From: Mycobacterium sp. ITM-2016-00318
Lineage (GTDB): Bacteria; Actinomycetota; Actinomycetes; Mycobacteriales; Mycobacteriaceae
Assembly: GCF_002968285.2 (NCBI RefSeq)
Contig: NZ_CP134400.1
Location: 1,116,001 to 1,180,000 of the forward strand
DNA: 64,000 bases
Reading direction: 5' to 3'
Below the pieces are notes generated by a model. The model saw only the letters and a program-made list of their open reading frames with translations, was not told the origin of the DNA and ran no database searches. A program made the translations under genes and the position numbers. Shown in pieces: positions 1 through 64,000 of this stretch (positions are counted from its first letter, which is position 1; the number at the start of each line of letters is the position of its first letter).

Positions 1-394
1 TGAACGCCAGCGTTCCTGCCGTCGCGCCTTTCACCCCGCCTGAAACGGGGGCGTCGAGTTGCGCGAAGCCGCGGTCGGTGGCCTGCTTGTGGATCTCGCG
101 CGCATCGTCGACCGAGATGGTCGAGGTGTCGATGAACAGCGCGCCTGCCTTGGCGGCGGGCAACACCTCGTTGTAGCAGGACTTGACGATCGCGCCGCTG
201 GGCAGCGAGGTGATGACGACGTCGGCGTCGGCCACCGCCGCCGCTCCAGTGTCGAAGACCTTGGCGCCCTTGTCTTCTGTTGCCGCCTTCAACGCGGGAA
301 CCGGGTCGAATGCGTTGACGGTCTGGCCGGCCGCGACGAGGTTTGCGGCCATCGGCCCGCCCATGTTGCCCAGTCCAAGGAACGCAATGTTCAT
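1..394 (-). CDS. mmsB: 3-hydroxyisobutyrate dehydrogenase, 5' part (runs off left edge)
   Basis: The reverse strand from the ATG at 394 reads MNIAFLGLGNMGGPMAANL, the N-terminal NAD-binding glycine motif of the beta-hydroxyacid dehydrogenase family. Further on it has DTSTISVDDAR and the substrate-loop motif DAPVSGG typical of 3-hydroxyisobutyrate dehydrogenase. About 131 codons are present and the C-terminal catalytic half lies outside the window. The enzyme oxidises 3-hydroxyisobutyrate to methylmalonate semialdehyde in valine breakdown. It follows the acyl-CoA dehydrogenase stop by 18 bases on the same strand and shares the operon with mmsA, whose product uses its product. The family call is firm. 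Confidence 0.93.
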   Translation of the reverse strand, partial: MNIAFLGLGNMGGPMAANLVAAGQTVNAFDPVPALKAATEDKGAKVFDTGAAAVADADVVITSLPSGAIVKSCYNEVLPAAKAGALFIDTSTISVDDAREIHKQATDRGFAQLDAPVSGGVKGATAGTLAF

Positions 395-412
395 GCCTCT
401 GCCTCGACCTTT

Positions 413-1576
413 CTAAGACGCGCGGACACGGGCGGCTTCGGCCCGACCGATGACCACACGCATGATTTCGTTGGTTCCCTCGAGGATTCGATGTACCCGC
501 AGGTCGCGGACGATCTTCTCGAGACCGTACTCATTCAGATACCCGTAACCGCCGTGCAATTGCAGTGCCTGATCGGCGACGTCGAAGCAGGTGTCGGTGA
601 CGTACCGCTTCGCCATCGCGCACAACTCGACCTTGTCGGGATGGTCGGCGTCGAGCGCGGTTGCGGCCCGCCACAGGAGCGTTCGCGACGTCTCCAGGGC
701 GGTGGCCATGTCGGCGAGCTTGAACCGGATGGTCGGCTCGTCGAGCAGCGCTCCGCCGAACGCCTGCCGGTCGGCCAGGTAGCCGACCGCCTTGTCGAAC
801 GCGGCCTGGGCCCCGCCGAGTGAACACGCCGCGATGTTGATCCGGCCGCCGTTGAGCCCGTTCATCGCGATGGAGAAGCCGGTGCCCTCACCGTCGGCAC
901 CGCCGAGCATCGATTCGGCGGGTACGCGCGCGCCTTCGAAGATGACCTGTGCGGTGGGCTGAGCGTTCCAACCCATCTTCTCCTCGTCGGCACCGAAGCT
1001 GAGGCCGGGAGTGCCTTTTTCGACGATGAAAGCCGAGATGCCGCGAGGGCCTTCACCTCCGGTGCGGGCCATGACGATGTAGACGTCGGAAGTGCCCGCT
1101 CCCGAGATGAACTGCTTCACACCGTCGAGTACGTAGAAATCGCCGTCTCGAACGGCCTTCGTGCGTAGCGCACTGGCGTCGGATCCCGCACCGGGTTCGG
1201 TGAGGCAGTAACTCGCGATGGCCTCCATCGACGCGAGTTTGGGCACCCAGGACTTGCGTTGTTCGTGCGTGCCGTACGTGTCGACCATCCACGCGCACAT
1301 GTTGTGGATGGACAGGAACGCGGCGACCGTGGGATCGGCGGCGGCCAACTGCTCGAAGATGCGCACGGCATCGATGCGGCGCAGGCCGCTGCCGCCGGCG
1401 TCTTCCCCGCAGTAGATCGCCGCCATCCCCAGCTCGGCAGCCTCACGCAGTTCGTCGACTGGAAAGTGGTGTGTCTTGTCCCACTCCAGCGCATTTGGGG
1501 CAAGACGCTTTTCGGCGAACGCCGCCGCCGTCTCGGCGATGACGCGTTCGTCGTCGTCCAGGCCGAAGAACTGCAT
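413..1576 (-). CDS. Acyl-CoA dehydrogenase (probable isobutyryl-CoA dehydrogenase)
   Basis: This is a 387-residue soluble flavoprotein of normal acyl-CoA dehydrogenase length. Visible signatures are CLTEPGAGSDAS in the FAD/substrate region, QLHGGYGYLNEYGLEK near the C-terminus and the terminal ILEGTNEIMR motif that carries the family's catalytic glutamate. The start MQFFGLDDDE at 1576 is preferred over the upstream frame because it lies 8 bases after the mmsA stop and matches family N-termini. Placement between mmsA and mmsB points to isobutyryl-CoA to methacrylyl-CoA oxidation in valine catabolism. The substrate is inferred from context. Confidence 0.9.
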   Translation of the reverse strand: MQFFGLDDDERVIAETAAAFAEKRLAPNALEWDKTHHFPVDELREAAELGMAAIYCGEDAGGSGLRRIDAVRIFEQLAAADPTVAAFLSIHNMCAWMVDTYGTHEQRKSWVPKLASMEAIASYCLTEPGAGSDASALRTKAVRDGDFYVLDGVKQFISGAGTSDVYIVMARTGGEGPRGISAFIVEKGTPGLSFGADEEKMGWNAQPTAQVIFEGARVPAESMLGGADGEGTGFSIAMNGLNGGRINIAACSLGGAQAAFDKAVGYLADRQAFGGALLDEPTIRFKLADMATALETSRTLLWRAATALDADHPDKVELCAMAKRYVTDTCFDVADQALQLHGGYGYLNEYGLEKIVRDLRVHRILEGTNEIMRVVIGRAEAARVRAS

Positions 1577-1584
1577 GTAGCTCT

Positions 1585-3105
1585 CTACTTCATCGTGGGG
1601 ATGACGAACTCGGCACCATCCTTGATGCCCGACGGCCACCGCTCGGTGATCGTCTTGACCTTGGTGTAGAAGATGACCGACGCGGGCCCGTGCTGGTTGA
1701 GGTCGCCGAAGCCGGACCGCTTCCAGCCGCCGAACGTGTGGTAGGCGACCGGCACCGGGATCGGCACGTTGACGCCGACCATGCCGACCTGCACCCGGGA
1801 CACGAAGTCACGCGCGGCATCGCCGTCGCGGGTGAAGATCGCGACGCCGTTGCCGTATTCATGCTCGGTGGGCAGTCGGAGAGCCTCTTCGTAGTCGTGG
1901 GCGCGCACGATGCACAGCACAGGCCCGAAGATCTCATCGGTGTAGATCGACATGTCGGTGGTGACGTGGTCGAACAGCGTGGGTCCGATGAAGTAACCCT
2001 TCGACAGGTCGGCCTCGTCGAAAGTCAGCTCGTCGCTGGCGCGTTCGCGCCCGTCGACGACCGCTTCGGCACCGGCCTCGATGCCTTGGGCGATGTAGTC
2101 CTTCACTCGCTTGAGCGCGGCTTCGGTGACCAGCGGGCCGTAATCGGCCTTGGGGTCGAGGCTGTGGCCGACGCGCAGCTGATTGACGCGTTCGACGAGC
2201 CTGGCGCGCAACCGATTTGCGGTTTCCTCGCCGACCGGTACCGCGACGCTGATCGCCATGCAGCGCTCACCGGCGCTGCCGTAGCCGGCGCCGATGAGGG
2301 CGTCGACGGCCTGGTCCAGATCGGCGTCGGGCATCACGATCATGTGGTTCTTGGCGCCACCGAAGCACTGTGAGCGCTTGCCGTTGGCCGCCGCGGTCGA
2401 GTAGATGTAATGCGCGATATCGGAGCTCCCGACGAAGCCGACGGCCTGGATATCGGGGTGGTTGAGGATGGCGTCGACGGCTTCCTTGTCGCCGTGCACG
2501 ACCTGGAACACTCCCGGAGGCAGGCCGGCTTCGAGGAACAGTTCGGCCAGCCGCACCGGCACGGACGGGTCGCGCTCCGACGGCTTGAGGATGAAGGCGT
2601 TGCCGCACGCCAGCGCCGGGCCTGCCTTCCACAGCGGGATCATCGCGGGGAAGTTGAAGGGGGTGATGCCCGCGACGACCCCGAGCGGTTGCCGGATCGA
2701 ATAGACGTCGATGCCGGAGCCGGCGCCCTCGGTGAACTCACCCTTCAACAGATGTGGGATGCCGATCGCGAACTCGATGACCTCGATGCCTCGCTGGATG
2801 TCGCCCTTGGAGTCGGCGACCGTCTTGCCGTGCTCGAGCGAGAGCAGTTCGGCCAGTTCCTCGACGTTGGCGTTGACCAGATCGATGAACTTCATCATCA
2901 CGCGGGCCCGGCGCTGCGGGTTCCACGCGGCCCATTCCCTCTGGGCTTCGACGGCCTTGGCCACTGCAGCGTCGACGTCGGCGGCGGAGGCCATCATGAC
3001 CTCGGCCTGCACTTCGCCGGTGCTCGGGTTCATCACGTCGGCGGTTCGGGTCGACGACAGGTTGCTGCGCTGTCCGTCGATGAAATGTGGAATCTGTGTG
3101 GTCAT
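1585..3105 (-). CDS. mmsA: Methylmalonate-semialdehyde dehydrogenase (CoA-acylating)
   Basis: This 506-residue aldehyde dehydrogenase converts methylmalonate semialdehyde plus CoA and NAD to propionyl-CoA. It shows the MMSDH N-terminus (IPHFIDGQRS), the motif GVVAGITPFNFPAMIPLWK, FGGAKNHMIVMPDAD, and GERCMAI with the catalytic cysteine near residue 282. The start at 3105 is chosen because AAGGGG lies 7 bases upstream and the protein then begins MTTQIPHF as in homologues. The open frame extends to 3237, but that stretch looks non-coding. It is the first gene of the valine operon mmsA-fadE-mmsB. Confidence 0.95.
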   Translation of the reverse strand: MTTQIPHFIDGQRSNLSSTRTADVMNPSTGEVQAEVMMASAADVDAAVAKAVEAQREWAAWNPQRRARVMMKFIDLVNANVEELAELLSLEHGKTVADSKGDIQRGIEVIEFAIGIPHLLKGEFTEGAGSGIDVYSIRQPLGVVAGITPFNFPAMIPLWKAGPALACGNAFILKPSERDPSVPVRLAELFLEAGLPPGVFQVVHGDKEAVDAILNHPDIQAVGFVGSSDIAHYIYSTAAANGKRSQCFGGAKNHMIVMPDADLDQAVDALIGAGYGSAGERCMAISVAVPVGEETANRLRARLVERVNQLRVGHSLDPKADYGPLVTEAALKRVKDYIAQGIEAGAEAVVDGRERASDELTFDEADLSKGYFIGPTLFDHVTTDMSIYTDEIFGPVLCIVRAHDYEEALRLPTEHEYGNGVAIFTRDGDAARDFVSRVQVGMVGVNVPIPVPVAYHTFGGWKRSGFGDLNQHGPASVIFYTKVKTITERWPSGIKDGAEFVIPTMK

Positions 3106-3303
3106 GACCATGCCCCTTGCTGGAAGATACTTGGACATCCTAGTAATGGTCCGGCGGCGCTGGCAAGACGCCTGATGACGCTTCAGCGGCGCCGGACCAC
3201 CCAACCCAATACTGCCGCTGACTGACGGCCTCGACAATTAACTTCTGACGCAATCAGGGTCAAACGACGGTTCAGTTATCAATATGAATGTCTGTTCCGT
3301 ACG

Positions 3304-4557
3304 GTGGCGGCTATGGGCGTTACCAGTGCGTATTTGACCGCCGTCGTCGCAGGTGCCATGACGGCCGGAATCGGGGCGGCGAATGTCTTGGCGGTACCGC
3401 CCGATGTGGCCGAACCGGCGCAGTCGACGGCGAGAGACGTCGACCTGTCTGCTTACTTCCTCATCCCGATCATCGATTTCGATGAGACGGTCGGCCCGCT
3501 GAGACTAGTCCGGGAAATCGCTATCGAGGCAGGTACCAACCCGCTACTGCTCGGCATCATTCAGCAGGGCGGCAACTCCTACAACCTGCCCGGGCTGAAC
3601 ACGCTGGTGAACTCGACGTCGCATCCCCGCGTGCAGGCAGAGCAGGGACCCGACTACCTCGACTTCGCGTTCCTCTCCGACCGGACAGAATCCGCCGGGT
3701 GGAGTCTCCTCGGTGACGTCGTAACAAGCGAGGCCGAGGTCAACGGCTCCAGAAACGTCCACTTCAGGCCGCTGCTCGGTGGCGCAGAAGGCATCGGTGC
3801 CCGCCTGTACGGCACTCTCGATGAAACTGCCACCGGCGAACCGATCACTCGTTCTTTGTCGGTGCTGGGCAGCGGCTTCGAAACCGAGTCCAACAGACGA
3901 ACCGGTGTGTTCGACGGTGCGCTCTCCGTCATACCGTTCAACGGATTCAAGGCCGTCGGCGACGGAACCTTGGTCGAAGGCGACAACACGACGACGGCCA
4001 ACCTGGGATCGCTTCAGTTCGGCGCCGGCAGCAGCGGGGCTCTAGGCGGCAACGCCGGCCTCTGCCTGGGCTCAGCGAAGGGGACTAACGGCTGTGGGAC
4101 TGACACAGCTTTCGCGGGTCTCAACGCGCCAATCAACTTGGGACTGGGCACGGGCGGTTCATCGACGAATCTCTTCAGTGTCAATTTTCCCGAGAACAAC
4201 CTGGCGGTCGCCCTTGGTAGCGGTAGCTTCTCCGTGGAGGGCCAACTCGGCGGCACCGTTTCGGTCGGCGGCCTCGAGTTCGGACGACCGATCGACATCG
4301 ATTTCCAGATTCCGCGTGCATCTTCGCTGATGTCCTCGACCAGCAGCAGTCAGCAGCAGAATGTGCGGAATTCGTTCGTGGCCGTCCCAGGAAAGACCGG
4401 CTCCGACAACGGTACCTCTTCCACGGGTCGGCATGCCGCCCGTGATGTGGTGAACTCGACTGTCGCGGGCGTAAGGACCGCAGTGAAGACCGCAGTGTCG
4501 AACGTAACGCAGTCGAAGCCCCGGCACGCCAAGCCGGACGCCGGAACTGAGGACTGA
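3304..4557 (+). CDS. Secreted protein of unknown function, Gly/Ser/Asn-rich
   Basis: I do not recognise a characterised family for this 417-residue product. The first 30 residues form an Ala-rich hydrophobic segment (TSAYLTAVVAGAMTAGIGAANVLA), consistent with a signal peptide cleaved near AVPPD. The mature part has few charges and is rich in Gly, Ser, Asn and Thr, with repeated beta-type stretches (SLQFGAGSSGALGGNAG, GLGTGGSSTNLFSVNF). The last ~80 residues are a Ser/Thr/Lys-rich, probably disordered tail. Two cysteines (GLCLGSAKGTNGCG) could form a disulfide. The start is GTG at 3304, with ATG at 3313 as an alternative. It diverges from mmsA and converges on the fused fadD gene. A cell-envelope or extracellular location is inferred. 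Confidence 0.7.
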   Translation: MAAMGVTSAYLTAVVAGAMTAGIGAANVLAVPPDVAEPAQSTARDVDLSAYFLIPIIDFDETVGPLRLVREIAIEAGTNPLLLGIIQQGGNSYNLPGLNTLVNSTSHPRVQAEQGPDYLDFAFLSDRTESAGWSLLGDVVTSEAEVNGSRNVHFRPLLGGAEGIGARLYGTLDETATGEPITRSLSVLGSGFETESNRRTGVFDGALSVIPFNGFKAVGDGTLVEGDNTTTANLGSLQFGAGSSGALGGNAGLCLGSAKGTNGCGTDTAFAGLNAPINLGLGTGGSSTNLFSVNFPENNLAVALGSGSFSVEGQLGGTVSVGGLEFGRPIDIDFQIPRASSLMSSTSSSQQQNVRNSFVAVPGKTGSDNGTSSTGRHAARDVVNSTVAGVRTAVKTAVSNVTQSKPRHAKPDAGTED

Positions 4558-4612
4558 CATACGGCTGCCTCGACAACCCATCGCCGTTGGCACTCGAGCC
4601 GACATCAGATGT

Positions 4613-7600
4613 TCAGAGTGCGAGTATCCGGACCGTTTCGGCCCGCATGTCGACCTTGCGAACCTTTCCCGTCACCGTCATCGGGAACTCATCGACGATT
4701 CGGACGTAGCGCGGGATCTTGAAGTGGGCGAGCTTGCCGAACGAGAACGCGCGCACAGCATCGGCGTCCAGCGGCGGCCTGCCCGACCGCATCTTGATCC
4801 ATGCACAGATTTCCTCGCCGTACTTGTCGTCGGGCACGCCGATCACCTGCACATCATCTATATCGGGATGAGTGTGCAGAAAATCCTCGATCTCACGTGG
4901 GTACACGTTCTCGCCGCCGCGGATGACCATGTCCTTGATGCGCCCGACAATCACGCAATATCCGTCGTCGCGCATGACAGCCAGGTCGCCAGTGTGCATC
5001 CAACCGTCGTCGTCGATTGCCTCACGCGTCCGGTCGTCGTCACACCAGTAGCCCAGCATCACGGAGTAACCCCTGGTGCAGAACTCGCCGGGCTCACCGC
5101 GTTCGACCGTCCTACCGGTGCCGGGATCGACGATCTTGATCTCGACATGTGGGTGAGCCCGTCCGACCGTCGCGGTCCGCCGCTGCAGGTCGTCGTCGAT
5201 GAGCGTCTGGCAAGACACCGGTGAGGTCTCGGTCATGCCGTAGGCGATCGCGACCTCGGTCATGTTGAGCTCGTCTATACAGCGCTTCATGACCTCCATC
5301 GGGCAGGTCGCGCCTGCCATGATCCCTGTGCGTAACGACGACAGATCGCGATCAGCGAGATCGTGCCGGCCCAACATCGCGACGAACATTGTCGGGACAC
5401 CGTAAACAGCTGTGCAGCGCTCTTTTTCGATGGCGCGCAGGGTCGCTGCCGGATCGAAACCCGCAGCTGGAATAACCATAGTCGCGCCGTGAGTTGTGCA
5501 GCCCAGGTTGCCCATCACCATGCCGAAGCAGTGATAGAACGGCACCGGAATGCACAGCCGCTCGCCGGGACGGAGATTGATGAGCTCGGTGACGAAGAAT
5601 CCGTTGTTCAAGATGTTGCGGTGCGAGAGCGTGGCCCCCTTGGGCGAACCCGTTGTGCCCGAGGTGTACTGGATGTTGATCGCATCCGACGGTTCGAGTC
5701 CTGTCATCCGGGACCGCAACTCGTCGTCTGACACCTGCTCGGAGCGTTGACGCAGCCGTGCCCAGTCGTCTGTGTCCAGGAAGACCACCTCGGTCAGCTC
5801 GGGCACCTGGGTGCGCACCTCGTCGACGATCCTGCGGTAATCGAATGTCTTGATACTCGTCGCCGATACCAACATCCGGACCCCGGAATGCCGCAGCACG
5901 TAGGCGAGCTCATGGCTCCGGTACGCCGGATTCACCGTCACCAGGATCGCGCCGACCTTCGCCGTCGCGAACTGCAAGACCGTCCACTCCGGGCAGTTCG
6001 GCGCCCAGATTCCGACACGATCGGACTTCTTGACACCGCTGGCTATCAAAGCCCTTGCGATGAGATCGATTTCGTCGTTGAGCTCGGTGTAGGTCCAGCG
6101 CCGCCCACTAGGAACATCGACCAACGCCATGGCGCCGGGGTGAGCCGCCACCGTGCGCTCGAAGTTGACCCCGATGGTCTCGTCCAGCAGCGGTGTGTCG
6201 TCGGGACCCGCCGCGTAGGACCGCGCAGTGCCGTGTTCGTCGCGAAGGCGTGCCTTGAGCACCTTTCCGCCGGCGTTGCGAGGCAAGGCATCGACAAGCG
6301 CGAGCCGGCGCGGACGCTTGTAGGGCGCGAGGTGTGCACGACTGTGTGACTCGATCTCGGTTTCCGTCGGTGGATCGGCGGGGTCGTATGGCACCACCAC
6401 CGCCAGCGGGGTTTCGACCCACTGGGAATCGGGGACGCCGATGACCGCCACCTCGGCGACCTTGGGATGTGCGGCGAGCACGTTCTCCACCTCCGCGCAG
6501 TAGATGTTCTCGCCGCCGGAGACGATCATGTCCTTCTTCCGGTCGACCACGTAGATATAGCCCTCTGCGTCCTGCCTGACGAGGTCGCCGGAATGGAACC
6601 AGCCACCACGAAAGGCCTCAGCGGTGTCGTCGGGCCTGTTCCAGTATTCCCTCATCACCAACGGACCGAGGTATACGATCTCGCCGACCTCACCCCGCGG
6701 AACGTCGTTCATCTCGTCGTCGACGACGCGGATGTCGACGTTGAGCATCGGAGTGCCCACCGAGCCGATCTTTTCGATCGAGTCCTCACCGCGTAGCAGG
6801 CAGGTGATGGGACTGCACTCGGTCTGTCCGAACGCGGCGACGATCTCGGCGCCGGGAAAAGAATCGATCATGGTGCGTAACAACGTTGTCGAGGCTGGAG
6901 CGGCCCCCCACCAGACACGGCGCAACCGGGTCAGGTCGTGTGCGGCCAGATCCGGCATCGCGCAGATCGCCTGCCATCCCGTCGGCACCATCCAACACGA
7001 CGTGACCCCCTCGTCGACGATCGTGGTGAGGGTGGCGGCCGGGTCGAAACCGCCCGATCGTGGAATTACGACTTTGCCGCCGGTGAGGAACATCGGCAGC
7101 ATCCCGGACACACCCGCGGTGTGGAACAGCGGCGCGACCGCCATCCAGCAGTCATCGTCGGCGCGGTGACCGAGGGTGCCGATCGAGCTGAACGCATGTA
7201 GATAGAGGTTGCGGTGCGTGATCACCGCGCCCTTGGGAAAACCTGTCGTCCCCGACGTGTACATGATGAACGCGGGTGCGTCGTCGGCGACCCCGATGTC
7301 AACAGGGGAGCCATCGGCGTCTTTGATGATCTCGTCCAGGTCCCCGTCGATGGTAATGACGGTGTGGACTGCCGGTGCGCCCGTAAGGGCCTGTGTCACA
7401 ACGGGTGCCAGCGTTGCGTCGACGATGACCGCGGCCGAACCACTGTCCGCCAGCAGATACGCGATCTCGTCGGCCACGAGCCGGAAGTTGACTGGCACCG
7501 CGATGGCGCCCAGTCGCAGCACCGCCAGCCAGGACTCGACGAGCTCGATGCTGTTGAGCCCTAGCACTGCCACCCGATCGCCGCGGCGGACCCCGCGCGC

Positions 7601-7783
7601 GTCGAGTGCATTCGCCAAGCGGGTCGCGCGGTCGTCGAGCTGCCGAAATGTGCAGCGCCTCCGCGGGTCGACGAAAGCCACCGTGTCGGGCCGGACCCGG
7701 GCGTGCCGGGTGAGTACGTCGCTGAGGGTGATGCCCGTAGAAGCTGACGCGGTCGCAGCAACGGGGGCGGCTGGCGTGGACAT
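4613..7783 (-). CDS. Fused double acyl-CoA synthetase (two AMP-binding domains)
   Basis: This 1056-residue protein contains two complete adenylate-forming enzymes in one frame. Domain 1 (about 1-515) has YTSGTTG at 175-181, FGQTECSP and the C-terminal catalytic lysine in GGKVLK (K507). Domain 2 (about 530-1056) has YTSGTTG at 706-712, YGMTETSP and TGKVRK (K1040), and resembles FadD35-type synthetases. No carrier-protein domain lies between them. No in-frame start codon is visible at the junction (DEHGTARSYAAGPDD), so this looks like a real fusion and not two adjacent genes. Each half should activate a carboxylic acid to its CoA thioester. It is the last gene of the crotonase/fadE operon, 15 bases after fadE18. 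Substrates are unknown. Confidence 0.9.
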   Translation of the reverse strand: MSTPAAPVAATASASTGITLSDVLTRHARVRPDTVAFVDPRRRCTFRQLDDRATRLANALDARGVRRGDRVAVLGLNSIELVESWLAVLRLGAIAVPVNFRLVADEIAYLLADSGSAAVIVDATLAPVVTQALTGAPAVHTVITIDGDLDEIIKDADGSPVDIGVADDAPAFIMYTSGTTGFPKGAVITHRNLYLHAFSSIGTLGHRADDDCWMAVAPLFHTAGVSGMLPMFLTGGKVVIPRSGGFDPAATLTTIVDEGVTSCWMVPTGWQAICAMPDLAAHDLTRLRRVWWGAAPASTTLLRTMIDSFPGAEIVAAFGQTECSPITCLLRGEDSIEKIGSVGTPMLNVDIRVVDDEMNDVPRGEVGEIVYLGPLVMREYWNRPDDTAEAFRGGWFHSGDLVRQDAEGYIYVVDRKKDMIVSGGENIYCAEVENVLAAHPKVAEVAVIGVPDSQWVETPLAVVVPYDPADPPTETEIESHSRAHLAPYKRPRRLALVDALPRNAGGKVLKARLRDEHGTARSYAAGPDDTPLLDETIGVNFERTVAAHPGAMALVDVPSGRRWTYTELNDEIDLIARALIASGVKKSDRVGIWAPNCPEWTVLQFATAKVGAILVTVNPAYRSHELAYVLRHSGVRMLVSATSIKTFDYRRIVDEVRTQVPELTEVVFLDTDDWARLRQRSEQVSDDELRSRMTGLEPSDAINIQYTSGTTGSPKGATLSHRNILNNGFFVTELINLRPGERLCIPVPFYHCFGMVMGNLGCTTHGATMVIPAAGFDPAATLRAIEKERCTAVYGVPTMFVAMLGRHDLADRDLSSLRTGIMAGATCPMEVMKRCIDELNMTEVAIAYGMTETSPVSCQTLIDDDLQRRTATVGRAHPHVEIKIVDPGTGRTVERGEPGEFCTRGYSVMLGYWCDDDRTREAIDDDGWMHTGDLAVMRDDGYCVIVGRIKDMVIRGGENVYPREIEDFLHTHPDIDDVQVIGVPDDKYGEEICAWIKMRSGRPPLDADAVRAFSFGKLAHFKIPRYVRIVDEFPMTVTGKVRKVDMRAETVRILAL

Positions 7784-7798
7784 CGTTCGCTCCTGTGA

Positions 7799-8890
7799 CT
7801 AGAGGCCTGCCCGGTCGGCGACAAGCGCCCGGTTTTGTGCGCTGCCGCCGAACAGTGCCGCGGCCGTGTGGGCCCGGCGGAAGTAGAGGTGCAGATCGTG
7901 CTCCCAGGTGAAGGCGATCCCGCCGTGGATCTGAATCGCCGAGCCCGCGCACTGCACGAAGGTGTCCGCGGCCTGTGCCTTTGCCATCGGCCCGTTGGTC
8001 TTCAGCTCGGGCACGTTGTCGGCACGCATCGCCGCGTACATGACCATCGCGCGGGTGGCGTCGATCTCGATCATCATGTCGGCGCAGGTGTGCTTGACCG
8101 CCTGGAACGAGCCGATCGGTCGATCGAACTGATGTCGGCTCTTGGCGTAGTCAACCGCGAGTGCGAGACACGCCTCGGCGCCGCCAAGCATCTCGGCGGC
8201 GAGCAGAATCCGGGATACATCGAGCACCCGCTCGAAGTCATCCGCTGTTCCTGCAGTCAATGCCTCGGCGGGCGCCTGTGCAAACGTCAGCTTGGCAACG
8301 GGGCGAGTGCTGTCGAATGACGGCAGACTCACCACGGTGACGCCGGGAGCATCGGTCGACACGACGTGCGGAATGACAGCTGCGCCGCTTCGGGCCGGCA
8401 CGATGACCAGGTCCGCGACGGAACCGTGCAGCACAGGAGAGGACTCCCCGGCCAGGACGCTCTGTCCGCCAACGGTTTCGACCCGGACGGTCGGTGCGGA
8501 TGCGGCCTCAGGGCAGGCTGCCGCCAGCGACCCGATCCGTTTTCCGCAGAGCAGGTCGGGCAGCAGACGAGATCTTTGTTCCTCGTCTCCCATTCGCAGC
8601 ACCGCTTCGACCGCCATTGTCGTGCCCAACAGCGGAACGGGGCTGAGCGCGCGGCCGAGCTCCTCCGAGGCGATCGTAGCGACGACGAGGGATTCGCCTG
8701 TCCCGCCATAGAGGGTTGCGACGTGCAGGCCAGGCACGTCGAGGTCGCGGCACAGCCGTTGCCACAACGGTGAGTCGTTGCCGCCACAGGCAGCGACTTC
8801 GCGTACCCGGGTAGCAGAGGATTGATCAAGGAGGAAGCGGCGCAACGATTCTCGGAATGCGTCGTGCTCGGTGCCGTACTGGAAGTCCAT
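7799..8890 (-). CDS. fadE18: Acyl-CoA dehydrogenase, FadE18-type
   Basis: At 363 residues this is the length of M. tuberculosis FadE18. It begins MDFQYGTEHDAFRESLRRFL, and the C-terminal region has IHGGIAFTWEHDLHLYFRRA, the signature of the short partner subunit in the paired steroid/side-chain acyl-CoA dehydrogenases. It starts one base after the fadE17 stop, so the two are probably co-translated and may form a heteromeric enzyme, as known for other adjacent mycobacterial FadE pairs. It presumably oxidises an acyl-CoA made by the downstream double synthetase. The symbol rests on gene order (fadE18-fadE17-echA13 beside mel2) as well as sequence. Confidence 0.88.
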   Translation of the reverse strand: MDFQYGTEHDAFRESLRRFLLDQSSATRVREVAACGGNDSPLWQRLCRDLDVPGLHVATLYGGTGESLVVATIASEELGRALSPVPLLGTTMAVEAVLRMGDEEQRSRLLPDLLCGKRIGSLAAACPEAASAPTVRVETVGGQSVLAGESSPVLHGSVADLVIVPARSGAAVIPHVVSTDAPGVTVVSLPSFDSTRPVAKLTFAQAPAEALTAGTADDFERVLDVSRILLAAEMLGGAEACLALAVDYAKSRHQFDRPIGSFQAVKHTCADMMIEIDATRAMVMYAAMRADNVPELKTNGPMAKAQAADTFVQCAGSAIQIHGGIAFTWEHDLHLYFRRAHTAAALFGGSAQNRALVADRAGL

Positions 8891-8891
8891 G

Positions 8892-10151
8892 TCAGCTGTC
8901 CGCGCCAGGTAGCGCGAACGCGGCGGTGCGGTCGACCGGGCGGGGTTCCTTCGGAAGCCCGAGCAGTCGTTCGCCGATCACATTGCGCTGAATTTGGGAA
9001 CTGCCCGCATAGATCGTTGCCGCGCGCGCGTAAAGCAGCTCGTCGACCCAACAGGCGGCAGAGTTCGGAGTGCCTGCCTCGGGCACCATCAGTGCCTCAC
9101 CGTTGCCCGGACCTTGCGGGCCGAGCACGTCGACCCCGAGTAGTTCGACCGCGAGCTCGGTGTAGCGCCTGAAGTACTCACTCCAGATGACCTTGCCGAT
9201 CGCGGCGTCGGCGCCCGGCTGCCTCCCGTTCAGTTTTGATGTCAAGGCGCGGTAGCCGCGAAAGCGCATGATCGCAACGCGCGAATGACACCACGCCAGC
9301 GCATCGCGGATGCGCGGGTCGGTGTGCGCACCCCGCTCACGCGCGAGTGCGCACAACCGCGCCAGGTCGCGGCCGAAGTCGATGGCCGCAGTGGTGATTT
9401 GAGAACCTCGTTCGAACGCCAGCAAGGTCATCGCCGTCGACCACCCGTCGCCTGGCTGCCCGACGATATTGACCGCAGCCGTGCGCGCATCGGTGAAGAA
9501 GACCTCGCTGAACGAAGCGTGTCCGGCCGCATTGACGATCGGCCGCACCTCGACGCCTGGTTGCTTCATCGGAACCAACAGAAACGACAGACCCTTGTGT
9601 TTGGGCGCGGACGAGTCCGTGCGGGCCAACACGAAGATCCAATTCGCGGTCGGCCCCGCCGACGTCCAGATCTTCTGGCCGTTGATGACCCATTCGTCGC
9701 CATCGAGTAGAGCCCTGGTGTGCACGCTCGCCAGGTCCGAACCCGCTTCGGGCTCTGAAAAGCCTTGGCACCAGCGGTCCTCCCCGCTGAGGATGCGGGG
9801 AAGGAAGTGTCTCTTCTGTTTTTCGGAACCGAGCACGATCAGGGTGTTGCCGAGCAGCTCTATTCCGAGCAGGTCATTCTCTGCGCCCAGCGGCGCGCCC
9901 GCGCGAGCGAATTCCTCGGCCAGAACCACCTGCTCGAGCGCGGACAGCCCCCCACCTCCGTATTGCTTTGGCCAGGACACGGCCACCAGGCCGCAGTCCG
10001 CGAGAGTTCGCCGCCACCGCGTTGTGAACGCCACTCGCTCGTCGGCCGGGAGTGCACCGGCGCCGGACCAGCCTTCCGGTAGATGCTCGGCCAGAAACGC
10101 GCGGATCCTGTCGCGGAATGCCTCGGCTTCGGGCGGATAGTCGACATCCAC
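8892..10151 (-). CDS. fadE17: Acyl-CoA dehydrogenase, FadE17-type
   Basis: This is a 419-residue acyl-CoA dehydrogenase. Seen are [20 protein letters not shown] at the start, [16 protein letters not shown] in the FAD-binding middle domain, [22 protein letters not shown], and the C-terminal [20 protein letters not shown]. The last motif has the layout of the large subunit of paired FadE enzymes. It lies 20 bases downstream of echA13 and directly before fadE18. The predicted role is alpha,beta-dehydrogenation of a CoA-thioester, possibly a sterol- or branched-chain-derived substrate. The substrate is inferred from the Mce3R-regulon context only. Confidence 0.88.
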
Positions 10152-10171
10152 TGCAGTTTCGGCCCTTCCGA

Positions 10172-11146
10172 TCAGGGGTGTTCTCTGGACGCGGGCAAGA
10201 TCTCGGGGGAGAGCCGCCAGTCTTCGAGGCCGTTCTCGACGGTGCCGTACGACAGCGCGCCCCCGGTCACCTCAGCCCAGTGCGCGTGGTTGAGTTGGTG
10301 GATCTTGAAGCACGCATCGAGTGCCGTGGAGAAACCCATCGCGTCGACGGTTTGGTTCACCGATTCCTTGATCAGCAGCGCGGTGATCGTCGGCAGCTTG
10401 GCAATTCGGCGCGCGAACTCGACGGTGCGATCGAACAGTTCATCGTCGGGAAAGACCTTGCTCACCATGCCTAGGGCGTGGGCTTCGTCGGCGTCAAGGG
10501 AATCGCCGGTGAAAAGTAACTCTTTCGCCTTTCGCGGCCCGAATTCCCATGGATGCCCGAAGTACTCGACCCCACACATCCCGAGGCGGGTGCCGACGAC
10601 GTCGGCGAACACCGTGCCTTTGCCAGCAACGATGAGGTCGCAACACCACGCGAGCATCAGCCCCGCCGATAGGACCATCCCGTGCACTTCGGCGACGGTG
10701 ACCTTGCGCAGATTGCGCCACCGCCGGGTGTTCTCGAAGAAGTAGTGCCACTCCTGCCTGTTGCGCGACTCCACTCCGCCCAACGTTCCGCCGTTGCATT
10801 TATAGGTGGCGTGCTGATCCGGACCCGGAGTGCGTTCGCGCACGTCATCGGTTGAGCCGAGATCGTGTCCCGCGGAGAACGACGGGCCCTCGGCACGGAG
10901 TATGACCACCCGGACCGTGTCGTCTGCTTCGGCTAGCTCGAAAGCCGAGCCCAACTCGACAAGCATGCCGCGGTTCTGAGCGTTGCGCTGCTTCGGGCGG
11001 TCGAGCGTGATCAGGGCGATACGTCCCTCGTCGATGACGTCGTACCCAAGGAACTCGAAACGCCGAACATGAGGACTCTCTGTCAGGGGTGCTGAAGGCC
11101 GCACGGACTGTTGGGTGGCGTTGTCCTCGCACAAATCGCCGGTCAT
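10172..11146 (-). CDS. echA13: Enoyl-CoA hydratase/isomerase (crotonase), EchA13-type
   Basis: This 324-residue crotonase-fold enzyme has a ~30-residue N-terminal extension before the core [24 protein letters not shown]. The oxyanion-hole motifs appear as [11 protein letters not shown] and [19 protein letters not shown]. An unusual central insert (about residues 105-135, Gly/Asn/Gln-rich) precedes the second motif. It should hydrate or isomerise the enoyl-CoA made by the adjacent FadE pair. It is the first gene of the leftward operon and shares the 250-base divergent promoter region with melF. Size and order match M. tuberculosis Rv1935c. Confidence 0.88.
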
Positions 11147-11265
11147 GGCCGCTCCTTCCTGCGCCGCGGACGCGCTGACCTCAGGAGGTTACGTGCCACG
11201 GCGACTAAATGTCCATAGCCGATACGGCTCCCTGAAAAGAAACCAGCGCTAAAGAGCGAAGAAAA

Positions 11266-11311
11266 CTGGCACTTGCGCCCGCTGATGTATATTGCTAGTA
11301 CTGTGTTGTAC
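11266..11311 (+). promoter_or_regulatory. Candidate melF promoter with operator-like motif
   Basis: In the echA13-melF divergent spacer I see CTGGCA (11266-11271), a 16-base gap and TATATT (11288-11293), a fair sigma-A-like match. The octamer TGATGTAT (11283-11290) overlaps the -10 and is the reverse complement of ATACATCA, which recurs in both copies of the mce3 promoter (20302-20309 and 23813-23820). Two GTAC tetramers at 11298 and 11308 follow. An Mce3R operator is a possible reading, but nothing here proves it. Confidence 0.35.
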
Positions 11312-11396
11312 GTCGCAGTCAGCGATCAGGAAGTGCCTCGCGCTGATTGGTTCCCACGGTTGCGATCGTGTACGGCCATTACAGAGAGGGTTGACG

Positions 11397-12506
11397 ATGG
11401 AGATCGGGATATTTCTGATGCCGGCGCATCCGCCGGAGCGGAGTCTGTTCGACGCGACGCAGTGGGATCTCGACATCATCGAGCTGGCCGACCAGCTGGG
11501 GTATGTGGAGGCCTGGGTAGGGGAGCACTTCACCGTGCCGTGGGAGCCGATCTGCGCGCCCGACCTGCTCTTGGCCCAAGCGCTGTTGCGTACGAAGTCG
11601 ATCAAGCTCGCCCCCGGTGCACACCTCCTGCCGTACCACCACCCGGTCGAACTCGCCCATCGCGTGGCCTATTTCGACCACCTCGCCCAGGGCCGATTCA
11701 TGCTGGGGGTCGGCGCCAGTGGTATCCCGGGCGACTGGGCACTGTTCGACGTGGACGGGCAAAACGGTGAGCACCGCGAGATGACCCGCGAAGCGCTCGA
11801 GGTCATGCTTCGCGTCTGGACCGAAGACGGTCCGTGGGAACATCGCGGAAAGTACTGGAACGCCAACGGTATTGCGCCGATGTTCGACGGATTGATGAGG
11901 CGGCACATCAAGCCCTTCCAGAAGCCGCACCCACCAATCGGCGTCACCGGGTTCAGTGCGGGCTCCGAAACACTCAAGCTTGCAGGCGAGCGGGGCTACC
12001 TGCCGATGAGTCTCGATCTCAACACCGAGTACGTCGCCAGCCACTGGGATGCCGTGCTAGAGGGCGCCGCGCGAAGCGGACGCACGCCCGACAGGCGCGA
12101 TTGGCGACTGGTGCGTGAGGTCATGGTGGCCGAAACCGACGAGCAGGCATTCCGTTACGCCGTTGACGGCATGATGGGCCGAAACATGCGTGAGTACGTG
12201 CTGCCCACGTTCAAGATGTTCGGCATGACGAAGTTCTACAAGCACAATCCCCTCGTCCCCGACGACGACGTCACGCCCGAATATCTTGCCGAGAACACCT
12301 TCGTGGTCGGGTCCGTGGAAACGGTGGTGGACAAACTGGAGGCCACCTATGACCAGGTCGGCGGATTCGGCCACCTGCTGGTATTGGGATTCGACTACAG
12401 CGAGAACCCCGGCCCGTGGAAGGAGTCCATGCGACTGCTGGCGGAGGAGGTCATGCCGAGGCTCAACGCGCGCATCGCGAATAAGCCCATGGCCGCGATC
12501 GTCTAG
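11397..12506 (+). CDS. melF: LLM-class flavin-dependent monooxygenase (MelF)
   Basis: This 369-residue TIM-barrel enzyme belongs to the bacterial luciferase-like family. It begins MEIGIFLMPAHPPERS and has the LLM features YVEAWVGEHF, ILGVGASG-like RFMLGVGASGIPGDW, and FSAGSETLKLAGERGYLPMS. The ATG at 11397 follows AGAGAGGG by 6 bases and gives a family-typical N-terminus. The open frame upstream of it is not likely coding. It is the first gene of the mel2 operon. MelF (Rv1936) in M. tuberculosis and M. marinum is linked to resistance to oxidative stress. It probably uses reduced flavin from MelI or MelG to oxygenate an unknown lipid or aldehyde. Confidence 0.9.
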   Translation: MEIGIFLMPAHPPERSLFDATQWDLDIIELADQLGYVEAWVGEHFTVPWEPICAPDLLLAQALLRTKSIKLAPGAHLLPYHHPVELAHRVAYFDHLAQGRFMLGVGASGIPGDWALFDVDGQNGEHREMTREALEVMLRVWTEDGPWEHRGKYWNANGIAPMFDGLMRRHIKPFQKPHPPIGVTGFSAGSETLKLAGERGYLPMSLDLNTEYVASHWDAVLEGAARSGRTPDRRDWRLVREVMVAETDEQAFRYAVDGMMGRNMREYVLPTFKMFGMTKFYKHNPLVPDDDVTPEYLAENTFVVGSVETVVDKLEATYDQVGGFGHLLVLGFDYSENPGPWKESMRLLAEEVMPRLNARIANKPMAAIV

Positions 12507-12532
12507 TCGGCGCACCGGAAAGGGACCACGCT

Positions 12533-15073
12533 GTGGAGACTCGTCAGGTCAGCGTTCGATATTCGGACGGGACACAGAAGGCGATGACGGTGCGGCCAGA
12601 TCAATCGATCCTGGAGGCTGCGGAGGAACACGGCGTCGCCATCGTCAACGAATGTCAGAGCGGCATCTGCGGGACGTGTGTGGCCACGTGCGCGTTAGGC
12701 GACTACGAAATGGGTCGCACCGAAGGTCTGTCCGATGTGGAGCGGGAATCGCGAAAGATTCTGACGTGTCAAACCTTTCCGACGTCGGATTGCCGAATCG
12801 AGGTCCAGTATCCGGTCGACGACAACGCGGCACTGTTGGTAACCGGAGGCGGAGTGGTTACTGGGGTGCAGCGGATATCGGCGACGACCGCCATCCTCTC
12901 GGTGTCGGCGCAGGATATGCCGACCCTGACGTACAAGGCGGGGCAGTTCGCCCAGGTGCAGGTACCCGGCACCGATTCATGGCGGAACTACTCCTACGCG
13001 CATCCCGCCGACGGCCGCAATGAACTCGAATTCATCGTGCGCCTGCTGCCGGATGGTGTGATGTCGGATTACCTGCGCAATCGCGCAAAACCCGGCGATC
13101 GCATCGCGTTGCGGTGTAGCAAGGGCAACTTCTTCCTGCGTCCGATCGTGCGTCCGGTGATCCTGATGGCAGGCGGCACCGGATTGTCGGCGATTCTTGC
13201 AATGGCCGAGAGCCTGAGCCCTGACATCGCGCAACCGGTCCGCCTGCTCTACGGAGTCACCACGGCCGCCGACCTTTGCAAGCTCGACGAGCTGGAGGCG
13301 GTAAAGCGATGGGTGCCTGGTCTGGACGTGCAGGTCATCGTCGCGCGCCCGGATGCGAGCTGGGACGGAAAGGTGGGAGTCGTCACCGACCTGCTCGATG
13401 AAGGAATGCTCTCGGCTGGTGATGCCGATGTCTACCTGTGCGGTCCGGCGGCCATGGTCGAAGCCACGCGAACCTGGTTGGACAACAACGATTTCCACCG
13501 TGTCGGTTTGTACTACGAGAAGTTCGTCCCAAGTGGGGCTGCGCGCAGGCGAACACCGCAGCGGGTGGACTATGCCGACCTCGACATGGCCGATATCCGC
13601 AGGCGTGGCCGCGGGACCGCGGTGGTGATCGGAGGCAGCATCGCGGGTATCGCGGCGGCCAAGGTACTCCTCGAGACGTTCGACCGGGTCGTCGTGCTGG
13701 AGAAGGACGGACCCCACCGCCGTCGGGAAGGCAGACCCGGCGCTGCACAGGGTTGGCACCTCCACCATCTGCTCACCGCTGGACAGATCGAATTAGAACG
13801 TATCTTTCCCGGGATCGTCGACGACATGGTTCGCGAGGGCGCGTTCAAGGTCGACATGGCAGCGCAATACCGGATCCGCCTTGGTGGTACGTGGAAGAAG
13901 CCAGGTACCAGTGACATACAGATCGTCTGCGCTGGACGTCCGCTGCTCGAATGGTGTGTCCGCCGACGCCTCGACGGCGAACAACGGATCAGCTTCCGCT
14001 ACGAGTCGGAGGTGGCCGATCTGGTCTTCGAGCGCGGCGGCGAAACCGCCGTCGGCGTGGCCGTAGCACGTGATGGCGACGGGATCGAAGTGGTACCGGC
14101 CGAATTCGTCGTCGACGCCTCGGGAAAGAACACCCCGGTACCGCAAATCCTGGACCGCATCGGCATCGGAGCGCCCGAGGTCGAGCAGGACATCATCAAT
14201 TGCTTCTATTCCACAATGCATCACCATGTTCCGCCCGAGCGACAGTGGCAGGACAAAGTGATGGTGATCTGCTACGCGTATCGGCCATACGAGGACACCT
14301 ACGCCGCGCAGTACTACACCGACAATTCACGGACAATCCTGTCCACCTCGCTGGTCGCCTACAACTGTTATTCGCCCCCTCGCACTGCGCGGGAGTTCCG
14401 GGAATTCGCCGACCGCATGCCGTCCCCCGTTGTCGGCGAGAACATCGACGGCCTTGAGCCTGCGTCGCCGATCTACAACTTCCGCTACCCCAACATGCTC
14501 CGGCTGCGTTACGAGAAGAAGCGCAATCTTCCCCGGGCACTTCTGGCGGTGGGAGACGCATACACCAGCGCCGATCCCGTTTCCGGGCTGGGTATGACAC
14601 TGGCACTGAAGGAAGTGCGCGAGATGCAGTTGCTGCTCGCGAAATACGGCGCGGGACAACCAGACTTGCCACGCCGTTACTACCGGTCAATCAGCAAGAT
14701 GGCGGACACGGCCTGGTTCGTGATTCGCGAGCAGAACCTGCGCTTCGGGTGGATCAAGGATGTGGACAAGAAGCGTCCGTTCTATTTCCGCGCCCTGACC
14801 TGGTACATGGATCGCGTCATCGAACTCGTCCACGACGACCTCGACACCTATCGCGACTTCCTGGCGGTCGTTCATCTCGTCAAACCGCCGTCAGCGCTGA
14901 TGAGGCCGAGCGTGGTCGCGCGCGTGCTCGGCAAGTGGGCGCGAACAACACTGTCCGGACAGAAGACACTCATTGCGAAGAACTACGAGAACCGCACCGT
15001 GCCGTCGAGGGAAATCCCTGACCGACTCGAGGAGATCGTCGACGACGAGGTGACGGCGAGCCGCATAGCCTGA
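12533..15073 (+). CDS. melG: Ferredoxin/reductase-FAD oxidoreductase fusion (MelG)
   Basis: This 846-residue protein joins three units. Residues 1-90 are a 2Fe-2S ferredoxin with C41, C46, C49 and C79. Residues about 95-340 are a ferredoxin-NAD(P) reductase module with the FAD motif RNYSYAHP and nucleotide motif GGTGLSAIL. From about 360 a second flavoprotein begins with VVIGGSIAGIAAAKVL and later has GDAYTSADPVSGLGMTL, the FAD-closing motif of group A-type monooxygenases or geranylgeranyl-reductase-like enzymes. Electrons from NAD(P)H could reach the second flavin within one chain. GTG at 12533 follows GGAAAGGGA. It is the second gene of mel2 and matches Rv1937 in architecture. Confidence 0.88.
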   Translation: METRQVSVRYSDGTQKAMTVRPDQSILEAAEEHGVAIVNECQSGICGTCVATCALGDYEMGRTEGLSDVERESRKILTCQTFPTSDCRIEVQYPVDDNAALLVTGGGVVTGVQRISATTAILSVSAQDMPTLTYKAGQFAQVQVPGTDSWRNYSYAHPADGRNELEFIVRLLPDGVMSDYLRNRAKPGDRIALRCSKGNFFLRPIVRPVILMAGGTGLSAILAMAESLSPDIAQPVRLLYGVTTAADLCKLDELEAVKRWVPGLDVQVIVARPDASWDGKVGVVTDLLDEGMLSAGDADVYLCGPAAMVEATRTWLDNNDFHRVGLYYEKFVPSGAARRRTPQRVDYADLDMADIRRRGRGTAVVIGGSIAGIAAAKVLLETFDRVVVLEKDGPHRRREGRPGAAQGWHLHHLLTAGQIELERIFPGIVDDMVREGAFKVDMAAQYRIRLGGTWKKPGTSDIQIVCAGRPLLEWCVRRRLDGEQRISFRYESEVADLVFERGGETAVGVAVARDGDGIEVVPAEFVVDASGKNTPVPQILDRIGIGAPEVEQDIINCFYSTMHHHVPPERQWQDKVMVICYAYRPYEDTYAAQYYTDNSRTILSTSLVAYNCYSPPRTAREFREFADRMPSPVVGENIDGLEPASPIYNFRYPNMLRLRYEKKRNLPRALLAVGDAYTSADPVSGLGMTLALKEVREMQLLLAKYGAGQPDLPRRYYRSISKMADTAWFVIREQNLRFGWIKDVDKKRPFYFRALTWYMDRVIELVHDDLDTYRDFLAVVHLVKPPSALMRPSVVARVLGKWARTTLSGQKTLIAKNYENRTVPSREIPDRLEEIVDDEVTASRIA

Positions 15074-15093
15074 GACTGGAAGGAATCAACCAG

Positions 15094-16149
15094 ATGTCGC
15101 AGATTCACCGCATGCTCCACTGCCGTGGTACCAGGATCCACGCGGTGGAGGAGGGCGAGGGGCCTCTTGTCGTTCTGTTGCATGGCTTCCCGGAATCCTG
15201 GTATTCGTGGCGACACCAGCTGCCCGTGCTCGCCGCAGCGGGCTACCGCGCCGTGGCGATCGACCAGCGTGGATACGGACGCTCGTCGAAGTATCGTGTC
15301 CAGTCGGCCTATCGCATCAAAGAACTGATCGGAGATGTCCTCGGTGTGATCGACGCCTACGGCGAGGACAAGGCTATCGTCGTCGGTCACGATTGGGGCG
15401 CGCCCGTCGCCTGGACATTCGCCTGGTTGCATCCGGAGCGATGTGCGGGCGTTGCGGGTATCAGTGTTCCGTTCGCCGGTCGTGGCGTGATAGGCCTGCC
15501 GGGCAGCCCGTTCGGCGAGCGACGTCCGAACGACTACCACCGCGAGCTCGCCGGCGACGACAAGGTCTGGTACCAGGACTACTTCTCCGCCCAGGACGGC
15601 ATCATCGCCGAGATCGAGGAGGACGTGCGCGGCTGGTTGCTCGGCCTGACGTACACGGTGTCCGGGGAGGGGATGATCGCGGCCACCCAGGCCGCCGTCG
15701 CCGCCGGAGTCGACCTGGAGTCGATGGATCCGATCGACGTGATCCGGGCGGGCCCATTGTGCATGCCCGTCGGGGCACGGTTGAAGGACGCCTTCATCTA
15801 TCCCGAGCGCGCGCCCGACTGGTTCACCGATGCCGATGTCGACTTCTACACAGCGGAATTCGAGCGCTCCGGATTCGGTGGGCCGCTGAGCTTCTATCAC
15901 AATCTCGACAACGACTGGCATGACCTGGCCGATCAAGAGGGTAAGCCGCTGACACCGCCCGCCGTGTTCATCGGGGGCCAGTACGACGTCGGCACCGCGT
16001 GGGGTGTCGAGGCGATCGAGCGCGCACACGAGGTGATGCCGAACTACTGCGGTACGCACATGATCGCCGATGTCGGACACTGGATTCAGCAGGAAGAGCC
16101 CAAGGAGACCAACCGGTTGCTCCTCGACTTCCTTCGCGGACTTCAGTAG
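15094..16149 (+). CDS. melH: Epoxide hydrolase, alpha/beta fold (MelH/EphB)
   Basis: This 351-residue alpha/beta hydrolase has the epoxide-hydrolase signature. The oxyanion motif is HGFPES, the nucleophile D100 lies in VVGHDWGAPVAW, the probable acid is D298 in GGQYDVG, and the catalytic H329 lies in DVGHWIQQEEP. These positions sit four residues before those of M. tuberculosis EphB (Rv1938), the MelH orthologue. It should open an epoxide to a diol, perhaps one made by MelF or MelG. It starts 20 bases after melG and ends 2 bases before melI, inside the operon. Confidence 0.93.
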   Translation: MSQIHRMLHCRGTRIHAVEEGEGPLVVLLHGFPESWYSWRHQLPVLAAAGYRAVAIDQRGYGRSSKYRVQSAYRIKELIGDVLGVIDAYGEDKAIVVGHDWGAPVAWTFAWLHPERCAGVAGISVPFAGRGVIGLPGSPFGERRPNDYHRELAGDDKVWYQDYFSAQDGIIAEIEEDVRGWLLGLTYTVSGEGMIAATQAAVAAGVDLESMDPIDVIRAGPLCMPVGARLKDAFIYPERAPDWFTDADVDFYTAEFERSGFGGPLSFYHNLDNDWHDLADQEGKPLTPPAVFIGGQYDVGTAWGVEAIERAHEVMPNYCGTHMIADVGHWIQQEEPKETNRLLLDFLRGLQ

Positions 16150-16151
16150 AG

Positions 16152-16682
16152 ATGCGGGCTGACATGGTGCAGATGGCTTCCCCTCGGGTCGACGAGGACG
16201 AGCTGCGACGGGTGTTCGGCTGCTTCCCGTCCGGCGTGATCGCCGTCTGCGCCGTCGTCGACGGCGAACCGGTCGGGATGGCGGCGAGTTCGTTCACCCC
16301 CGTTTCGGTGCTTCCGGCACTGGTCTCCATCTGCGTCCAGAACACCTCTACCACTTGGCCGCGACTGCGGGGGCGGCCGAGGCTGGGCGTCAGCGTGCTT
16401 GCCGACTGTCACGATGACGCATGTCTTGGCCTTTCGCGCAAGACGGGTAACCGGTTCGCCGGGGTGTCGTGGACGGAACAGCAAGGCGGGGCAGTGTTGG
16501 TCGACGACGCCAGCGCTTGGTTTGACTGCACACTGCACTCAGAGGTGAGCGCGGGCGACCACACCATCGTTCTGCTCGAAATCTGCCGCCTGGGTGGTGA
16601 TCCCGACACCCCACCGCTGGTTTTCCACGGCAGTCGGTTCCGTCGACTCGCCGGCGTATGCGTGCCAGGAGAGCGTCGATGA
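16152..16682 (+). CDS. melI: Flavin reductase-domain protein (MelI)
   Basis: This 176-residue split-barrel FMN-binding protein has RRVFGCFPSGVIAVCAVVDG, GMAASSFTPVSVLPALVSICVQ and the RFAGVSW motif of NAD(P)H:flavin oxidoreductases that feed two-component monooxygenases. The ATG at 16152 lies 2 bases after the melH stop, and an ATG at 16164 is possible. The stop overlaps the melJ start (ATGA), implying coupled translation. The likely role is to supply reduced flavin to MelF. It corresponds to Rv1939. Confidence 0.87.
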   Translation: MRADMVQMASPRVDEDELRRVFGCFPSGVIAVCAVVDGEPVGMAASSFTPVSVLPALVSICVQNTSTTWPRLRGRPRLGVSVLADCHDDACLGLSRKTGNRFAGVSWTEQQGGAVLVDDASAWFDCTLHSEVSAGDHTIVLLEICRLGGDPDTPPLVFHGSRFRRLAGVCVPGERR

Positions 16683-17773
16683 GAACAACCGACATCCGTG
16701 TACGACGGGCGATTGCGGCGGTGACGGCGGGGCGTCCCGTTGTGGTCACCGACGACACCTCGGACGACAACGACGGACATCTAGTTTTCGCGGCTGAAGC
16801 CGCAACGCCGAAGCTGCTCGCGTTCACCGTTCGGCACACCTCGGGATATGTGCGTGTCGCGTTGCCCGGCAGCGAATGCGAACGCTTGAACCTCCCGCCA
16901 GTGAGTCACGCGCGCGCGGACTACCGCGTCTCGGTCGACTGGCGTGGGGTGGGGACGGGTATCTCGGCAACCGATCGCGCGTTGACCATCGCGCGACTTG
17001 TGGCACCGGGGTCTGAAGCCTCGCACTTCCGGCGGCCGGGTCACGTCGTGCCGCAACAGGCTGCCGACCAGGGCGTGCTGGAGCGCTCGGGAGTCGCCGA
17101 GGCGGCCGTCGACCTTGCCCGCCTCGGTGGGCGGCGGGCGGCAGCCGGACTCTGCGAGATCGTCTCCCGAAAGAATCGTTCGGCAATGGCGCATGGAGCG
17201 GAGTTGCTTGATTTCGCCGATGAATACGGATTGCAGGTCGTGACCATCGCAGAACTCGCGGCCTATCGGCGGCGCACCGAGCCGCAGGTCATCCGGGTGG
17301 CGGAGACCGTCATGCCGATCAGGGGCGGGAACGCACGTGTCATCGGATACCGCGGGCTGACCGACAACGCCGAGCATCTGGCGGTGATCGTCGGCGCCGC
17401 AGGCGCGGATATGCCGGTGTTACTGCACGTACACCTCGAGTGCCTCACCGGCGACGTGTTCGGTGGACTGGCGTGTCGGTGCGGCAGGGAACTCGACAGT
17501 GCGCTTGCGCTGATGGCGGCACAAGGTGGCGGCGTGATCGTCTACCTGCGTCCCAGCGGGCCGCTGCGCGGCTGCGGCCTGGAGACTGGCGCGCAGAGCG
17601 CGAGTCCCGATCACGGGCCGGAAACCGTCGCATGGATCCTGCGTGACCTCGGGGTGAGCCCGGTCAGCCTCTCCGACGACACCTCGGACCTCGGTCTGGT
17701 GATGTTCGGCGCGATACTCGACCCGAACTGGCGCATGGAGCAGCGAGAGACGGCATTCGCATCTGCGGTGTAA
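16679..17773 (+). CDS. melJ: RibBA-like protein with altered active sites (MelJ/RibA1)
   Basis: This 364-residue protein aligns with bifunctional DHBP synthase/GTP cyclohydrolase II. The N-terminal half keeps RPGHVVP and EAAVDLARL but carries TSDDNDGHLV where RibB has an acidic metal-binding EDRENEGDLI. It also has SGVAEA where RibB has PGHTEA, so the metal-binding histidine is lost. The C-terminal half keeps the zinc cysteines (ECLTGDVF and CRCG), but the loop RGHEGRGIGL is replaced by RPSGPLRGCGL and the end is short. Riboflavin synthesis activity is therefore doubtful. It sits between flavin reductase and SDR genes and matches Rv1940. It may bind or modify a flavin or nucleotide for the operon. 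Confidence 0.85.
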   Translation: MRTTDIRVRRAIAAVTAGRPVVVTDDTSDDNDGHLVFAAEAATPKLLAFTVRHTSGYVRVALPGSECERLNLPPVSHARADYRVSVDWRGVGTGISATDRALTIARLVAPGSEASHFRRPGHVVPQQAADQGVLERSGVAEAAVDLARLGGRRAAAGLCEIVSRKNRSAMAHGAELLDFADEYGLQVVTIAELAAYRRRTEPQVIRVAETVMPIRGGNARVIGYRGLTDNAEHLAVIVGAAGADMPVLLHVHLECLTGDVFGGLACRCGRELDSALALMAAQGGGVIVYLRPSGPLRGCGLETGAQSASPDHGPETVAWILRDLGVSPVSLSDDTSDLGLVMFGAILDPNWRMEQRETAFASAV

Positions 17774-17819
17774 GGCGTTGTGGCGCAAACCATTCACAAA
17801 GACGAAGGGGAGGCGGCTC

Positions 17820-18590
17820 GTGACGCACCCAGACCTGGACGGTAAGGCTGCCATCGTTACAGGCGCCGGGGCGGGCATCGGCCTTGCGATTGCACAGCGA
17901 TTGGCCGCCGAGGGCGCCAAGGTGCTCTGCGCGGACATTGACGGCGCGGCCGCCGACGCTGCTGCGGCAGCGATCGGTGCCGGCGCTGTCAGTCACCGGG
18001 CGGACGTCAGCGACGAAGGACAGGTGATCGCCATGGTCGACGCTTGCGTTGGTGCCTTCGGCGGTGTCGACAAGCTCGTCGCGAATGCGGGCGTCGTGCA
18101 CTTCGCGTCCATCACCGAGACGACCGTAGAAGACTTCGACCGGGTGGTCGCGATCAACCTGCGCGGTGCGTGGCTGTGCACCAAGCATGTGGCGCCGAAG
18201 ATGGTCGAGCGCGGCGGCGGGGCCATCGTCAACATGTCCTCACTTGCGGGTCATGTGGCGGCGGCGGGCACGGTCGCCTACGGGACGTCGAAGGCGGGGA
18301 TCATCCACCTGAGCCGTGTCACCGCCGCCGAATTCCGTTCCGCCAACATTCGTTGCAACGCACTACTGCCCGCGTTCGTCGAGACACCGATGCAGCAGGC
18401 CGCGATCACGATGTTCGACGGTGTACTGGGCGAGGGAGGCGGCCGCACGATGGTCGACCGACTTCAGGGTCGGATGGCGGATCCTGCCGAGATGGCGGCC
18501 GTTGCGGCTTTCCTGCTGTCGGACGACGCCTCAATGGTGACCGGCACCACGCAGTTCGCCGACGGCGGGACCGTCTGTGCGCTGTGGTGA
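17820..18590 (+). CDS. melK: Short-chain dehydrogenase/reductase (MelK)
   Basis: This 256-residue classical SDR has TGAGAGIG for NAD(P) binding (residues about 13-20), ADID after beta-2 suggesting NAD(H) preference, NAGVV, and the catalytic S-Y-K set in NMSSLAG and AYGTSKAG. The GTG at 17820 follows GGGGAGG by 5 bases, whereas the longer upstream frame lacks a ribosome site. It ends the mel2 operon and its last 60 bases overlap the end of the convergent mce3R gene. The substrate is unknown. It may oxidise the diol or alcohol produced by MelH. Confidence 0.9.
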
Positions 18591-19778
18591 ACGGCTCATG
18601 AGTATCGACAGCGCGATGGCGGTCATCTCATCGCCGACCCCGGCGTGTCGGGTGAGATGCCATGTCCGCGCGACATCTTCGATGAAGCTGAGCGCCGCGG
18701 CCACAAGCAGCCTCGCCTCGGCAACCGTGGTGGCCGGTACCAGCCTGCGGACGAGGTCTGTCCACTCGGCTTCGCGGTCGGCCTCGTTTCTCAGATAGCC
18801 GTCACGGACCTCGCTGGACGCGTGCGAAAGTTCGGTTATCGACACGGCGACGAGGTCCGGATCGTCAATGCTCAGGGCGACGTGCCCTCCGACGAGCCTG
18901 CCGAGTCGCTCTTTTTCGGTGCCGTTGGCTCGTAGCGCGCGTACGCATTCAAGGCTTCGCCATTCGTCGAGCCGACGGACAAGGGCGTCGAGAATGGCCT
19001 GTTTGGACGAGAACGAGCGGTAAAGACCGGGGCCTGCGATTCCGGCGCCCTTGCCGATCTCGCTGGTGCTGACCGCAGGGTAACCTTGCGCGCGGAAAAG
19101 GCGTGCGCCACTGGCGAGCAGCGTCTCGTGTCGGGAGAACAACGCCGCTTCTCGGTTCAGTGTTGTGTCAACGGGTTCCAGGGAACGGAGGGCCGGAGTT
19201 CGTGCCGCTGCCATGCAAGCCCGGTACAGCAGGTCGGTGAGCTCGTCGCCCGGCAGCGTCATGTTGTGTCGCCCCAGGCTGGTGAGGGTGCTGGAAACCG
19301 CCCATGCCCGCAGCTCCGATTGCCGAGGGTCCAAGCCGGGTATCTCGAGCCGCACGGATTCGTCCATACCGGCGACGATCGCGTTGATCCTGCGCCGCAC
19401 CTGCCCGCGGTCGACGTCGTTGAGGTAGCGTGCCTCCCGCTGCCACAGCACGGTCAGTGCCCGCGTCACCACGGCTGCAGCGATCAGATTAGGCAGCTCG
19501 TCACGAAGCGGCGGCACCGCAGAACCGGCCACGTTATCGCCGGGGCCACGGGCGTTCTGGTACTCGTCCTGTGCGGTGAGGATGGCCGCGGCCAGTAGTG
19601 CCTGCTTGTTCTCGTAGTGGCGATACAGGGCTCTCGCGGTGACCCCCGCCGCCTCCGCGATCTCCTCCAGTTTCACCGAATGGAAGCCACGTTCGATGAA
19701 GAGGCGAACGGCCTGCTCGAGAATCTGCTTCTTGCGATCCTTCGGTCTACGCTTGACCGCGGGTATGACGGGTTGCAT
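18531..19778 (-). CDS. mce3R: Tandem TetR-family repressor, Mce3R-type
   Basis: This 415-residue protein contains two TetR units in one chain. HTH 1 spans residues ~14-60 ([18 protein letters not shown], then [15 protein letters not shown]) and HTH 2 spans ~217-263 ([19 protein letters not shown]). That double architecture and length are characteristic of Mce3R (Rv1963c), which represses mce3 and the Rv1933c-Rv1941 cluster in M. tuberculosis. Both target sets flank it here. A single chain with two DNA-binding heads could bind asymmetric sites. Fragments of this gene's 5' coding part recur at 20698-20789. Confidence 0.92.
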
Positions 19779-19837
19779 CCTTTTAGGCCCCCTTCCCGAT
19801 CATCGGCACGACACAGATCTTGCCAAACCCACGCGTC

Positions 19838-20230
19838 TCACAGCCTGAAGCCACTCTGCCGCTCGAAGTCGGCAAGGTCGAAATAGTCGCTGAACCGGGT
19901 GATCTCGCCCTTCTTCACCACGAACACTCCAGACACCGGTAGAACGACCTTGCGACCGTCTTTCATGGTGAAGTAGTCGACGCGCTCGGCAAGTACCAGG
20001 CCGGGCTCGGCGGCCAAGGTCACGATATCGAGTTCGGCTTGCTCGAATGCACCCAGGAAAGCCTCGAAGATCGCGCGGATACCGGCGATGCCCTCAATCG
20101 GCTTCACCGGCACATTGTGATAGACCGCGTCGTCGGCGAATGCGCTGCAGATTGTGTCGATGTCGCCTTCGACCCAGGCCCCGAGAAAGTCGCGCACCAG
20201 CTTCTCGCTGGCTTCCTTGGTGTCGGTCAC
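19838..20230 (-). CDS. SnoaL-like protein, limonene-1,2-epoxide hydrolase type
   Basis: This 130-residue cone-fold protein is set by GTG at 20230 behind a strong AGGAGG seven bases upstream. The residues that define limonene-1,2-epoxide hydrolase are present: Tyr/Asn in AVYHNVPV, Arg/Asp in LAERVDYF and a second Asp in RFSDYFD. It is therefore probably a catalytic epoxide hydrolase and not just a SnoaL fold. It shares orientation with mce3R, 59 bases upstream of that gene's start, and its 5' side faces the relic mce3 promoter. The natural substrate is unknown. Confidence 0.83.
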   Translation of the reverse strand: MTDTKEASEKLVRDFLGAWVEGDIDTICSAFADDAVYHNVPVKPIEGIAGIRAIFEAFLGAFEQAELDIVTLAAEPGLVLAERVDYFTMKDGRKVVLPVSGVFVVKKGEITRFSDYFDLADFERQSGFRL

Positions 20231-20289
20231 GGTTAAGCCTCCTTTGACATTCCGCGTCTTTGCAATGCCTCGCGCGATCCGCAAGACTT

Positions 20290-20381
20290 GGTATCAACAA
20301 GATACATCATCTGGAAAAAATAGCCTCTTGCATTGCAATTTATCTGCTCTTGGTTGCACAAACTGCGTATCGGCGATAGAC
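20290..20381 (+). promoter_or_regulatory. Relic copy of the mce3 promoter region
   Basis: An ungapped comparison of 20301-20386 with 23812-23897 (constant offset 3511) gives about 58% identity. Blocks conserved in full include GATACATCAT, AGCC, GTATC and ATAGACAT. This left copy also contains the perfect inverted repeat GTATC-N5-GATAC at 20291-20305, a plausible operator. It now lies between the divergent SnoaL gene and a broken yrbE3A copy, so it may still regulate the SnoaL gene. Confidence 0.5.
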
Positions 20382-20413
20382 ATACGCCGCGGCACTGAAA
20401 CGTGGCGACATCG

Positions 20414-20612
20414 TGGTGACCGCTGCGCAGGTCACCTCCAAGCCCGTGCGTGCGATCGCCGGGTTCTTCGCGATGGCGCTGGACACGTTGGTCCTGATGG
20501 TCAAGCCACCGTTCGCGTGGCGCGAATACATCATTCAGACCTGGTTTGTGGCAAGGGGTATCTGTGCTGCCCGCGCTGATGTTGACGATGCCCTACTCGG
20601 TGTTGCCGGTTT
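20414..20612 (+). pseudogene. 5' fragment of yrbE3A, frameshifted
   Basis: These ~199 bases match 24016-24213, the start of the intact yrbE3A, at roughly 90% identity. The match begins exactly at the start codon (only its first base differs). It carries a one-base insertion at GCAAGGGGTATC (intact copy GCAAGGGTTTC), which breaks the frame after about 47 codons. The match stops abruptly at 20612 where yrbE3B-like sequence begins. It cannot encode a working permease. Confidence 0.9.
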
Positions 20613-20699
20613 TCAGGAACCGGGTTACTGCGACTGATCGCTCAGATGGGCCTTGGCACAGAAGCATTGGCGGTCGTGGGGGGGACGGTGGCGATCGTC
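20613..20699 (+). pseudogene. Internal fragment of yrbE3B
   Basis: From 20618 to 20699 the sequence matches 24944-25026 of the intact yrbE3B with only a few differences, covering codons for TELLRLIAQMGLGTGALAVV. It is fused in the same orientation directly to the yrbE3A fragment, skipping about 730 bases of the original operon. It is a non-coding relic. Confidence 0.88.
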
Positions 20700-20789
20700 C
20701 TGTGCGGTGAGGATCGCTGCGGCCACGCCTCCGCGATCTCCTCCAGTTCACCGAATGGAAGCCACGTTCGATGAAGAGGCGAACGGCCT
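20698..20789 (-). pseudogene. Fragments of the mce3R 5' coding region
   Basis: Bases 20698-20725 match 19567-19594, and bases from about 20726 to 20789 match 19649-19713. The ~54 bases between them are missing and one T has been lost in the run CCAGTTTCACC. The coding sense is leftward as in mce3R, covering the first helix-turn-helix ([10 protein letters not shown]). The fragment abuts the stop codon of the LuxR-family gene at 20795. It is a dead remnant of a second mce3R copy. Confidence 0.87.
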
Positions 20790-20794
20790 CTGGC

Positions 20795-21982
20795 TCAGCC
20801 GGCCCCGGGCGTGGCGGCGAGCCGAACGTAGGCCGACGCCGCCTCTGCACGATTCGTCGCATGCAGCTTCCGGAGCACTCGCTTGACGTGAGACTTGACC
20901 GTGCCTGCCGAGATCACGAGTTCGTCGGCGATCTGCTGATTCGTGCGGCCGGCTGCCATCAACCGGAGAACCTCGATCTCACGACGGGTCAACATTGCCA
21001 TGACTCGTGTCTGTACTTCGGCCAATGACCGTGCGGCAGGGCTACGTTCGACCGGCTCGATCTTGCGCAGGTTTAGATCCGCGTCCTGCAGCGCACGGGC
21101 GGCTGCGTCGGCAGAGGCCAATGCGCGACGGACCTCCGCATGTTGGCGGCGCATCCGTTCCTGCAGGACTGTGCGCTCGTAGGCATATCCGAAACCCTCG
21201 GCGAACGCCCACACCGTATCGCGGTCGATGTCGTCGACCTTACGGCCGGAATACAGCCGGTCGGCGTGCAGAAATCCGATGACCTTGCCAGTCGGCATCA
21301 CCGGCGCCGCCACGTAGGAGTGGGTCATCGAGAAGTCGACGATTGGGCGGTTGACGCGGGCATCGTTGCGGGCGTCGCGCACGATCGCAGGCGCACGGCG
21401 CCGGATCATCTCCGTTTCGAGCAGCATGTGATCCAGCGGCGGCGCAACGGATTGCGCGAAGTGAACCATCTTCTCCGCGCCGTCGCGGTCCTCACCGAAA
21501 TAGGCAGACTCCATGACCATTCGGCCTTCGTGCACGCGAAAGAGAACGGCGCGATCGAATCCGCATGACTGCACGAGTTCGCGCGGCGCCCGATCCACGA
21601 TCATCGCGACGTCGTCGACTGCCCGCAATTTGCTCAGGCCCTCCTGCACCTGCAGCAGTGCGAAGGTGCGCCGCCTCGCGCCGTCCTCGATCAGCTCGCG
21701 CTCAAGCGATGACAGGTCCAGCATCGACTCGAGTGCATTGAGCGCGTCCTCGTTGCCTAGCGTTTCCAACGCGTTGCGCACGACGGTGATCTTGGCGTCG
21801 ACCGCGTCGGCCACCACCGCCATCGGGTCGTCACTGGGAACGGCGCCAGAATCTGCGAATGCCTCTCGGTAGCGCCGGTGGGCGTCGGTCTCCCGGGCAG
21901 GACGCGACGCCCAACCCGGATGGTTGTCATCGGCCAATGCGCTTGACGACGGGGTGGCTGAGCCTTCGCTGAGTACTGTCAC
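20795..21982 (-). CDS. GAF-domain LuxR-family transcriptional regulator
   Basis: This 395-residue regulator has an N-terminal helical region and a GAF-like sensor at about 120-260 (RAPRELVQSCGFDRAVLFRV, YVAAPVMPTGKVIGFLHADR). A coiled segment rich in Arg/Ala follows, then a LuxR-type DNA-binding domain at about 325-385 (LTRREIEVLRLMAAGRTNQQ then GTVKSHVKRVLRKL). No receiver domain is seen, so a small ligand probably binds the GAF. The start is GTG at 21982. It is divergent from the P450 gene and two GC palindromes lie between them. The gene ends right at the mce3R relic, marking one border of the inserted cassette. Confidence 0.87.
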   Translation of the reverse strand: MTVLSEGSATPSSSALADDNHPGWASRPARETDAHRRYREAFADSGAVPSDDPMAVVADAVDAKITVVRNALETLGNEDALNALESMLDLSSLERELIEDGARRRTFALLQVQEGLSKLRAVDDVAMIVDRAPRELVQSCGFDRAVLFRVHEGRMVMESAYFGEDRDGAEKMVHFAQSVAPPLDHMLLETEMIRRRAPAIVRDARNDARVNRPIVDFSMTHSYVAAPVMPTGKVIGFLHADRLYSGRKVDDIDRDTVWAFAEGFGYAYERTVLQERMRRQHAEVRRALASADAAARALQDADLNLRKIEPVERSPAARSLAEVQTRVMAMLTRREIEVLRLMAAGRTNQQIADELVISAGTVKSHVKRVLRKLHATNRAEAASAYVRLAATPGAG

Positions 21983-22032
21983 GATCCCACTGTTCTCCGG
22001 ACGGTGCCGGGCGGGGTCGGGAATAGCAAATT

Positions 22033-22069
22033 CCCCTCATACGGGGGCGGGAGTGCCCCCTATCGGGGG
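22033..22069. promoter_or_regulatory. Two adjacent C/G-run palindromes between luxR and P450 genes
   Basis: CCCC-TCATAC-GGGG (22033-22046) and CCCCC-TATC-GGGGG (22056-22069) have centres 23 bases apart, about two helical turns. They sit in the 124-base divergent spacer and are the obvious candidates for binding by the LuxR-type regulator. A related half-site TATATGGGGG occurs at 23793-23802. Confidence 0.5.
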
Positions 22070-22106
22070 ATCGATTTGCTGCGCTGGTTGGCACAGGCTG
22101 GTCAAC

Positions 22107-23354
22107 ATGTCATCGACCATCACGTCGGCCCTCGATCAGTTGACGACTCCGCAGGGCATCGTCGACCCGTACCCGCACTACGACCAGCTTCGCGACCTTT
22201 CACCCGTTGCGGGATATCGGGACTGGCCGCCTGGCACTGTTCCGGGAGCCGACGAGCCCGTCACCGCGTGGGCCTTTTTCCGTTATGACCAGGTCTTCGC
22301 GGCCGCCCGTGACAGCGCGACGTTTTCGTCTCGGGATCCGCTCCAGGAGGCCTCGTCAGCACCCAGCCTGATGCTGGTCAACACCGATCCGCCCAAGCAC
22401 GAAGTTGAGCGAAAGCTCGTCAACCAGGCGTTTTCCCCGCGTCGGGTCAAGCGGCTGCAGGGGTGGCTGAACGAGTTGATTCCGCGCCTGCTCGACGACC
22501 TCGGCGAGGGCGACGTGGAGGTCATGGGGTTCGCCGCCGAGATCCCCACGAGGGCCATGGTGCGCTTGTTGGGCCTGCCCGACGGCGACCACGTCCGATT
22601 CCGGCGGTGGGCCAACGCTTTCATGCTGTCCTCGTCGTTGACGCCAGAAGAGCGCATCGCGAGCAACGAGGAGATGGTGGCGACATTCGCGACGAGGCTC
22701 GCGGAGCACACCGCGCGGTTGGCCGAGCGCTCGTCGCGCTTTCCACCCGATCACGACGTCGACGACGCCGATGATCTCATCTCGGCATTGTTGCGGGCCG
22801 AAGTGGACGGGCAGCGGCTCACGCCGGAGGAGATCGTCCGGTTCTGTGTCACGCTGGTGGTCGCGGGAAGCGAGACGACGACATTTCTGATCGGCAATCT
22901 GCTCCACGCGATGGCGCGGGAAACCGATATCGCGGAGCGGGTTCGCGCAGACCGCACCCAGCTGAATGCTTTTGTCGAGGAGTCGCTTCGAATCGACGGG
23001 CCACCGCAACGCCTGTTTCGCATTGCCACCCGAGATGCCGAGGTCGGGGGAAAGGTGATCCGACAGGGCGATTGGGTGGCGTTGTTCTTCGGCTCGGCGA
23101 ATCGGGACCCCGCGGTGTTCGAGGATCCGGGCCGGTTCGACATCGACCGGTCCAACCTTCGGCAACAGCTTTCGCTCGGTCATGGCCTGCACTTCTGTCT
23201 AGGCGCATCGCTTGCCCGCTTGGAGGTGATCGCCATGCTCAACGCGATACTCGATCGCTACCAGACGATCGCACTGACGGATGATCCCGGCACCAAGCAG
23301 ACCGCCAGCCTGCTCACCCATGCGTACGTCCGCCTGCCGCTGCAGCTGTCATGA
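22107..23354 (+). CDS. Cytochrome P450 monooxygenase
   Basis: This 415-residue soluble bacterial P450 has the I-helix oxygen motif VVAGSETTTF (near residue 252), the K-helix EESLR and the haem loop LGHGLHFCLGASLAR with C364 as thiolate ligand. The start MSSTITSALDQL at 22107 gives a normal length, whereas the longer open frame overlaps the divergent LuxR gene and is unlikely. The stop overlaps the next start (ATGA at 23351), so it is coupled to the SnoaL-type gene. Redox partners are not encoded beside it. The substrate is unknown, but the context suggests a lipid or terpenoid. Confidence 0.92.
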   Translation: MSSTITSALDQLTTPQGIVDPYPHYDQLRDLSPVAGYRDWPPGTVPGADEPVTAWAFFRYDQVFAAARDSATFSSRDPLQEASSAPSLMLVNTDPPKHEVERKLVNQAFSPRRVKRLQGWLNELIPRLLDDLGEGDVEVMGFAAEIPTRAMVRLLGLPDGDHVRFRRWANAFMLSSSLTPEERIASNEEMVATFATRLAEHTARLAERSSRFPPDHDVDDADDLISALLRAEVDGQRLTPEEIVRFCVTLVVAGSETTTFLIGNLLHAMARETDIAERVRADRTQLNAFVEESLRIDGPPQRLFRIATRDAEVGGKVIRQGDWVALFFGSANRDPAVFEDPGRFDIDRSNLRQQLSLGHGLHFCLGASLARLEVIAMLNAILDRYQTIALTDDPGTKQTASLLTHAYVRLPLQLS

Positions 23355-23830
23355 CCGCCACGAACGAGTCGTGCAATATCGCGGCCACAAAGGCGATCTA
23401 CGCGGCGGTACCCGCAGGCGATCTGCAGACCGCGCTCAGCCACCTCGATTCCGACGTGCGGATCACCTATTACGGGACCGATGAGATTCCTTACGCGGGC
23501 GACTACCGCGGCATCGAGCAGGCCACGACGTTCTTCGCCAAGGTCGCGCAAACGATCGAGATCGTCGAGATGGAACCGTGGAAGTTCATTGCGGAGGGAA
23601 ATGATCTGGCGACCTGGGGCCGGCAGCGGTTCCGCCGACTTGCCACCGGACACGAATGGGAGTCGGAGTTCGCGCACATCATCACCTTGCGTAACGGCCG
23701 CTGGGTTCACTTTCGCGACTTCATGAATTCCGCCCTTACGCTGCAGGCATTCACCGATGGGCGGGACCGCACACGCGATGGCGGAATTTCCGTATATGGG
23801 GGTACTGCAGAGATACATCATGCAGAATAA
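23351..23830 (+). CDS. SnoaL/NTF2-like protein
   Basis: This 159-residue protein has the NTF2-like pattern AIYAAVPAGDLQTALSHL, then DYRGIEQATTFFAKVAQTIE and WVHFRDFMNSA. The key Tyr/Asn and Arg/Asp pairs of limonene-epoxide hydrolase are not evident, so it may be an isomerase, cyclase or binding protein. Its start overlaps the P450 stop by four bases. The final codons (from 23801) already belong to the region shared with the relic mce3 promoter, and the coding sequence probably borrowed its last residues (GGISVYGGTAEIHHAE) from it. Confidence 0.8.
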   Translation: MTATNESCNIAATKAIYAAVPAGDLQTALSHLDSDVRITYYGTDEIPYAGDYRGIEQATTFFAKVAQTIEIVEMEPWKFIAEGNDLATWGRQRFRRLATGHEWESEFAHIITLRNGRWVHFRDFMNSALTLQAFTDGRDRTRDGGISVYGGTAEIHHAE

Positions 23831-23897
23831 ACAGCCGTTGTAATCGAAGTTTAGAGGCTAGAAGGCGGCTCAGAGCCGTATCATCTATAGACATTTA
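23801..23897 (+). promoter_or_regulatory. Promoter/operator region of the mce3 operon
   Basis: This is the copy upstream of the intact operon. It has GATACATCAT at 23812-23821 flanked by CTGCA and TGCAG, a CGGCTC-A-GAGCCG palindrome at 23866-23878, GTATC at 23878 and TATAGA at 23886-23891 as a possible -10. GATACATCAT, GTATC and ATAGACAT are preserved in the relic copy at offset 3511, suggesting they are functional. Assignment to Mce3R binding is inference. Confidence 0.45.
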
Positions 23898-23961
23898 GGC
23901 TGCGAGCCGGGTAGCCTCGCGAGTGCCACTCGTCCACATTCGACCTGTCCGGAGGGCCAGC

Positions 23962-24021
23962 GTGAGCAACTCCACCCGGCGACAGAACATCGACCTCAAG
24001 TGGCTCGCGGCGCAATGGTGA
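23962..24021 (+). CDS. Possible 19-codon leader ORF before yrbE3A
   Basis: GTG at 23962 follows GGAGGG by five bases, the best ribosome site in the region. It reads VSNSTRRQNIDLKWLAAQW before a TGA (24019-24021) that overlaps the ATGGTG start of yrbE3A at 24015. It could couple ribosomes into the operon, which otherwise has no good Shine-Dalgarno sequence. Alternatively it is the displaced N-terminus of an older yrbE3A. The relic copy lacks this segment. Confidence 0.35.
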   Translation: MSNSTRRQNIDLKWLAAQW

Positions 24022-24785
24022 CCGCTGCGCAGGTCGCCTCCAAGCCCGTACGCGCGATCGGCGGGTTCTTCGCGATGGCACTGGACACGTTCGTGATGAT
24101 GACCAAGCCACCGTTCGCGTGGCGCGAATACATCATTCAGACCTGGTTTGTGGCAAGGGTTTCCGTGCTGCCCGCCCTGATGTTGACGATGCCCTACTCG
24201 GTGCTGCTGGTTTTCACGTTCAACATCCTGCTCAATGAGTTCGGCGCGGCGGATTTCTCCGGAACCGGCGCCGCGATCGGCACCGTCAATCAGATCGGGC
24301 CGATAGTCACGGTGCTCGTCGTTTCGGGCGCAGGGGCGACCTCGATGTGTGCTGATCTGGGTGCGCGAACGATCCGCGACGAACTCGACGCCCTGCGGGT
24401 GATGGGCATCAATCCCATCCAGGCACTGGTCGTTCCGCGTGTGCTTGCCGCTACCACGGTGGCGCTGGCGCTTTCCGCATCGGTCATCATCGTCGGCCTC
24501 GCGGGTGCGTTCTTCTTCTGTGTCTTCATCCAGAATGTCTCAGCGGGCGCGTTCATCTCGGGCTTGACCTTGCTCACCGGCGCGGGTGACGTCGCCGTAT
24601 CGTTGACCAAGGCAGCACTTTTCGGCTTGGCTGCGGGCCTGATCGCCTGCTACAAGGGTATATCTGTCGACGGCGGTCCTGCCGGGGTCGGAAACGCGGT
24701 CAACGAGACGGTCGTCTTCACCTTCATGGTGCTCTTCGCCATCAACGTCATTGTCACCGCCGTCGGCATCCAGTTCACGGTGTAG
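24015..24785 (+). CDS. yrbE3A: MlaE-family permease YrbE3A
   Basis: This 256-residue integral membrane protein has five or so hydrophobic segments and the MlaE/YrbE signatures CADLGARTIRDELDALRVMG and YKGISVDGGPAGVGNAV. With YrbE3B it forms the channel of the Mce lipid importer and binds the MceG ATPase through the cytoplasmic EIDAL-type coupling helix. ATG at 24015 is chosen because similarity to the relic copy begins there. GTG at 24000 in the same frame is an alternative. It is the first gene of the eight-gene mce3-type operon. Confidence 0.92.
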   Translation: MVTAAQVASKPVRAIGGFFAMALDTFVMMTKPPFAWREYIIQTWFVARVSVLPALMLTMPYSVLLVFTFNILLNEFGAADFSGTGAAIGTVNQIGPIVTVLVVSGAGATSMCADLGARTIRDELDALRVMGINPIQALVVPRVLAATTVALALSASVIIVGLAGAFFFCVFIQNVSAGAFISGLTLLTGAGDVAVSLTKAALFGLAAGLIACYKGISVDGGPAGVGNAVNETVVFTFMVLFAINVIVTAVGIQFTV

Positions 24786-24789
24786 CGCG

Positions 24790-25653
24790 ATGACCCACGC
24801 GAGCACGAGCGAGTCGAGGACGACCCATGGGTGGCTGCGCAAAACCGCAGCCGAGGGCGCCGCTACCTGGAATCGAATCGGCGGTCAGGCCCGCTTCTAT
24901 GCCAGCACATTGGCCGCCATACCGGATGCGGTCGCTCACTACCGAACCGAGTTACTGCGACTGATCGCTCAGATGGGGCTTGGCACAGGAGCATTGGCGG
25001 TGGTGGGGGGGACGGTGGCGATCGTCGGGTTCCTCACCATGACCACGGGTGCGCTGGTGGCGGTGCAGGGTTACAACCAATTGGCGTCCGTCGGATTCGA
25101 AGCGCTTACCGGCTTCGCATCGGCCTTCTTCAACGTACGCCTGATCGTCCCCGGTACGACCTCCGTTGCGTTGTCGGCGACCATCGGCGCGGGCGCGACA
25201 GCCCAGTTGGGTGCGATGCGGATCAACGAGGAGATCGATGCCCTCGAGGTGATCGGTATCCGCAGCGTCGCCTACCTCGCCGCTACTCGGGTGGTAGCTG
25301 GGGTGATCGTGGTGATCCCGCTGTACTGCATCGCCGTGATGATGGCTTTCCTGGCTGCCCGGTACGGCACCACGGCCATCTATGGACAGGGTTCGGGCGT
25401 CTACGATCACTACTTCAACACGTTCCTCAGCCCGGCCGACCTGATCTGGTCCTTCTTCCAATGCCTCGCGATGACTGTCGTCATCATGCTGGTGCACACC
25501 TACTACGGCTTCACCGCCTCCGGCGGCCCCGCAGGCGTGGGCGAAGCGGTTGGCCGTGCGGTGCGTACCTCGATGGTCGTCGCCGCAGTGGAAATAGTGA
25601 TGATTTCACTGGCCGTGTACGGCCAGACCGGCAATTTCAACTTGGCAGGTTAG
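24790..25653 (+). CDS. yrbE3B: MlaE-family permease YrbE3B
   Basis: This 287-residue membrane protein is the partner of YrbE3A. It has ARFYASTLAAIPDAVAHYRT, then hydrophobic helices and the family motif RINEEIDALEVIGIRSVAYL, ending with YYGFTASGGPAGVGEAVGRA. ATG at 24790 lies 4 bases after the yrbE3A stop. The longer upstream frame overlaps yrbE3A and is unlikely. A fragment of this gene is present in the relic at 20618-20699. Confidence 0.93.
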   Translation: MTHASTSESRTTHGWLRKTAAEGAATWNRIGGQARFYASTLAAIPDAVAHYRTELLRLIAQMGLGTGALAVVGGTVAIVGFLTMTTGALVAVQGYNQLASVGFEALTGFASAFFNVRLIVPGTTSVALSATIGAGATAQLGAMRINEEIDALEVIGIRSVAYLAATRVVAGVIVVIPLYCIAVMMAFLAARYGTTAIYGQGSGVYDHYFNTFLSPADLIWSFFQCLAMTVVIMLVHTYYGFTASGGPAGVGEAVGRAVRTSMVVAAVEIVMISLAVYGQTGNFNLAG

Positions 25654-25654
25654 C

Positions 25655-27004
25655 GTGCGGCCAAGGCCGGGCGAAGCTCGCCTCAAGAATGCGTGGTGGA
25701 CCGCCATCCTGTTGGCGGCGGTCGTGGTGTTCCTGTTCGTCACTACCACATCCTTCGCCGGCACGTTCCGCTCTTATGTGCCAGTGACATTGACCTCCGA
25801 CCGGACCGGGCTGGTGATGGAGACGGGCGCGAAGGTCAAGATGCGCGGCGTCGAGGTGGGTCGGGTCAAGACTGTCGGCGGCTTGGAGGGCCACGCCAGA
25901 ATCGAATTGGCAATCGATCCCGACCAGATTCAGTTCATCCCGGCCAACGTGCAGGCACAGATCCAAGCCACCACCGCGTTCGGCGCGAAATTCGTCGATC
26001 TTGTGGTGCCCGCCGACCCGAGCACGGTGCGACTTGTCTCGGGCGCGGTGCTGCACTCGGAGAACGTCAGTACGGAGGTGAACACAATCTTCCAGAACGT
26101 GTCCGCCCTGCTGGAGATGATCGACCCGGCCAAGCTGAATTCGGTATTGACCGCTGTCGCCGACGGTGTTCGCGGTCAGGGAGAGCGGATGGGGCGCGCC
26201 ACCACCGACTTGAATCAGGTGCTGACCGCCCTGAACGCGCGCAGCGACACCATCCGAGAGGATTGGCGATCCTTTCAGAGCTTCAACGAAACATACGCCG
26301 CCGTCGCGTCGGACATCGTCACCGTGCTGGACAGCGCCAGCACCACGAGCGCAACGGTGGTCAACCACGCATCCGACCTCGATGATTTGCTGCTCAACAC
26401 GGTTGGGCTGGCCACGTCGGGCACCGAACTGCTTGCTTCCAGCAAGGACAGCCTTATCGGACTCGTCAGTTCTTTGGAGTCGACGACCAGTCTGTTGCTG
26501 AAGTACAACCCGGTATATACCTGCTGGTTACAGGGAGCGACCTGGTTCCTCGACAACGGGGGGTTCGACGTCTGGGGCGGGGGCGACGGCCGCTCGATCC
26601 AGCTTGATGTCGGCCTGCTGTTGGGAAACGACCCCTACAGCTACCCGGAGAACCTGCCGATCACCGCCGCGAAGGGCGGCCCGGGAGGCACGCCCGGGTG
26701 CGGGTCGCTGCCGGACGCCACCAAGAACTTCCCTGTCCGCCAGGTCATTACGAATACCGGTTGGGGGACCGGCGTTGACATCCGGCCGAATCCCGGCATC
26801 GGCCACCCCTGCTGGGCCGACTTTCTTCCGGTCACGCGCGCCGATCCCGAGCCGCCAAGCATCAGGCAATGTCTACCGGGTCCCGCGCCGGGACCGATTC
26901 CGTACCCCGGAGCACCGCCCTACGGGGCACCGCTCTACGCCCCGGGCGGCACGCCGCTGTTTCCAGGTGTGGCACCCGCCGACCCGCCGGCGCCGAAACC
27001 GTGA
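25655..27004 (+). CDS. mce3A: Mce-family lipid-transfer protein Mce3A
   Basis: This 449-residue Mce protein has one N-terminal membrane anchor (WWTAILLAAVVVFLFVTTTS). The MCE/MlaD beta-barrel domain covers about residues 38-115 (LVMETGAKVKMRGVEVGRVK) and is followed by the helical needle region to about 290. A Pro/Gly/Tyr-rich tail with several cysteines closes the chain. GTG at 25655 lies one base after the yrbE3B stop. It should form the tip or shaft of a hexameric tunnel that carries lipids across the periplasm. Confidence 0.93.
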   Translation: MRPRPGEARLKNAWWTAILLAAVVVFLFVTTTSFAGTFRSYVPVTLTSDRTGLVMETGAKVKMRGVEVGRVKTVGGLEGHARIELAIDPDQIQFIPANVQAQIQATTAFGAKFVDLVVPADPSTVRLVSGAVLHSENVSTEVNTIFQNVSALLEMIDPAKLNSVLTAVADGVRGQGERMGRATTDLNQVLTALNARSDTIREDWRSFQSFNETYAAVASDIVTVLDSASTTSATVVNHASDLDDLLLNTVGLATSGTELLASSKDSLIGLVSSLESTTSLLLKYNPVYTCWLQGATWFLDNGGFDVWGGGDGRSIQLDVGLLLGNDPYSYPENLPITAAKGGPGGTPGCGSLPDATKNFPVRQVITNTGWGTGVDIRPNPGIGHPCWADFLPVTRADPEPPSIRQCLPGPAPGPIPYPGAPPYGAPLYAPGGTPLFPGVAPADPPAPKP

Positions 27005-27035
27005 ACGCACCCCGTCGACCGCAGGAGACAGCACC

Positions 27036-28064
27036 GTGAAAGACGACTTCAAGGGCGCGGCGTGGCGCCTGCTGATCTTCTTGACGGTGTGTGCATTTGG
27101 AGCGTTCGCGCTGCTGGCGGTGTTCGCCCAGTTCCGGTTCGGCGAGGGCAAGAGCTACTTCGCCGAATTCACCAACGTCTCTGGCATGAAGCGTGACGAC
27201 ATGGTCAGGATCGCAGGAGTCGAAGTCGGTCAGATCAAGAACGTCTCGTTCAACCCCGACGCGACGGTACGGGTGGAGTTCTCGGCTGACGATTCCGTCC
27301 TGTTGACCGAGGGGACCCGGGCCGAAATCCGCTACGACAACGTGATCGGCGGACGCTATCTTGCGTTGCAGGAAGGGGCCGGCGGCCTGGAGGCGCTACG
27401 GCCCGGCCACACGATTCCGGTAACGAGGACGCGGCCCGCGCTTGACCTGGACTCCGTCGTCGGCGGTTTCAAGCCGCTGTTTCGAGCGTTGGACCCCGAA
27501 CAGGTCAATGAATTGAGCGGCCAACTGATTTCGGCTCTGCAGGGACAGGGCTCCACTATCGTGTCGTTTTTGAATCAGGCGGCGGTGGTTACCAACACGT
27601 TGGCAGACCGCGACCAACTCATCGGCGAAGTCGTCAACAACCTCAACGTGGTTCTATCCTCGCTCGGCGACCAGTCCGATCGGCTCGACAGCGCAGTGAC
27701 GTCGTTGTCAGAGCTGGTGCATCGGCTCGCCGAGCGTAAGACAGACCTCTCGAACGCTTTGGCATACACCGACGCCGCGGCCGAATCGATCGCCGATCTG
27801 CTGGCCCAGTCGCGCGAGCCATTTGCGAAGGTGGTCCACGAGACCGACCGGACCGCCGCGATCGCCGTTGCCGACCACGACTATCTCGACAATCTGCTCA
27901 ACACGCTGCCGGAGAAGTACCGAGCGCTCGGACGCCAGGGCATGTATGGCGATTTCTTCAGCTTCTACCTGTGCGACATCGTGCTCAAGCTGAACGGAAA
28001 AGGCGGTCAGCCGGTATATGTGAAGGTCGCCGGCCAGGCGTCGGGGCGGTGCGCACCGAAATGA
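27036..28064 (+). CDS. mce3B: Mce-family lipid-transfer protein Mce3B
   Basis: This 342-residue Mce protein starts at GTG 27036 behind CAGGAGA. It has an N-terminal membrane helix (LLIFLTVCAFGAFALLAVFA) and an MCE domain (YFAEFTNVSGMKRDDMVRIA, VEVGQIKNVSF, YDNVIGGRYLAL). A long helical region with heptad-like LDSAVTSLSELVHRLAER follows. The C-terminal CDIVLKLNGKGGQPVYVKV is typical of MceB proteins. The longer upstream frame overlaps mce3A and is rejected. Its stop overlaps mce3C (ATGA). Confidence 0.93.
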   Translation: MKDDFKGAAWRLLIFLTVCAFGAFALLAVFAQFRFGEGKSYFAEFTNVSGMKRDDMVRIAGVEVGQIKNVSFNPDATVRVEFSADDSVLLTEGTRAEIRYDNVIGGRYLALQEGAGGLEALRPGHTIPVTRTRPALDLDSVVGGFKPLFRALDPEQVNELSGQLISALQGQGSTIVSFLNQAAVVTNTLADRDQLIGEVVNNLNVVLSSLGDQSDRLDSAVTSLSELVHRLAERKTDLSNALAYTDAAAESIADLLAQSREPFAKVVHETDRTAAIAVADHDYLDNLLNTLPEKYRALGRQGMYGDFFSFYLCDIVLKLNGKGGQPVYVKVAGQASGRCAPK

Positions 28065-29308
28065 AATCTTTCACCGAGCGCAACCCGATGGTGATCGGTG
28101 CCGTCGGCGTCGCTGTGGTCGCCGCCATCGTCGTCGCGGCGCTGCAATACCAGAATCTTCCGCTTGTCGGCCAAGGCAAGACCTACTCCGCCTACTTCGC
28201 CGACGCAGGGGGACTTCTCTCCGGAGCCGATGTGGAGGTGTCCGGGTTTCCCGCAGGCAGAGTCTCGCGGATCGAACTCGACGGAGCGCAGGTACTGGTG
28301 CACTTCAGGGTCGACAAGAACATCCGAATGGGCGAGGCTACTCACGCCGCCATCAAGACGAAGAGTCTGTTGGGCACCAAGGTGCTTGACGTCGTGCCCC
28401 GTGGCGGCGGAACGCTCACCGGACCCATTCCGATGAGCGCCACGTCGTCGCCGTACCAATTGCCTGATGCACTCGGCGATCTCGCGAACACCATCAGCGG
28501 ACTGGACACTGATCAGCTATCGGCCTCCATGGCGACGCTGTCGGAAGCATTCACCGACACCCCGGCAGAACTGCGCAACGCCGTACAGGGAGTCTCGCGA
28601 TTCGCCGAGACGCTCAACCGGCGTGACGCTCAGTTGCGCAACCTGCTCGACAATGCCGCAACCGCCACGGGCGTGCTGGCCCAGCGCAGCGATCAGATAG
28701 TCCAGCTCGTTGGTGACACCAACGCGGTTCTCGCGGAGCTACAGACGCAAAGCAAAGCCGTGGAGGAGATCTGGACGAACATCTCTGCCGTCTCGCTTCA
28801 GCTCAAGGGTTTCATCGATGACAACCGGCAGCAGTTGCGGCCCGCCCTCGAGAAGCTCAACGGCGTGCTGACAATCGTCGACAACCGCAAGGAGCGCTTG
28901 CAGACCTCAATCAAACTGCTGAACAAGTATGCGATGTCGCTGGGCGAGTCGTTGTCGTCCGGTCCCTTCTTCAAGGCGTATGTCGCCAACCTGTTGCCGG
29001 GCCAGTTCGTGCAGCCGTTCATCGATGCGGCGTTCTCCGATCTCGGCCTCGATCCCAGTGTGCTGCTGCCCTCCGACCGGACCGACCCCCAGACCGGTCA
29101 GCCCGGTACTCCGGCGTTGCCGGTGCCGTTTCCCAGGACAGGGCAGGGGGGCGAGCCAGCGCTGAACCTGCCCGAGGCGATTACGGGCAAGCCCGGTGAT
29201 CCGCGCTACCCCTATCGGGAACCCCTTCCCGCACCACCCCCCGGCGGCCCGCCGCCAGGGCCTCCTGCGGCTGTCGCTCCCGTCGAGAATCCGGTCATGC
29301 AGCCATGA
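28061..29308 (+). CDS. mce3C: Mce-family lipid-transfer protein Mce3C
   Basis: This 415-residue Mce protein starts at ATG 28061, overlapping the mce3B stop. It has an N-terminal anchor (NPMVIGAVGVAVVAAIVVAA), an MCE domain (YFADAGGLLSGADVEVSGFP, IKTKSLLGTKVLDV) and a helical region. A Pro-rich tail (EPLPAPPPGGPPPGPPAAVA) closes the chain. The Pro-rich ending is typical of MceC subunits and probably extends into the envelope. It is translationally coupled to mce3D by ATGA at 29305. Confidence 0.93.
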   Translation: MKSFTERNPMVIGAVGVAVVAAIVVAALQYQNLPLVGQGKTYSAYFADAGGLLSGADVEVSGFPAGRVSRIELDGAQVLVHFRVDKNIRMGEATHAAIKTKSLLGTKVLDVVPRGGGTLTGPIPMSATSSPYQLPDALGDLANTISGLDTDQLSASMATLSEAFTDTPAELRNAVQGVSRFAETLNRRDAQLRNLLDNAATATGVLAQRSDQIVQLVGDTNAVLAELQTQSKAVEEIWTNISAVSLQLKGFIDDNRQQLRPALEKLNGVLTIVDNRKERLQTSIKLLNKYAMSLGESLSSGPFFKAYVANLLPGQFVQPFIDAAFSDLGLDPSVLLPSDRTDPQTGQPGTPALPVPFPRTGQGGEPALNLPEAITGKPGDPRYPYREPLPAPPPGGPPPGPPAAVAPVENPVMQP

Positions 29309-30606
29309 ACCGCAGGCTGCGCAGAACCCGTCCGTTGGTGGCCCTGATGCTGGTCCTCACGCTCACCGCCGGCCTGTTCGTCGTGTTCCGGCACGCTGAC
29401 CGTGTCGGAAAAATCTGGCTGACAGCATATTTCGAGAACAGCAACGGGCTGTTCGCGGGCGACGATGTTCGCATTCTCGGAGTGCCGGTCGGCAAAGTGG
29501 ACAGGATCGAGCCGCAGCCAACGCGGGCCGTTGTCACATTCTGGGTGGACCGCAATTATCCGATTCCGGCAGCAGCCAAGGCGGTGATCCTGTCACCGCA
29601 GCTGGTGACCGGTCGGGCGGTCCAGTTGACGCCCGCCTACACAGGCGGACCCGCACTATCCACAGGGGCTGTCATTCCCCTGGATCGCACCGCGGTCCCG
29701 GTGGAGTGGGATGACGTCCGGATTCAGTTACAGCGTTTGACGAAGCTGCTCAAGCCGACCGAACCGGGAGGATTGAGCACGCTGGGCGCGCTCGTCAACA
29801 CCACCGCCGACAACCTGCGCGGGCAGGGCGCCAACATTCGCGATGTCGTGATCAAGCTGTCGCAGACGATTTCAGCGCTGGGTGATCACAGCAGCGACAT
29901 TTTCACCACGTTCAAGAATCTGTCGACCTTGGTCTCCGCATTGCACGACAGCGCGGGACTTCTCGAGGAGCTCAACCAGAACATGGCCGCGGTGAGCTCG
30001 TTGATCGCCGACGACCCGCAGAAGGTCGGCAGTGCGGTTGAGGATCTCAGCGCCGTCATCGGCGACGTCCAGCATTTTGCCGACGACAATCGCGAGGCCG
30101 TCGGAACCGCCGCCGACAAACTCGCCGGGATCAGCGGTGCGCTTGTTGGCAGCCTCGACGACCTCGAGCAGACTCTGCACATCGCGCCGACGACGGTCGG
30201 CAACTTCTACAACATCTTCGAGCCTGCCAACGGATCGCTCACCGGAGCGTTGGCGGTCAACAATTTCGCCGACCCGATCAGCTTTCTCTGCGGCGCGGTC
30301 CAGGCAGCGTCACGCCTGAACGCCGAGCAGTCGTCGAAACTGTGTGTCCAGTATTTAGCGCCGATCGTCAAGAACCGGCAGTACAACTTTCCGCCGATCG
30401 CCGAGAACCTGTTCGTCGGTGCGCAGGCCCGTCCCAACGAGGTCACATACAGCGAGGACTGGATGCGTCCCGATTTCGTACCGCCGGCGCCTGAGGCACC
30501 GCTGGCGGCCGAAGCGCCGTCCGGCGACCAGGCACCTGGCGTCGGGGCGACCGACCCCACGGCGGGCCTGCCCGGCCTGATGATGCCTGCCGGCGGTGGC
30601 GGTTGA
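29305..30606 (+). CDS. mce3D: Mce-family lipid-transfer protein Mce3D
   Basis: This 433-residue Mce protein has an N-terminal helix (PLVALMLVLTLTAGLFVVFR) and an MCE domain (AYFENSNGLFAGDDVRILGV, LSPQLVTGRAVQLTP). The long helical segment includes ANSIRD-like repeats (GQGANIRDVVIKLSQTISAL), and an Ala/Pro-rich tail follows. Short overlaps on both sides place it firmly in the operon. Confidence 0.93.
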   Translation: MNRRLRRTRPLVALMLVLTLTAGLFVVFRHADRVGKIWLTAYFENSNGLFAGDDVRILGVPVGKVDRIEPQPTRAVVTFWVDRNYPIPAAAKAVILSPQLVTGRAVQLTPAYTGGPALSTGAVIPLDRTAVPVEWDDVRIQLQRLTKLLKPTEPGGLSTLGALVNTTADNLRGQGANIRDVVIKLSQTISALGDHSSDIFTTFKNLSTLVSALHDSAGLLEELNQNMAAVSSLIADDPQKVGSAVEDLSAVIGDVQHFADDNREAVGTAADKLAGISGALVGSLDDLEQTLHIAPTTVGNFYNIFEPANGSLTGALAVNNFADPISFLCGAVQAASRLNAEQSSKLCVQYLAPIVKNRQYNFPPIAENLFVGAQARPNEVTYSEDWMRPDFVPPAPEAPLAAEAPSGDQAPGVGATDPTAGLPGLMMPAGGGG

Positions 30607-31742
30607 TGACGCACATGCGCCGCATCGTGAGCGCTGTGATAGCGGTCGCGGTGCTGGCCGGGATATCGGGTTGTGGGGAGTGGCGAGGGTTGAACTCTCT
30701 GCCGATGCCGGGCACGCAGGGCGGTGGCGACGGTGCGTTCACGATCCAGGCGCAGTTACCCGACGTCAACAACATCCAGCCCAACTCGCGAGTCCGTGTC
30801 GGCGACGTGAACGTCGGCACGTTGACGAAGATCGAGCGCCAGGGATGGCACGCCCTCGTAACGATGCGCCTGAACGACGATGTGGTGCTGCCCGAGAACT
30901 CGACCGCGACAATAGGTTTGACCAGCCTGCTGGGCTCGCTGCATATCGAGCTGGCGCCTCCGGCCGACGTTCCGCCGAACGGCACGCTCCACAACGGCTC
31001 ACTCATACCGTTGTCGCGCGGCGGAGCCTTCCCGAGTACGGAGCAGACCCTGGCGGCGCTCTCGTTGGTCCTCAACGGGGGCGGTCTTGGCCAGGTCCAG
31101 GACATCACCGAGGCGTTCTCCACCGCATTCCGTGGCCGCGAGCAGGATCTGCGCAGCATGCTCGAGCAGCTGGACCTCTTCATCCGCAACCTCAACGACC
31201 AGACCGGCGACATCATCGCCGCCACCGACAGCCTCAACAAGCTGGTTGGGACGTTCGCCGCGCAGCGACCCGTGCTGGACCGTGCTCTCGAGACGATTCC
31301 GGACGCGCTCGCAGTGCTCGCCGGCCAACGGGAGAACCTCGTCGATGCGGCGGATCGGCTCGCCGATTTCAGTGCGCTGACCGTCGATTCGGTCAACCAG
31401 ACCAAGGAGAACCTCGTCAAGGAACTCAGCGACGTCGGGCCGGTGCTCGAGTCTCTGGCCAATGCCGGACCGAGCATGACCCGAGCACTCAGTCTGATCC
31501 CCACCTTCCCCTTCCCGAACGAGACCATCGAAAAATGGCAGCGCGGCGACTATGCCAACCTGACCGCCATCGTCGACCTCACCCTGAGCCGACTGGACGC
31601 AGGCATGTTCACAGGGACCCGGTGGGAGGGAAACCTCACCGAGCTCGAGCTGCAGTGGGGACGCACCATCGGTCAGTTCCCCAGCCCCTACACCCGAGGC
31701 AACCCGCTGACGGTGCCGTATCGCTGGGACCAGGGGCCTTAA
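30606..31742 (+). CDS. mce3E: Mce-family lipoprotein Mce3E (LprM)
   Basis: This 378-residue protein has a lipoprotein signal (SAVIAVAVLAGISGCG) with a lipobox ending in Cys. The MCE domain follows (NSRVRVGDVNVGTLTKIERQ, TIGLTSLLGSLHIELAPP). MceE subunits of this family are lipid-anchored, and the M. tuberculosis equivalent is LprM. The ATG at 30606 overlaps the mce3D stop (TGATG). An in-frame TTG three bases earlier is less likely. Confidence 0.92.
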   Translation: MTHMRRIVSAVIAVAVLAGISGCGEWRGLNSLPMPGTQGGGDGAFTIQAQLPDVNNIQPNSRVRVGDVNVGTLTKIERQGWHALVTMRLNDDVVLPENSTATIGLTSLLGSLHIELAPPADVPPNGTLHNGSLIPLSRGGAFPSTEQTLAALSLVLNGGGLGQVQDITEAFSTAFRGREQDLRSMLEQLDLFIRNLNDQTGDIIAATDSLNKLVGTFAAQRPVLDRALETIPDALAVLAGQRENLVDAADRLADFSALTVDSVNQTKENLVKELSDVGPVLESLANAGPSMTRALSLIPTFPFPNETIEKWQRGDYANLTAIVDLTLSRLDAGMFTGTRWEGNLTELELQWGRTIGQFPSPYTRGNPLTVPYRWDQGP

Positions 31743-33197
31743 ATGCGGCTGACCGGACGTATGCAGATCCAACTCGCGATCTTCACCGTGATCGCGCTAG
31801 TGGCGATGGGTGTGATGGCTCTGCACTTCATGAAGTTGCCCGCCATGCTCTTCGGTGTCGGCCGCTACACGGTCACTGTCGAATTGCCTCAGGCCGGCGG
31901 CCTCTACGCCGGCGGAAACGTCACGTATCGGGGCACCGAGGTCGGCCGCGTCGATTCGGTACGGCTGAGCAGAACCGCCGTGGAAGCGGTGCTTTCACTG
32001 AAATCCGGCATCGACGTGCCATCCGATCTGCGGGCCGAGGTGCACAGTCAGTCGGCGATCGGCGAGCAGTACGTGACGCTGTCCCCGCGTGGCGGCGATG
32101 CGCGGCCGCTTCGGGACGGTGACGTCATACCGTTGTCGAACACGTCCGTGCCGCCCGATGTCAATACCCTGCTCGCCGACGCGAACTCCGGACTGCAGGC
32201 GATACCCCGGGACAACCTGAAGACGGTCATAGACGAGTCCTATACCGCTGTCGGCGGCCTCGGCCCCGAGCTGTCCCAAATCGTCAGAGGCTCGTCGAAC
32301 CTCGCGATCGACGCACGCGAGAATCTCGATCCGTTGATCGCGCTTATCGAGCAGTCACAGCCTGTGCTGGATTCGCAGACCCATACTTCGGAAGCCATCC
32401 AGGGTTGGGCATCGCACATCTCCACGGTGACGAGACAGCTGCAGACCCACGACCCCGCCGTTGCTCGTGTCATCGAAAGAGGCGGAGCTGCGGCAGATTC
32501 GGCTCGGCGATTGGTCGACCGCGTCAAACCCACGCTTCCGGTCGTGCTGGCCAACCTCTTCAGTGTCGGCCAGGTCGCCGTCGCCTACCGCGACAACATC
32601 GAACAGTTGTTGGTGCTGTTTCCGCAGGTCGTTTCGGCGGGACAGGCCGGGCTGGTGGCCAACCACGACACCAAGCAGGATTACAAGGGTCAGTATCTGA
32701 GCTTCAACCTCAACATCAACCTGCCTCCGCCGTGCAGCACGGGCTTCCTGCCGGCGCAGCAGCAGCGGATGCCGACGTTCGAAGACGCTCCCGACCGGCC
32801 CGAGGGTGATCTGTATTGCCGCGTTCCGGCGGATTCACCGTTCAATGTGCGTGGTGCGCGCAACATTCCGTGCGAGACGGTGCCGGGGAAGCGCGCGCCG
32901 TCGGTTGAGTTGTGCGAAAGCGACGAACAGTATGTGCCGCTCAACGACGGTTTCAACTGGAAAGGCGACCCGAACGCGACAATGTCCGGCCAGCCGATTC
33001 CACAGCTGCCGCCCAGCGCCCCGGCGGATGGCGACCCGCCACCGTCTGCCGCACCGCCGGTGGCCGTCGCCGAGTACGACCCGGCCACCGGCGGTTACCT
33101 CGGACCCGACGGGCTGCAGCACACCCAAGATGATCTTGCGCGAGGTGGGGCCGCGGATAAGTCCTGGCAGGAGATGCTGCTGCCACCGGATCGATGA
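31743..33197 (+). CDS. mce3F: Mce-family lipid-transfer protein Mce3F
   Basis: This 484-residue last subunit of the operon has an N-terminal anchor (IQLAIFTVIALVAMGVMALH) and an MCE domain (QAGGLYAGGNVTYRGTEVGR, EVHSQSAIGEQYVTLSP), then a helical region. A long Cys-containing C-terminal part includes YDPATGGYLGPDGLQHTQDD, a motif common in MceF proteins. ATG follows the mce3E stop directly. No orphan mas (Mce-associated) genes follow. The operon ends against convergent rmlC after 33 bases. Confidence 0.93.
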   Translation: MRLTGRMQIQLAIFTVIALVAMGVMALHFMKLPAMLFGVGRYTVTVELPQAGGLYAGGNVTYRGTEVGRVDSVRLSRTAVEAVLSLKSGIDVPSDLRAEVHSQSAIGEQYVTLSPRGGDARPLRDGDVIPLSNTSVPPDVNTLLADANSGLQAIPRDNLKTVIDESYTAVGGLGPELSQIVRGSSNLAIDARENLDPLIALIEQSQPVLDSQTHTSEAIQGWASHISTVTRQLQTHDPAVARVIERGGAAADSARRLVDRVKPTLPVVLANLFSVGQVAVAYRDNIEQLLVLFPQVVSAGQAGLVANHDTKQDYKGQYLSFNLNINLPPPCSTGFLPAQQQRMPTFEDAPDRPEGDLYCRVPADSPFNVRGARNIPCETVPGKRAPSVELCESDEQYVPLNDGFNWKGDPNATMSGQPIPQLPPSAPADGDPPPSAAPPVAVAEYDPATGGYLGPDGLQHTQDDLARGGAADKSWQEMLLPPDR

Positions 33198-33230
33198 ACG
33201 CCGTGGCGTGAGGCGGCCGGACGAAACTAG

Positions 33231-33830
33231 TCAGCGACCGCGCAGTTCCTCGACGAACGCCTTGGCGTCCTCCCACGTCGGCAACAATCCGGCGGCCTTG
33301 ACCTCTTCGAGCGTCGGCGCCCCGGCATCGCGCTCCGACAGCACGTGATCGGTGCCGGGCCAACGGATGTCGAGCGCCGGATCGGTGGCGCGGATGGTGT
33401 GTTCGCGATCCGGGTCGTATCCCGCCGAGCAGAGGTACATGACCGTCGAATCCTCATACAGCGCTTGAAAACCGTGCGCCAGGCCCTCACTGATGTACAC
33501 CGAGCGACGGCCGCGGTCATCGAGCAGCACCGAGTCCCACTGCCCGAATGTCGGTGAGCCGACGCGGATGTCGACCACTACGTCGAAAACCGCACCGCGC
33601 ACGCAGGTGACGTACTTGGCCTGGCTCGGCGGCAGCGCAGCGAAGTGTAGACCGCGAAGCACACCGGCCGCCGACACCGAGCAGTTCGCCTGGCGCAGAT
33701 CCAGCCGATGCCCCGTGATCTCTTGAAACCCCGCGTCGGTGAACCATTCGAAGAACAGGCCGCGGTCGTCGGCGTGCAGCTTCGGGGTGATCTCCCACGC
33801 CCCCGGTACGGCCAGCTCGCGCACCTCCAC
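33231..33830 (-). CDS. rmlC: dTDP-4-dehydrorhamnose 3,5-epimerase
   Basis: This 199-residue cupin epimerase has the conserved pieces RGLFFEWFTDAGFQEITG, LRGLHF (catalytic His), SQAKYV (Lys), the wall motif EGLAHGFQAL, and MYLCSAGYDPDREH with the catalytic Tyr. It makes dTDP-4-keto-L-rhamnose for the rhamnose linker of the mycobacterial cell wall. GTG at 33830 starts one base after the rmlB stop, so the two genes form an operon. Confidence 0.95.
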   Translation of the reverse strand: MEVRELAVPGAWEITPKLHADDRGLFFEWFTDAGFQEITGHRLDLRQANCSVSAAGVLRGLHFAALPPSQAKYVTCVRGAVFDVVVDIRVGSPTFGQWDSVLLDDRGRRSVYISEGLAHGFQALYEDSTVMYLCSAGYDPDREHTIRATDPALDIRWPGTDHVLSERDAGAPTLEEVKAAGLLPTWEDAKAFVEELRGR

Positions 33831-33831
33831 G

Positions 33832-34845
<1,014 letters not shown>

Positions 34846-35697
34846 TCAGCCCTTCAGCCCCAGCGGTCCGGCGAGCTCCTGCAACGTCGGCAGCAAGTTG
34901 TCCCAACCGCCGAGCACCTGGATGGCGACGTGGTCTCCGCCGGCCTCGAGATGCTCGTTGAGCCGCCTCGCGACGTCGTCGGGCGTGCCGTAGGCGACCA
35001 CGGCGTCGATCAGGCGGTCGCTGCCGGGCTTCTCGACGTCCTGATCGGTGAACCCCAGTCGCTTCCAACTGTTGAGGTAATTGCTCAGGTTGAGGTAGAA
35101 GTCCACGGTCTGCCTGCCGATTTCACGCGCCTGCGCCTCATCGGTGGTCAGCACCACTTTGTGTTCGGGCGCCAAAAACACGGTGGCACCGACCAATTCA
35201 CGCGCAGACCCGGTGTGCTCCGGTGTCGTCAGGTAGGGGTGAGCGCCTGCGCTGCGCTGGGCGGCGAGCTTGAGCACCTTCGGCCCGAGGGCCGCCACGA
35301 CGCGCCTACTCGTCGGCACCTTCGCGGCGTCGAGCACATCGAGATACTCGACGAGAACGTCGTAGGGCTTGCGGTACTCCTCGGTGTGCTCGGGATGGCC
35401 GATGCCGATACCGAGCAGGAACCGACCGGGATGGGCCTTCTCGATCCGGTGGTAGGCGTCGGCGACCTCGTCGGCCTGCGCCGTCCACACGTTGATGATG
35501 CCGGTGGCCACCTGGAGCGTCTCGGTCTGCTCGAGGATCGGTTCGACGTATTCGAGGTTGCCCGCGGGGGACCCGCCGATCCACAGCGCGCCGTAGCCGA
35601 GCTTCTCGATTTCGACCGCCTGCTCGGGTTTGGGCACTCCGAACGTCCACACCCCGTAGCGGCCAAGGTCTGGCTTGAGCGAAACAGCGTCAGTCAT
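34846..35697 (-). CDS. LLM-class F420-dependent oxidoreductase, paralogue 1
   Basis: This 283-residue luciferase-like TIM-barrel enzyme has LGYGALWIGGSPAGNLEYVE, GIINVWTAQ, RFLLGIGIGHPEHTEEYRKP and VVAALGPKVLKLAAQRSAGA, typical of the mycobacterial Rv3463-type F420-family group. The start at 35697 follows AAGGGGG by six bases. It lies 27 bases downstream of paralogue 2's stop and they share most motifs, so they are tandem duplicates. The substrate is unknown. Confidence 0.87.
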   Translation of the reverse strand: MTDAVSLKPDLGRYGVWTFGVPKPEQAVEIEKLGYGALWIGGSPAGNLEYVEPILEQTETLQVATGIINVWTAQADEVADAYHRIEKAHPGRFLLGIGIGHPEHTEEYRKPYDVLVEYLDVLDAAKVPTSRRVVAALGPKVLKLAAQRSAGAHPYLTTPEHTGSARELVGATVFLAPEHKVVLTTDEAQAREIGRQTVDFYLNLSNYLNSWKRLGFTDQDVEKPGSDRLIDAVVAYGTPDDVARRLNEHLEAGGDHVAIQVLGGWDNLLPTLQELAGPLGLKG

Positions 35698-35723
35698 GCG
35701 GATCCCCCTTCGGTCCGAACGAT

Positions 35724-36599
35724 TCATCGCAGGCCGAGCGGCCCGGCGAGTTCGGCGAGTGCAGTCACCAGCTTGTCAGGTCCGGTCAGCACCTGCACCG
35801 GCACATGGTCTGCGCCTGCGGATATGTGCTCCTTCAGCCGCGCGGCGATCTCGTCGGCTGTGCCCCAGGCGACGACGGCGTCGACCAGCCTGTCGCTTCC
35901 CGGCTTCGCCACGTCATCGTCGGTGAAGCCCAACCGCTTCCAACTGTTCAAGTAATTCGCAAGGTTCAAGTAGATCTCGAGTGCCTTGCGGCCGGTGGCG
36001 CGCGCTTTCTCCGGGTCGGTGGTCAGCACCGCCTTGTGTTCGGGCGCGATGAACGCGTCGGGGATCAGCTTGCGCGCCTCGGCGGTGTGCTCGGGCGTCG
36101 TGAGATAGGGATGCGCTCCGGCCGAGCGCTCCGCCGACAGCTTCAGCACCTTCGGACCCAGCGCAGCCACCACGCGGCTGTCCTTGGGTACGCCGTATTC
36201 GTCGAGTTTGTCGAGGTAGTCGGTGAGGGCGTCGACCGGCTTGCGATATTCCTGATGAGCCTCGGGATGACCGACGCCGATGCCGAGCAGGAAGCGGCCC
36301 GGATAGGCCTTCTCGATTCGGTGGAACGACTCCGCGGTGGGACCCGGCTCGGCTGTCCAGATGTTGACGATGCCCGTAGCCAGCTTCAGCCTGCTCGTCT
36401 GCTCGAGGATGGGATCGACCCACGACAGCTCTGCGGCCGGTGAGCCGCCGGCCCAGATGGCGCCGTATCCGAGCGACTCGATTTCCCGAAGCTGGTCTCC
36501 GGACAGCTGCTGCCACAGCGAGTGGTGGCCGAACGCGCCGAACGCGCCGAGATTGGGTGATGAGGGCTTGCCCGAAGAACGGAGTGCTTGAGTCGTCAT
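35724..36599 (-). CDS. LLM-class F420-dependent oxidoreductase, paralogue 2
   Basis: This 291-residue protein is closely related to the downstream neighbour. It shares LGYGAIWAGGSPAAELSWVD, NIWTAE, GRFLLGIGVGHPEAHQEYRK and the near-identical stretch YLNSWKRLGFTDDDVAKPGS. The start MTTQALRSSGKPSS at 36599 is preferred because the longer frame runs antiparallel-like into the kinase gene. Its N-terminus carries an extra ~15-residue Ser/Gly segment. The duplication is old, since the two copies have clearly diverged outside the motifs. Confidence 0.86.
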   Translation of the reverse strand: MTTQALRSSGKPSSPNLGAFGAFGHHSLWQQLSGDQLREIESLGYGAIWAGGSPAAELSWVDPILEQTSRLKLATGIVNIWTAEPGPTAESFHRIEKAYPGRFLLGIGVGHPEAHQEYRKPVDALTDYLDKLDEYGVPKDSRVVAALGPKVLKLSAERSAGAHPYLTTPEHTAEARKLIPDAFIAPEHKAVLTTDPEKARATGRKALEIYLNLANYLNSWKRLGFTDDDVAKPGSDRLVDAVVAWGTADEIAARLKEHISAGADHVPVQVLTGPDKLVTALAELAGPLGLR

Positions 36600-36637
36600 G
36601 GTGAGTAAACCTACGGCGAGGCGGAGGGTATTCCGAT

Positions 36638-38137
36638 TCAGGCGGGCTGCGTCGAATCCGCCGGCCCGGAAAGCTCTGTCGGCGTCGCTGCCAGCGGCGC
36701 GGGCGCGACCAGCGGCAGCAGGATGACGAAGCGCGTATTGCCCGGTTCGGACTCGACGCGGATATCGCCCTGGTGTTTCTCGACGACGATCCGACGGGCC
36801 AGATCGAGCCCTAGGCCGTCGCCCTCGCCGAACGGCTTGGTGGTGAAGAACGCGGTGAAGATGCGGTCGATGATCTCGTCGGGGATCCCCGGCCCGTCGT
36901 CGCAGATCTCGACCCGGATCTTGTCGTCGCCCTCGCGGGCGGTTCGGATCGTCAGCGTGCCGCTGCCCTTCATCGCCTGGATGGCGTTGTTGATGATGAC
37001 GTCCCATACTTCGTTCAGACCGCCTGGGTAGCAGGCGATCTCAGGCAGGGACTTGTCCCAGTCCTTTACGCACTTGATGGGTTTGTCGGGTCCGACCTTG
37101 CCCCCGAAGAGAGTCTTCAACGTGCTGTGCAGAAGCTCGTGGACGTTCGCCACCTGATATTCGGCGCGGTCCATCTGGGAGTACTTCTTCGCACCGGCGA
37201 GCAGGCCCGAGATGCGCTCGCTGGCGTCGGCGATCTCGTTCATCCGGAGCTCGGTGTCGATGGTGTACTTCAACCACCCGATCGCGCTCTGCAGCGAAGC
37301 CGTCGCATCCACCGCGTCGACAGAACCTTCGATACGCTCCAGCCAGTCGATATCCAGACCCGCCTCGACGAACGTGGGCGCGTATTCCCAGGCGCTGGCG
37401 ATGCCGTGGTCTTCGAGCCAGTCACCGATCTCGTCTTCCCGATCGGATGCCTCCAGTGCGGTCAGTTCCTGCGCCTTGGACTTGGCGACCTGCTCGGCGA
37501 CCTCCTCCTGGATGCTGACCAAGGTCCGCAGCGCCTCGGGGGTGAACTTTCCGTCGGCGACCATGGCCAGCTTGTGCCGCATCTTGCCCACGCCTTCGCG
37601 CAGATCGGCCACGGCCCGTGCCGTGGCTGCCGCCGGGTTGTTGAGCTGGTGCGTCAGCCCCGCGGTGATGGTGCCCAACGCGAGCAGTTTCTGCCGCTGG
37701 CCGAGCACCTGGCTCTGCCGCCGGCCGCCGACTCTGTGCCCTTCGAGCAGGTGTACGGCCATCGGGAACTCGTCGCGCATGAACTGAGCGAACGCGTCCG
37801 CGTCGAGGACGAAGAACCGCGAGGGCTTGGTCACCCGCACCGACGCCTCGTAGAGGTGCTCCTCGCCGGGAATGTAGGCCGACCACGCACCGCAGTAGAC
37901 GCCGCGTTGGGAGGTGCGGCCGGTTTCGACGTCGACCCCGCCGGAGTACTTGCTCATCACCAGTTCGCCGTCGAGCAGCACGTAGAAACACGACGCGGGC
38001 TCGCCCTCGATGCAGACCGGTCCGGTGTCGAACACCGCGATGTGCCCGTTCTGGCACAAGACCTGCAACTGCCGATCATTCAGTTTCTCGAAGAGAAACA
38101 GCGATCGCAGCTCGTCAGGCAGGCATTTCTCGCCCAT
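36638..38137 (-). CDS. Histidine kinase with N-terminal cyclic-nucleotide-binding domain
   Basis: This 499-residue soluble kinase has a cNMP/Crp-like sensor at residues ~10-130 (VFDTGPVCIEGEPASCFYVL, LLDGELVMSKYSGG). A dimerisation helix with phospho-acceptor H163 (LTHQLNNPAA) follows, then a ~170-residue helical spacer. The ATPase domain has an N box (WDVIINNAIQAM), G1 (DDGPGIPDE) and G2 (GDGLGLDLARR). No membrane segment is visible, so the signal is cytoplasmic, possibly cAMP or cGMP. It lies 34 bases after the receiver/reductase fusion gene, its likely partner. Confidence 0.9.
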   Translation of the reverse strand: MGEKCLPDELRSLFLFEKLNDRQLQVLCQNGHIAVFDTGPVCIEGEPASCFYVLLDGELVMSKYSGGVDVETGRTSQRGVYCGAWSAYIPGEEHLYEASVRVTKPSRFFVLDADAFAQFMRDEFPMAVHLLEGHRVGGRRQSQVLGQRQKLLALGTITAGLTHQLNNPAAATARAVADLREGVGKMRHKLAMVADGKFTPEALRTLVSIQEEVAEQVAKSKAQELTALEASDREDEIGDWLEDHGIASAWEYAPTFVEAGLDIDWLERIEGSVDAVDATASLQSAIGWLKYTIDTELRMNEIADASERISGLLAGAKKYSQMDRAEYQVANVHELLHSTLKTLFGGKVGPDKPIKCVKDWDKSLPEIACYPGGLNEVWDVIINNAIQAMKGSGTLTIRTAREGDDKIRVEICDDGPGIPDEIIDRIFTAFFTTKPFGEGDGLGLDLARRIVVEKHQGDIRVESEPGNTRFVILLPLVAPAPLAATPTELSGPADSTQPA

Positions 38138-38171
38138 GGTCGCTCCTTCGGCTCAGCCGGCGGGCCGGCTA

Positions 38172-39875
38172 TCAGGCCTCTGCCAGATAGCGGTGAACCA
38201 ACATCACTGCCATCGACCCTTCGCCGACGGCGGCTGCCACTCGTTTGGCCGAGTCGGCTCGCACATCACCTGCAACAAACACACCCGGCACACTTGTTTC
38301 CAGATGATGCGGCGGTCTGTCGAGCGTCCAGCCGCAGACGTCCTTCAAGTCGGGGCCCGTGAGAATGAATCCGCGGTCGTCGCGGGCCACGATTCCGTCG
38401 AGCCACTTCGTGCGCGGGGTGGCGCCGATGAAACAGCACATCCGCGACGCGGTGACGGTCTCCCGCTCGCCGGTCTGTCTGTTCTCCACGACGAGGCCGG
38501 TGAGGTGATCATCCTCGCCGAGGGCCTCGACGACCTCGGTGCAGGTGCGGACGTGGATGTTCTCCTTCTCCTCGATCTGCTGGATGAGGTAATAGGACAT
38601 CGACGCCGCCAGTGACGGCCCACGCACCAGAAGCGTCACCGATTTGGCGGTCTTCGACATGAACATCGCGGCCTGACCCGCCGAGTTCGCGCCGCCGACG
38701 ATGTAGACGTCCTCGCCCTCGCAGTCCGAGGCATCCGACACCGAGGCGCCGTAATACACGCCGCGGCCGATGTAGTTGCACGCGTCGCGATCATCGGGGT
38801 TATCCCAGCAGCCGGGGGCCTGCAGATGGCGGTAGTCGACGCCGGTGGCCAGGATCACGGCCTGCGCGCCGATCGTGCTGCCGTCCTCGAACTCGATGGT
38901 GCGGGCCTGGCCGCTGACCTCGAGCCCGACGGCCTTGCGGGTGGTGATCACCTCGGCGCCGAACCGCTCGGCCTGCCTGCGCGCCGATGTGGTCAGCTCT
39001 GCGCCTGAGATGCCGGTGGGGAAACCCAGGTAGTTCTCGATCCGCGAACTGCGTCCTGCCTGACCGCCGGTCGTCGTGCTCTCGATGAGCACGGTCTTGA
39101 GGCCTTCTGATGCGCCGTACACCGCCGCGGCAAGACCCGCGGGGCCACCGCCGATGACGGCGAGTTCGTACATCTCCAGCGACGGGGAGGTCGAGAGGCC
39201 GAGCATGTCGGCCAGTTCGGTGTTGGTCGGCTCGACGAGCGTCTCGCCGCCTTCGGTGATCACCACGGGCAGCTGCAGGCCGTCGAGCCCGGCCGCGTCG
39301 AGCAGCTGCTTGCCCTTGGACTCGTCCGCCATATAGCTGCGGAACGAATGCTGGTTGCGGGCGAGGAACTGCCGGACCTCCCATGACCTCGGATTCCACC
39401 GGTGCCCGATGACCTTGGTGACGGGAACCGCGCGGTCACCCTGAGCGCGCCACGCCTCGAGGAGGCCGTCGATGACCGGGTAGAGCTTCTCCTCGGGCGG
39501 GTCCCACGGCTTGAGCAGATAATGGTCGAGGTCGACGACGTTGATGGCGTCTATCGCGGCATGGGTGTCGGCGTAGGCGGTGAGCAGCACGCGGCGGGCC
39601 AGGGGATAGATGTCCATGGCATCTTCGAGGAACTCGATGCCGCTCATGCCCGGCATCCGGTAGTCGGCGACGAACACCGCGACGGTGTCGCCGCGCAGCT
39701 TGAGTTCGTTGATGGTCTCGAGCGCGTCGGGTCCTGATTCGGCGCGGACGATCCGATAGCGTTCGCCGTAGTGGCGGCGCAAATCGCGGGCGACCGCACG
39801 GGAAACCGCGGGGTCATCGTCGACGGTCAGGATCACAGGCTTGCGGGGCTGGGATACGGGTCCAGTCATTGCCAT
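38172..39875 (-). CDS. Receiver domain-thioredoxin-like-FAD reductase fusion
   Basis: This 567-residue protein has three parts. Residues 1-~130 are a response-regulator receiver (ILTVDDDP, phospho-Asp D71 in VADYRMPGMSG, LLKPWDPP). Residues ~150-230 are a thioredoxin/glutaredoxin-like segment. From ~235 comes a thioredoxin-reductase-like flavoprotein (VIGGGPAGLAAAVYGASEG, VYIVGGANSAGQAAMFM, VFVAGDVRADS). The reductase CxxC is missing: GRGVYYGASVSDAS stands where GRGVSYCATCDG is expected. No DNA-binding domain is present. It probably acts as a redox output controlled by phosphorylation from the adjacent kinase. The start is ATG 39875 or 39869, and no clear ribosome site is visible. Confidence 0.87.
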   Translation of the reverse strand: MAMTGPVSQPRKPVILTVDDDPAVSRAVARDLRRHYGERYRIVRAESGPDALETINELKLRGDTVAVFVADYRMPGMSGIEFLEDAMDIYPLARRVLLTAYADTHAAIDAINVVDLDHYLLKPWDPPEEKLYPVIDGLLEAWRAQGDRAVPVTKVIGHRWNPRSWEVRQFLARNQHSFRSYMADESKGKQLLDAAGLDGLQLPVVITEGGETLVEPTNTELADMLGLSTSPSLEMYELAVIGGGPAGLAAAVYGASEGLKTVLIESTTTGGQAGRSSRIENYLGFPTGISGAELTTSARRQAERFGAEVITTRKAVGLEVSGQARTIEFEDGSTIGAQAVILATGVDYRHLQAPGCWDNPDDRDACNYIGRGVYYGASVSDASDCEGEDVYIVGGANSAGQAAMFMSKTAKSVTLLVRGPSLAASMSYYLIQQIEEKENIHVRTCTEVVEALGEDDHLTGLVVENRQTGERETVTASRMCCFIGATPRTKWLDGIVARDDRGFILTGPDLKDVCGWTLDRPPHHLETSVPGVFVAGDVRADSAKRVAAAVGEGSMAVMLVHRYLAEA

Positions 39876-39966
39876 CAAGTATGCGCCGGTTGTCCAGCGG
39901 ATATGGGGTCGTCTCGAGCACCCCGCCACATGCCTGCTTTCCGCCGCTGAGGTGGTGCTTCAGCGA

Positions 39967-39996
39967 TTTTGGGGCACGCCCTCGAGCAGGTAGTAT
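39967..39996 (+). promoter_or_regulatory. Candidate promoter upstream of infA
   Basis: The 289-base spacer between the divergent reductase-fusion gene and infA holds TTTTGG (39967) and TAGTAT (39991-39996) about 18 bases apart, the best promoter-like pair I can see. The rest of the spacer shows no small gene I can support. A long 5' leader to infA would result. Confidence 0.28.
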
Positions 39997-40164
39997 GGAC
40001 CAACGGTGCGGTGTTCGCGCCGGCTCGTGCGTGCCCAGTTCTGGAATTTCTAGCTACCGGCTCACGTTTTGTAGTCGGAGTTGATGCTGCGCCAGAAATG
40101 TTGTCGCCGCTCGCGGCGACCGGCGCCAATGATCTAGATGGACACGGAGGATCTCCGAACAACA

Positions 40165-40386
40165 ATGGCCAAGAAAGACGGTGCCATCGAGGTCGAGGGC
40201 CGCGTGGTCGAACCCCTGCCCAATGCGATGTTCCGCATTGAGCTGGAGAACGGACACAAGGTGCTCGCCCACATCAGCGGCAAGATGCGGCAGCACTACA
40301 TCCGCATCCTGCCCGAGGACCGCGTCGTGGTGGAGCTGTCTCCCTACGACCTGTCCCGGGGCCGCATCGTTTACCGGTACAAGTAA
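40165..40386 (+). CDS. infA: Translation initiation factor IF-1
   Basis: This 73-residue OB-fold protein reads [20 protein letters not shown] and ends RGRIVYRYK, the normal IF-1 sequence. The ATG at 40165 is set by homology. The nearest GGAGG (40146) is rather far upstream at 14 bases. It is the first gene of the infA-rpmJ-rpsM-rpsK-rpsD-rpoA-rplQ operon. Confidence 0.98.
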
Positions 40387-40430
40387 TCCCGCTTAACAGC
40401 ACTTCAGATAAAGAACAGGATCGACGAGCC

Positions 40431-40544
40431 GTGAAGGTGAACCCGAGCGTCAAGCCCATTTGCGATAAGTGCAGGGTGATCCGCCGGCATGGGCGGGTCA
40501 TGGTGATCTGCTCAGATCCGCGTCACAAGCAGCGGCAAGGCTGA
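40431..40544 (+). CDS. rpmJ: Ribosomal protein bL36
   Basis: This 37-codon gene starts at GTG and reads [20 protein letters not shown] through DPRHKQRQG. It has the zinc-binding Cys/His set (C11, C14, C27, H32) of the cysteine-containing form of L36. It is too short for most gene finders but unmistakable, and lies between infA and rpsM as usual. Confidence 0.97.
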
Positions 40545-40597
40545 TCGCGGCCAAGCCCCGCACCCACAACTGAATGACGAAACCCCAGCACCACTGA

Positions 40598-40638
40598 GTG
40601 GATAAGCCGCTCATCCACGTCCGGCACGGAGGCCGGAC
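40598..40638 (+). promoter_or_regulatory. Two adjacent perfect hairpins in the rpmJ-rpsM spacer
   Basis: GTGGAT-N9-ATCCAC (40598-40618) is followed immediately by GTCCGG-N8-CCGGAC (40619-40638). They lie 60-100 bases before rpsM in a 154-base untranslated spacer. They could form an r-protein-sensing leader or an RNase processing site. No U-run follows, so termination is unlikely. Confidence 0.45.
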
Positions 40639-40698
40639 CCCACACGACGAGGGAACGGGCTGGGACAAGACCTCCGCATAGAGAAGGAACACTGCCTG

Positions 40699-41073
40699 AT
40701 GGCACGACTTGTGGGCGTCGACCTCCCGCGCGACAAGCGCATGGAGATCGCGCTGACCTATATCTACGGCATCGGCCGTACCCGCTCCCAGGAGATCCTG
40801 GACGCCACCGGCATCAGCCGGGACCTGCGCACCAAAGATCTGTCCGACGATCAGGTGACCCAGCTGCGCGACTACATCGAGGGCAGCCTCAAGGTGGAGG
40901 GCGATCTGCGCCGCGAGGTGCAGGCCGATATCCGCCGCAAGATCGAGATCGGCTGCTACCAGGGCATTCGGCATCGCCGCGGCCTCCCGGTGCGCGGCCA
41001 GCGGACCAAGACCAATGCGCGTACCCGCAAGGGCCCGAAGCGCACCATCGCCGGCAAGAAGAAGGCCAGGTAA
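40699..41073 (+). CDS. rpsM: Ribosomal protein uS13
   Basis: This is a 124-residue S13. [20 protein letters not shown], the helix-hairpin-helix [12 protein letters not shown] and the basic tail [18 protein letters not shown] are all present. It binds the head of the small subunit and contacts S19 and the P-site tRNA. It ends four bases before rpsK. Confidence 0.98.
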
Positions 41074-41077
41074 GTAG

Positions 41078-41494
41078 ATGCCACCAGCGAAGAAGGGCGC
41101 AGCCGCCCCCAAGAAGGGCCAGAAGACCCGCCGCAGGGAAAAGAAGAACGTCCCGCACGGCGCTGCGCACATCAAGAGCACGTTCAACAACACGATCGTC
41201 ACGATCACCGATCCGCAGGGCAACGTCATCGCCTGGGCGTCCTCGGGCCATGTCGGCTTCAAGGGGTCGCGTAAGTCGACGCCGTTCGCCGCGCAGTTGG
41301 CTGCCGAGAACGCCGCCCGCAAGGCGCAGGAGCACGGCGTCAAGAAGGTCGACGTGTTCGTCAAGGGTCCGGGTTCGGGCCGCGAGACCGCGATCCGGTC
41401 GCTGCAGGCTGCCGGCCTCGAGGTCGGCGCGATTTCCGACGTCACCCCGCAGCCGCACAACGGCTGCCGTCCGCCCAAGCGGCGCCGGGTCTAG
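41078..41494 (+). CDS. rpsK: Ribosomal protein uS11
   Basis: This is a 138-residue S11 with the Lys-rich mycobacterial N-terminal extension ([20 protein letters not shown]), core [17 protein letters not shown] and the C-terminal [18 protein letters not shown]. The ATG at 41078 is four bases after the rpsM stop. Confidence 0.98.
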
Positions 41495-41509
41495 GAGGAG
41501 ACAGAAAAA

Positions 41510-42115
41510 ATGGCTCGTTACACCGGACCCGCAACCCGCAAGTCGCGCCGTCTCGGCGTCGACCTCGTCGGCGGCGACCAGGCTTTCGAGAAGCGCCCCT
41601 ACCCGCCCGGTCAGCATGGCCGCGCGCGGATCAAGGAGAGCGAATACCGCCAGCAGCTGCAGGAGAAGCAGAAAGCCCGCTTCACCTACGGCGTGATGGA
41701 GAAGCAGTTCCGCCGCTACTACGAAGAAGCCAACCGCCTTCCAGGCAAGACAGGTGACAACCTGCTGCGCATCCTGGAAAGCCGGCTGGACAACGTCGTA
41801 TACCGCGCGGGCCTTGCGCGCACCCGCCGGATGGCCCGTCAGCTGGTCAGCCACGGTCACTTCACCGTGAACGGTGTCAAGGTCGATATCCCGAGTTTTC
41901 GGGTGTCGCAGTACGACATCATCGACGTGAAGGACAAGTCGATCAACACGCTGCCGTTCGAGATTTCCCGTCAGACGGCGGGCGAGCGCCCGATCCCGGC
42001 CTGGCTGCAGGTCGTTGGAGAGCGGCAGCGCATCCTGGTGCACCAGCTGCCCGAGCGGGCGCAGATCGATGTTCCGCTCACCGAGCAGCTCATCGTCGAG
42101 CTCTACTCGAAGTAA
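41510..42115 (+). CDS. rpsD: Ribosomal protein uS4
   Basis: This is a 201-residue S4 with the N-terminal RYTGPATRKSRRLGVDL and an S4 RNA-binding domain (LDNVVYRAGLARTRRMARQL, VSHGHFTVNG). GGAGGAGA-type sequence precedes the start. S4 is the classical translational repressor of this operon in other bacteria. The spacer hairpins nearby could serve a comparable function, but that is inference. Confidence 0.98.
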   Translation: MARYTGPATRKSRRLGVDLVGGDQAFEKRPYPPGQHGRARIKESEYRQQLQEKQKARFTYGVMEKQFRRYYEEANRLPGKTGDNLLRILESRLDNVVYRAGLARTRRMARQLVSHGHFTVNGVKVDIPSFRVSQYDIIDVKDKSINTLPFEISRQTAGERPIPAWLQVVGERQRILVHQLPERAQIDVPLTEQLIVELYSK

Positions 42116-42120
42116 GGCTT

Positions 42121-43242
<1,122 letters not shown>

Positions 43243-43252
43243 CCAACCCGTC

Positions 43253-43278
43253 CCGGTCCTACCTGATACGGGGACCGG
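43253..43278 (+). promoter_or_regulatory. Hairpin between rpoA and rplQ
   Basis: CCGGTCC-N12-GGACCGG (43253-43278) is a perfect 7-base stem in the 58-base spacer, ending 22 bases before the rplQ ATG. It has no U-run. It may be a processing or attenuation element. Confidence 0.4.
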
Positions 43279-43300
43279 CCCCATCTAGGAGATAGTCGCA

Positions 43301-43942
43301 ATGCCCAAGCCCACCAAGGGCCGTCGCCTCGGCGGGTCCTCCTCGCATCAGAAGGCGCTGCTGGCCAATCTGGCCACCTCGCTCTTCGAGCACGGTCGGA
43401 TCAAGACCACCGAGCCCAAGGCGCGGGCGCTGCGGCCCTACGCGGAGAAGCTGATCACCCACGCCAAGAAGGGCACGCTGCACAACCGGCGTGAGGTGCT
43501 CAAGAAGATCCGGGACAAGGATGTCGTGCACACCCTGTTCGCCGAGATCGGACCCTTCTACGCCGACCGGGCCGGCGGCTACACCCGCATCATCAAGGTG
43601 GAGGCACGTCAGGGCGACAACGCCCCGATGGCCGTCATCGAACTGGTGCGGGAGAAGACGGTGACGTCGGAGGCCAACCGTGCCCGCAAGGCGGGTGCGG
43701 CGAAGAAGGCTGCACCCGTCGCGGCCGCTGCGGCGCCGCAGGCTGCGGTCGAGCCGGAAAAGGCTGAAGGCCCGGTTGCGGAGGATTCGGTCGAGGAGGT
43801 CAAGGCGGAGGACGAGGCGATCGCCGACGCGCAGACCGCCGAAGCCGAGACCGCCGAGGTTGACGCCGACGAGGCTGACTCCGACGAGGCTGACTCCGAA
43901 GACAAGGCCGACTCCGAAGACAAGGCCGACGACGCCAAGTAG
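43301..43942 (+). CDS. rplQ: Ribosomal protein bL17 with long acidic tail
   Basis: This is a 213-residue L17. The core ([20 protein letters not shown] through [15 protein letters not shown]) ends near residue 125 and equals the usual E. coli-length protein. The remaining ~85 residues are Ala/Glu/Asp-rich and repetitive ([20 protein letters not shown]), a feature of actinobacterial L17. The tail is probably disordered and may interact outside the ribosome. It is the last gene of the r-protein operon, 13 bases before the truA start. Confidence 0.97.
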
Positions 43943-43954
43943 TGAAGCGTTGAA

Positions 43955-43986
43955 CATGCCCGCCATCGACACCGGTGGCGGGCATG
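43955..43986 (+). terminator. 11-bp perfect stem-loop containing the truA start codon
   Basis: CATGCCCGCCA (43955-43965), a 10-base loop and TGGCGGGCATG (43976-43986) form a perfect 11-base stem, followed by TTCGTCTT. It is placed like an intrinsic terminator for the rplQ operon, but its 5' arm contains the only possible truA start codon (43956). It may therefore limit both read-through and truA initiation. Confidence 0.5.
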
Positions 43987-44849
43987 TTCGTCTTCGGCTC
44001 GACATCGCCTACGACGGAACCGAATTCGCCGGCTGGGCCGTGCAGGCCGGACAGCGGACGGTCGCCGGTGTGATCGACGAGGCGTTGACGACGGTGTTCC
44101 GAACACCGGTGGTGACCAGGGCGGCCGGGCGCACCGATACCGGTGTACACGCCACAGGTCAGGTTGCACATGTCGATGTGCCCGCCGACGCGATCCCGCA
44201 CGCCTACCCGCGAGGTCAAAGGACCGGCGGCACTCGGGCCAATGTGGCCGCCGAAGCGGCTCCGGAGTTCCTACCGCTGGTGCGACGGCTGTCGCGGCTG
44301 CTCCCGACCGATGTCAGGGTTCGCGACATCGTCCGCGCGCCGGTTGGTTTCGACGCGCGGTTCTCGGCACTGCGACGCCATTACACCTACCGGCTGTCCA
44401 CGGCGCCGTACGGTGTCGACCCGCAGCAGGCGCGCTACGTGACGCCGTGGCCGAGGCCGCTGGACGTCGACGCGATGGCTGTGGCGTCTCGGAAACTCGT
44501 CGGGCTGAAGGACTTCGCCGCGTTCTGTCGTTTCCGCGAGGGTGCGACCACGATCCGGGACCTGCAACGGCTGGACTGGTCGAGATCCGGTGACCTCGTC
44601 ACGGCCTACGTCACCGCGGACGCCTTCTGCTGGTCGATGGTGCGATCGCTCGTCGGCGCACTTCTGGCAGTGGGGGAGGGGCGCCGCGAACCGGCATGGT
44701 GCGTGGCGTTGTTGACGGAGTCGCGTCGTTCCAGCGACTTCGCGGCCGCACCACCGCAGGGCCTGATGCTCGTCGGCGTCGACTATCCACCCGATGATCA
44801 GTTGGAGGCGCGCATAGCAGCCACTCGCGACCTGCGCCACCTCGACTAG
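43956..44849 (+). CDS. truA: tRNA pseudouridine(38-40) synthase TruA
   Basis: This 297-residue enzyme has [20 protein letters not shown] and the catalytic Asp (D61) in [20 protein letters not shown]. The second half has [20 protein letters not shown] and [19 protein letters not shown]. It isomerises U38-U40 in the tRNA anticodon arm. ATG at 43956 is the only start in frame before the conserved region. Codons 4-10 (IDTGGGH) come from the hairpin. Its 3' end overlaps the convergent cutinase gene by 4 bases. Confidence 0.95.
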
Positions 44850-45553
44850 ACGTTGAGACGGCCCGCGACGAAGTCGGCGGCCTGGTTGACCATGCCCGCG
44901 TCAATGTATGCCCTGGAGGCATGGTCGACCCAGTTCTGTTCCCATGTATTCGGGTCCGCCGGGTTGCAGATCGGATCCGCGCCGTGGCACAACTCGATGG
45001 TTCGGTCGGAGTACAGCGGGCTGAAGTTCGTGATCGGCCCCATCCATGCCGCGCCGTTACCGAACAGCGCGACCGCGGCGACCTTCTGGTCCATGCCCGC
45101 AGGAAGCGGGTTGTCCCAGCTGAAGAAGCTGAACGGCACGGCGAGCACCACATCGGTGACGGCTGCGCCTAACGAATAACCGCCCAGCACCAGACGGGTG
45201 TCGGGGCAGGTGTTGGCCATGTTCTGGATGTGCGCGCTCATGTCGTTAGCACCCACGTCGATCTCGTTGTCGGCCGGGTAGCGCACCGCGTAGACATTGA
45301 TGTTCTTGTCCACTTTGGACCGCAGCGCGTTGACGAAGGAATTGCCGATGACCCCGACACCAGGTGACTCGAGACGCCCGCGGGCGAAGATCACCTCGAC
45401 CTGAGGGCACGCGGCCGACGCCGACGGAATGGCCGTGCCTCCGGGCAGCGATGACGGACCGATCAGCAGGCCGGCTGCTAGCAGGGTCGCAGTGACTGCG
45501 ACCAGCACGCCGCGTCGGACCCGATGACCGTTGCGTTCAACACGAATGCTCAC
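44846..45553 (-). CDS. Secreted cutinase-family esterase (Culp)
   Basis: This 235-residue protein has a signal peptide ([17 protein letters not shown], cleavage near ASAACP). The cutinase core has [32 protein letters not shown] with the nucleophile Ser, a catalytic Asp in GADPICNP and His in WVDHAS. The cysteine pairs match mycobacterial Culp proteins. GYSLGA replaces the more usual GYSQGA, which removes the oxyanion-side Gln. It probably hydrolyses lipid esters in the envelope. It is the last of three tandem cutinase genes. Confidence 0.9.
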
Positions 45554-45605
45554 CAGGCCGATGTTAGCCGACGATTTGACGTCGTCGTCGCTTCGTTAAG
45601 GTTCG

Positions 45606-46250
45606 CTACACCCTGCCCGCGACGAAGTCCGCTGCCGTGTTGACGAATCCGCCGGTGTAGCTGGGCGACCTGTGCGCGGCGACACTCTCGCCGTCGGTCT
45701 GGCAGATCGGATCATTGCCGTTGCAGAGGTCGATGGACCGTCCGCCCCACACCGGGCTCATCGTGAGCGGCAGCCCGAGCTTGGCCGACGGATTCCCGAA
45801 GACAGCGATTGCGGCGACGAAGTCGGGTGCGTTGGGCGGCAGCGGGTTGGTGAATCCGATTACCGGGATAGGCACAGCGGCAATCACATCCATCACCGCG
45901 GCGCCCTGCGAATAACCGCCGAGCACCAATCGGGTGTTCGGGCAGGCGCCCATCATGTACTGGATATGCGCGCTGGCGTCGTTGGCTCCGACTGCGGCAG
46001 CGAGGAAGTCGTAGTCGGCGGGATAGTTGACGGCATAGGCACCGACGGACCTGCCACCTACCTTGCCCTTGAGCGAGTCGACGAAATTACCTCCGACGGC
46101 TCCGAGCCCGGCGGTGTCATCGGTCCCGCGGGCGAACACGACCTCGATGTCGGGGCAGTCAGCCGAAGCGACCGGCGAGAACGCGATCGACGGCGTGATG
46201 GCCGCTGCGGCGCCGATCAATAAGGCAGCTGTTGTCTCAACTACGCGCAT
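45606..46250 (-). CDS. Secreted cutinase-family esterase (Culp)
   Basis: This 214-residue protein has a signal peptide (TAALLIGAAAAITPSIAFSP). The core has [40 protein letters not shown] (nucleophile Ser), Asp in NDPICQT and His in AAHRSPSY. All Culp disulfide cysteines are present. It is the middle gene of three, starting 5 bases after the upstream cutinase and 52 bases before the next. Confidence 0.93.
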   Translation of the reverse strand: MRVVETTAALLIGAAAAITPSIAFSPVASADCPDIEVVFARGTDDTAGLGAVGGNFVDSLKGKVGGRSVGAYAVNYPADYDFLAAAVGANDASAHIQYMMGACPNTRLVLGGYSQGAAVMDVIAAVPIPVIGFTNPLPPNAPDFVAAIAVFGNPSAKLGLPLTMSPVWGGRSIDLCNGNDPICQTDGESVAAHRSPSYTGGFVNTAADFVAGRV

Positions 46251-46255
46251 TCTCT

Positions 46256-46936
46256 CTATATCCTTCCGGCGGCGAAGCTGGCTGCTTGTTGAGCCATCGC
46301 ATCCTCGTAACCCCTGTGAGCGAGCGGGTTTCGCCCATCAGAACAAATAGGGTCACCGTCCTTGCACAGGTCGATGGACCGACCGGCGAATTGTCCCACC
46401 GATGACAGTGGTTGTCCGAACTTCGTCGCAGGATTCCCGAAGACGGTCACGGCGGCCACCGTGATCGCGGCGACCGGGGACAAGGGCGGCGCCGATCCCA
46501 CACTGCCGATCTTGTTGCCGAGCGGGGGAACGCCGGCCAGCATGTCCACCACGGCGGCGCCCTGCGAGTACCCGCCGAGCACGATCTTGGTCGACGGGCA
46601 CGACAGCGCCATCGACGAGATGTGGTTGGTGGCGTCGGTCGCGCCGTCGGCAGTGGTGAGGAAGTCGTAGTCGGCGGGGTAGTTCACCGCGTAGGAGCTG
46701 ACGGTGCGCGGCGCCAGCTGTGCGGTCAGCGCGTTGGTGACTGCCTGGCCCACCCGGCCGACGCCCGAGGGCTCGGCGGTGCCACGCGCGAAAACGACCT
46801 CGACATCGGGGCACGGCACTGCCACTGCGCTCGGTGCGGTAGCGAGAAGGCCTGCGGCCGCGGATCCAACAATTGCCAGGACGGCGGCCCCACGGGCCGA
46901 GCTATGTGCCAGAGTCACGCCGTCATGTTTCCACAC
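46256..46936 (-). CDS. Secreted cutinase-family esterase (Culp)
   Basis: This 226-residue protein has an Ala-rich signal segment (GAAVLAIVGSAAAGLLATAP). The core has PCPDVEVVFARGTAEPSGVG, CPSTKIVLGGYSQGAAVVDM with the nucleophile Ser, DGDPICSD and the histidine in LAHRGY. The start is ATG 46936 or GTG 46918. It is the first gene of the cutinase operon and is similar in layout to the Cut3/Cut4 genes that neighbour truA and ESX-4 in M. tuberculosis. Confidence 0.93.
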   Translation of the reverse strand: MWKHDGVTLAHSSARGAAVLAIVGSAAAGLLATAPSAVAVPCPDVEVVFARGTAEPSGVGRVGQAVTNALTAQLAPRTVSSYAVNYPADYDFLTTADGATDATNHISSMALSCPSTKIVLGGYSQGAAVVDMLAGVPPLGNKIGSVGSAPPLSPVAAITVAAVTVFGNPATKFGQPLSSVGQFAGRSIDLCKDGDPICSDGRNPLAHRGYEDAMAQQAASFAAGRI

Positions 46937-46950
46937 CGAACTGGTGGGAG

Positions 46951-47973
46951 CTAACCGTTTGCCCTGCTGCGCGGGGTGGGTTCATCGACTGCCCCGGCAT
47001 CCAACCAGGTCACCGCGTCGAGGTTCTCGCTGCGGTCGCCCTGGCGCGCCAATGCCAGACCTGCCAGAACGACGGCTCCGCCGACGGCCTGGGTCACGGT
47101 GATCGCCTGGCCGAGCAGCAGCCACGCGGCCAGCACGGCAAACAGCACCTCGGAGAGCCCGACCAGTGATGCGAAGCGGGGTCGCAGCCGGGAGATGCCC
47201 ATGATGCCCAGCGTGTATGCGATCGCGGTGGTGATCACACCGAGCGCGACGACGGGCACGATCGGTGACATCGTCAACCCCGCGACGACGGCGTCGTTGG
47301 TCGTGAATGTCAGCGGCATGATTCCGGTGACACCGAGCGCGCCGGTCGTGGCGGCGCCGACGATCAGGCCGCCCGCGGCGAGTGTGATCGGGTTCAGGTT
47401 TGCGTCGTCGTCGCCCGCGCCTGCGACTTTGTCGGACAACATGAAGTAGCTCGCCGCGCAGACCGCGGCGGCAAGGCCCCACGCCACGCCTGCCGCGTTG
47501 ATGTGTGCGCCGGCGAAAACGTCCAGCACCAACATGATTCCAGCGACAGCGAGCGCAACACCGGCCAGCGTCAGATGGGTGGGCCTGCGCCGCGTCGTGG
47601 CCCACAGCCAGCCCACGACCAGAACGGGGGCGGTGTACTCGAGAAGCAGCGCGACGCCGACGGACAGGTGGGCGACGGCGTTGTAGTAACAGAGTTGCGC
47701 GCCGGCGATCGGGAAGATGCCGTAGGCGATGACCATCTTGCGGTGGGTGACGGCTTCGCGAACCCAGCCGGGCCGCACGATCGTCGCGAAGACCGCCATC
47801 GCCAGCGCGCCGACGATCATGCGCGCGGTGACCGCACCGGTGGGGCTCCAGCCGGCGTCCATCAGCGCTTTCGCCATCGGGCCTGACATTCCGAAGCTCA
47901 ATGCGGAGCCGATCGCAAAAGTCAGGCCGAGCCGGAAGTGGTCAACGCCCTTGTCGAGCTGGGTCGCTGTCAT
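46951..47973 (-). CDS. EamA/DMT-family membrane transporter
   Basis: This 340-residue protein has about ten hydrophobic helices in two EamA repeats (GLTFAIGSALSFGMSGPMAK and GLAAAVCAASYFMLSDKV). It resembles drug/metabolite exporters of the RhaT/EamA group. The cytoplasmic C-terminus is short and charged. It is divergent from a CGNR-type regulator across a 66-base spacer with repeated motifs, suggesting local control. The transported compound is unknown. The gene lies just upstream of the cutinases on the same strand, 14 bases from the first. Confidence 0.87.
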   Translation of the reverse strand: MTATQLDKGVDHFRLGLTFAIGSALSFGMSGPMAKALMDAGWSPTGAVTARMIVGALAMAVFATIVRPGWVREAVTHRKMVIAYGIFPIAGAQLCYYNAVAHLSVGVALLLEYTAPVLVVGWLWATTRRRPTHLTLAGVALAVAGIMLVLDVFAGAHINAAGVAWGLAAAVCAASYFMLSDKVAGAGDDDANLNPITLAAGGLIVGAATTGALGVTGIMPLTFTTNDAVVAGLTMSPIVPVVALGVITTAIAYTLGIMGISRLRPRFASLVGLSEVLFAVLAAWLLLGQAITVTQAVGGAVVLAGLALARQGDRSENLDAVTWLDAGAVDEPTPRSRANG

Positions 47974-47993
47974 GTGGCACCTCCCGGCGTGTA

Positions 47994-48071
47994 ATGAGTA
48001 AAATGAATATTGGTCATGACACTAGCCGGAGGGGAGGTCATGAGTCAAATGATTTTCACTCATGACACCGA
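47994..48071. repeat. 46-base-period direct repeat at the EamA/CGNR divergent promoter
   Basis: ATGAGTAAAATGAATATTGG (47994 on) recurs as ATGAGTCAAATGATTTTCAC (48040 on), and both continue into TCATGACAC. About 23 of 29 bases match at a 46-base offset. The second copy contains the CGNR gene's start codon. TCATGA is itself palindromic. The arrangement is typical of an operator pair by which the regulator could repress both genes. Confidence 0.5.
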
Positions 48072-48603
48072 GCTCACGCTGAGAGCGGCGTGTGTGCTGA
48101 TCAACACCGAGCGCGTGGACGGCGAGCGGCTGGTCGATCAGCTCGCGCTGGACGCCTACCTCGACAGCTTCGGCTGGACCGGCAGGCGCGACCGCGACGT
48201 AACGGAGCTGAAGTCGGTGATCCGGTTGCGCGAGCGGCTGGGCAACATCTGGGCGGCTGCCGACGACGAAGAAGCCGCCGTGGCGCAGGTCAACGCGCTG
48301 CTGAGTGACACCAAGGCGCAGCCTTGGCTTACCCGCCATCCCGAGATGCCCGAGTGGCACCTGCATCTGGCGTCGGTGCACGATCCGTTGTGGCAACGCA
48401 TGGGTGCGGAACTGGCGATGGCCCTGGCCGACATCATCCGCGCAGGCGAATTGCGCCGGCTCAAAATCTGCGCGGCACCCGACTGCGAGGCGGTGCTCGT
48501 CGATCTGTCGCGCAACCGATCCGGGAAGTTCTGCGACACCGGTAACTGCGGGAACCGTCAGCATGTCGCCGCGTACCGCTCACGTCGCGCGCAGGAGAGT
48601 TGA
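48040..48603 (+). CDS. CGNR zinc-finger, ABATE-type regulator
   Basis: This 187-residue protein has an N-terminal stress-response-like domain (DTELTLRAACVLINTERVDG then DAYLDSFGW). The C-terminal zinc ribbon reads LKICAAPDCEAVLVDLSRNR then GKFCDTGNCGNRQHVAAYRS, with the CGNR box. Such proteins are putative transcription regulators. ATG at 48040 follows GGAGGGGAGG closely. It probably controls itself and the divergent transporter. Confidence 0.85.
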   Translation: MSQMIFTHDTELTLRAACVLINTERVDGERLVDQLALDAYLDSFGWTGRRDRDVTELKSVIRLRERLGNIWAAADDEEAAVAQVNALLSDTKAQPWLTRHPEMPEWHLHLASVHDPLWQRMGAELAMALADIIRAGELRRLKICAAPDCEAVLVDLSRNRSGKFCDTGNCGNRQHVAAYRSRRAQES

Positions 48604-48606
48604 CTG

Positions 48607-51600
48607 CTACTGCTCTTTACCGCCGAGGTCCGTCGGCCGGAGCTGAAGCAGATTGCTCGCTTCGGGCTTGGCCACTGCGATGCCGGGCGGCTGCCCTTGG
48701 CCGGCCTCCCACCAGCGCGACGTTGCGGGCGGGGCGCCGCGCCGTGGGTCTTGCCCGGCCGGCGACACCGTCGGTGTCGGCGTGTTCCCAGCCCCCCCGC
48801 GGAACAACGAGCGTGCCGCGCCCGGTGTCGTCGGGCTGGGGATCGCGGAACGGGCTTTGGCGCCGAACGCCGAACCGCTGGAGGCAAACCGGGATTCAGC
48901 GTCTTCCCGGCCGGTGGTATGTGGTTTGTTGAGCGCGTCCTCAAGCCTGCTGATGGATTTGAAATCGGTGATGGTGCCGTAGTCATCAAGTGGTGGTAAC
49001 TCGACCCTGTTGTCGGTTTTCGGCCCGAACGACGACGACGACGAGCCAGACCCCGACGAGTCAGACGACTCTGCCGACTGTGAGGCCGACGACTGCGAGT
49101 CGGATGCTTGGGCCTCGGAGGCGCCCGAGTCGGGTGAGCCGGTCGCCGATGACGAGGCCGTCGGTTGTGCTGTTGCGGGCTGGGCACCGGACGAGTGGCC
49201 GGGCGCCTGCGCCATCCCGGTGCCGGACGCAGCGCCGACAGCCTGCTCGAGGTACTGACGCCACGCCTGCAGATGGCTGAACAGCTGTTGCGCATAGTCC
49301 GTCGGCGGGTTCAGTGCACCACCGCCACCCGACCCGGGCATGCCCGGCGGCATGGGCGGTATCGGTGGAATGCCGCCGGGCATGGGGGGCATCGGTGGCA
49401 TGCCTGATGTGCCCGGCGGGAAGAGCAAGGCGGGCGTGACGGATGCCGACGCCTCCAGAAGTTGTCGCCAGGCCTGCAGATAGGCGAGCAGGTGCTGGTT
49501 GGAGTCAACGGGAAATGTCATCGGTGGGCCTCCGTCGGGTGGGGTTGATGAGTTGTAGTCCGCGTCGATGTTGCGCAAAGTGCGAGTGTCGATCGGCTCC
49601 CGGTTCTCCAGGTCCATGACATAGCAGTAGTCCCCGGCGGGGGAAGGCATTCGGACCGGGGTCGTCAGACCCTGGTCGATGAAGCCGTATGGAGTGCGCC
49701 AGTGGAGCGCCGTCTGGCCCCGGCGATCGACACCATCGGACTCGACCCAGATGTAGTGATCGAGGATGGCGTTGACCGCGTGGCGGCCCGATTCGCACGC
49801 CGCCTCCATCGATGTCATACGAGTGAACGTCTTGGTCCATGTGCCAGCGAACACCACCGAATTGTTGTGCACCTGAAAGCCGCCGTGGCGGGCCTGCCAA
49901 ACGTCGCGCTGCTCTAGGTCTGCCAGCCAGTCTTCATCGGTCGGCACCGTGCCGAAAGAATTGCCGGTCGGGTTCCACGGGTCGGTACAGGGCCGGTTGT
50001 CCCAGTCGCCGACGATCGGGATCAGATACGGCGTTTCGTTTCGCACCGGGCGACCGACGCCTTGACCGGGACCGCCTTCCATGATGATGCCGCGGTCGAT
50101 CGCATACCACGCCGGCCACGGCAACAAAGCCTCGGCGACGTTGGCGGCGCTGCTGGTGAGTGCTTTGACGATCTGACGCCACACCTCCGCCGCGATCTCG
50201 TCGGCCGTGCAGTCGCGGGCGGCCTTGCCGTTTCCGTTGGCGTCCTTGAGGTGATTGGACGCAGAGTTGAAATCGCCGATGTCGACCGAGAGGACCGAGA
50301 TGTGGCCGTCGCGATCCAGGATCGGCTTTCTCTCCCATAGTCCGTGCTGGTTTATCGACGACAACGCCCACTCCGTCCCGGAGTAGTACATGTGCCCTCG
50401 CAACAACTGGAACTCGGTGTCGAAGTAGAACTGGATGCCGCCGAGCGTCTGGAATCGGTCCCAGGGCTTCTTGCCCATGGCGTCGATGTCGTACGGGTCC
50501 CGGCGGTCCAGCGGACGGGTCGCCGAGGGCTGCAACGGGTCGTTGGGCGGGGGCACGAGGGTAGTGAAACCGTCCAGCCGCGCCACACTCCCTCCGGTGC
50601 CCGCCGCCCGCAGCTTCGCGGTGATGCGTTCGGCCGCAGGGGCATCAACCGCTACCACCGTGTAGTCAGGCGTCAGCCGGGTGCCGTCGGTCAGTGTCAC
50701 CTGCACCCTCGGCCTGTGATGCGGCGGCAGGTTCACATCGGTATGCGGAGGATCCAGACTGGCAGCCTCGCCTCGGACGAATCGGACCCCCAGTTCGAGG
50801 AGGTGGCGGTACCAGTGGTCGAACCACGATTCGGTGGTGGGACCGTTGAGTACGCCGTCGGCCTTGGTGTCGCGGCGGTCCATCTGAAGCTGGAGTTGAA
50901 GGTAGGTGGAGACGTTGGTGCGGGCGTCCCCGTAGCGCGTGTCGAACGCTGCGAGCACCCGCGGCATTTCCAGAAGCGTCGCGTCGAAGCGTTGCGAGTA
51001 ACTGAATCGGGGGGGTGCTTTCGGCGCGGCGCGTCCGACGAAGAAGTCGTACGCCGAGAGGTTCTGCAGCTGTGATGCCCGGCGCTGGGGACTCGTGACC
51101 AGGTACTCCATCAGCCTGCTCACGAACGTCCCGACGTCCTGGGCGGTGAAACCCAATTGGGTGAGTTGATATGCAGTGGTCAGGAATTCGGCTGCCGAGC
51201 GGGGTGCTTCGCGCGGAAACACAAGCGACGGTTTGCCTTCTACCGTGGTGCCCTGAGTGACCACTCGCCTCACGTTGTCCATGATCGTGCGCGAGGTCGG
51301 GATCCAGCGCACGTCGCCGTGGCCCAGCTCCAACCGCTCGTACACCGGAATTCGTTGGAACAGGTCCCAGATGTGGATGTAGTAGGCGGGAAAGAAGCGG
51401 AAGCCGTGCTCACCGGCGACCGCCCGTTTCGGCTCACGCGGCTTACCACGCCGGCCCGGGAACGGTCGTAGCTCGGCGAGGCTGCCGGTGTACGGGCCGG
51501 TCGTCGAGTACTGAGAGGCGGCGAGTCCGCCGAGTTTGATGGGTGGGTACGTGCCCGCCGGAGTGTCTTCCAGGCCGCAGCGCTCGTCGGCGCGGTTTTC

Positions 51601-51729
51601 GTACACGGTCACGTCGAAGCCGCGTTCTGCCAATTCGTGGGCGGCGCTCAGTCCGGCGATCCCGCCGCCGAGGACTGCGACCGTACGGCGTCGCTTGCAG
51701 GACGCCGGGGTTGAGATGGCTTCGGTCAT
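48607..51729 (-). CDS. Phytoene-desaturase-like flavoprotein with long disordered tail
   Basis: Residues 1-~700 of this 1040-residue protein are a flavin amine oxidase/carotenoid desaturase-type enzyme. Seen are VAVLGGGIAGLSAAHELAER for FAD, GEHGFRFFPAYYIHIWDLFQ, a signature shared with phytoene and zeta-carotene desaturase-like proteins, and SMEAACESGRHAVNAIL near the end. Residues ~740-1040 are Pro/Gly/Met then Ser/Ala/Gln-rich and probably disordered. They contain two related helices, NQHLLAYLQAWRQLLE (744-759) and AQQLFSHLQAWRQYLE (813-828). It is the last gene of a seven-gene coupled operon with a prenyl synthase. Desaturation or dehydrogenation of a terpenoid is likely, and the tail may tether it to partners. 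Confidence 0.82.
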   Translation of the reverse strand: MTEAISTPASCKRRRTVAVLGGGIAGLSAAHELAERGFDVTVYENRADERCGLEDTPAGTYPPIKLGGLAASQYSTTGPYTGSLAELRPFPGRRGKPREPKRAVAGEHGFRFFPAYYIHIWDLFQRIPVYERLELGHGDVRWIPTSRTIMDNVRRVVTQGTTVEGKPSLVFPREAPRSAAEFLTTAYQLTQLGFTAQDVGTFVSRLMEYLVTSPQRRASQLQNLSAYDFFVGRAAPKAPPRFSYSQRFDATLLEMPRVLAAFDTRYGDARTNVSTYLQLQLQMDRRDTKADGVLNGPTTESWFDHWYRHLLELGVRFVRGEAASLDPPHTDVNLPPHHRPRVQVTLTDGTRLTPDYTVVAVDAPAAERITAKLRAAGTGGSVARLDGFTTLVPPPNDPLQPSATRPLDRRDPYDIDAMGKKPWDRFQTLGGIQFYFDTEFQLLRGHMYYSGTEWALSSINQHGLWERKPILDRDGHISVLSVDIGDFNSASNHLKDANGNGKAARDCTADEIAAEVWRQIVKALTSSAANVAEALLPWPAWYAIDRGIIMEGGPGQGVGRPVRNETPYLIPIVGDWDNRPCTDPWNPTGNSFGTVPTDEDWLADLEQRDVWQARHGGFQVHNNSVVFAGTWTKTFTRMTSMEAACESGRHAVNAILDHYIWVESDGVDRRGQTALHWRTPYGFIDQGLTTPVRMPSPAGDYCYVMDLENREPIDTRTLRNIDADYNSSTPPDGGPPMTFPVDSNQHLLAYLQAWRQLLEASASVTPALLFPPGTSGMPPMPPMPGGIPPIPPMPPGMPGSGGGGALNPPTDYAQQLFSHLQAWRQYLEQAVGAASGTGMAQAPGHSSGAQPATAQPTASSSATGSPDSGASEAQASDSQSSASQSAESSDSSGSGSSSSSFGPKTDNRVELPPLDDYGTITDFKSISRLEDALNKPHTTGREDAESRFASSGSAFGAKARSAIPSPTTPGAARSLFRGGAGNTPTPTVSPAGQDPRRGAPPATSRWWEAGQGQPPGIAVAKPEASNLLQLRPTDLGGKEQ

Positions 51730-52130
51730 GATCGCCCCGCCCGTAGCTCGGCCAGCAGTGCGGGCTGCGAAGGCGCCCGGACCGCGGCGTGCACGTACGA
51801 CAGCAGAGTGTCGTGGGCGCGCTGCACGTCGTCGAGTGAGCCACGTACGGCAACGGTGCCGGCTTCCACCGCATGGCCCAGCCCGACCACCGCGTCGACC
51901 ACGTCGAGGATTGCGTTGCGGGAGGTAGAAATGCGGGTGCCTGCCGTATCCACGGTGCCGTCGACCACCTCGAGCCGGTGGCCCCCTCGCAAGGAAAACA
52001 GCTCGCCGTCGACATCGAGTTCCACCACCAGCGGCCCGAGCTCGTGGAGCACGAGGCGATAGCTTTCCGGCACCTCGCGCGCCAGGTGCTCGACAGACTG
52101 CCGCAGCAGCGATGAAACGCGTTCAGCCAT
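51726..52130 (-). CDS. SCP2-like small protein
   Basis: The 134-residue product has LHELGPLVVELDVDGELFSL and GTRISTSRNAILDVVDAVVG and GTVAVRGSLDDVQRAHDTLL. These pieces fit a sterol-carrier-protein-2-like lipid-binding fold: a beta sheet with a hydrophobic pocket, then an ADD-type helix. The call is by pattern only. ATG at 52130 overlaps the CrtC-like gene by 8 bases, and its own stop overlaps the flavoprotein start (ATGA). It may hold a hydrophobic intermediate for the pathway. Confidence 0.55.
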   Translation of the reverse strand: MAERVSSLLRQSVEHLAREVPESYRLVLHELGPLVVELDVDGELFSLRGGHRLEVVDGTVDTAGTRISTSRNAILDVVDAVVGLGHAVEAGTVAVRGSLDDVQRAHDTLLSYVHAAVRAPSQPALLAELRAGRS

Positions 52131-53145
52131 AGAGAAACTCGAATACTCCGGAGCCGACGAAGTCGATGCGCTCGCCGTTGACCGACCCGTCGACCGTTGC
52201 GGTGCCGGTGGTTTCACAGAGCACGGTCGAGCGCTTCAAGCTCACCTCGCTCGGTTGAGCTAGGCGCGCATAGGAATGCGACCGGAACTCGGTGTGCACC
52301 GCGTCGCCCGCCCTGGTCGCGTCAATCTCCACTTGTCGTGGAACGTCTGACACCTCGCCGTCCAGCAGGAGTCTCATCGGGGCAGGGAGCGTGCAGTCCG
52401 CGGGGCGACCGAGCAAGCCGTGAGATCGCATCGTCACTGCGGCGTGCCGGAATATCGCGGCCGGCTCGTCGCGATGCCACACGTACAGAGCCTGCGAGAG
52501 GCACCGCAACCGGCGTCGGTCCGTCATTCGCAGAAAGACCAGCGACCAAGGATTTTTGAGCTCGTGGGACAGCATCGTGCCCCACGTCCAGCCGAAGTCG
52601 CCACCCCAGCGGAACCGGCCCCAGTTGTGGTCGTGATAGGCGGTCTCGTTGTCGATGCGACACTCCTGGTCCCCGATGCGCAACCACCCGTCTGCGCGTA
52701 ACTTCGGCACGAAGAGCCAGCACATTCTGCCGTCGCCGAGTGCCTGATTGTTGACGACGAACGGCCGACTGATCGACGTGAAGTGGACTACCCCGTGAAT
52801 GCCTTGTCCCGGAAGGTCGATCACAACCTCATACCCCTCCGGATGCACGACCATTCGATTGCCGCCGATCGTGAGGATGCCCAGGTCGGCCGACACGTCG
52901 AGTTCTGATTCATCGAATCGTTCGATTGCTCCGGACCACTGCTCCTCGTGGTCGATCACGATGACGCGCGGCGCCAGTCGGTGTCGGCCTTTGCCAGTGG
53001 GCTCGCTGGTGAGGCTGAAGTTGATCAAGAGCCGCCGACCCGCGCCGTGGATCACGAAGTGGTACCACTCCTTGAAACCGTCGGGCAGCGCGGTGTTCAG
53101 GACCGGCGTGCGCAGAAAATCACTGCTGGCGAGCATCGCGGTCAT
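52123..53145 (-). CDS. CrtC/AttH-like hydratase-fold protein
   Basis: This 340-residue protein matches carotenoid 1,2-hydratase (CrtC)-type lipocalin-pair proteins. The hallmark is ETAYHDHNWGRFRWGGDFGW, with further beta-rich stretches (GYEVVIDLPGQGIHGVVHFT). CrtC adds water to a terminal isoprenoid double bond, and other relatives are cyclases or isomerases. ATG at 53145 is chosen because it overlaps the upstream stop (ATGA). GTG at 53154 is an alternative. The neighbouring prenyl synthase supports a terpenoid substrate. Confidence 0.72.
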   Translation of the reverse strand: MTAMLASSDFLRTPVLNTALPDGFKEWYHFVIHGAGRRLLINFSLTSEPTGKGRHRLAPRVIVIDHEEQWSGAIERFDESELDVSADLGILTIGGNRMVVHPEGYEVVIDLPGQGIHGVVHFTSISRPFVVNNQALGDGRMCWLFVPKLRADGWLRIGDQECRIDNETAYHDHNWGRFRWGGDFGWTWGTMLSHELKNPWSLVFLRMTDRRRLRCLSQALYVWHRDEPAAIFRHAAVTMRSHGLLGRPADCTLPAPMRLLLDGEVSDVPRQVEIDATRAGDAVHTEFRSHSYARLAQPSEVSLKRSTVLCETTGTATVDGSVNGERIDFVGSGVFEFLYG

Positions 53146-53417
53146 CTCAGCCACCTGGTGGCGGTCGAGTCAGACTCGATCGCGGCGGCCGAAGAATCCC
53201 GCGGCGGAGCCGTTTCGGCCAGCCGCTCGATGGAGTCGCCGAGGCTGGCGAGGCCGAGCAGCAGATGGACGAAGTCGTCGTCGCAGACCGTGTCGATTCG
53301 CCGGTCGGCGTCGGCGGCCATCGCGCGCACGACCCGGCCGAGACTCGCCAGCCCCAACAGGTAATCGATGAACGTGCTCTGTTCTGCGAGCGCCTCGCGC
53401 GGATCAGTGAGCGTCAT
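53142..53417 (-). CDS. 91-residue protein with an internal repeat
   Basis: I do not recognise a family. The protein consists of two similar helical units, FIDYLLGLASLGRVVRAMA (about 18-36) and FVHLLLGLASLGDSIERLA (about 51-69), joined by an acidic linker, plus a Ser/Asp-rich tail. The shared LLGLASLG box is very hydrophobic on one face, suggesting membrane, lipid or protein-docking contact. It overlaps both neighbours by ATGA, indicating coupled synthesis with the pathway enzymes. Confidence 0.7.
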   Translation of the reverse strand: MTLTDPREALAEQSTFIDYLLGLASLGRVVRAMAADADRRIDTVCDDDFVHLLLGLASLGDSIERLAETAPPRDSSAAAIESDSTATRWLR

Positions 53418-53872
53418 GCGAAGCCCTCCGGGCGGAGGCGGGCGAGAATGGAGTCGTCGAGTCCGTGGCCGATCACAGCGTCGGCCAGCAACTCGGCCCA
53501 CGCGCTCGGCGCTGAATTGGGTGCGGCGGGACCGTCAAGAACGTTCAGGCTCAACGTTTCCCACACGCGGCGAAGGTTTTCGACGGCTGCGGACGTGATC
53601 AGCGCGTCGCGCAGTTGTGCGCCTGTGGGAGTGTCGGCATAGCGGCGACCTTCCGCGACAAGCATGTCGTGCAGGCTCCTGGCGGCTGCCGGATTACCGA
53701 GCACGGCGCGGCGGGCGCCGATGAGCAGATCGAATACCGATCGTTCCGGGCCGGTGGACTCGTCGGGCGGAGGTGGAAGTAGTCGGGGCGCGTTGCGCTC
53801 CACGAGGTCGAGGGTGAGTTCGCGGATCCGTTCCAGTTCCGCAAGCATGCCGATGAGGACTTCGGGAGTCAT
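53414..53872 (-). CDS. Helical protein of unknown function
   Basis: This 152-residue, mostly alpha-helical protein (MTPEVLIGMLAELERIREL, LIGARRAVLGNPAAARSLHD, VENLRRVWETLSLNVLDG) has a Pro-rich linker (LLPPPPDESTG) after the first helix. No catalytic motif is seen. It overlaps the prenyl synthase stop and the next start by four bases each. An accessory or scaffold role is possible. Confidence 0.68.
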   Translation of the reverse strand: MTPEVLIGMLAELERIRELTLDLVERNAPRLLPPPPDESTGPERSVFDLLIGARRAVLGNPAAARSLHDMLVAEGRRYADTPTGAQLRDALITSAAVENLRRVWETLSLNVLDGPAAPNSAPSAWAELLADAVIGHGLDDSILARLRPEGFA

Positions 53873-55068
53873 CGTGTGCGCTCATGTACGTATTCGACGA
53901 GAGCGTTGAGCACGTCCCGATGCCTGCTGCCCGGCAACCAGTCGAGGCCGGCGAGGACGCCGGCCGCGTCTCGGGTGTGTCCGGCGGCCACCTGCTTTGC
54001 GTGCTTGAACGACCCGAGACGCTGCATCAGCCCATAGAGCCAACGGATGTCGTCGAGACTCTTCGAATCCGCCGCGCGCAGTCCCTGCAGATGCGAGGCG
54101 ATCTCTTCCAGACCGGCCCGGGACAAATCTCCATGATCGAAGAGGCGTGACAGTAGGTCGTCCAGCTTGAGTTCGTCGTCGGCACTCGGGCGGCGCTTGG
54201 CCAGGATCTGCACGGCCCGACGCTGATCGTCGGGGGCGGCATTCCGCATGGCGTGCAACAACATCAGGGTCCGCTTGCCCTCCCACAGGTCGCCGCCGAT
54301 CTCCTTGCCGTAGTCCTCCGGATCAGCCCGCAGGTTCAGCAGATCGTCGGTGATCTGGAAGGCCGCGCCGAGATGTCGGCCGAGCGCTTCCAGCGGCTTC
54401 AACTGCTCGGGTCCCGCGCCGGCGGCGACCGCACCCACCTGCAGGGGCGTGATGAACGAGTACCAGCTTGTCTTGAGCTCCACCATCTGTAGATAGTCGG
54501 CGTCGGTGAGCTCCCAGGTGTTGTTGCGCACCCAGTCGAGCTCGAGAGCCTGGCCCTCGACGGTCCGCCGGGTCATGTGGGCGACGGCCCGCAGGATGCG
54601 AAGCGCCGGTCCGAGACCGACGCGTTCGACGTTGTCGAGGAGCGGCTGAAGGGACAGCGAAAGCATGGCATCACCGACGTTCACCGCGATCGGGATGCCA
54701 TGGTCGATGTGCAGCGTGGGCTTGCCTCGCCGCGTCCACGATTCGTCCTCGATGTCGTCGTGAATGAGAAATGCGTTGTGGTAAAGCTCGAGGGTGGCCG
54801 CGGTCGGCAGGACAGCTTCGAGGTGACCGCCGAGCCCTAGACAGGTCGCGATGCTGAGCGCGGGTCGCAGGGCCTTGCCACCGCGAAGCGGGTATTCGAG
54901 GATCAGGTCATAAAGGCCGTTCGGCCCGTGCCGGCTGGGGCCATAGAGCCGGCTGATCTCGCCGTCGCAGGCTTCCTTGCATAAGGCCAGGTAATTGTCG
55001 AGCGCGTTCAAGACCTTAGGAACAGGTGTCGCGTCAGGGGACCACGACGGCAACAAGGCCACTGACAT
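53869..55068 (-). CDS. Polyprenyl (GGPP-type) diphosphate synthase
   Basis: This 399-residue trans-prenyltransferase has RGGKALRPALSIATCLGLGG, the first Asp-rich motif FLIHDDIEDES, GQALELDW, MVELKTSWY and a second motif ITDDLLNLRAD. In the second motif the last Asp of DDxxD is Asn, as in many GGPP synthases. It should condense IPP with an allylic diphosphate to a C20-type chain. ATG at 55068 lies inside the end of the shell-like gene (35-base overlap), so expression is tightly linked. No phytoene synthase or terpene cyclase is obvious in the operon. Confidence 0.92.
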   Translation of the reverse strand: MSVALLPSWSPDATPVPKVLNALDNYLALCKEACDGEISRLYGPSRHGPNGLYDLILEYPLRGGKALRPALSIATCLGLGGHLEAVLPTAATLELYHNAFLIHDDIEDESWTRRGKPTLHIDHGIPIAVNVGDAMLSLSLQPLLDNVERVGLGPALRILRAVAHMTRRTVEGQALELDWVRNNTWELTDADYLQMVELKTSWYSFITPLQVGAVAAGAGPEQLKPLEALGRHLGAAFQITDDLLNLRADPEDYGKEIGGDLWEGKRTLMLLHAMRNAAPDDQRRAVQILAKRRPSADDELKLDDLLSRLFDHGDLSRAGLEEIASHLQGLRAADSKSLDDIRWLYGLMQRLGSFKHAKQVAAGHTRDAAGVLAGLDWLPGSRHRDVLNALVEYVHERTR

Positions 55069-55849
55069 CCTTGATCCTTAGGGCGTAACGAATGCGGACA
55101 GCCCACTCGATCAAGCCGGTCCCATTGTCGCCGACACATTCGAGGCTGGGCGGGATGCTGACTGCCAGATCCGCGGGTTCCTCACCGGGCGACGCATCCG
55201 CCGCTCGTCCGTCCGCGATTAGTTGACGTCGTCCGAGCAAGAGGAGCCGCGCATTCGCGCCCCCACCCGACTGATCAAGTTTCCTAAAGCGCCGGAACGA
55301 GTTGATGTTCGGCACAGGCGAGAGATATTCGGTTGCGGGAACGCCGTCTATCAACGAGCTGAGTATCTTGAATGCCAACCTGTCCGCGAACAGACAGCAT
55401 GGTGCCAGGTACCCGGCATCCTCCACAACCATCCGGGCGTCGATGAGCCCAGCGAGGACGTTCTCCGCACTCTTGGTCTTGACGAACCCGGGTACGGGGA
55501 CCTTGGCGGTGAGCTTGTCCACAACATCATCATCAACAGCTTGCGCTAAGTGCTCCGTCCGTGCGATTACGGCGGCGAGGAGCGCATCAGGGGACGGTGC
55601 CATTGCTTGAGCCAAGCTCATCGCGAATCGCACGACCTGGCCTGTGATAGCGACCATTTCCACACCGAGCGGCGGCTCGACGTTGGGCGGGGCCACAGCT
55701 GTCGCATTCGTCAGGTCGGTGCGGACGTAGGTTTGGCCAGGATCGGCGGTGTCCCAGCGTGGGATCGACTGCCAGGCGATAGAGGTCTGCTCGAATGTCT
55801 CTCGAACCTGCTCGTTGGCAAGCGCTAGCCGCTCGGCACTCAGGTACAT
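55034..55849 (-). CDS. Possible HK97-fold (encapsulin-like) shell protein
   Basis: This 271-residue protein has the length of an encapsulin protomer. An N-terminal helical arm (LSAERLALANEQVRETFEQT) is followed by an extended E-loop-like stretch. Next comes a helix with HLAQAVDDDVV resembling the encapsulin LALAEDRAVF box. The end, DLAVSIPPSLECVGDNGTGL then EWAVRIRYALRIKDVSGLVA, has the strand pattern that closes HK97-fold capsids. No phage genes are nearby. GAGGGGG precedes ATG 55849, and the frame upstream lacks a site. It opens the terpenoid operon. The fold is inferred by eye and is not proven. An alternative is an uncharacterised enzyme. Confidence 0.5.
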   Translation of the reverse strand: MYLSAERLALANEQVRETFEQTSIAWQSIPRWDTADPGQTYVRTDLTNATAVAPPNVEPPLGVEMVAITGQVVRFAMSLAQAMAPSPDALLAAVIARTEHLAQAVDDDVVDKLTAKVPVPGFVKTKSAENVLAGLIDARMVVEDAGYLAPCCLFADRLAFKILSSLIDGVPATEYLSPVPNINSFRRFRKLDQSGGGANARLLLLGRRQLIADGRAADASPGEEPADLAVSIPPSLECVGDNGTGLIEWAVRIRYALRIKDVSGLVAVVVP

Positions 55850-55957
55850 GTGTGAGACCCCCCTCGTCAAATGTGCCTCAAATCATGGCAGACCAGGTCA
55901 GCGTGCGCGGGGTAGTTCGCAAGAGTCTGCGCAATTGGAGTACTTCACTACGCGGCA

Positions 55958-58900
55958 CTATTTCTGCAAAAGGGCGACTTCCTGGCCGGGGGACATCTCC
56001 CCGCGCGTCATGGCGTCGCAGTGCGCCAGATGCAGTGAGGCGACGGGGTCGTCCGGCAGCAAGTGTTGGCACCGCTCGAACGCCGCGCGCGCGCCGTCGA
56101 CATCACCGGCGTCGAACAGCGCAAAAGCCTCGTCAAACGCGGGTTGAGCCGATCGCTTGGCAGCTCGTAGCTCGTCGGGGTCGTCGGCATAGACCTCATA
56201 GATGGTCACCGGATGGCGCCGGTTGACCACCATGACCCGCTCCATTCGGCGGATGTCGAACTCGTCGGGGTTCGGGAGCCCTCGATAGGTCTTGTCCGAG
56301 ATGAGCAGACCCGAGCCGTAGCGCTTGTTGGTGCTCTCGATGCGGGCGGCCAGGTTGACGGCATCGCCAATGATCGTGAGCACCATGCGGTTCACGCCGC
56401 CGACGAGCCCAATGCCCAAGGCGCCGGTGTTGAGCCCGATTCCTGCGTGGAGCTCATCGGAACCGTGTGCCAGCCTGTCGTGATTGTGCTCCCGAAGCGA
56501 GCGCAGCATCCCAAGACCTGCCCGCACGGCATCCGCCTCCGACTCGAAAACGGCAACGATCTCGTCCCCTCGGACATCCTGGATCATTCCGTTCGAGCTG
56601 ACGATCGGAACCTCGACGGCTCGCAGAAAGCCCATGGCGAGATCGCTCGCTTCCGAGACGTCCATGTCCTCGAGCATTGTCGTGTATCCGCGAATGTCGC
56701 TGATCATCACAGTCATTCGGCGTTCGACGCGATAGCCGCTACGCACCCGGCGCAGATCGTCGATATCGAGGATCCGCAGGAGCTCGTTGGGGACGAACTT
56801 CGACTGCACATCGATGAGCGATCGTCGATACTCGTCGGCTGCCCTCAACTGGGCCTCGAGTTGAAGGTTCCACAGCGGCGCAGCGGCCTGCGCGCACAAA
56901 AATGCGACGGCCTCTTCGTGGGCGGCCGTGAACCGCTTTCGCGGTTCGTGGTGCTCGGCGTATATCACGCCGATGGTCTTGTCCTGTACCCGAACTGGAA
57001 CGACGAGCGTCGACTGGGCCTGCCGGTCATGCCCCACGCGCCCGTACAGTGCACCGCCCACACCGACGGTGTCGGCTGCAACGATGACCGGGGCACCGCT
57101 ATCGACCACTCGTCTGACGAGCTCCCGGTCGTACGGCACGTTCGGCCACGGCCCCTCGATCGTCGTGGTCTTGCCGTTCTCGTAGAGGGCCCGGACCGTC
57201 AGCTGTTCATCCTCGCCGGTCAGTCCGATCACGCGGCTCGCGCCGGTCGTGTCCGCGACCGAGCCGAGCACGATGTTGGCCAGGCTTTCTGGTGTCCGTG
57301 CCGCCGATAACGTGCGGAATACCTGATGTGCTTGGGCCGGGTCGAATGCGGCACCCTCGGGCACAAGATCACGGCTGATCAGCCAGGGGTATTCGCGCGC
57401 AAGCCGATCCGTTCGCAGGGTCATACCCTGGCGCAGGAATTGGGTGTATGCCAGACGGAGCATGTGCTCGTGAAGTTGTGGGCGCCCCGTCTTGGCGTAC
57501 AGCTCGGCGGCTTCTTCGTGGGCGGCCGCCGAGATCAACGGCAGGCGATGCTCTTCGGCGAGCGCAATCGCGCGGTGGAGATGACGCTCGGACTGACCGT
57601 GACGCCCGCGCGCGCTCGCCCACGCTCCCTGAATCAGCGCGTAGGGGGCTGCATAATTGGCCGGCGAGTCCGCCGCCCAAGCACGATGCTTTCGGAGCGC
57701 GCGAGCCACAGAGGCCTTCGTATTGCGGTCCTTCGGCGCGGCACGAATCCTGCTCAGGGATTCGGTGAGATAGATGATCTGCATGAAAGCGGTGCCCGCC
57801 ATGCCGTCGATGTGCTCGATGGCTTCGTCTGCCGCGCCCTCGAGGGCACCCGCAAAATCGCCCGACCAGTAGTAGAGCCCCAGTCGTTGGGTGGCGATCG
57901 CGCTCAGCGTCACCTCGTCGCCCTCGGCAAGCGCCGCCGGGAGCGCTTCTCGTTCGTCATAGCCGCTCTCGCCCGCGACGAGATATGGGTCCTCGCTGCG
58001 GCCCATCATGTTGAAGCCGAACTGCTGGATCGCCGAACAAATTTTTCGCGGGTTCGGCTGCGAGCGGATCTGGGGGACAAGCGACCGTGCGAGCACATCG
58101 ATCTCCCCGAGTGGGCGCCCCGCCCAGAACGACTGGCCCAACAGGGTGGCCGTGAGCCACCCGGCATACTCCTGATCGCCTTGGTCGAGCGCCTCGGTGA
58201 TCGCATCCCGCAGCGGGCCAAGGCTTTCGCGAATCGGGTGGCGCCAATGATCGATGAAGTCGAAGTACAGAAACAGTGTGTGCGGGCGGACTTCTTTGAA
58301 CTCCGGGCGCTCGACGAGCTGCATCGCCACGTCGCCAAAGCGTTGCGCGCCATCGCGGTCACCGGCGAGCACCAACACCAGTCCGTAGCTGGCGAGCACG
58401 ACCGGAAGGCTCGGCGTATGGCCGTGCGCCAAGGTCAGGTCGAGCTGTTTGCGAACGATCAACGGGAGCAGGTTCGGCCGTCCGATGTAGGACAGGCTGT
58501 GCATCTCGGCGAGGATGCGCAGAAGCTGTATGACTCGAGGGTCGTCGCAGTCGGGAAGCGCCAGCAGCCGCTCGTTGCTCCAGCGGCTCATCTTCATCTT
58601 CATCCGGACCAGTTCCACGCCCAGCCGAGGAGTCCCTGGATGATGCGGCAACGGTTCACCGAATTCGTCGAGCGCGTGCAGCCCGATGTCGATCGCATCC
58701 TGGATGCGGTTCTCGCCGACTCGTCCCTTCAACCGCAGATAGGCCAGACGAACCCGGTCGACCGGCTCGCTGAGGAACTCCTCCGCCTCGTCGAGCAATT
58801 CGTGCAATGCGGTGACGTCGCCGACCAGCACGGCGGCTTCGGCGGCGCCGAGTTGCAGTTCGCGCGCCAGCGCGAAGTCGGCATCCCAGCGACGACCCCC

Positions 58901-60310
58901 CAGCAGCCGCAGCCCGGTGCGCGAGTACTCGAGGGCCAGCGGAAAGGACGCTTGAGCACGCGCCTTGCCCGCCGCGCGGTGGAGCAGCTGGACGAACCGG
59001 ATGCGCTCCGCATCGTCGGCCAGACCCGTGCCGCCCGCACTGATGTGGCGTGCGGCCTCGAACAAGCGGCTGTCGCCGAGCTGGACAAGGCGTCGCGCGA
59101 TCCGACGATGTACCTCGCGCTTGGCGTCGTCGGACAGGTCGGCGCGCGCAGCCTCGGCCACTCGGTCGTGACTGAACCGGTAGCGGGCGTCGCGGCTGAT
59201 CGCGTTGGTGATGCGACGGCCGTTGCCGTCGACTGCTTCGACGAGCCGGAACTCCAATCCCGCCCACAGCGCCTGAGCCACGACGGCGGTCGGCAGGGCC
59301 GCGGCTGCCGCTGCGTCGTCGAGGTCGAACTCCCGGCCGATGCACGCCAGCGAGGCGAGCGCCTGACGGTCGACGGGACGCAACTGGTCAAGATATCGAC
59401 CGAGGAACTCGGCGGCGGTGGCGGTGACCTCAATGGAGGAAAGGATCCGCAGATCCCAGCTCGAGTGGCCGTCTGCCTCCGAGGGCAGCAGCGCGCCTTC
59501 TCGCTGTGCGCGGTAAAGCAGCTGACGGATCTGCAACGGATTGCCGCCGGTCCGGTGCTGGAATTCGGTCGTCACGTCGCCGAGTTCGACAGTTCGACCG
59601 CAGATGGTCGCCAGCATCTCCTGAACATCGTCGTGGCTGAGCGCGGTGAGTTCGATGCTGCGGAGGCTCGTGGAGTCAAGACCCGCTGCGGTGGCGTCGA
59701 ACTCACCGGCGCGGTGAGCACCGAGCACAAGTACGTTTCGGGGCGACACCGACAGCAGTTCCGCCAGGAGCAGCAGGGTGTCGCGATCGGCCCACTGCAG
59801 GTCGTCGATCGCCAGCACCACGGTCCGGTACGACGCGGTATCGGAGATCAACCTGATGGCCGCCCTATGCAGTCGGCGGCGTGCGTCGGCGGCGTCGAGG
59901 TCCGTCAGTTGTGAACCGTCGCCGAACAGCTCGGTCAGTTCAGGGACGAGCTGACCGAGGACCGCGGAAAGCGCAGATGTTCCGCTCAGCAGGTCGGAGC
60001 GCCAGCTGTCCCGTTCGGAAGGACCGGTGGACTCCATCGCGTGGACGATCGCCCGAAGCGCCTCAGCCAGTGCCGCGTATGGCGCGGATGCGCCTTCTCC
60101 GCAGCGGCCATAGGCGAATACGCAATTGCGTCCGGTGATCTCGAAGCCGAAAGCCTGGGTGAGCGTCGACTTGCCGACGCCGGGTGGGCCGCTCAGCAGG
60201 ACGCAACCTCCGCCGGCGCGGCCCACTTCGTCAACGGCATCGCGGAGTTGGGTCATCTCGCGACGCCGGCCGAACATGCGGCCGTCGAGGTCGAGCAGCG
60301 AGGACGTCAT
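55958..60310 (-). CDS. AAA ATPase-TPR-GAF-class III nucleotide cyclase protein
   Basis: This 1450-residue regulatory protein has a STAND/AAA module with Walker A GPPGVGKST (41-49) and Walker B TVVLAIDDLQWAD. A ~600-residue helical TPR-like region, a GAF-like domain (about 1010-1150) and a class III cyclase domain follow (MISDIRGYTTMLED with D1205; VRGDEIVAVF with D1249; TIIGDAVNLAARIES). Both metal Asp are present, but the purine-selecting Lys is Asp (D1245), so the nucleotide specificity or activity is uncertain. Similar AAA-cyclase fusions occur in M. tuberculosis. It lies 108 bases upstream of the terpenoid operon on the same strand and may sense its signal. Confidence 0.85.
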   Translation of the reverse strand: MTSSLLDLDGRMFGRRREMTQLRDAVDEVGRAGGGCVLLSGPPGVGKSTLTQAFGFEITGRNCVFAYGRCGEGASAPYAALAEALRAIVHAMESTGPSERDSWRSDLLSGTSALSAVLGQLVPELTELFGDGSQLTDLDAADARRRLHRAAIRLISDTASYRTVVLAIDDLQWADRDTLLLLAELLSVSPRNVLVLGAHRAGEFDATAAGLDSTSLRSIELTALSHDDVQEMLATICGRTVELGDVTTEFQHRTGGNPLQIRQLLYRAQREGALLPSEADGHSSWDLRILSSIEVTATAAEFLGRYLDQLRPVDRQALASLACIGREFDLDDAAAAAALPTAVVAQALWAGLEFRLVEAVDGNGRRITNAISRDARYRFSHDRVAEAARADLSDDAKREVHRRIARRLVQLGDSRLFEAARHISAGGTGLADDAERIRFVQLLHRAAGKARAQASFPLALEYSRTGLRLLGGRRWDADFALARELQLGAAEAAVLVGDVTALHELLDEAEEFLSEPVDRVRLAYLRLKGRVGENRIQDAIDIGLHALDEFGEPLPHHPGTPRLGVELVRMKMKMSRWSNERLLALPDCDDPRVIQLLRILAEMHSLSYIGRPNLLPLIVRKQLDLTLAHGHTPSLPVVLASYGLVLVLAGDRDGAQRFGDVAMQLVERPEFKEVRPHTLFLYFDFIDHWRHPIRESLGPLRDAITEALDQGDQEYAGWLTATLLGQSFWAGRPLGEIDVLARSLVPQIRSQPNPRKICSAIQQFGFNMMGRSEDPYLVAGESGYDEREALPAALAEGDEVTLSAIATQRLGLYYWSGDFAGALEGAADEAIEHIDGMAGTAFMQIIYLTESLSRIRAAPKDRNTKASVARALRKHRAWAADSPANYAAPYALIQGAWASARGRHGQSERHLHRAIALAEEHRLPLISAAAHEEAAELYAKTGRPQLHEHMLRLAYTQFLRQGMTLRTDRLAREYPWLISRDLVPEGAAFDPAQAHQVFRTLSAARTPESLANIVLGSVADTTGASRVIGLTGEDEQLTVRALYENGKTTTIEGPWPNVPYDRELVRRVVDSGAPVIVAADTVGVGGALYGRVGHDRQAQSTLVVPVRVQDKTIGVIYAEHHEPRKRFTAAHEEAVAFLCAQAAAPLWNLQLEAQLRAADEYRRSLIDVQSKFVPNELLRILDIDDLRRVRSGYRVERRMTVMISDIRGYTTMLEDMDVSEASDLAMGFLRAVEVPIVSSNGMIQDVRGDEIVAVFESEADAVRAGLGMLRSLREHNHDRLAHGSDELHAGIGLNTGALGIGLVGGVNRMVLTIIGDAVNLAARIESTNKRYGSGLLISDKTYRGLPNPDEFDIRRMERVMVVNRRHPVTIYEVYADDPDELRAAKRSAQPAFDEAFALFDAGDVDGARAAFERCQHLLPDDPVASLHLAHCDAMTRGEMSPGQEVALLQK

Positions 60311-60761
60311 CGTTCCGGGCGCACCGAGACTCGCGCCGTCCGCCCGACGGCGCAGCTATCGAACCGGTTCTGATCGTCCAACTTCAACATCTCGCCTACG
60401 ACGACGCCCTCACTATGCGCTACACGCATCCCGGATTGCTGGAAACTGCACTTCCGCCCCGCCTTCACGGCTCTTGTGTCGCCGCCTCTCGATCGTCTGT
60501 AGCACGCGCTACGGAAGGTGAGCAGCTGACACCTGGGCGAACAGAAGATCCTGACGAAATACGTGTCCCTCCCCCAGAGAACTGCCCGCTTGGTCGTGTC
60601 CGGTCAAGACACGCTCCCACCGTTGCGAGCACCGCATCGTCATGTTAACCGCGAGGCGTGGTGTCGCGCGTAATTTTCCGCCGTGACAGTTTGCTGGTTT
60701 GCACGTCGTAGCATTAATCCAAGTGGCAGGATGCCTCCCGGAACCGAGGAAGGAGCCTCTG
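60311..60761. other. Gene-free spacer between the cyclase and PE-PPE hydrolase genes
   Basis: This 451-base divergent spacer has no coding frame I can support. It contains an AT-richer patch near 60651-60720 (GTTAACC, TAATTTTCC, CATTAATCC) with a possible TTGCTG (60691)/ATTAAT (60713) pair 16 bases apart, which could be the promoter of the hydrolase gene. No strong palindrome or repeat was noticed. Confidence 0.4.
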
Positions 60762-62258
60762 ATGCCGACCGAGACACGATCCTTAGCAAGGTCAATGACC
60801 GTCGCGATCCTGACGGCATTTGCAGCACTGGTGGTCGGCGCGATGCAGTCGCTGACGACGGCCGTCACTGCGTCCCTCGGCCTGACGGCGTTCCAGGCGA
60901 TCATCGTGCCGGGCACCGGCACACCCGACCCTTATGCGGCCGACGAGCAGAACTACCTGAACAACGTGATGAACTATTACGTGAATCCTGGGGGTGACTG
61001 CGGCGCTCAGCCAGGGCCCGCTACCGACTGTCCGCCGTTTACCGGTGTCAGGTACTACGCCACCTTCTGGCCGATCCCCCTGCCGGGGTGGGGTGGCCTC
61101 GAGGGCCAGAAGTGGAACGTCTCAGTCGCCGACGGCCTGCAGAACCTCACGACGATCTACAACGGGCTTCCCGACACGACCACTGATGTCACGATCTTCG
61201 GGTATTCGCAGGGCGCGACGGTAGCCAGCAATTTCAAGCGGCTGCACCCGCAGGACAGCACGGACCTTCCGCTTGGCGAGCCTCTGAACGATTACTTCTT
61301 CATCGGCAATCCGCAGCGTCCGACGGGAGGGTTCTTCGAGCGGCTGGCCTTCCTGGGCAATGTCCCGATCTTGGACGCTCAGTTCGGTAACCCATCGCCG
61401 ACCGATTCTTGTGATGACGGCGACCGGATCTGCACCACGGACTTCGCACTGCAATACGACGGCGTCGCCGACTTCCCGCAATGGCTCGCCAATCCGGTCG
61501 CTGTCGGCAATGCGATCGCCGGCTTCCAGTACATCCACGGCACATACCTGGCGCCCAGCAGCGACGACCCGCCCACTGAGACGCCGTACGGCTATACGCC
61601 AGAAGAGATTCAGGTGGCAGTTGCGGCGGCTGAAGCCAATTGCAATGAAACGACCTACTGCCAGCGCGTTCCCGGGAGCGACACCCGCTACATCACGCTA
61701 CCGGCGCGTTACCTGCCGATCTTCCAGCCGTTCGTCGACCTCGGTGACGCCACGGGGACGTCGGTGATCATTATTCCGATCACCGACTTCCTGTCGCCCT
61801 TCACGCAAACGCTGATCGAGACCGGCTATGACAGGACGAACTACGCCAACCCGCAGCCGGGAACGATCCTTCCGCCGAAGACCTTCAACCCAATCCAGAC
61901 CGCGGTGGATCTCGTCAGCGACGTCCCCGAGGGCATCAACATGGCGCTGACGCCCGGCCGTACTCCGTTGCCGGGGTCGCCACTGGTGCAGACGACTACG
62001 CCGCTGTCGGACGCGAACACCACCAACGTGGCCGTCGCCAAGACAGAGGCGACCGAGACCGACCTCCGCCTGGGCATCTTCGCCGAGCCGGGTGAGAGCA
62101 CGTCGTCCAGCGATGCCAACACCAATCGTCCGCTGCGCAATGCGCTGAAGGACTTCCACCCGGTCCGCGACGTCGCCAAGGCCGTGTCGGGCACGGTGAA
62201 CAAGGCCCTCGGCAAGGACGGCTCCGCGGCCGGGTCCGGGGACGACTCGGCGGGCTAG
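60762..62258 (+). CDS. Secreted PE-PPE-domain serine hydrolase
   Basis: This 498-residue protein has a signal-like hydrophobic segment (VAILTAFAALVVGAM) and no PE or PPE domain. It then has a PE-PPE alpha/beta hydrolase domain with IIVPGTGTPDPYAADEQNYL and the nucleophile S149 in TIFGYSQGATVASNFK. Paired cysteines are visible (DCGAQPGPATDC, CDDGDRIC, CNETTYC). The last ~120 residues are Thr/Ser-rich and likely disordered. ATG at 60762 follows GAGGAAGGAG. Homologous domains act as esterases. The position beside ESX-4 genes suggests, but does not show, a link to that system. Confidence 0.87.
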   Translation: MPTETRSLARSMTVAILTAFAALVVGAMQSLTTAVTASLGLTAFQAIIVPGTGTPDPYAADEQNYLNNVMNYYVNPGGDCGAQPGPATDCPPFTGVRYYATFWPIPLPGWGGLEGQKWNVSVADGLQNLTTIYNGLPDTTTDVTIFGYSQGATVASNFKRLHPQDSTDLPLGEPLNDYFFIGNPQRPTGGFFERLAFLGNVPILDAQFGNPSPTDSCDDGDRICTTDFALQYDGVADFPQWLANPVAVGNAIAGFQYIHGTYLAPSSDDPPTETPYGYTPEEIQVAVAAAEANCNETTYCQRVPGSDTRYITLPARYLPIFQPFVDLGDATGTSVIIIPITDFLSPFTQTLIETGYDRTNYANPQPGTILPPKTFNPIQTAVDLVSDVPEGINMALTPGRTPLPGSPLVQTTTPLSDANTTNVAVAKTEATETDLRLGIFAEPGESTSSSDANTNRPLRNALKDFHPVRDVAKAVSGTVNKALGKDGSAAGSGDDSAG

Positions 62259-62269
62259 CGGCGTCGAGG

Positions 62270-62316
62270 CTGCAATCCTGCAGGGAAAGTGCGAGAAGAC
62301 CCCTGCGGGAATGCAG
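62270..62316 (+). terminator. Strong hairpin after the PE-PPE hydrolase gene
   Basis: CTGCAATCCTGCAGGG (62270-62285) pairs with CCCTGCGGGAATGCAG (62301-62316): 14 Watson-Crick pairs, one G-U and one mismatch, with a 15-base loop, starting 11 bases after the stop. There is no U-run, as is common for mycobacterial terminators. It probably separates the hydrolase transcript from eccB4. Confidence 0.55.
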
Positions 62317-62397
62317 TCTCGCGGGCCGACTGGCCGGCCATCCGAATCGGTGAAAGGCCATGCCCCCGAGCGCCGTTAGGCTGGGTGCCGGGGGAGT

Positions 62398-63780
62398 ATG
62401 GCTGGTCAACCGACAACCCGGCTGCAGGTCAGCGGGTACAGATTCCTGGTGCGCCGGATGGAGCACGCGCTGCTGCGCGGAGACATCAGCATGCTGCACG
62501 ATCCGATGCGGGCGCAGGCTCTCTCGTTCATCGCGGGCTGCGTGTTGGCGGTCGTCGGCCTTGCGATTTGCGCCATCCTGGCATTCCTTCGGCCGGACAC
62601 CCCGGTGGGCGACGCGGCCATCGTCATGTCCCGCGGCTCGGGAGCCCTCTACGTCCGAGTCGGCGACACTTTGCACCCCGTCCTGAACTTGGCGTCGGCG
62701 TATCTCGTCACAGGCAGCGCCGCGAAACCGCAGGCCGTGAATGACGCGCACATCAACAGCGCAAAGCGCGGCCCGCTGCTGGGTATCCCCGGCGCACCCG
62801 TCGTCGTCGCGAACCCCCTGTCGGTGAACGAGTCTGCGTGGACCATCTGCGAGGACACGACCACCACGTTGATCGCCGGCAAGACAGAAGGCCATGATCG
62901 AGGCGATCGGCAGCCCAACATTCTGGTGACGGCCCGCTCGGAGAGCGCCGCGACGACGTACCTGCTCTACGACGGGCAGCGGGCTCAGGTCGATCTTCGC
63001 AATCCAGCCGTCGTTTGGGCACTGCGGCTCGACGGTGTCGAGCCGCGACCCGTGTCGAGGTCGCTTCTTGATGCCATCCCCGAAGCACCGCCGATCGTCG
63101 TGCCCCACATCCCCGACGGCGGATCGACCAGCGCCCTTCGCGGCATGCGCGTCGGCGCAGTGGTGCGGGTGTTACGAGTCGACTCCGACGACTTCTTCGT
63201 CGTGATGGCCGACGGAGTTCAGCGCATCGGCGAAGTCGCGGCGAACCTGGTTCGTTCGCTCGACTCGCAGGGCAGCCGCGGCATCCCGGTCGTGTCGCCC
63301 GACGCTGTCAGCGGGCTCACCGTCGTCGACTCGCTCCCGGTGTCTACATACCCCCAGCGCGCTGGCGCCACTGTTGGTGCTCGCGATGGCGGTGCGCTGT
63401 GCGCGGAATGGCTTCCCGGCGGACCGAAGGTCTCTGTGTGGACCGAAGACGCCATGCCGGCCGCAGGCACCGCGGCTGTGCTGGCGCAGGCCGACGGCGA
63501 GGGAGCCGATATCGACAGCGTCGCTGTGCCACCGGGACGAAGTGCCTACGTACGGGCAGCGTCACTGGTGCGCGGGGATGGCGGCGGCGGTCCTCTGTAT
63601 CTCGTGACCGACACCGGAGTGCTCTACGGCATTCGCGATGAGGACACTGCGAAGATTCTCGGCCTCCAAGGCGAACCTGTCACGGCGCCATGGCCGCTTC
63701 TGTCTCGGCTGCCCCGCGGACCAGAACTGAACCGCGACAGTGCGTTAGTCGCGCGGGACGTTGTCGATCTTCCGCCTTGA
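62398..63780 (+). CDS. eccB4: ESX-4 secretion component EccB4
   Basis: This 460-residue protein begins MAGQPTTRLQVSGYRFLVRR, the EccB signature, with one membrane helix (ALSFIAGCVLAVVGLAICAI, residues about 42-66). A large periplasmic repeat domain carries the EccB disulfide cysteines (TICED and LCAEW). It is a core subunit of the ESX-4 type VII secretion pore. Its last 36 bases overlap the convergent mycP4 gene. The number 4 follows from synteny with truA and cutinase genes. Confidence 0.93.
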   Translation: MAGQPTTRLQVSGYRFLVRRMEHALLRGDISMLHDPMRAQALSFIAGCVLAVVGLAICAILAFLRPDTPVGDAAIVMSRGSGALYVRVGDTLHPVLNLASAYLVTGSAAKPQAVNDAHINSAKRGPLLGIPGAPVVVANPLSVNESAWTICEDTTTTLIAGKTEGHDRGDRQPNILVTARSESAATTYLLYDGQRAQVDLRNPAVVWALRLDGVEPRPVSRSLLDAIPEAPPIVVPHIPDGGSTSALRGMRVGAVVRVLRVDSDDFFVVMADGVQRIGEVAANLVRSLDSQGSRGIPVVSPDAVSGLTVVDSLPVSTYPQRAGATVGARDGGALCAEWLPGGPKVSVWTEDAMPAAGTAAVLAQADGEGADIDSVAVPPGRSAYVRAASLVRGDGGGGPLYLVTDTGVLYGIRDEDTAKILGLQGEPVTAPWPLLSRLPRGPELNRDSALVARDVVDLPP

Positions 63781-64000
63781 GCGACCGAGTGTGGCCGTCA
63801 TCGCCAGCGCGGCTGTAACCATTGCGACGCATAACCCTGCACCGCCGAACGCGATACGTCGCCCGCTTCCGTCTTGCTGAGGATCACGCTCGGGCAAGTC
63901 GGGAACGACACCATCGTTGGCCGACTCGGTCATGGGTGCGACCATGCTCGTGGTCGCGGCACCACCGCTGACCGCGGCGAGCGCATCGACGACACCGTGA
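63745..64000 (-). CDS. mycP4: Mycosin MycP4, C-terminal end (runs off right edge)
   Basis: The reverse strand from the right edge reads HGVVDALAAVSGG, the conserved end of the subtilisin-like mycosin protease domain. A linker follows, then the C-terminal membrane anchor (IAFGGAGLCVAMVTAALAMT) and the short basic tail RSRRKIDNVPRD. The catalytic triad lies outside the window. Mycosins cleave ESX substrates and stabilise the secretion complex. The adjacency and convergent 36-base overlap with eccB4 match the ESX-4 locus. Confidence 0.85.
   Translation of the reverse strand, partial: HGVVDALAAVSGGAATTSMVAPMTESANDGVVPDLPERDPQQDGSGRRIAFGGAGLCVAMVTAALAMTATLGRSRRKIDNVPRD

Follow-up and report, generated by a model that had tools for sequence, protein, structure and literature searches.

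A mycobacterial gene cluster that may encode an encapsulin-like protein compartment with isoprenoid-type enzymes

Whether an operon that joins an encapsulin-sized protein to isoprenoid-type enzymes could specify a pathway organised by a protein shell is the question raised by a locus in Mycobacterium sp. ITM-2016-00318, whose genome is a single contig of 5.46 Mb. The window, i.e., the whole stretch of 64,000 nucleotides that was analysed, contains seven open reading frames (P1 to P7) between positions 48607 and 55849, all on the minus strand, as are all the genes and protein features located below. The preliminary description of this DNA had delimited the seven genes correctly but had omitted a linked AAA/GAF/cyclase gene upstream of P1. 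With the starts of P4 and P6 moved to the ATG codons at 53417 and 52130 (later starts, favoured by conservation in relatives), every gene overlaps the next: by 35 bases for P1/P2, 4 for P2/P3, 4 for P3/P4, 13 for P4/P5, 8 for P5/P6, and 4 for P6/P7. The 108 bases that separate the cyclase gene from P1 (55850..55957) constitute a candidate promoter. The cluster may encode an undescribed protein compartment that makes a lipid-like compound. If so, shell, possible scaffold, enzymes, and cyclase lie in one eight-gene unit, in which the step from capsid to organelle is testable.

The 271-residue P1 (55034..55849) had been proposed to possess an HK97 fold, and structure prediction bears this out: the model adopts that fold, with encapsulins as its nearest neighbours. 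The best structural matches (e.g., Myxococcus xanthus EncA and the Thermotoga maritima encapsulin, which we take to be Family 1 members) share 9–17% identity with P1, and phage capsids rank next. Against closed-shell encapsulins the model aligns from residue 1 to residue 269 (245 residues, 3.1 Å), and it starts with a helix at residues 5–22, in a block with pLDDT of 88–97. Sequence comparison reaches less far, as phmmer and profile searches of P1 against the PDB gave no match. The family takes in 507 protein clusters that reach E ≤ 0.001, out of 7998 scored candidates, and is so far nameless: among the 120 matches listed, names are either missing or "hypothetical protein", apart from one UniRef name starting "General secretion pa". 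Nothing beyond one weak unnamed family was matched in PHROGs, phage and viral collections yielded no relatives within the sensitivity of the searches, and P1 is surrounded across loci by the same metabolic genes rather than by a phage neighbourhood. The alignment of 71 sequences contains 20 invariant columns, and P1 is under purifying selection. Its dN/dS over seven pairs is 0.16–0.47, compared with 0.08–0.19 for P2, and is the higher of the two in all seven; P6, in turn, exceeds P1 in three of them.

The known encapsulin families accommodate P1 poorly. In Family 1, according to PMC8346489, an elongated N-terminal helix replaces the N-arm. P1 resembles this family in having such a helix, a full-length HK97 fold, and a similar size (about 270 residues). 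It differs in the 9–17% identity and the lack of a profile match, in the isoprenoid type of its operon, and in the absence of a DyP or ferritin-like family among the operon genes with an assigned family (P3 and P4 have none). The P1 of the window matches neither PF04454 nor NF041155, the Family 1 profiles; among its 71 relatives the best values are E 0.015 and E 0.038, respectively, in one member each and below the cut-off. Profile–profile alignment of P1 with 20 Family 1 sequences (hhalign) fell short of significance (P 0.039), with power limited by shallow alignments (Neff 2.7 for P1 and 1.7 for Family 1), and the same holds, again at low alignment depth and limited power, for five Family 2B shells (P 0.071); three unrelated alignments from the operon, used as controls, gave 0.098, 0.30, and 0.41. 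Family 2 shell models are absent from the 23 NCBIfam families matched by the 71 relatives, no Family 2 shell occurs among the 50 structural matches listed, and P1 contains neither a cNMP-binding domain nor any Pfam domain, the HK97 fold spanning its whole length. A Family 2B shell elsewhere in the same genome was looked for and rejected: all seven matches are partial (positions 67–206 of 450) and below the cut-off. Family 3 is set apart by profiles and gene content, PF05065 being absent from the nine Pfam families matched by the 71 relatives and NRPS, PKS, and sulfotransferase genes from the seven operon genes. As for Family 4, P1 has the full-length fold and not the A-domain only, and PF08967 is not among the families matched.

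Conservation of the cluster was examined in 37 loci, retrieved from genome contigs with two peptide patterns derived from the 71-row P1 alignment, a procedure that remoter relatives may escape; a single-protein P1 scan of the contigs had found no loci. Most belong to Mycobacterium and Mycolicibacterium, joined by Pseudonocardia eucalypti (L037), a Pseudonocardiales MAG (L021), and an Acidimicrobiales MAG (L046). One locus (L047) breaks off inside P1 and L021 inside P3. In each of the 36 loci long enough to show it (all except L047), P1 is succeeded by P2 and P3, so the conserved linkage of shell gene and prenyl synthase that was looked for is present. In the 35 sufficiently long loci P5, P6, and P7 are always found and P4 in 34, the exception being L046, the most distant locus. 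Upstream of P1, 35 of the 37 loci carry the cyclase gene; L037 has it downstream and in inverted orientation, and in L046 it was not found. Window ORFs beyond the eight genes recur in at most seven of the 37 loci (some of which are short), and thus the eight-gene unit is retained amid differing surroundings. As the loci had been selected by P1, the converse was tested in 401 genomes of the family: nine carry a clear P1, and the same nine carry P5 at E ≤ 3.8e-180. A tenth P1 match (G081; E 3.8e-4, 76 residues, internal stop) was dropped. P5 has matches in 43 of the genomes altogether; those in the other 34, none of them better than E 1.5e-9, are weak and were counted as distant superfamily members. 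At class and phylum level clear P1 matches are confined to the same genus (6 of 394 and 6 of 396 genomes, own genome included); three further, partial matches (E 3.0e-4 to 5.5e-4) were set aside as chance. Since gene content and order recur in related loci and the dN/dS of P1 stays in the range given above, chance is not a reasonable explanation of the cluster.

The enzymes of the operon are of isoprenoid type to differing degrees of certainty. P2 (53869..55068, 399 residues) is, as proposed, an all-trans polyprenyl diphosphate synthase of GGPP type by family (PF00348, E 5.8e-62, 209.6 bits against a cut-off of 27; best PDB match 1wmw, a geranylgeranyl diphosphate synthetase, E 2.6e-54). Its score with NF041169, the profile of the Family 2B prenyl-transferase cargo, is 183.9 bits, below the curated cut-off of 450. 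P5 (52123..53154, 343 residues) is predicted to have the AttH/kievitone-hydratase fold of 2ich and relatives, a group to which CrtC and tocopherol cyclase presumably belong, and its earlier description as hydratase-like agrees with the model; it differs from the AttH/CghA/kievitone-hydratase group in its low identity (9–13%) and weak Pfam matches, and could be of hydratase, lyase, or cyclase type. P6 (51726..52130, 134 residues) is probably an SCP2-like lipid carrier, as judged from its relatives: nine out of 18 members match SCP2 (E 0.0045 at best) and ten out of 18 Alkyl_sulf_C, all weakly; the copy in the window matches no family, and its earlier label thus holds through relatives only. P7 (whole ORF 48607..51729) combines a putative FAD-dependent oxidoreductase of desaturase/amine-oxidase type (residues 1–735, 49525..51729) with a tail. 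The N-terminal FAD/amine-oxidase domain matches PF01593 (E 3.6e-10) and PF13450, the best NCBIfam match is HpnE (36.8 bits against a cut-off of 283), and 597 relatives were found at E ≤ 1e-10. The chemistry of P5 and P7 is fixed by no family match and is assigned here by type. A domain and profile search found no terpene cyclase in the operon; the reported lack of a phytoene synthase has to be qualified, as one gene of the phytoene/squalene-synthase family sits elsewhere in the genome.

Parts that might load enzymes into a shell are found in P7, P3, and P4. The tail of P7 (48607..49524) is of low complexity and consists of putative helices and a Pro/Met-rich linker. It had been described as the disordered tail of a desaturase-like flavoprotein, which fits the FAD domain and the low complexity, but the tail is often a separate ORF, here termed P8: among 35 loci, P7 has about 740–756 residues and a separate tail ORF in 19, is fused as in the window in 14, is in pieces in L045, and is cut off in L046. 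A typical tail contains two copies of (D)Y(T/N)QQL(L/F)xYLQAWRQxLEQ separated by the linker and followed by a low-complexity remainder; in the window these putative helices are NQHLLAYLQAWRQLLEA (49450..49500) and DYAQQLFSHLQAWRQYLEQ (49243..49299). Residues 846–1040 of P7 comprise 66% P, G, S, A, T, and Q and 14% order-promoting residues, and fall barely on the disordered side by the charge-hydropathy rule. Of 34 tails (the window and 33 intact loci), 26 have two helix copies by pattern search and six of the remaining eight a visible degenerate first copy; the L037 tail shows one helix, and L036 is masked at the helix. The motif (K/R)SL(F/Y), represented in the window by RSLF (48802..48813), occurs in 23 of 34 tails, and shuffled sequences give 0.15 of 34; the corresponding figures for an FxGLxxR-type end are six of 34 and 0.06 of 34. 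As the motifs were picked after inspection and the tails are related, this contrast is a pointer and not a test. One tail has both motifs and six have neither.

The two small proteins are marked by their C-terminal ends. P3 (53414..53872, 152 residues, no assigned family) ends in LRPEGFA, and all 35 copies over 130 residues end in RP(E/D)GF(A/V/T), with an additional G in one of them. P4 (53142..53417, 91 residues) is a candidate for binding the shell or serving as an adaptor; 33 of its 35 copies have R(W/F)LR as their last residues, after a variable linker. Encapsulin cargo peptides are likewise short conserved ends that follow variable linkers, and the tail/P8 motifs and the P4 end are candidate cargo-loading motifs. 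The lack of a universal motif (two of 35 P4 copies and six of 34 tails are without one) argues against such loading; no obvious targeting peptide was seen on P2 or P5 in ends from ten loci.

Taken together, the cluster probably encodes a previously unclassified encapsulin-type nanocompartment for a modified isoprenoid, with P1 as shell, P7 recruited by its tail or by P8, the chemistry of P2, P5, and P6, and control by the cyclase; the earlier idea of a protein-shell-organised isoprenoid pathway is supported as an inference. The folds of P1 and P5, the families of P2 and P7, the linkage, and the tail architecture enter this proposal as read from model or sequence. P1 would self-assemble into an icosahedral shell, into or onto which the tail, or the separate P8, may bring P7, perhaps assisted by P3 and P4 through their conserved ends. 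P2 could supply an all-trans prenyl diphosphate, P7 might desaturate or oxidise the prenyl product, P5 might hydrate, eliminate, or cyclise it, and P6 might carry the greasy intermediate, whereas the AAA/GAF/cyclase protein would regulate the system. The end product would be some modified isoprenoid, and the order of the reactions is conjectural. Against the nanocompartment stand the lack of detectable sequence kinship of P1 to Family 1 or Family 2B shells, its faster evolution relative to P2, the failure to find P4 and the cyclase gene in L046, and the one-helix tail of L037.

Other arrangements are conceivable. P1 could be a domesticated HK97-fold protein that forms no closed shell and, either flat or as a small oligomer, serves to scaffold isoprenoid enzymes at the membrane in a complex held together by the tail helices. 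Assembly cannot be read from fold similarity, isoprenoid substrates tend to reside in membranes, and P1 evolves faster than P2 in seven of seven pairs; nevertheless, the match to closed-shell encapsulins extends over nearly the whole model, P1 is under purifying selection, and its alignment has the 20 invariant columns, which makes a scaffold of this kind unlikely. Still more doubtful is a shell that encloses something else, such as only P3 and P4, while the isoprenoid enzymes work outside on membrane lipids. The most constant C-terminal ends are indeed those of P3 and P4, and P2 and P5 offer no obvious targeting peptide, but the tail/P8 looks like a recruitment module and the linkage to the enzymes is complete wherever visible. 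The HK97 fold, with phage capsids scoring right after encapsulins, would also suit a remnant prophage capsid gene that came to lie in an isoprenoid operon by chance. This last reading is extremely improbable and was rejected: it is contradicted by the adjacency to P2 and P3 in every informative locus, by the lack of relatives in the phage and viral searches within their sensitivity, and by the selection on P1.

The nanocompartment is thus possibly a new encapsulin family. More specifically, it might represent a fifth family, an independently domesticated HK97 capsid turned actinobacterial isoprenoid organelle, loaded by a dedicated P8 scaffold (in some species one protein with the desaturase) rather than by peptides on each enzyme alone, and with its own cyclase control; this is a tentative proposal, judged slightly below even. 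Family 2B encapsulins already couple HK97 shells to terpenoid enzymes: PMC8346489 describes polyprenyl-transferase or terpene-cyclase cargo, a cNMP domain fused to the shell, and a disordered N-terminus of 50–100 residues on the prenyl-transferase cargo. As far as described there, Family 2B is the nearest system in theme, sharing an HK97-fold shell and prenyl-diphosphate chemistry in one operon as well as disordered ends on candidate cargo, although shell, prenyl synthase subfamily, location of disorder, and partner enzymes all differ. P1 has no cNMP domain or Family 2 profile match and the operon no terpene cyclase; the low-complexity region is on P7/P8 and not on P2, which is without a long variable N-terminal extension, its relatives aligning from residue 1 to 21 onward. 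The mycobacterial systems named in the pathogen section of the same source are Family 1 peroxidase operons, and no matching description of the gene set was found among the literature titles and openings of abstracts that were listed. A second shell family, unalignable here to Family 2B and accompanied by another prenyl synthase and other enzymes, would suggest that isoprenoid enclosure arose more than once in bacteria.

A cyclic-nucleotide theme recurs in both systems, as a cNMP domain fused to the shell in Family 2B (PMC8346489) and as a separate cyclase gene here. The product of this gene (55958..60310, 1450 residues) contains AAA ATPase, GAF, and class III nucleotide-cyclase-like domains by domain search. 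In an alignment of 46 rows (some genomes occurring twice), 44 to 46 rows retain the two metal-binding Asp residues and the Asn/Arg pair, and the position of the classical Lys is occupied by Asp in 45; the roles of these positions are those which we take the residues to have. Because of the Asp at the classical Lys position, the regulator is regarded as cyclase-like with a putative activity. In two loci (L028, that of the Mycolicibacterium chubuense type strain, and L045) the gene is apparently broken.

The encapsulin-like HK97-fold shell protein (P1, 55034-55849, minus strand) changes faster than the product of the adjoining polyprenyl diphosphate synthase gene (P2, 53869-55068, minus strand), its dN/dS being the higher of the two in all seven pairs.

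The AAA ATPase/GAF/class III nucleotide-cyclase-like regulator encoded at 55958-60310 (minus strand) belongs to the same conserved unit. Where classical cyclases have a lysine, its cyclase domain carries an aspartate (45 of the 46 rows), and its nucleotide specificity may be unusual. In the Mycolicibacterium chubuense type strain, the cyclase gene is seemingly interrupted (an open piece of 1026 amino acids, with the match in two pieces); the remaining genes of the unit are nevertheless present. The cluster was also found in Mycobacterium lepraemurium, where P1, the AttH/kievitone-hydratase-fold protein P5, the FAD-dependent oxidoreductase P7, and the cyclase gene give only piecewise matches, in line with genome decay.

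The genome containing the window also encodes a classical encapsulin (PF04454; G000:C1:4710160-4710911), distinct from P1. Its reading frame is split by a frame change and contains a stop codon, giving two segments, and the gene therefore may be broken or contain a sequencing error. Within the window, two adjacent ORFs (45606-46936, minus strand) are candidate secreted esterases of the cutinase type.
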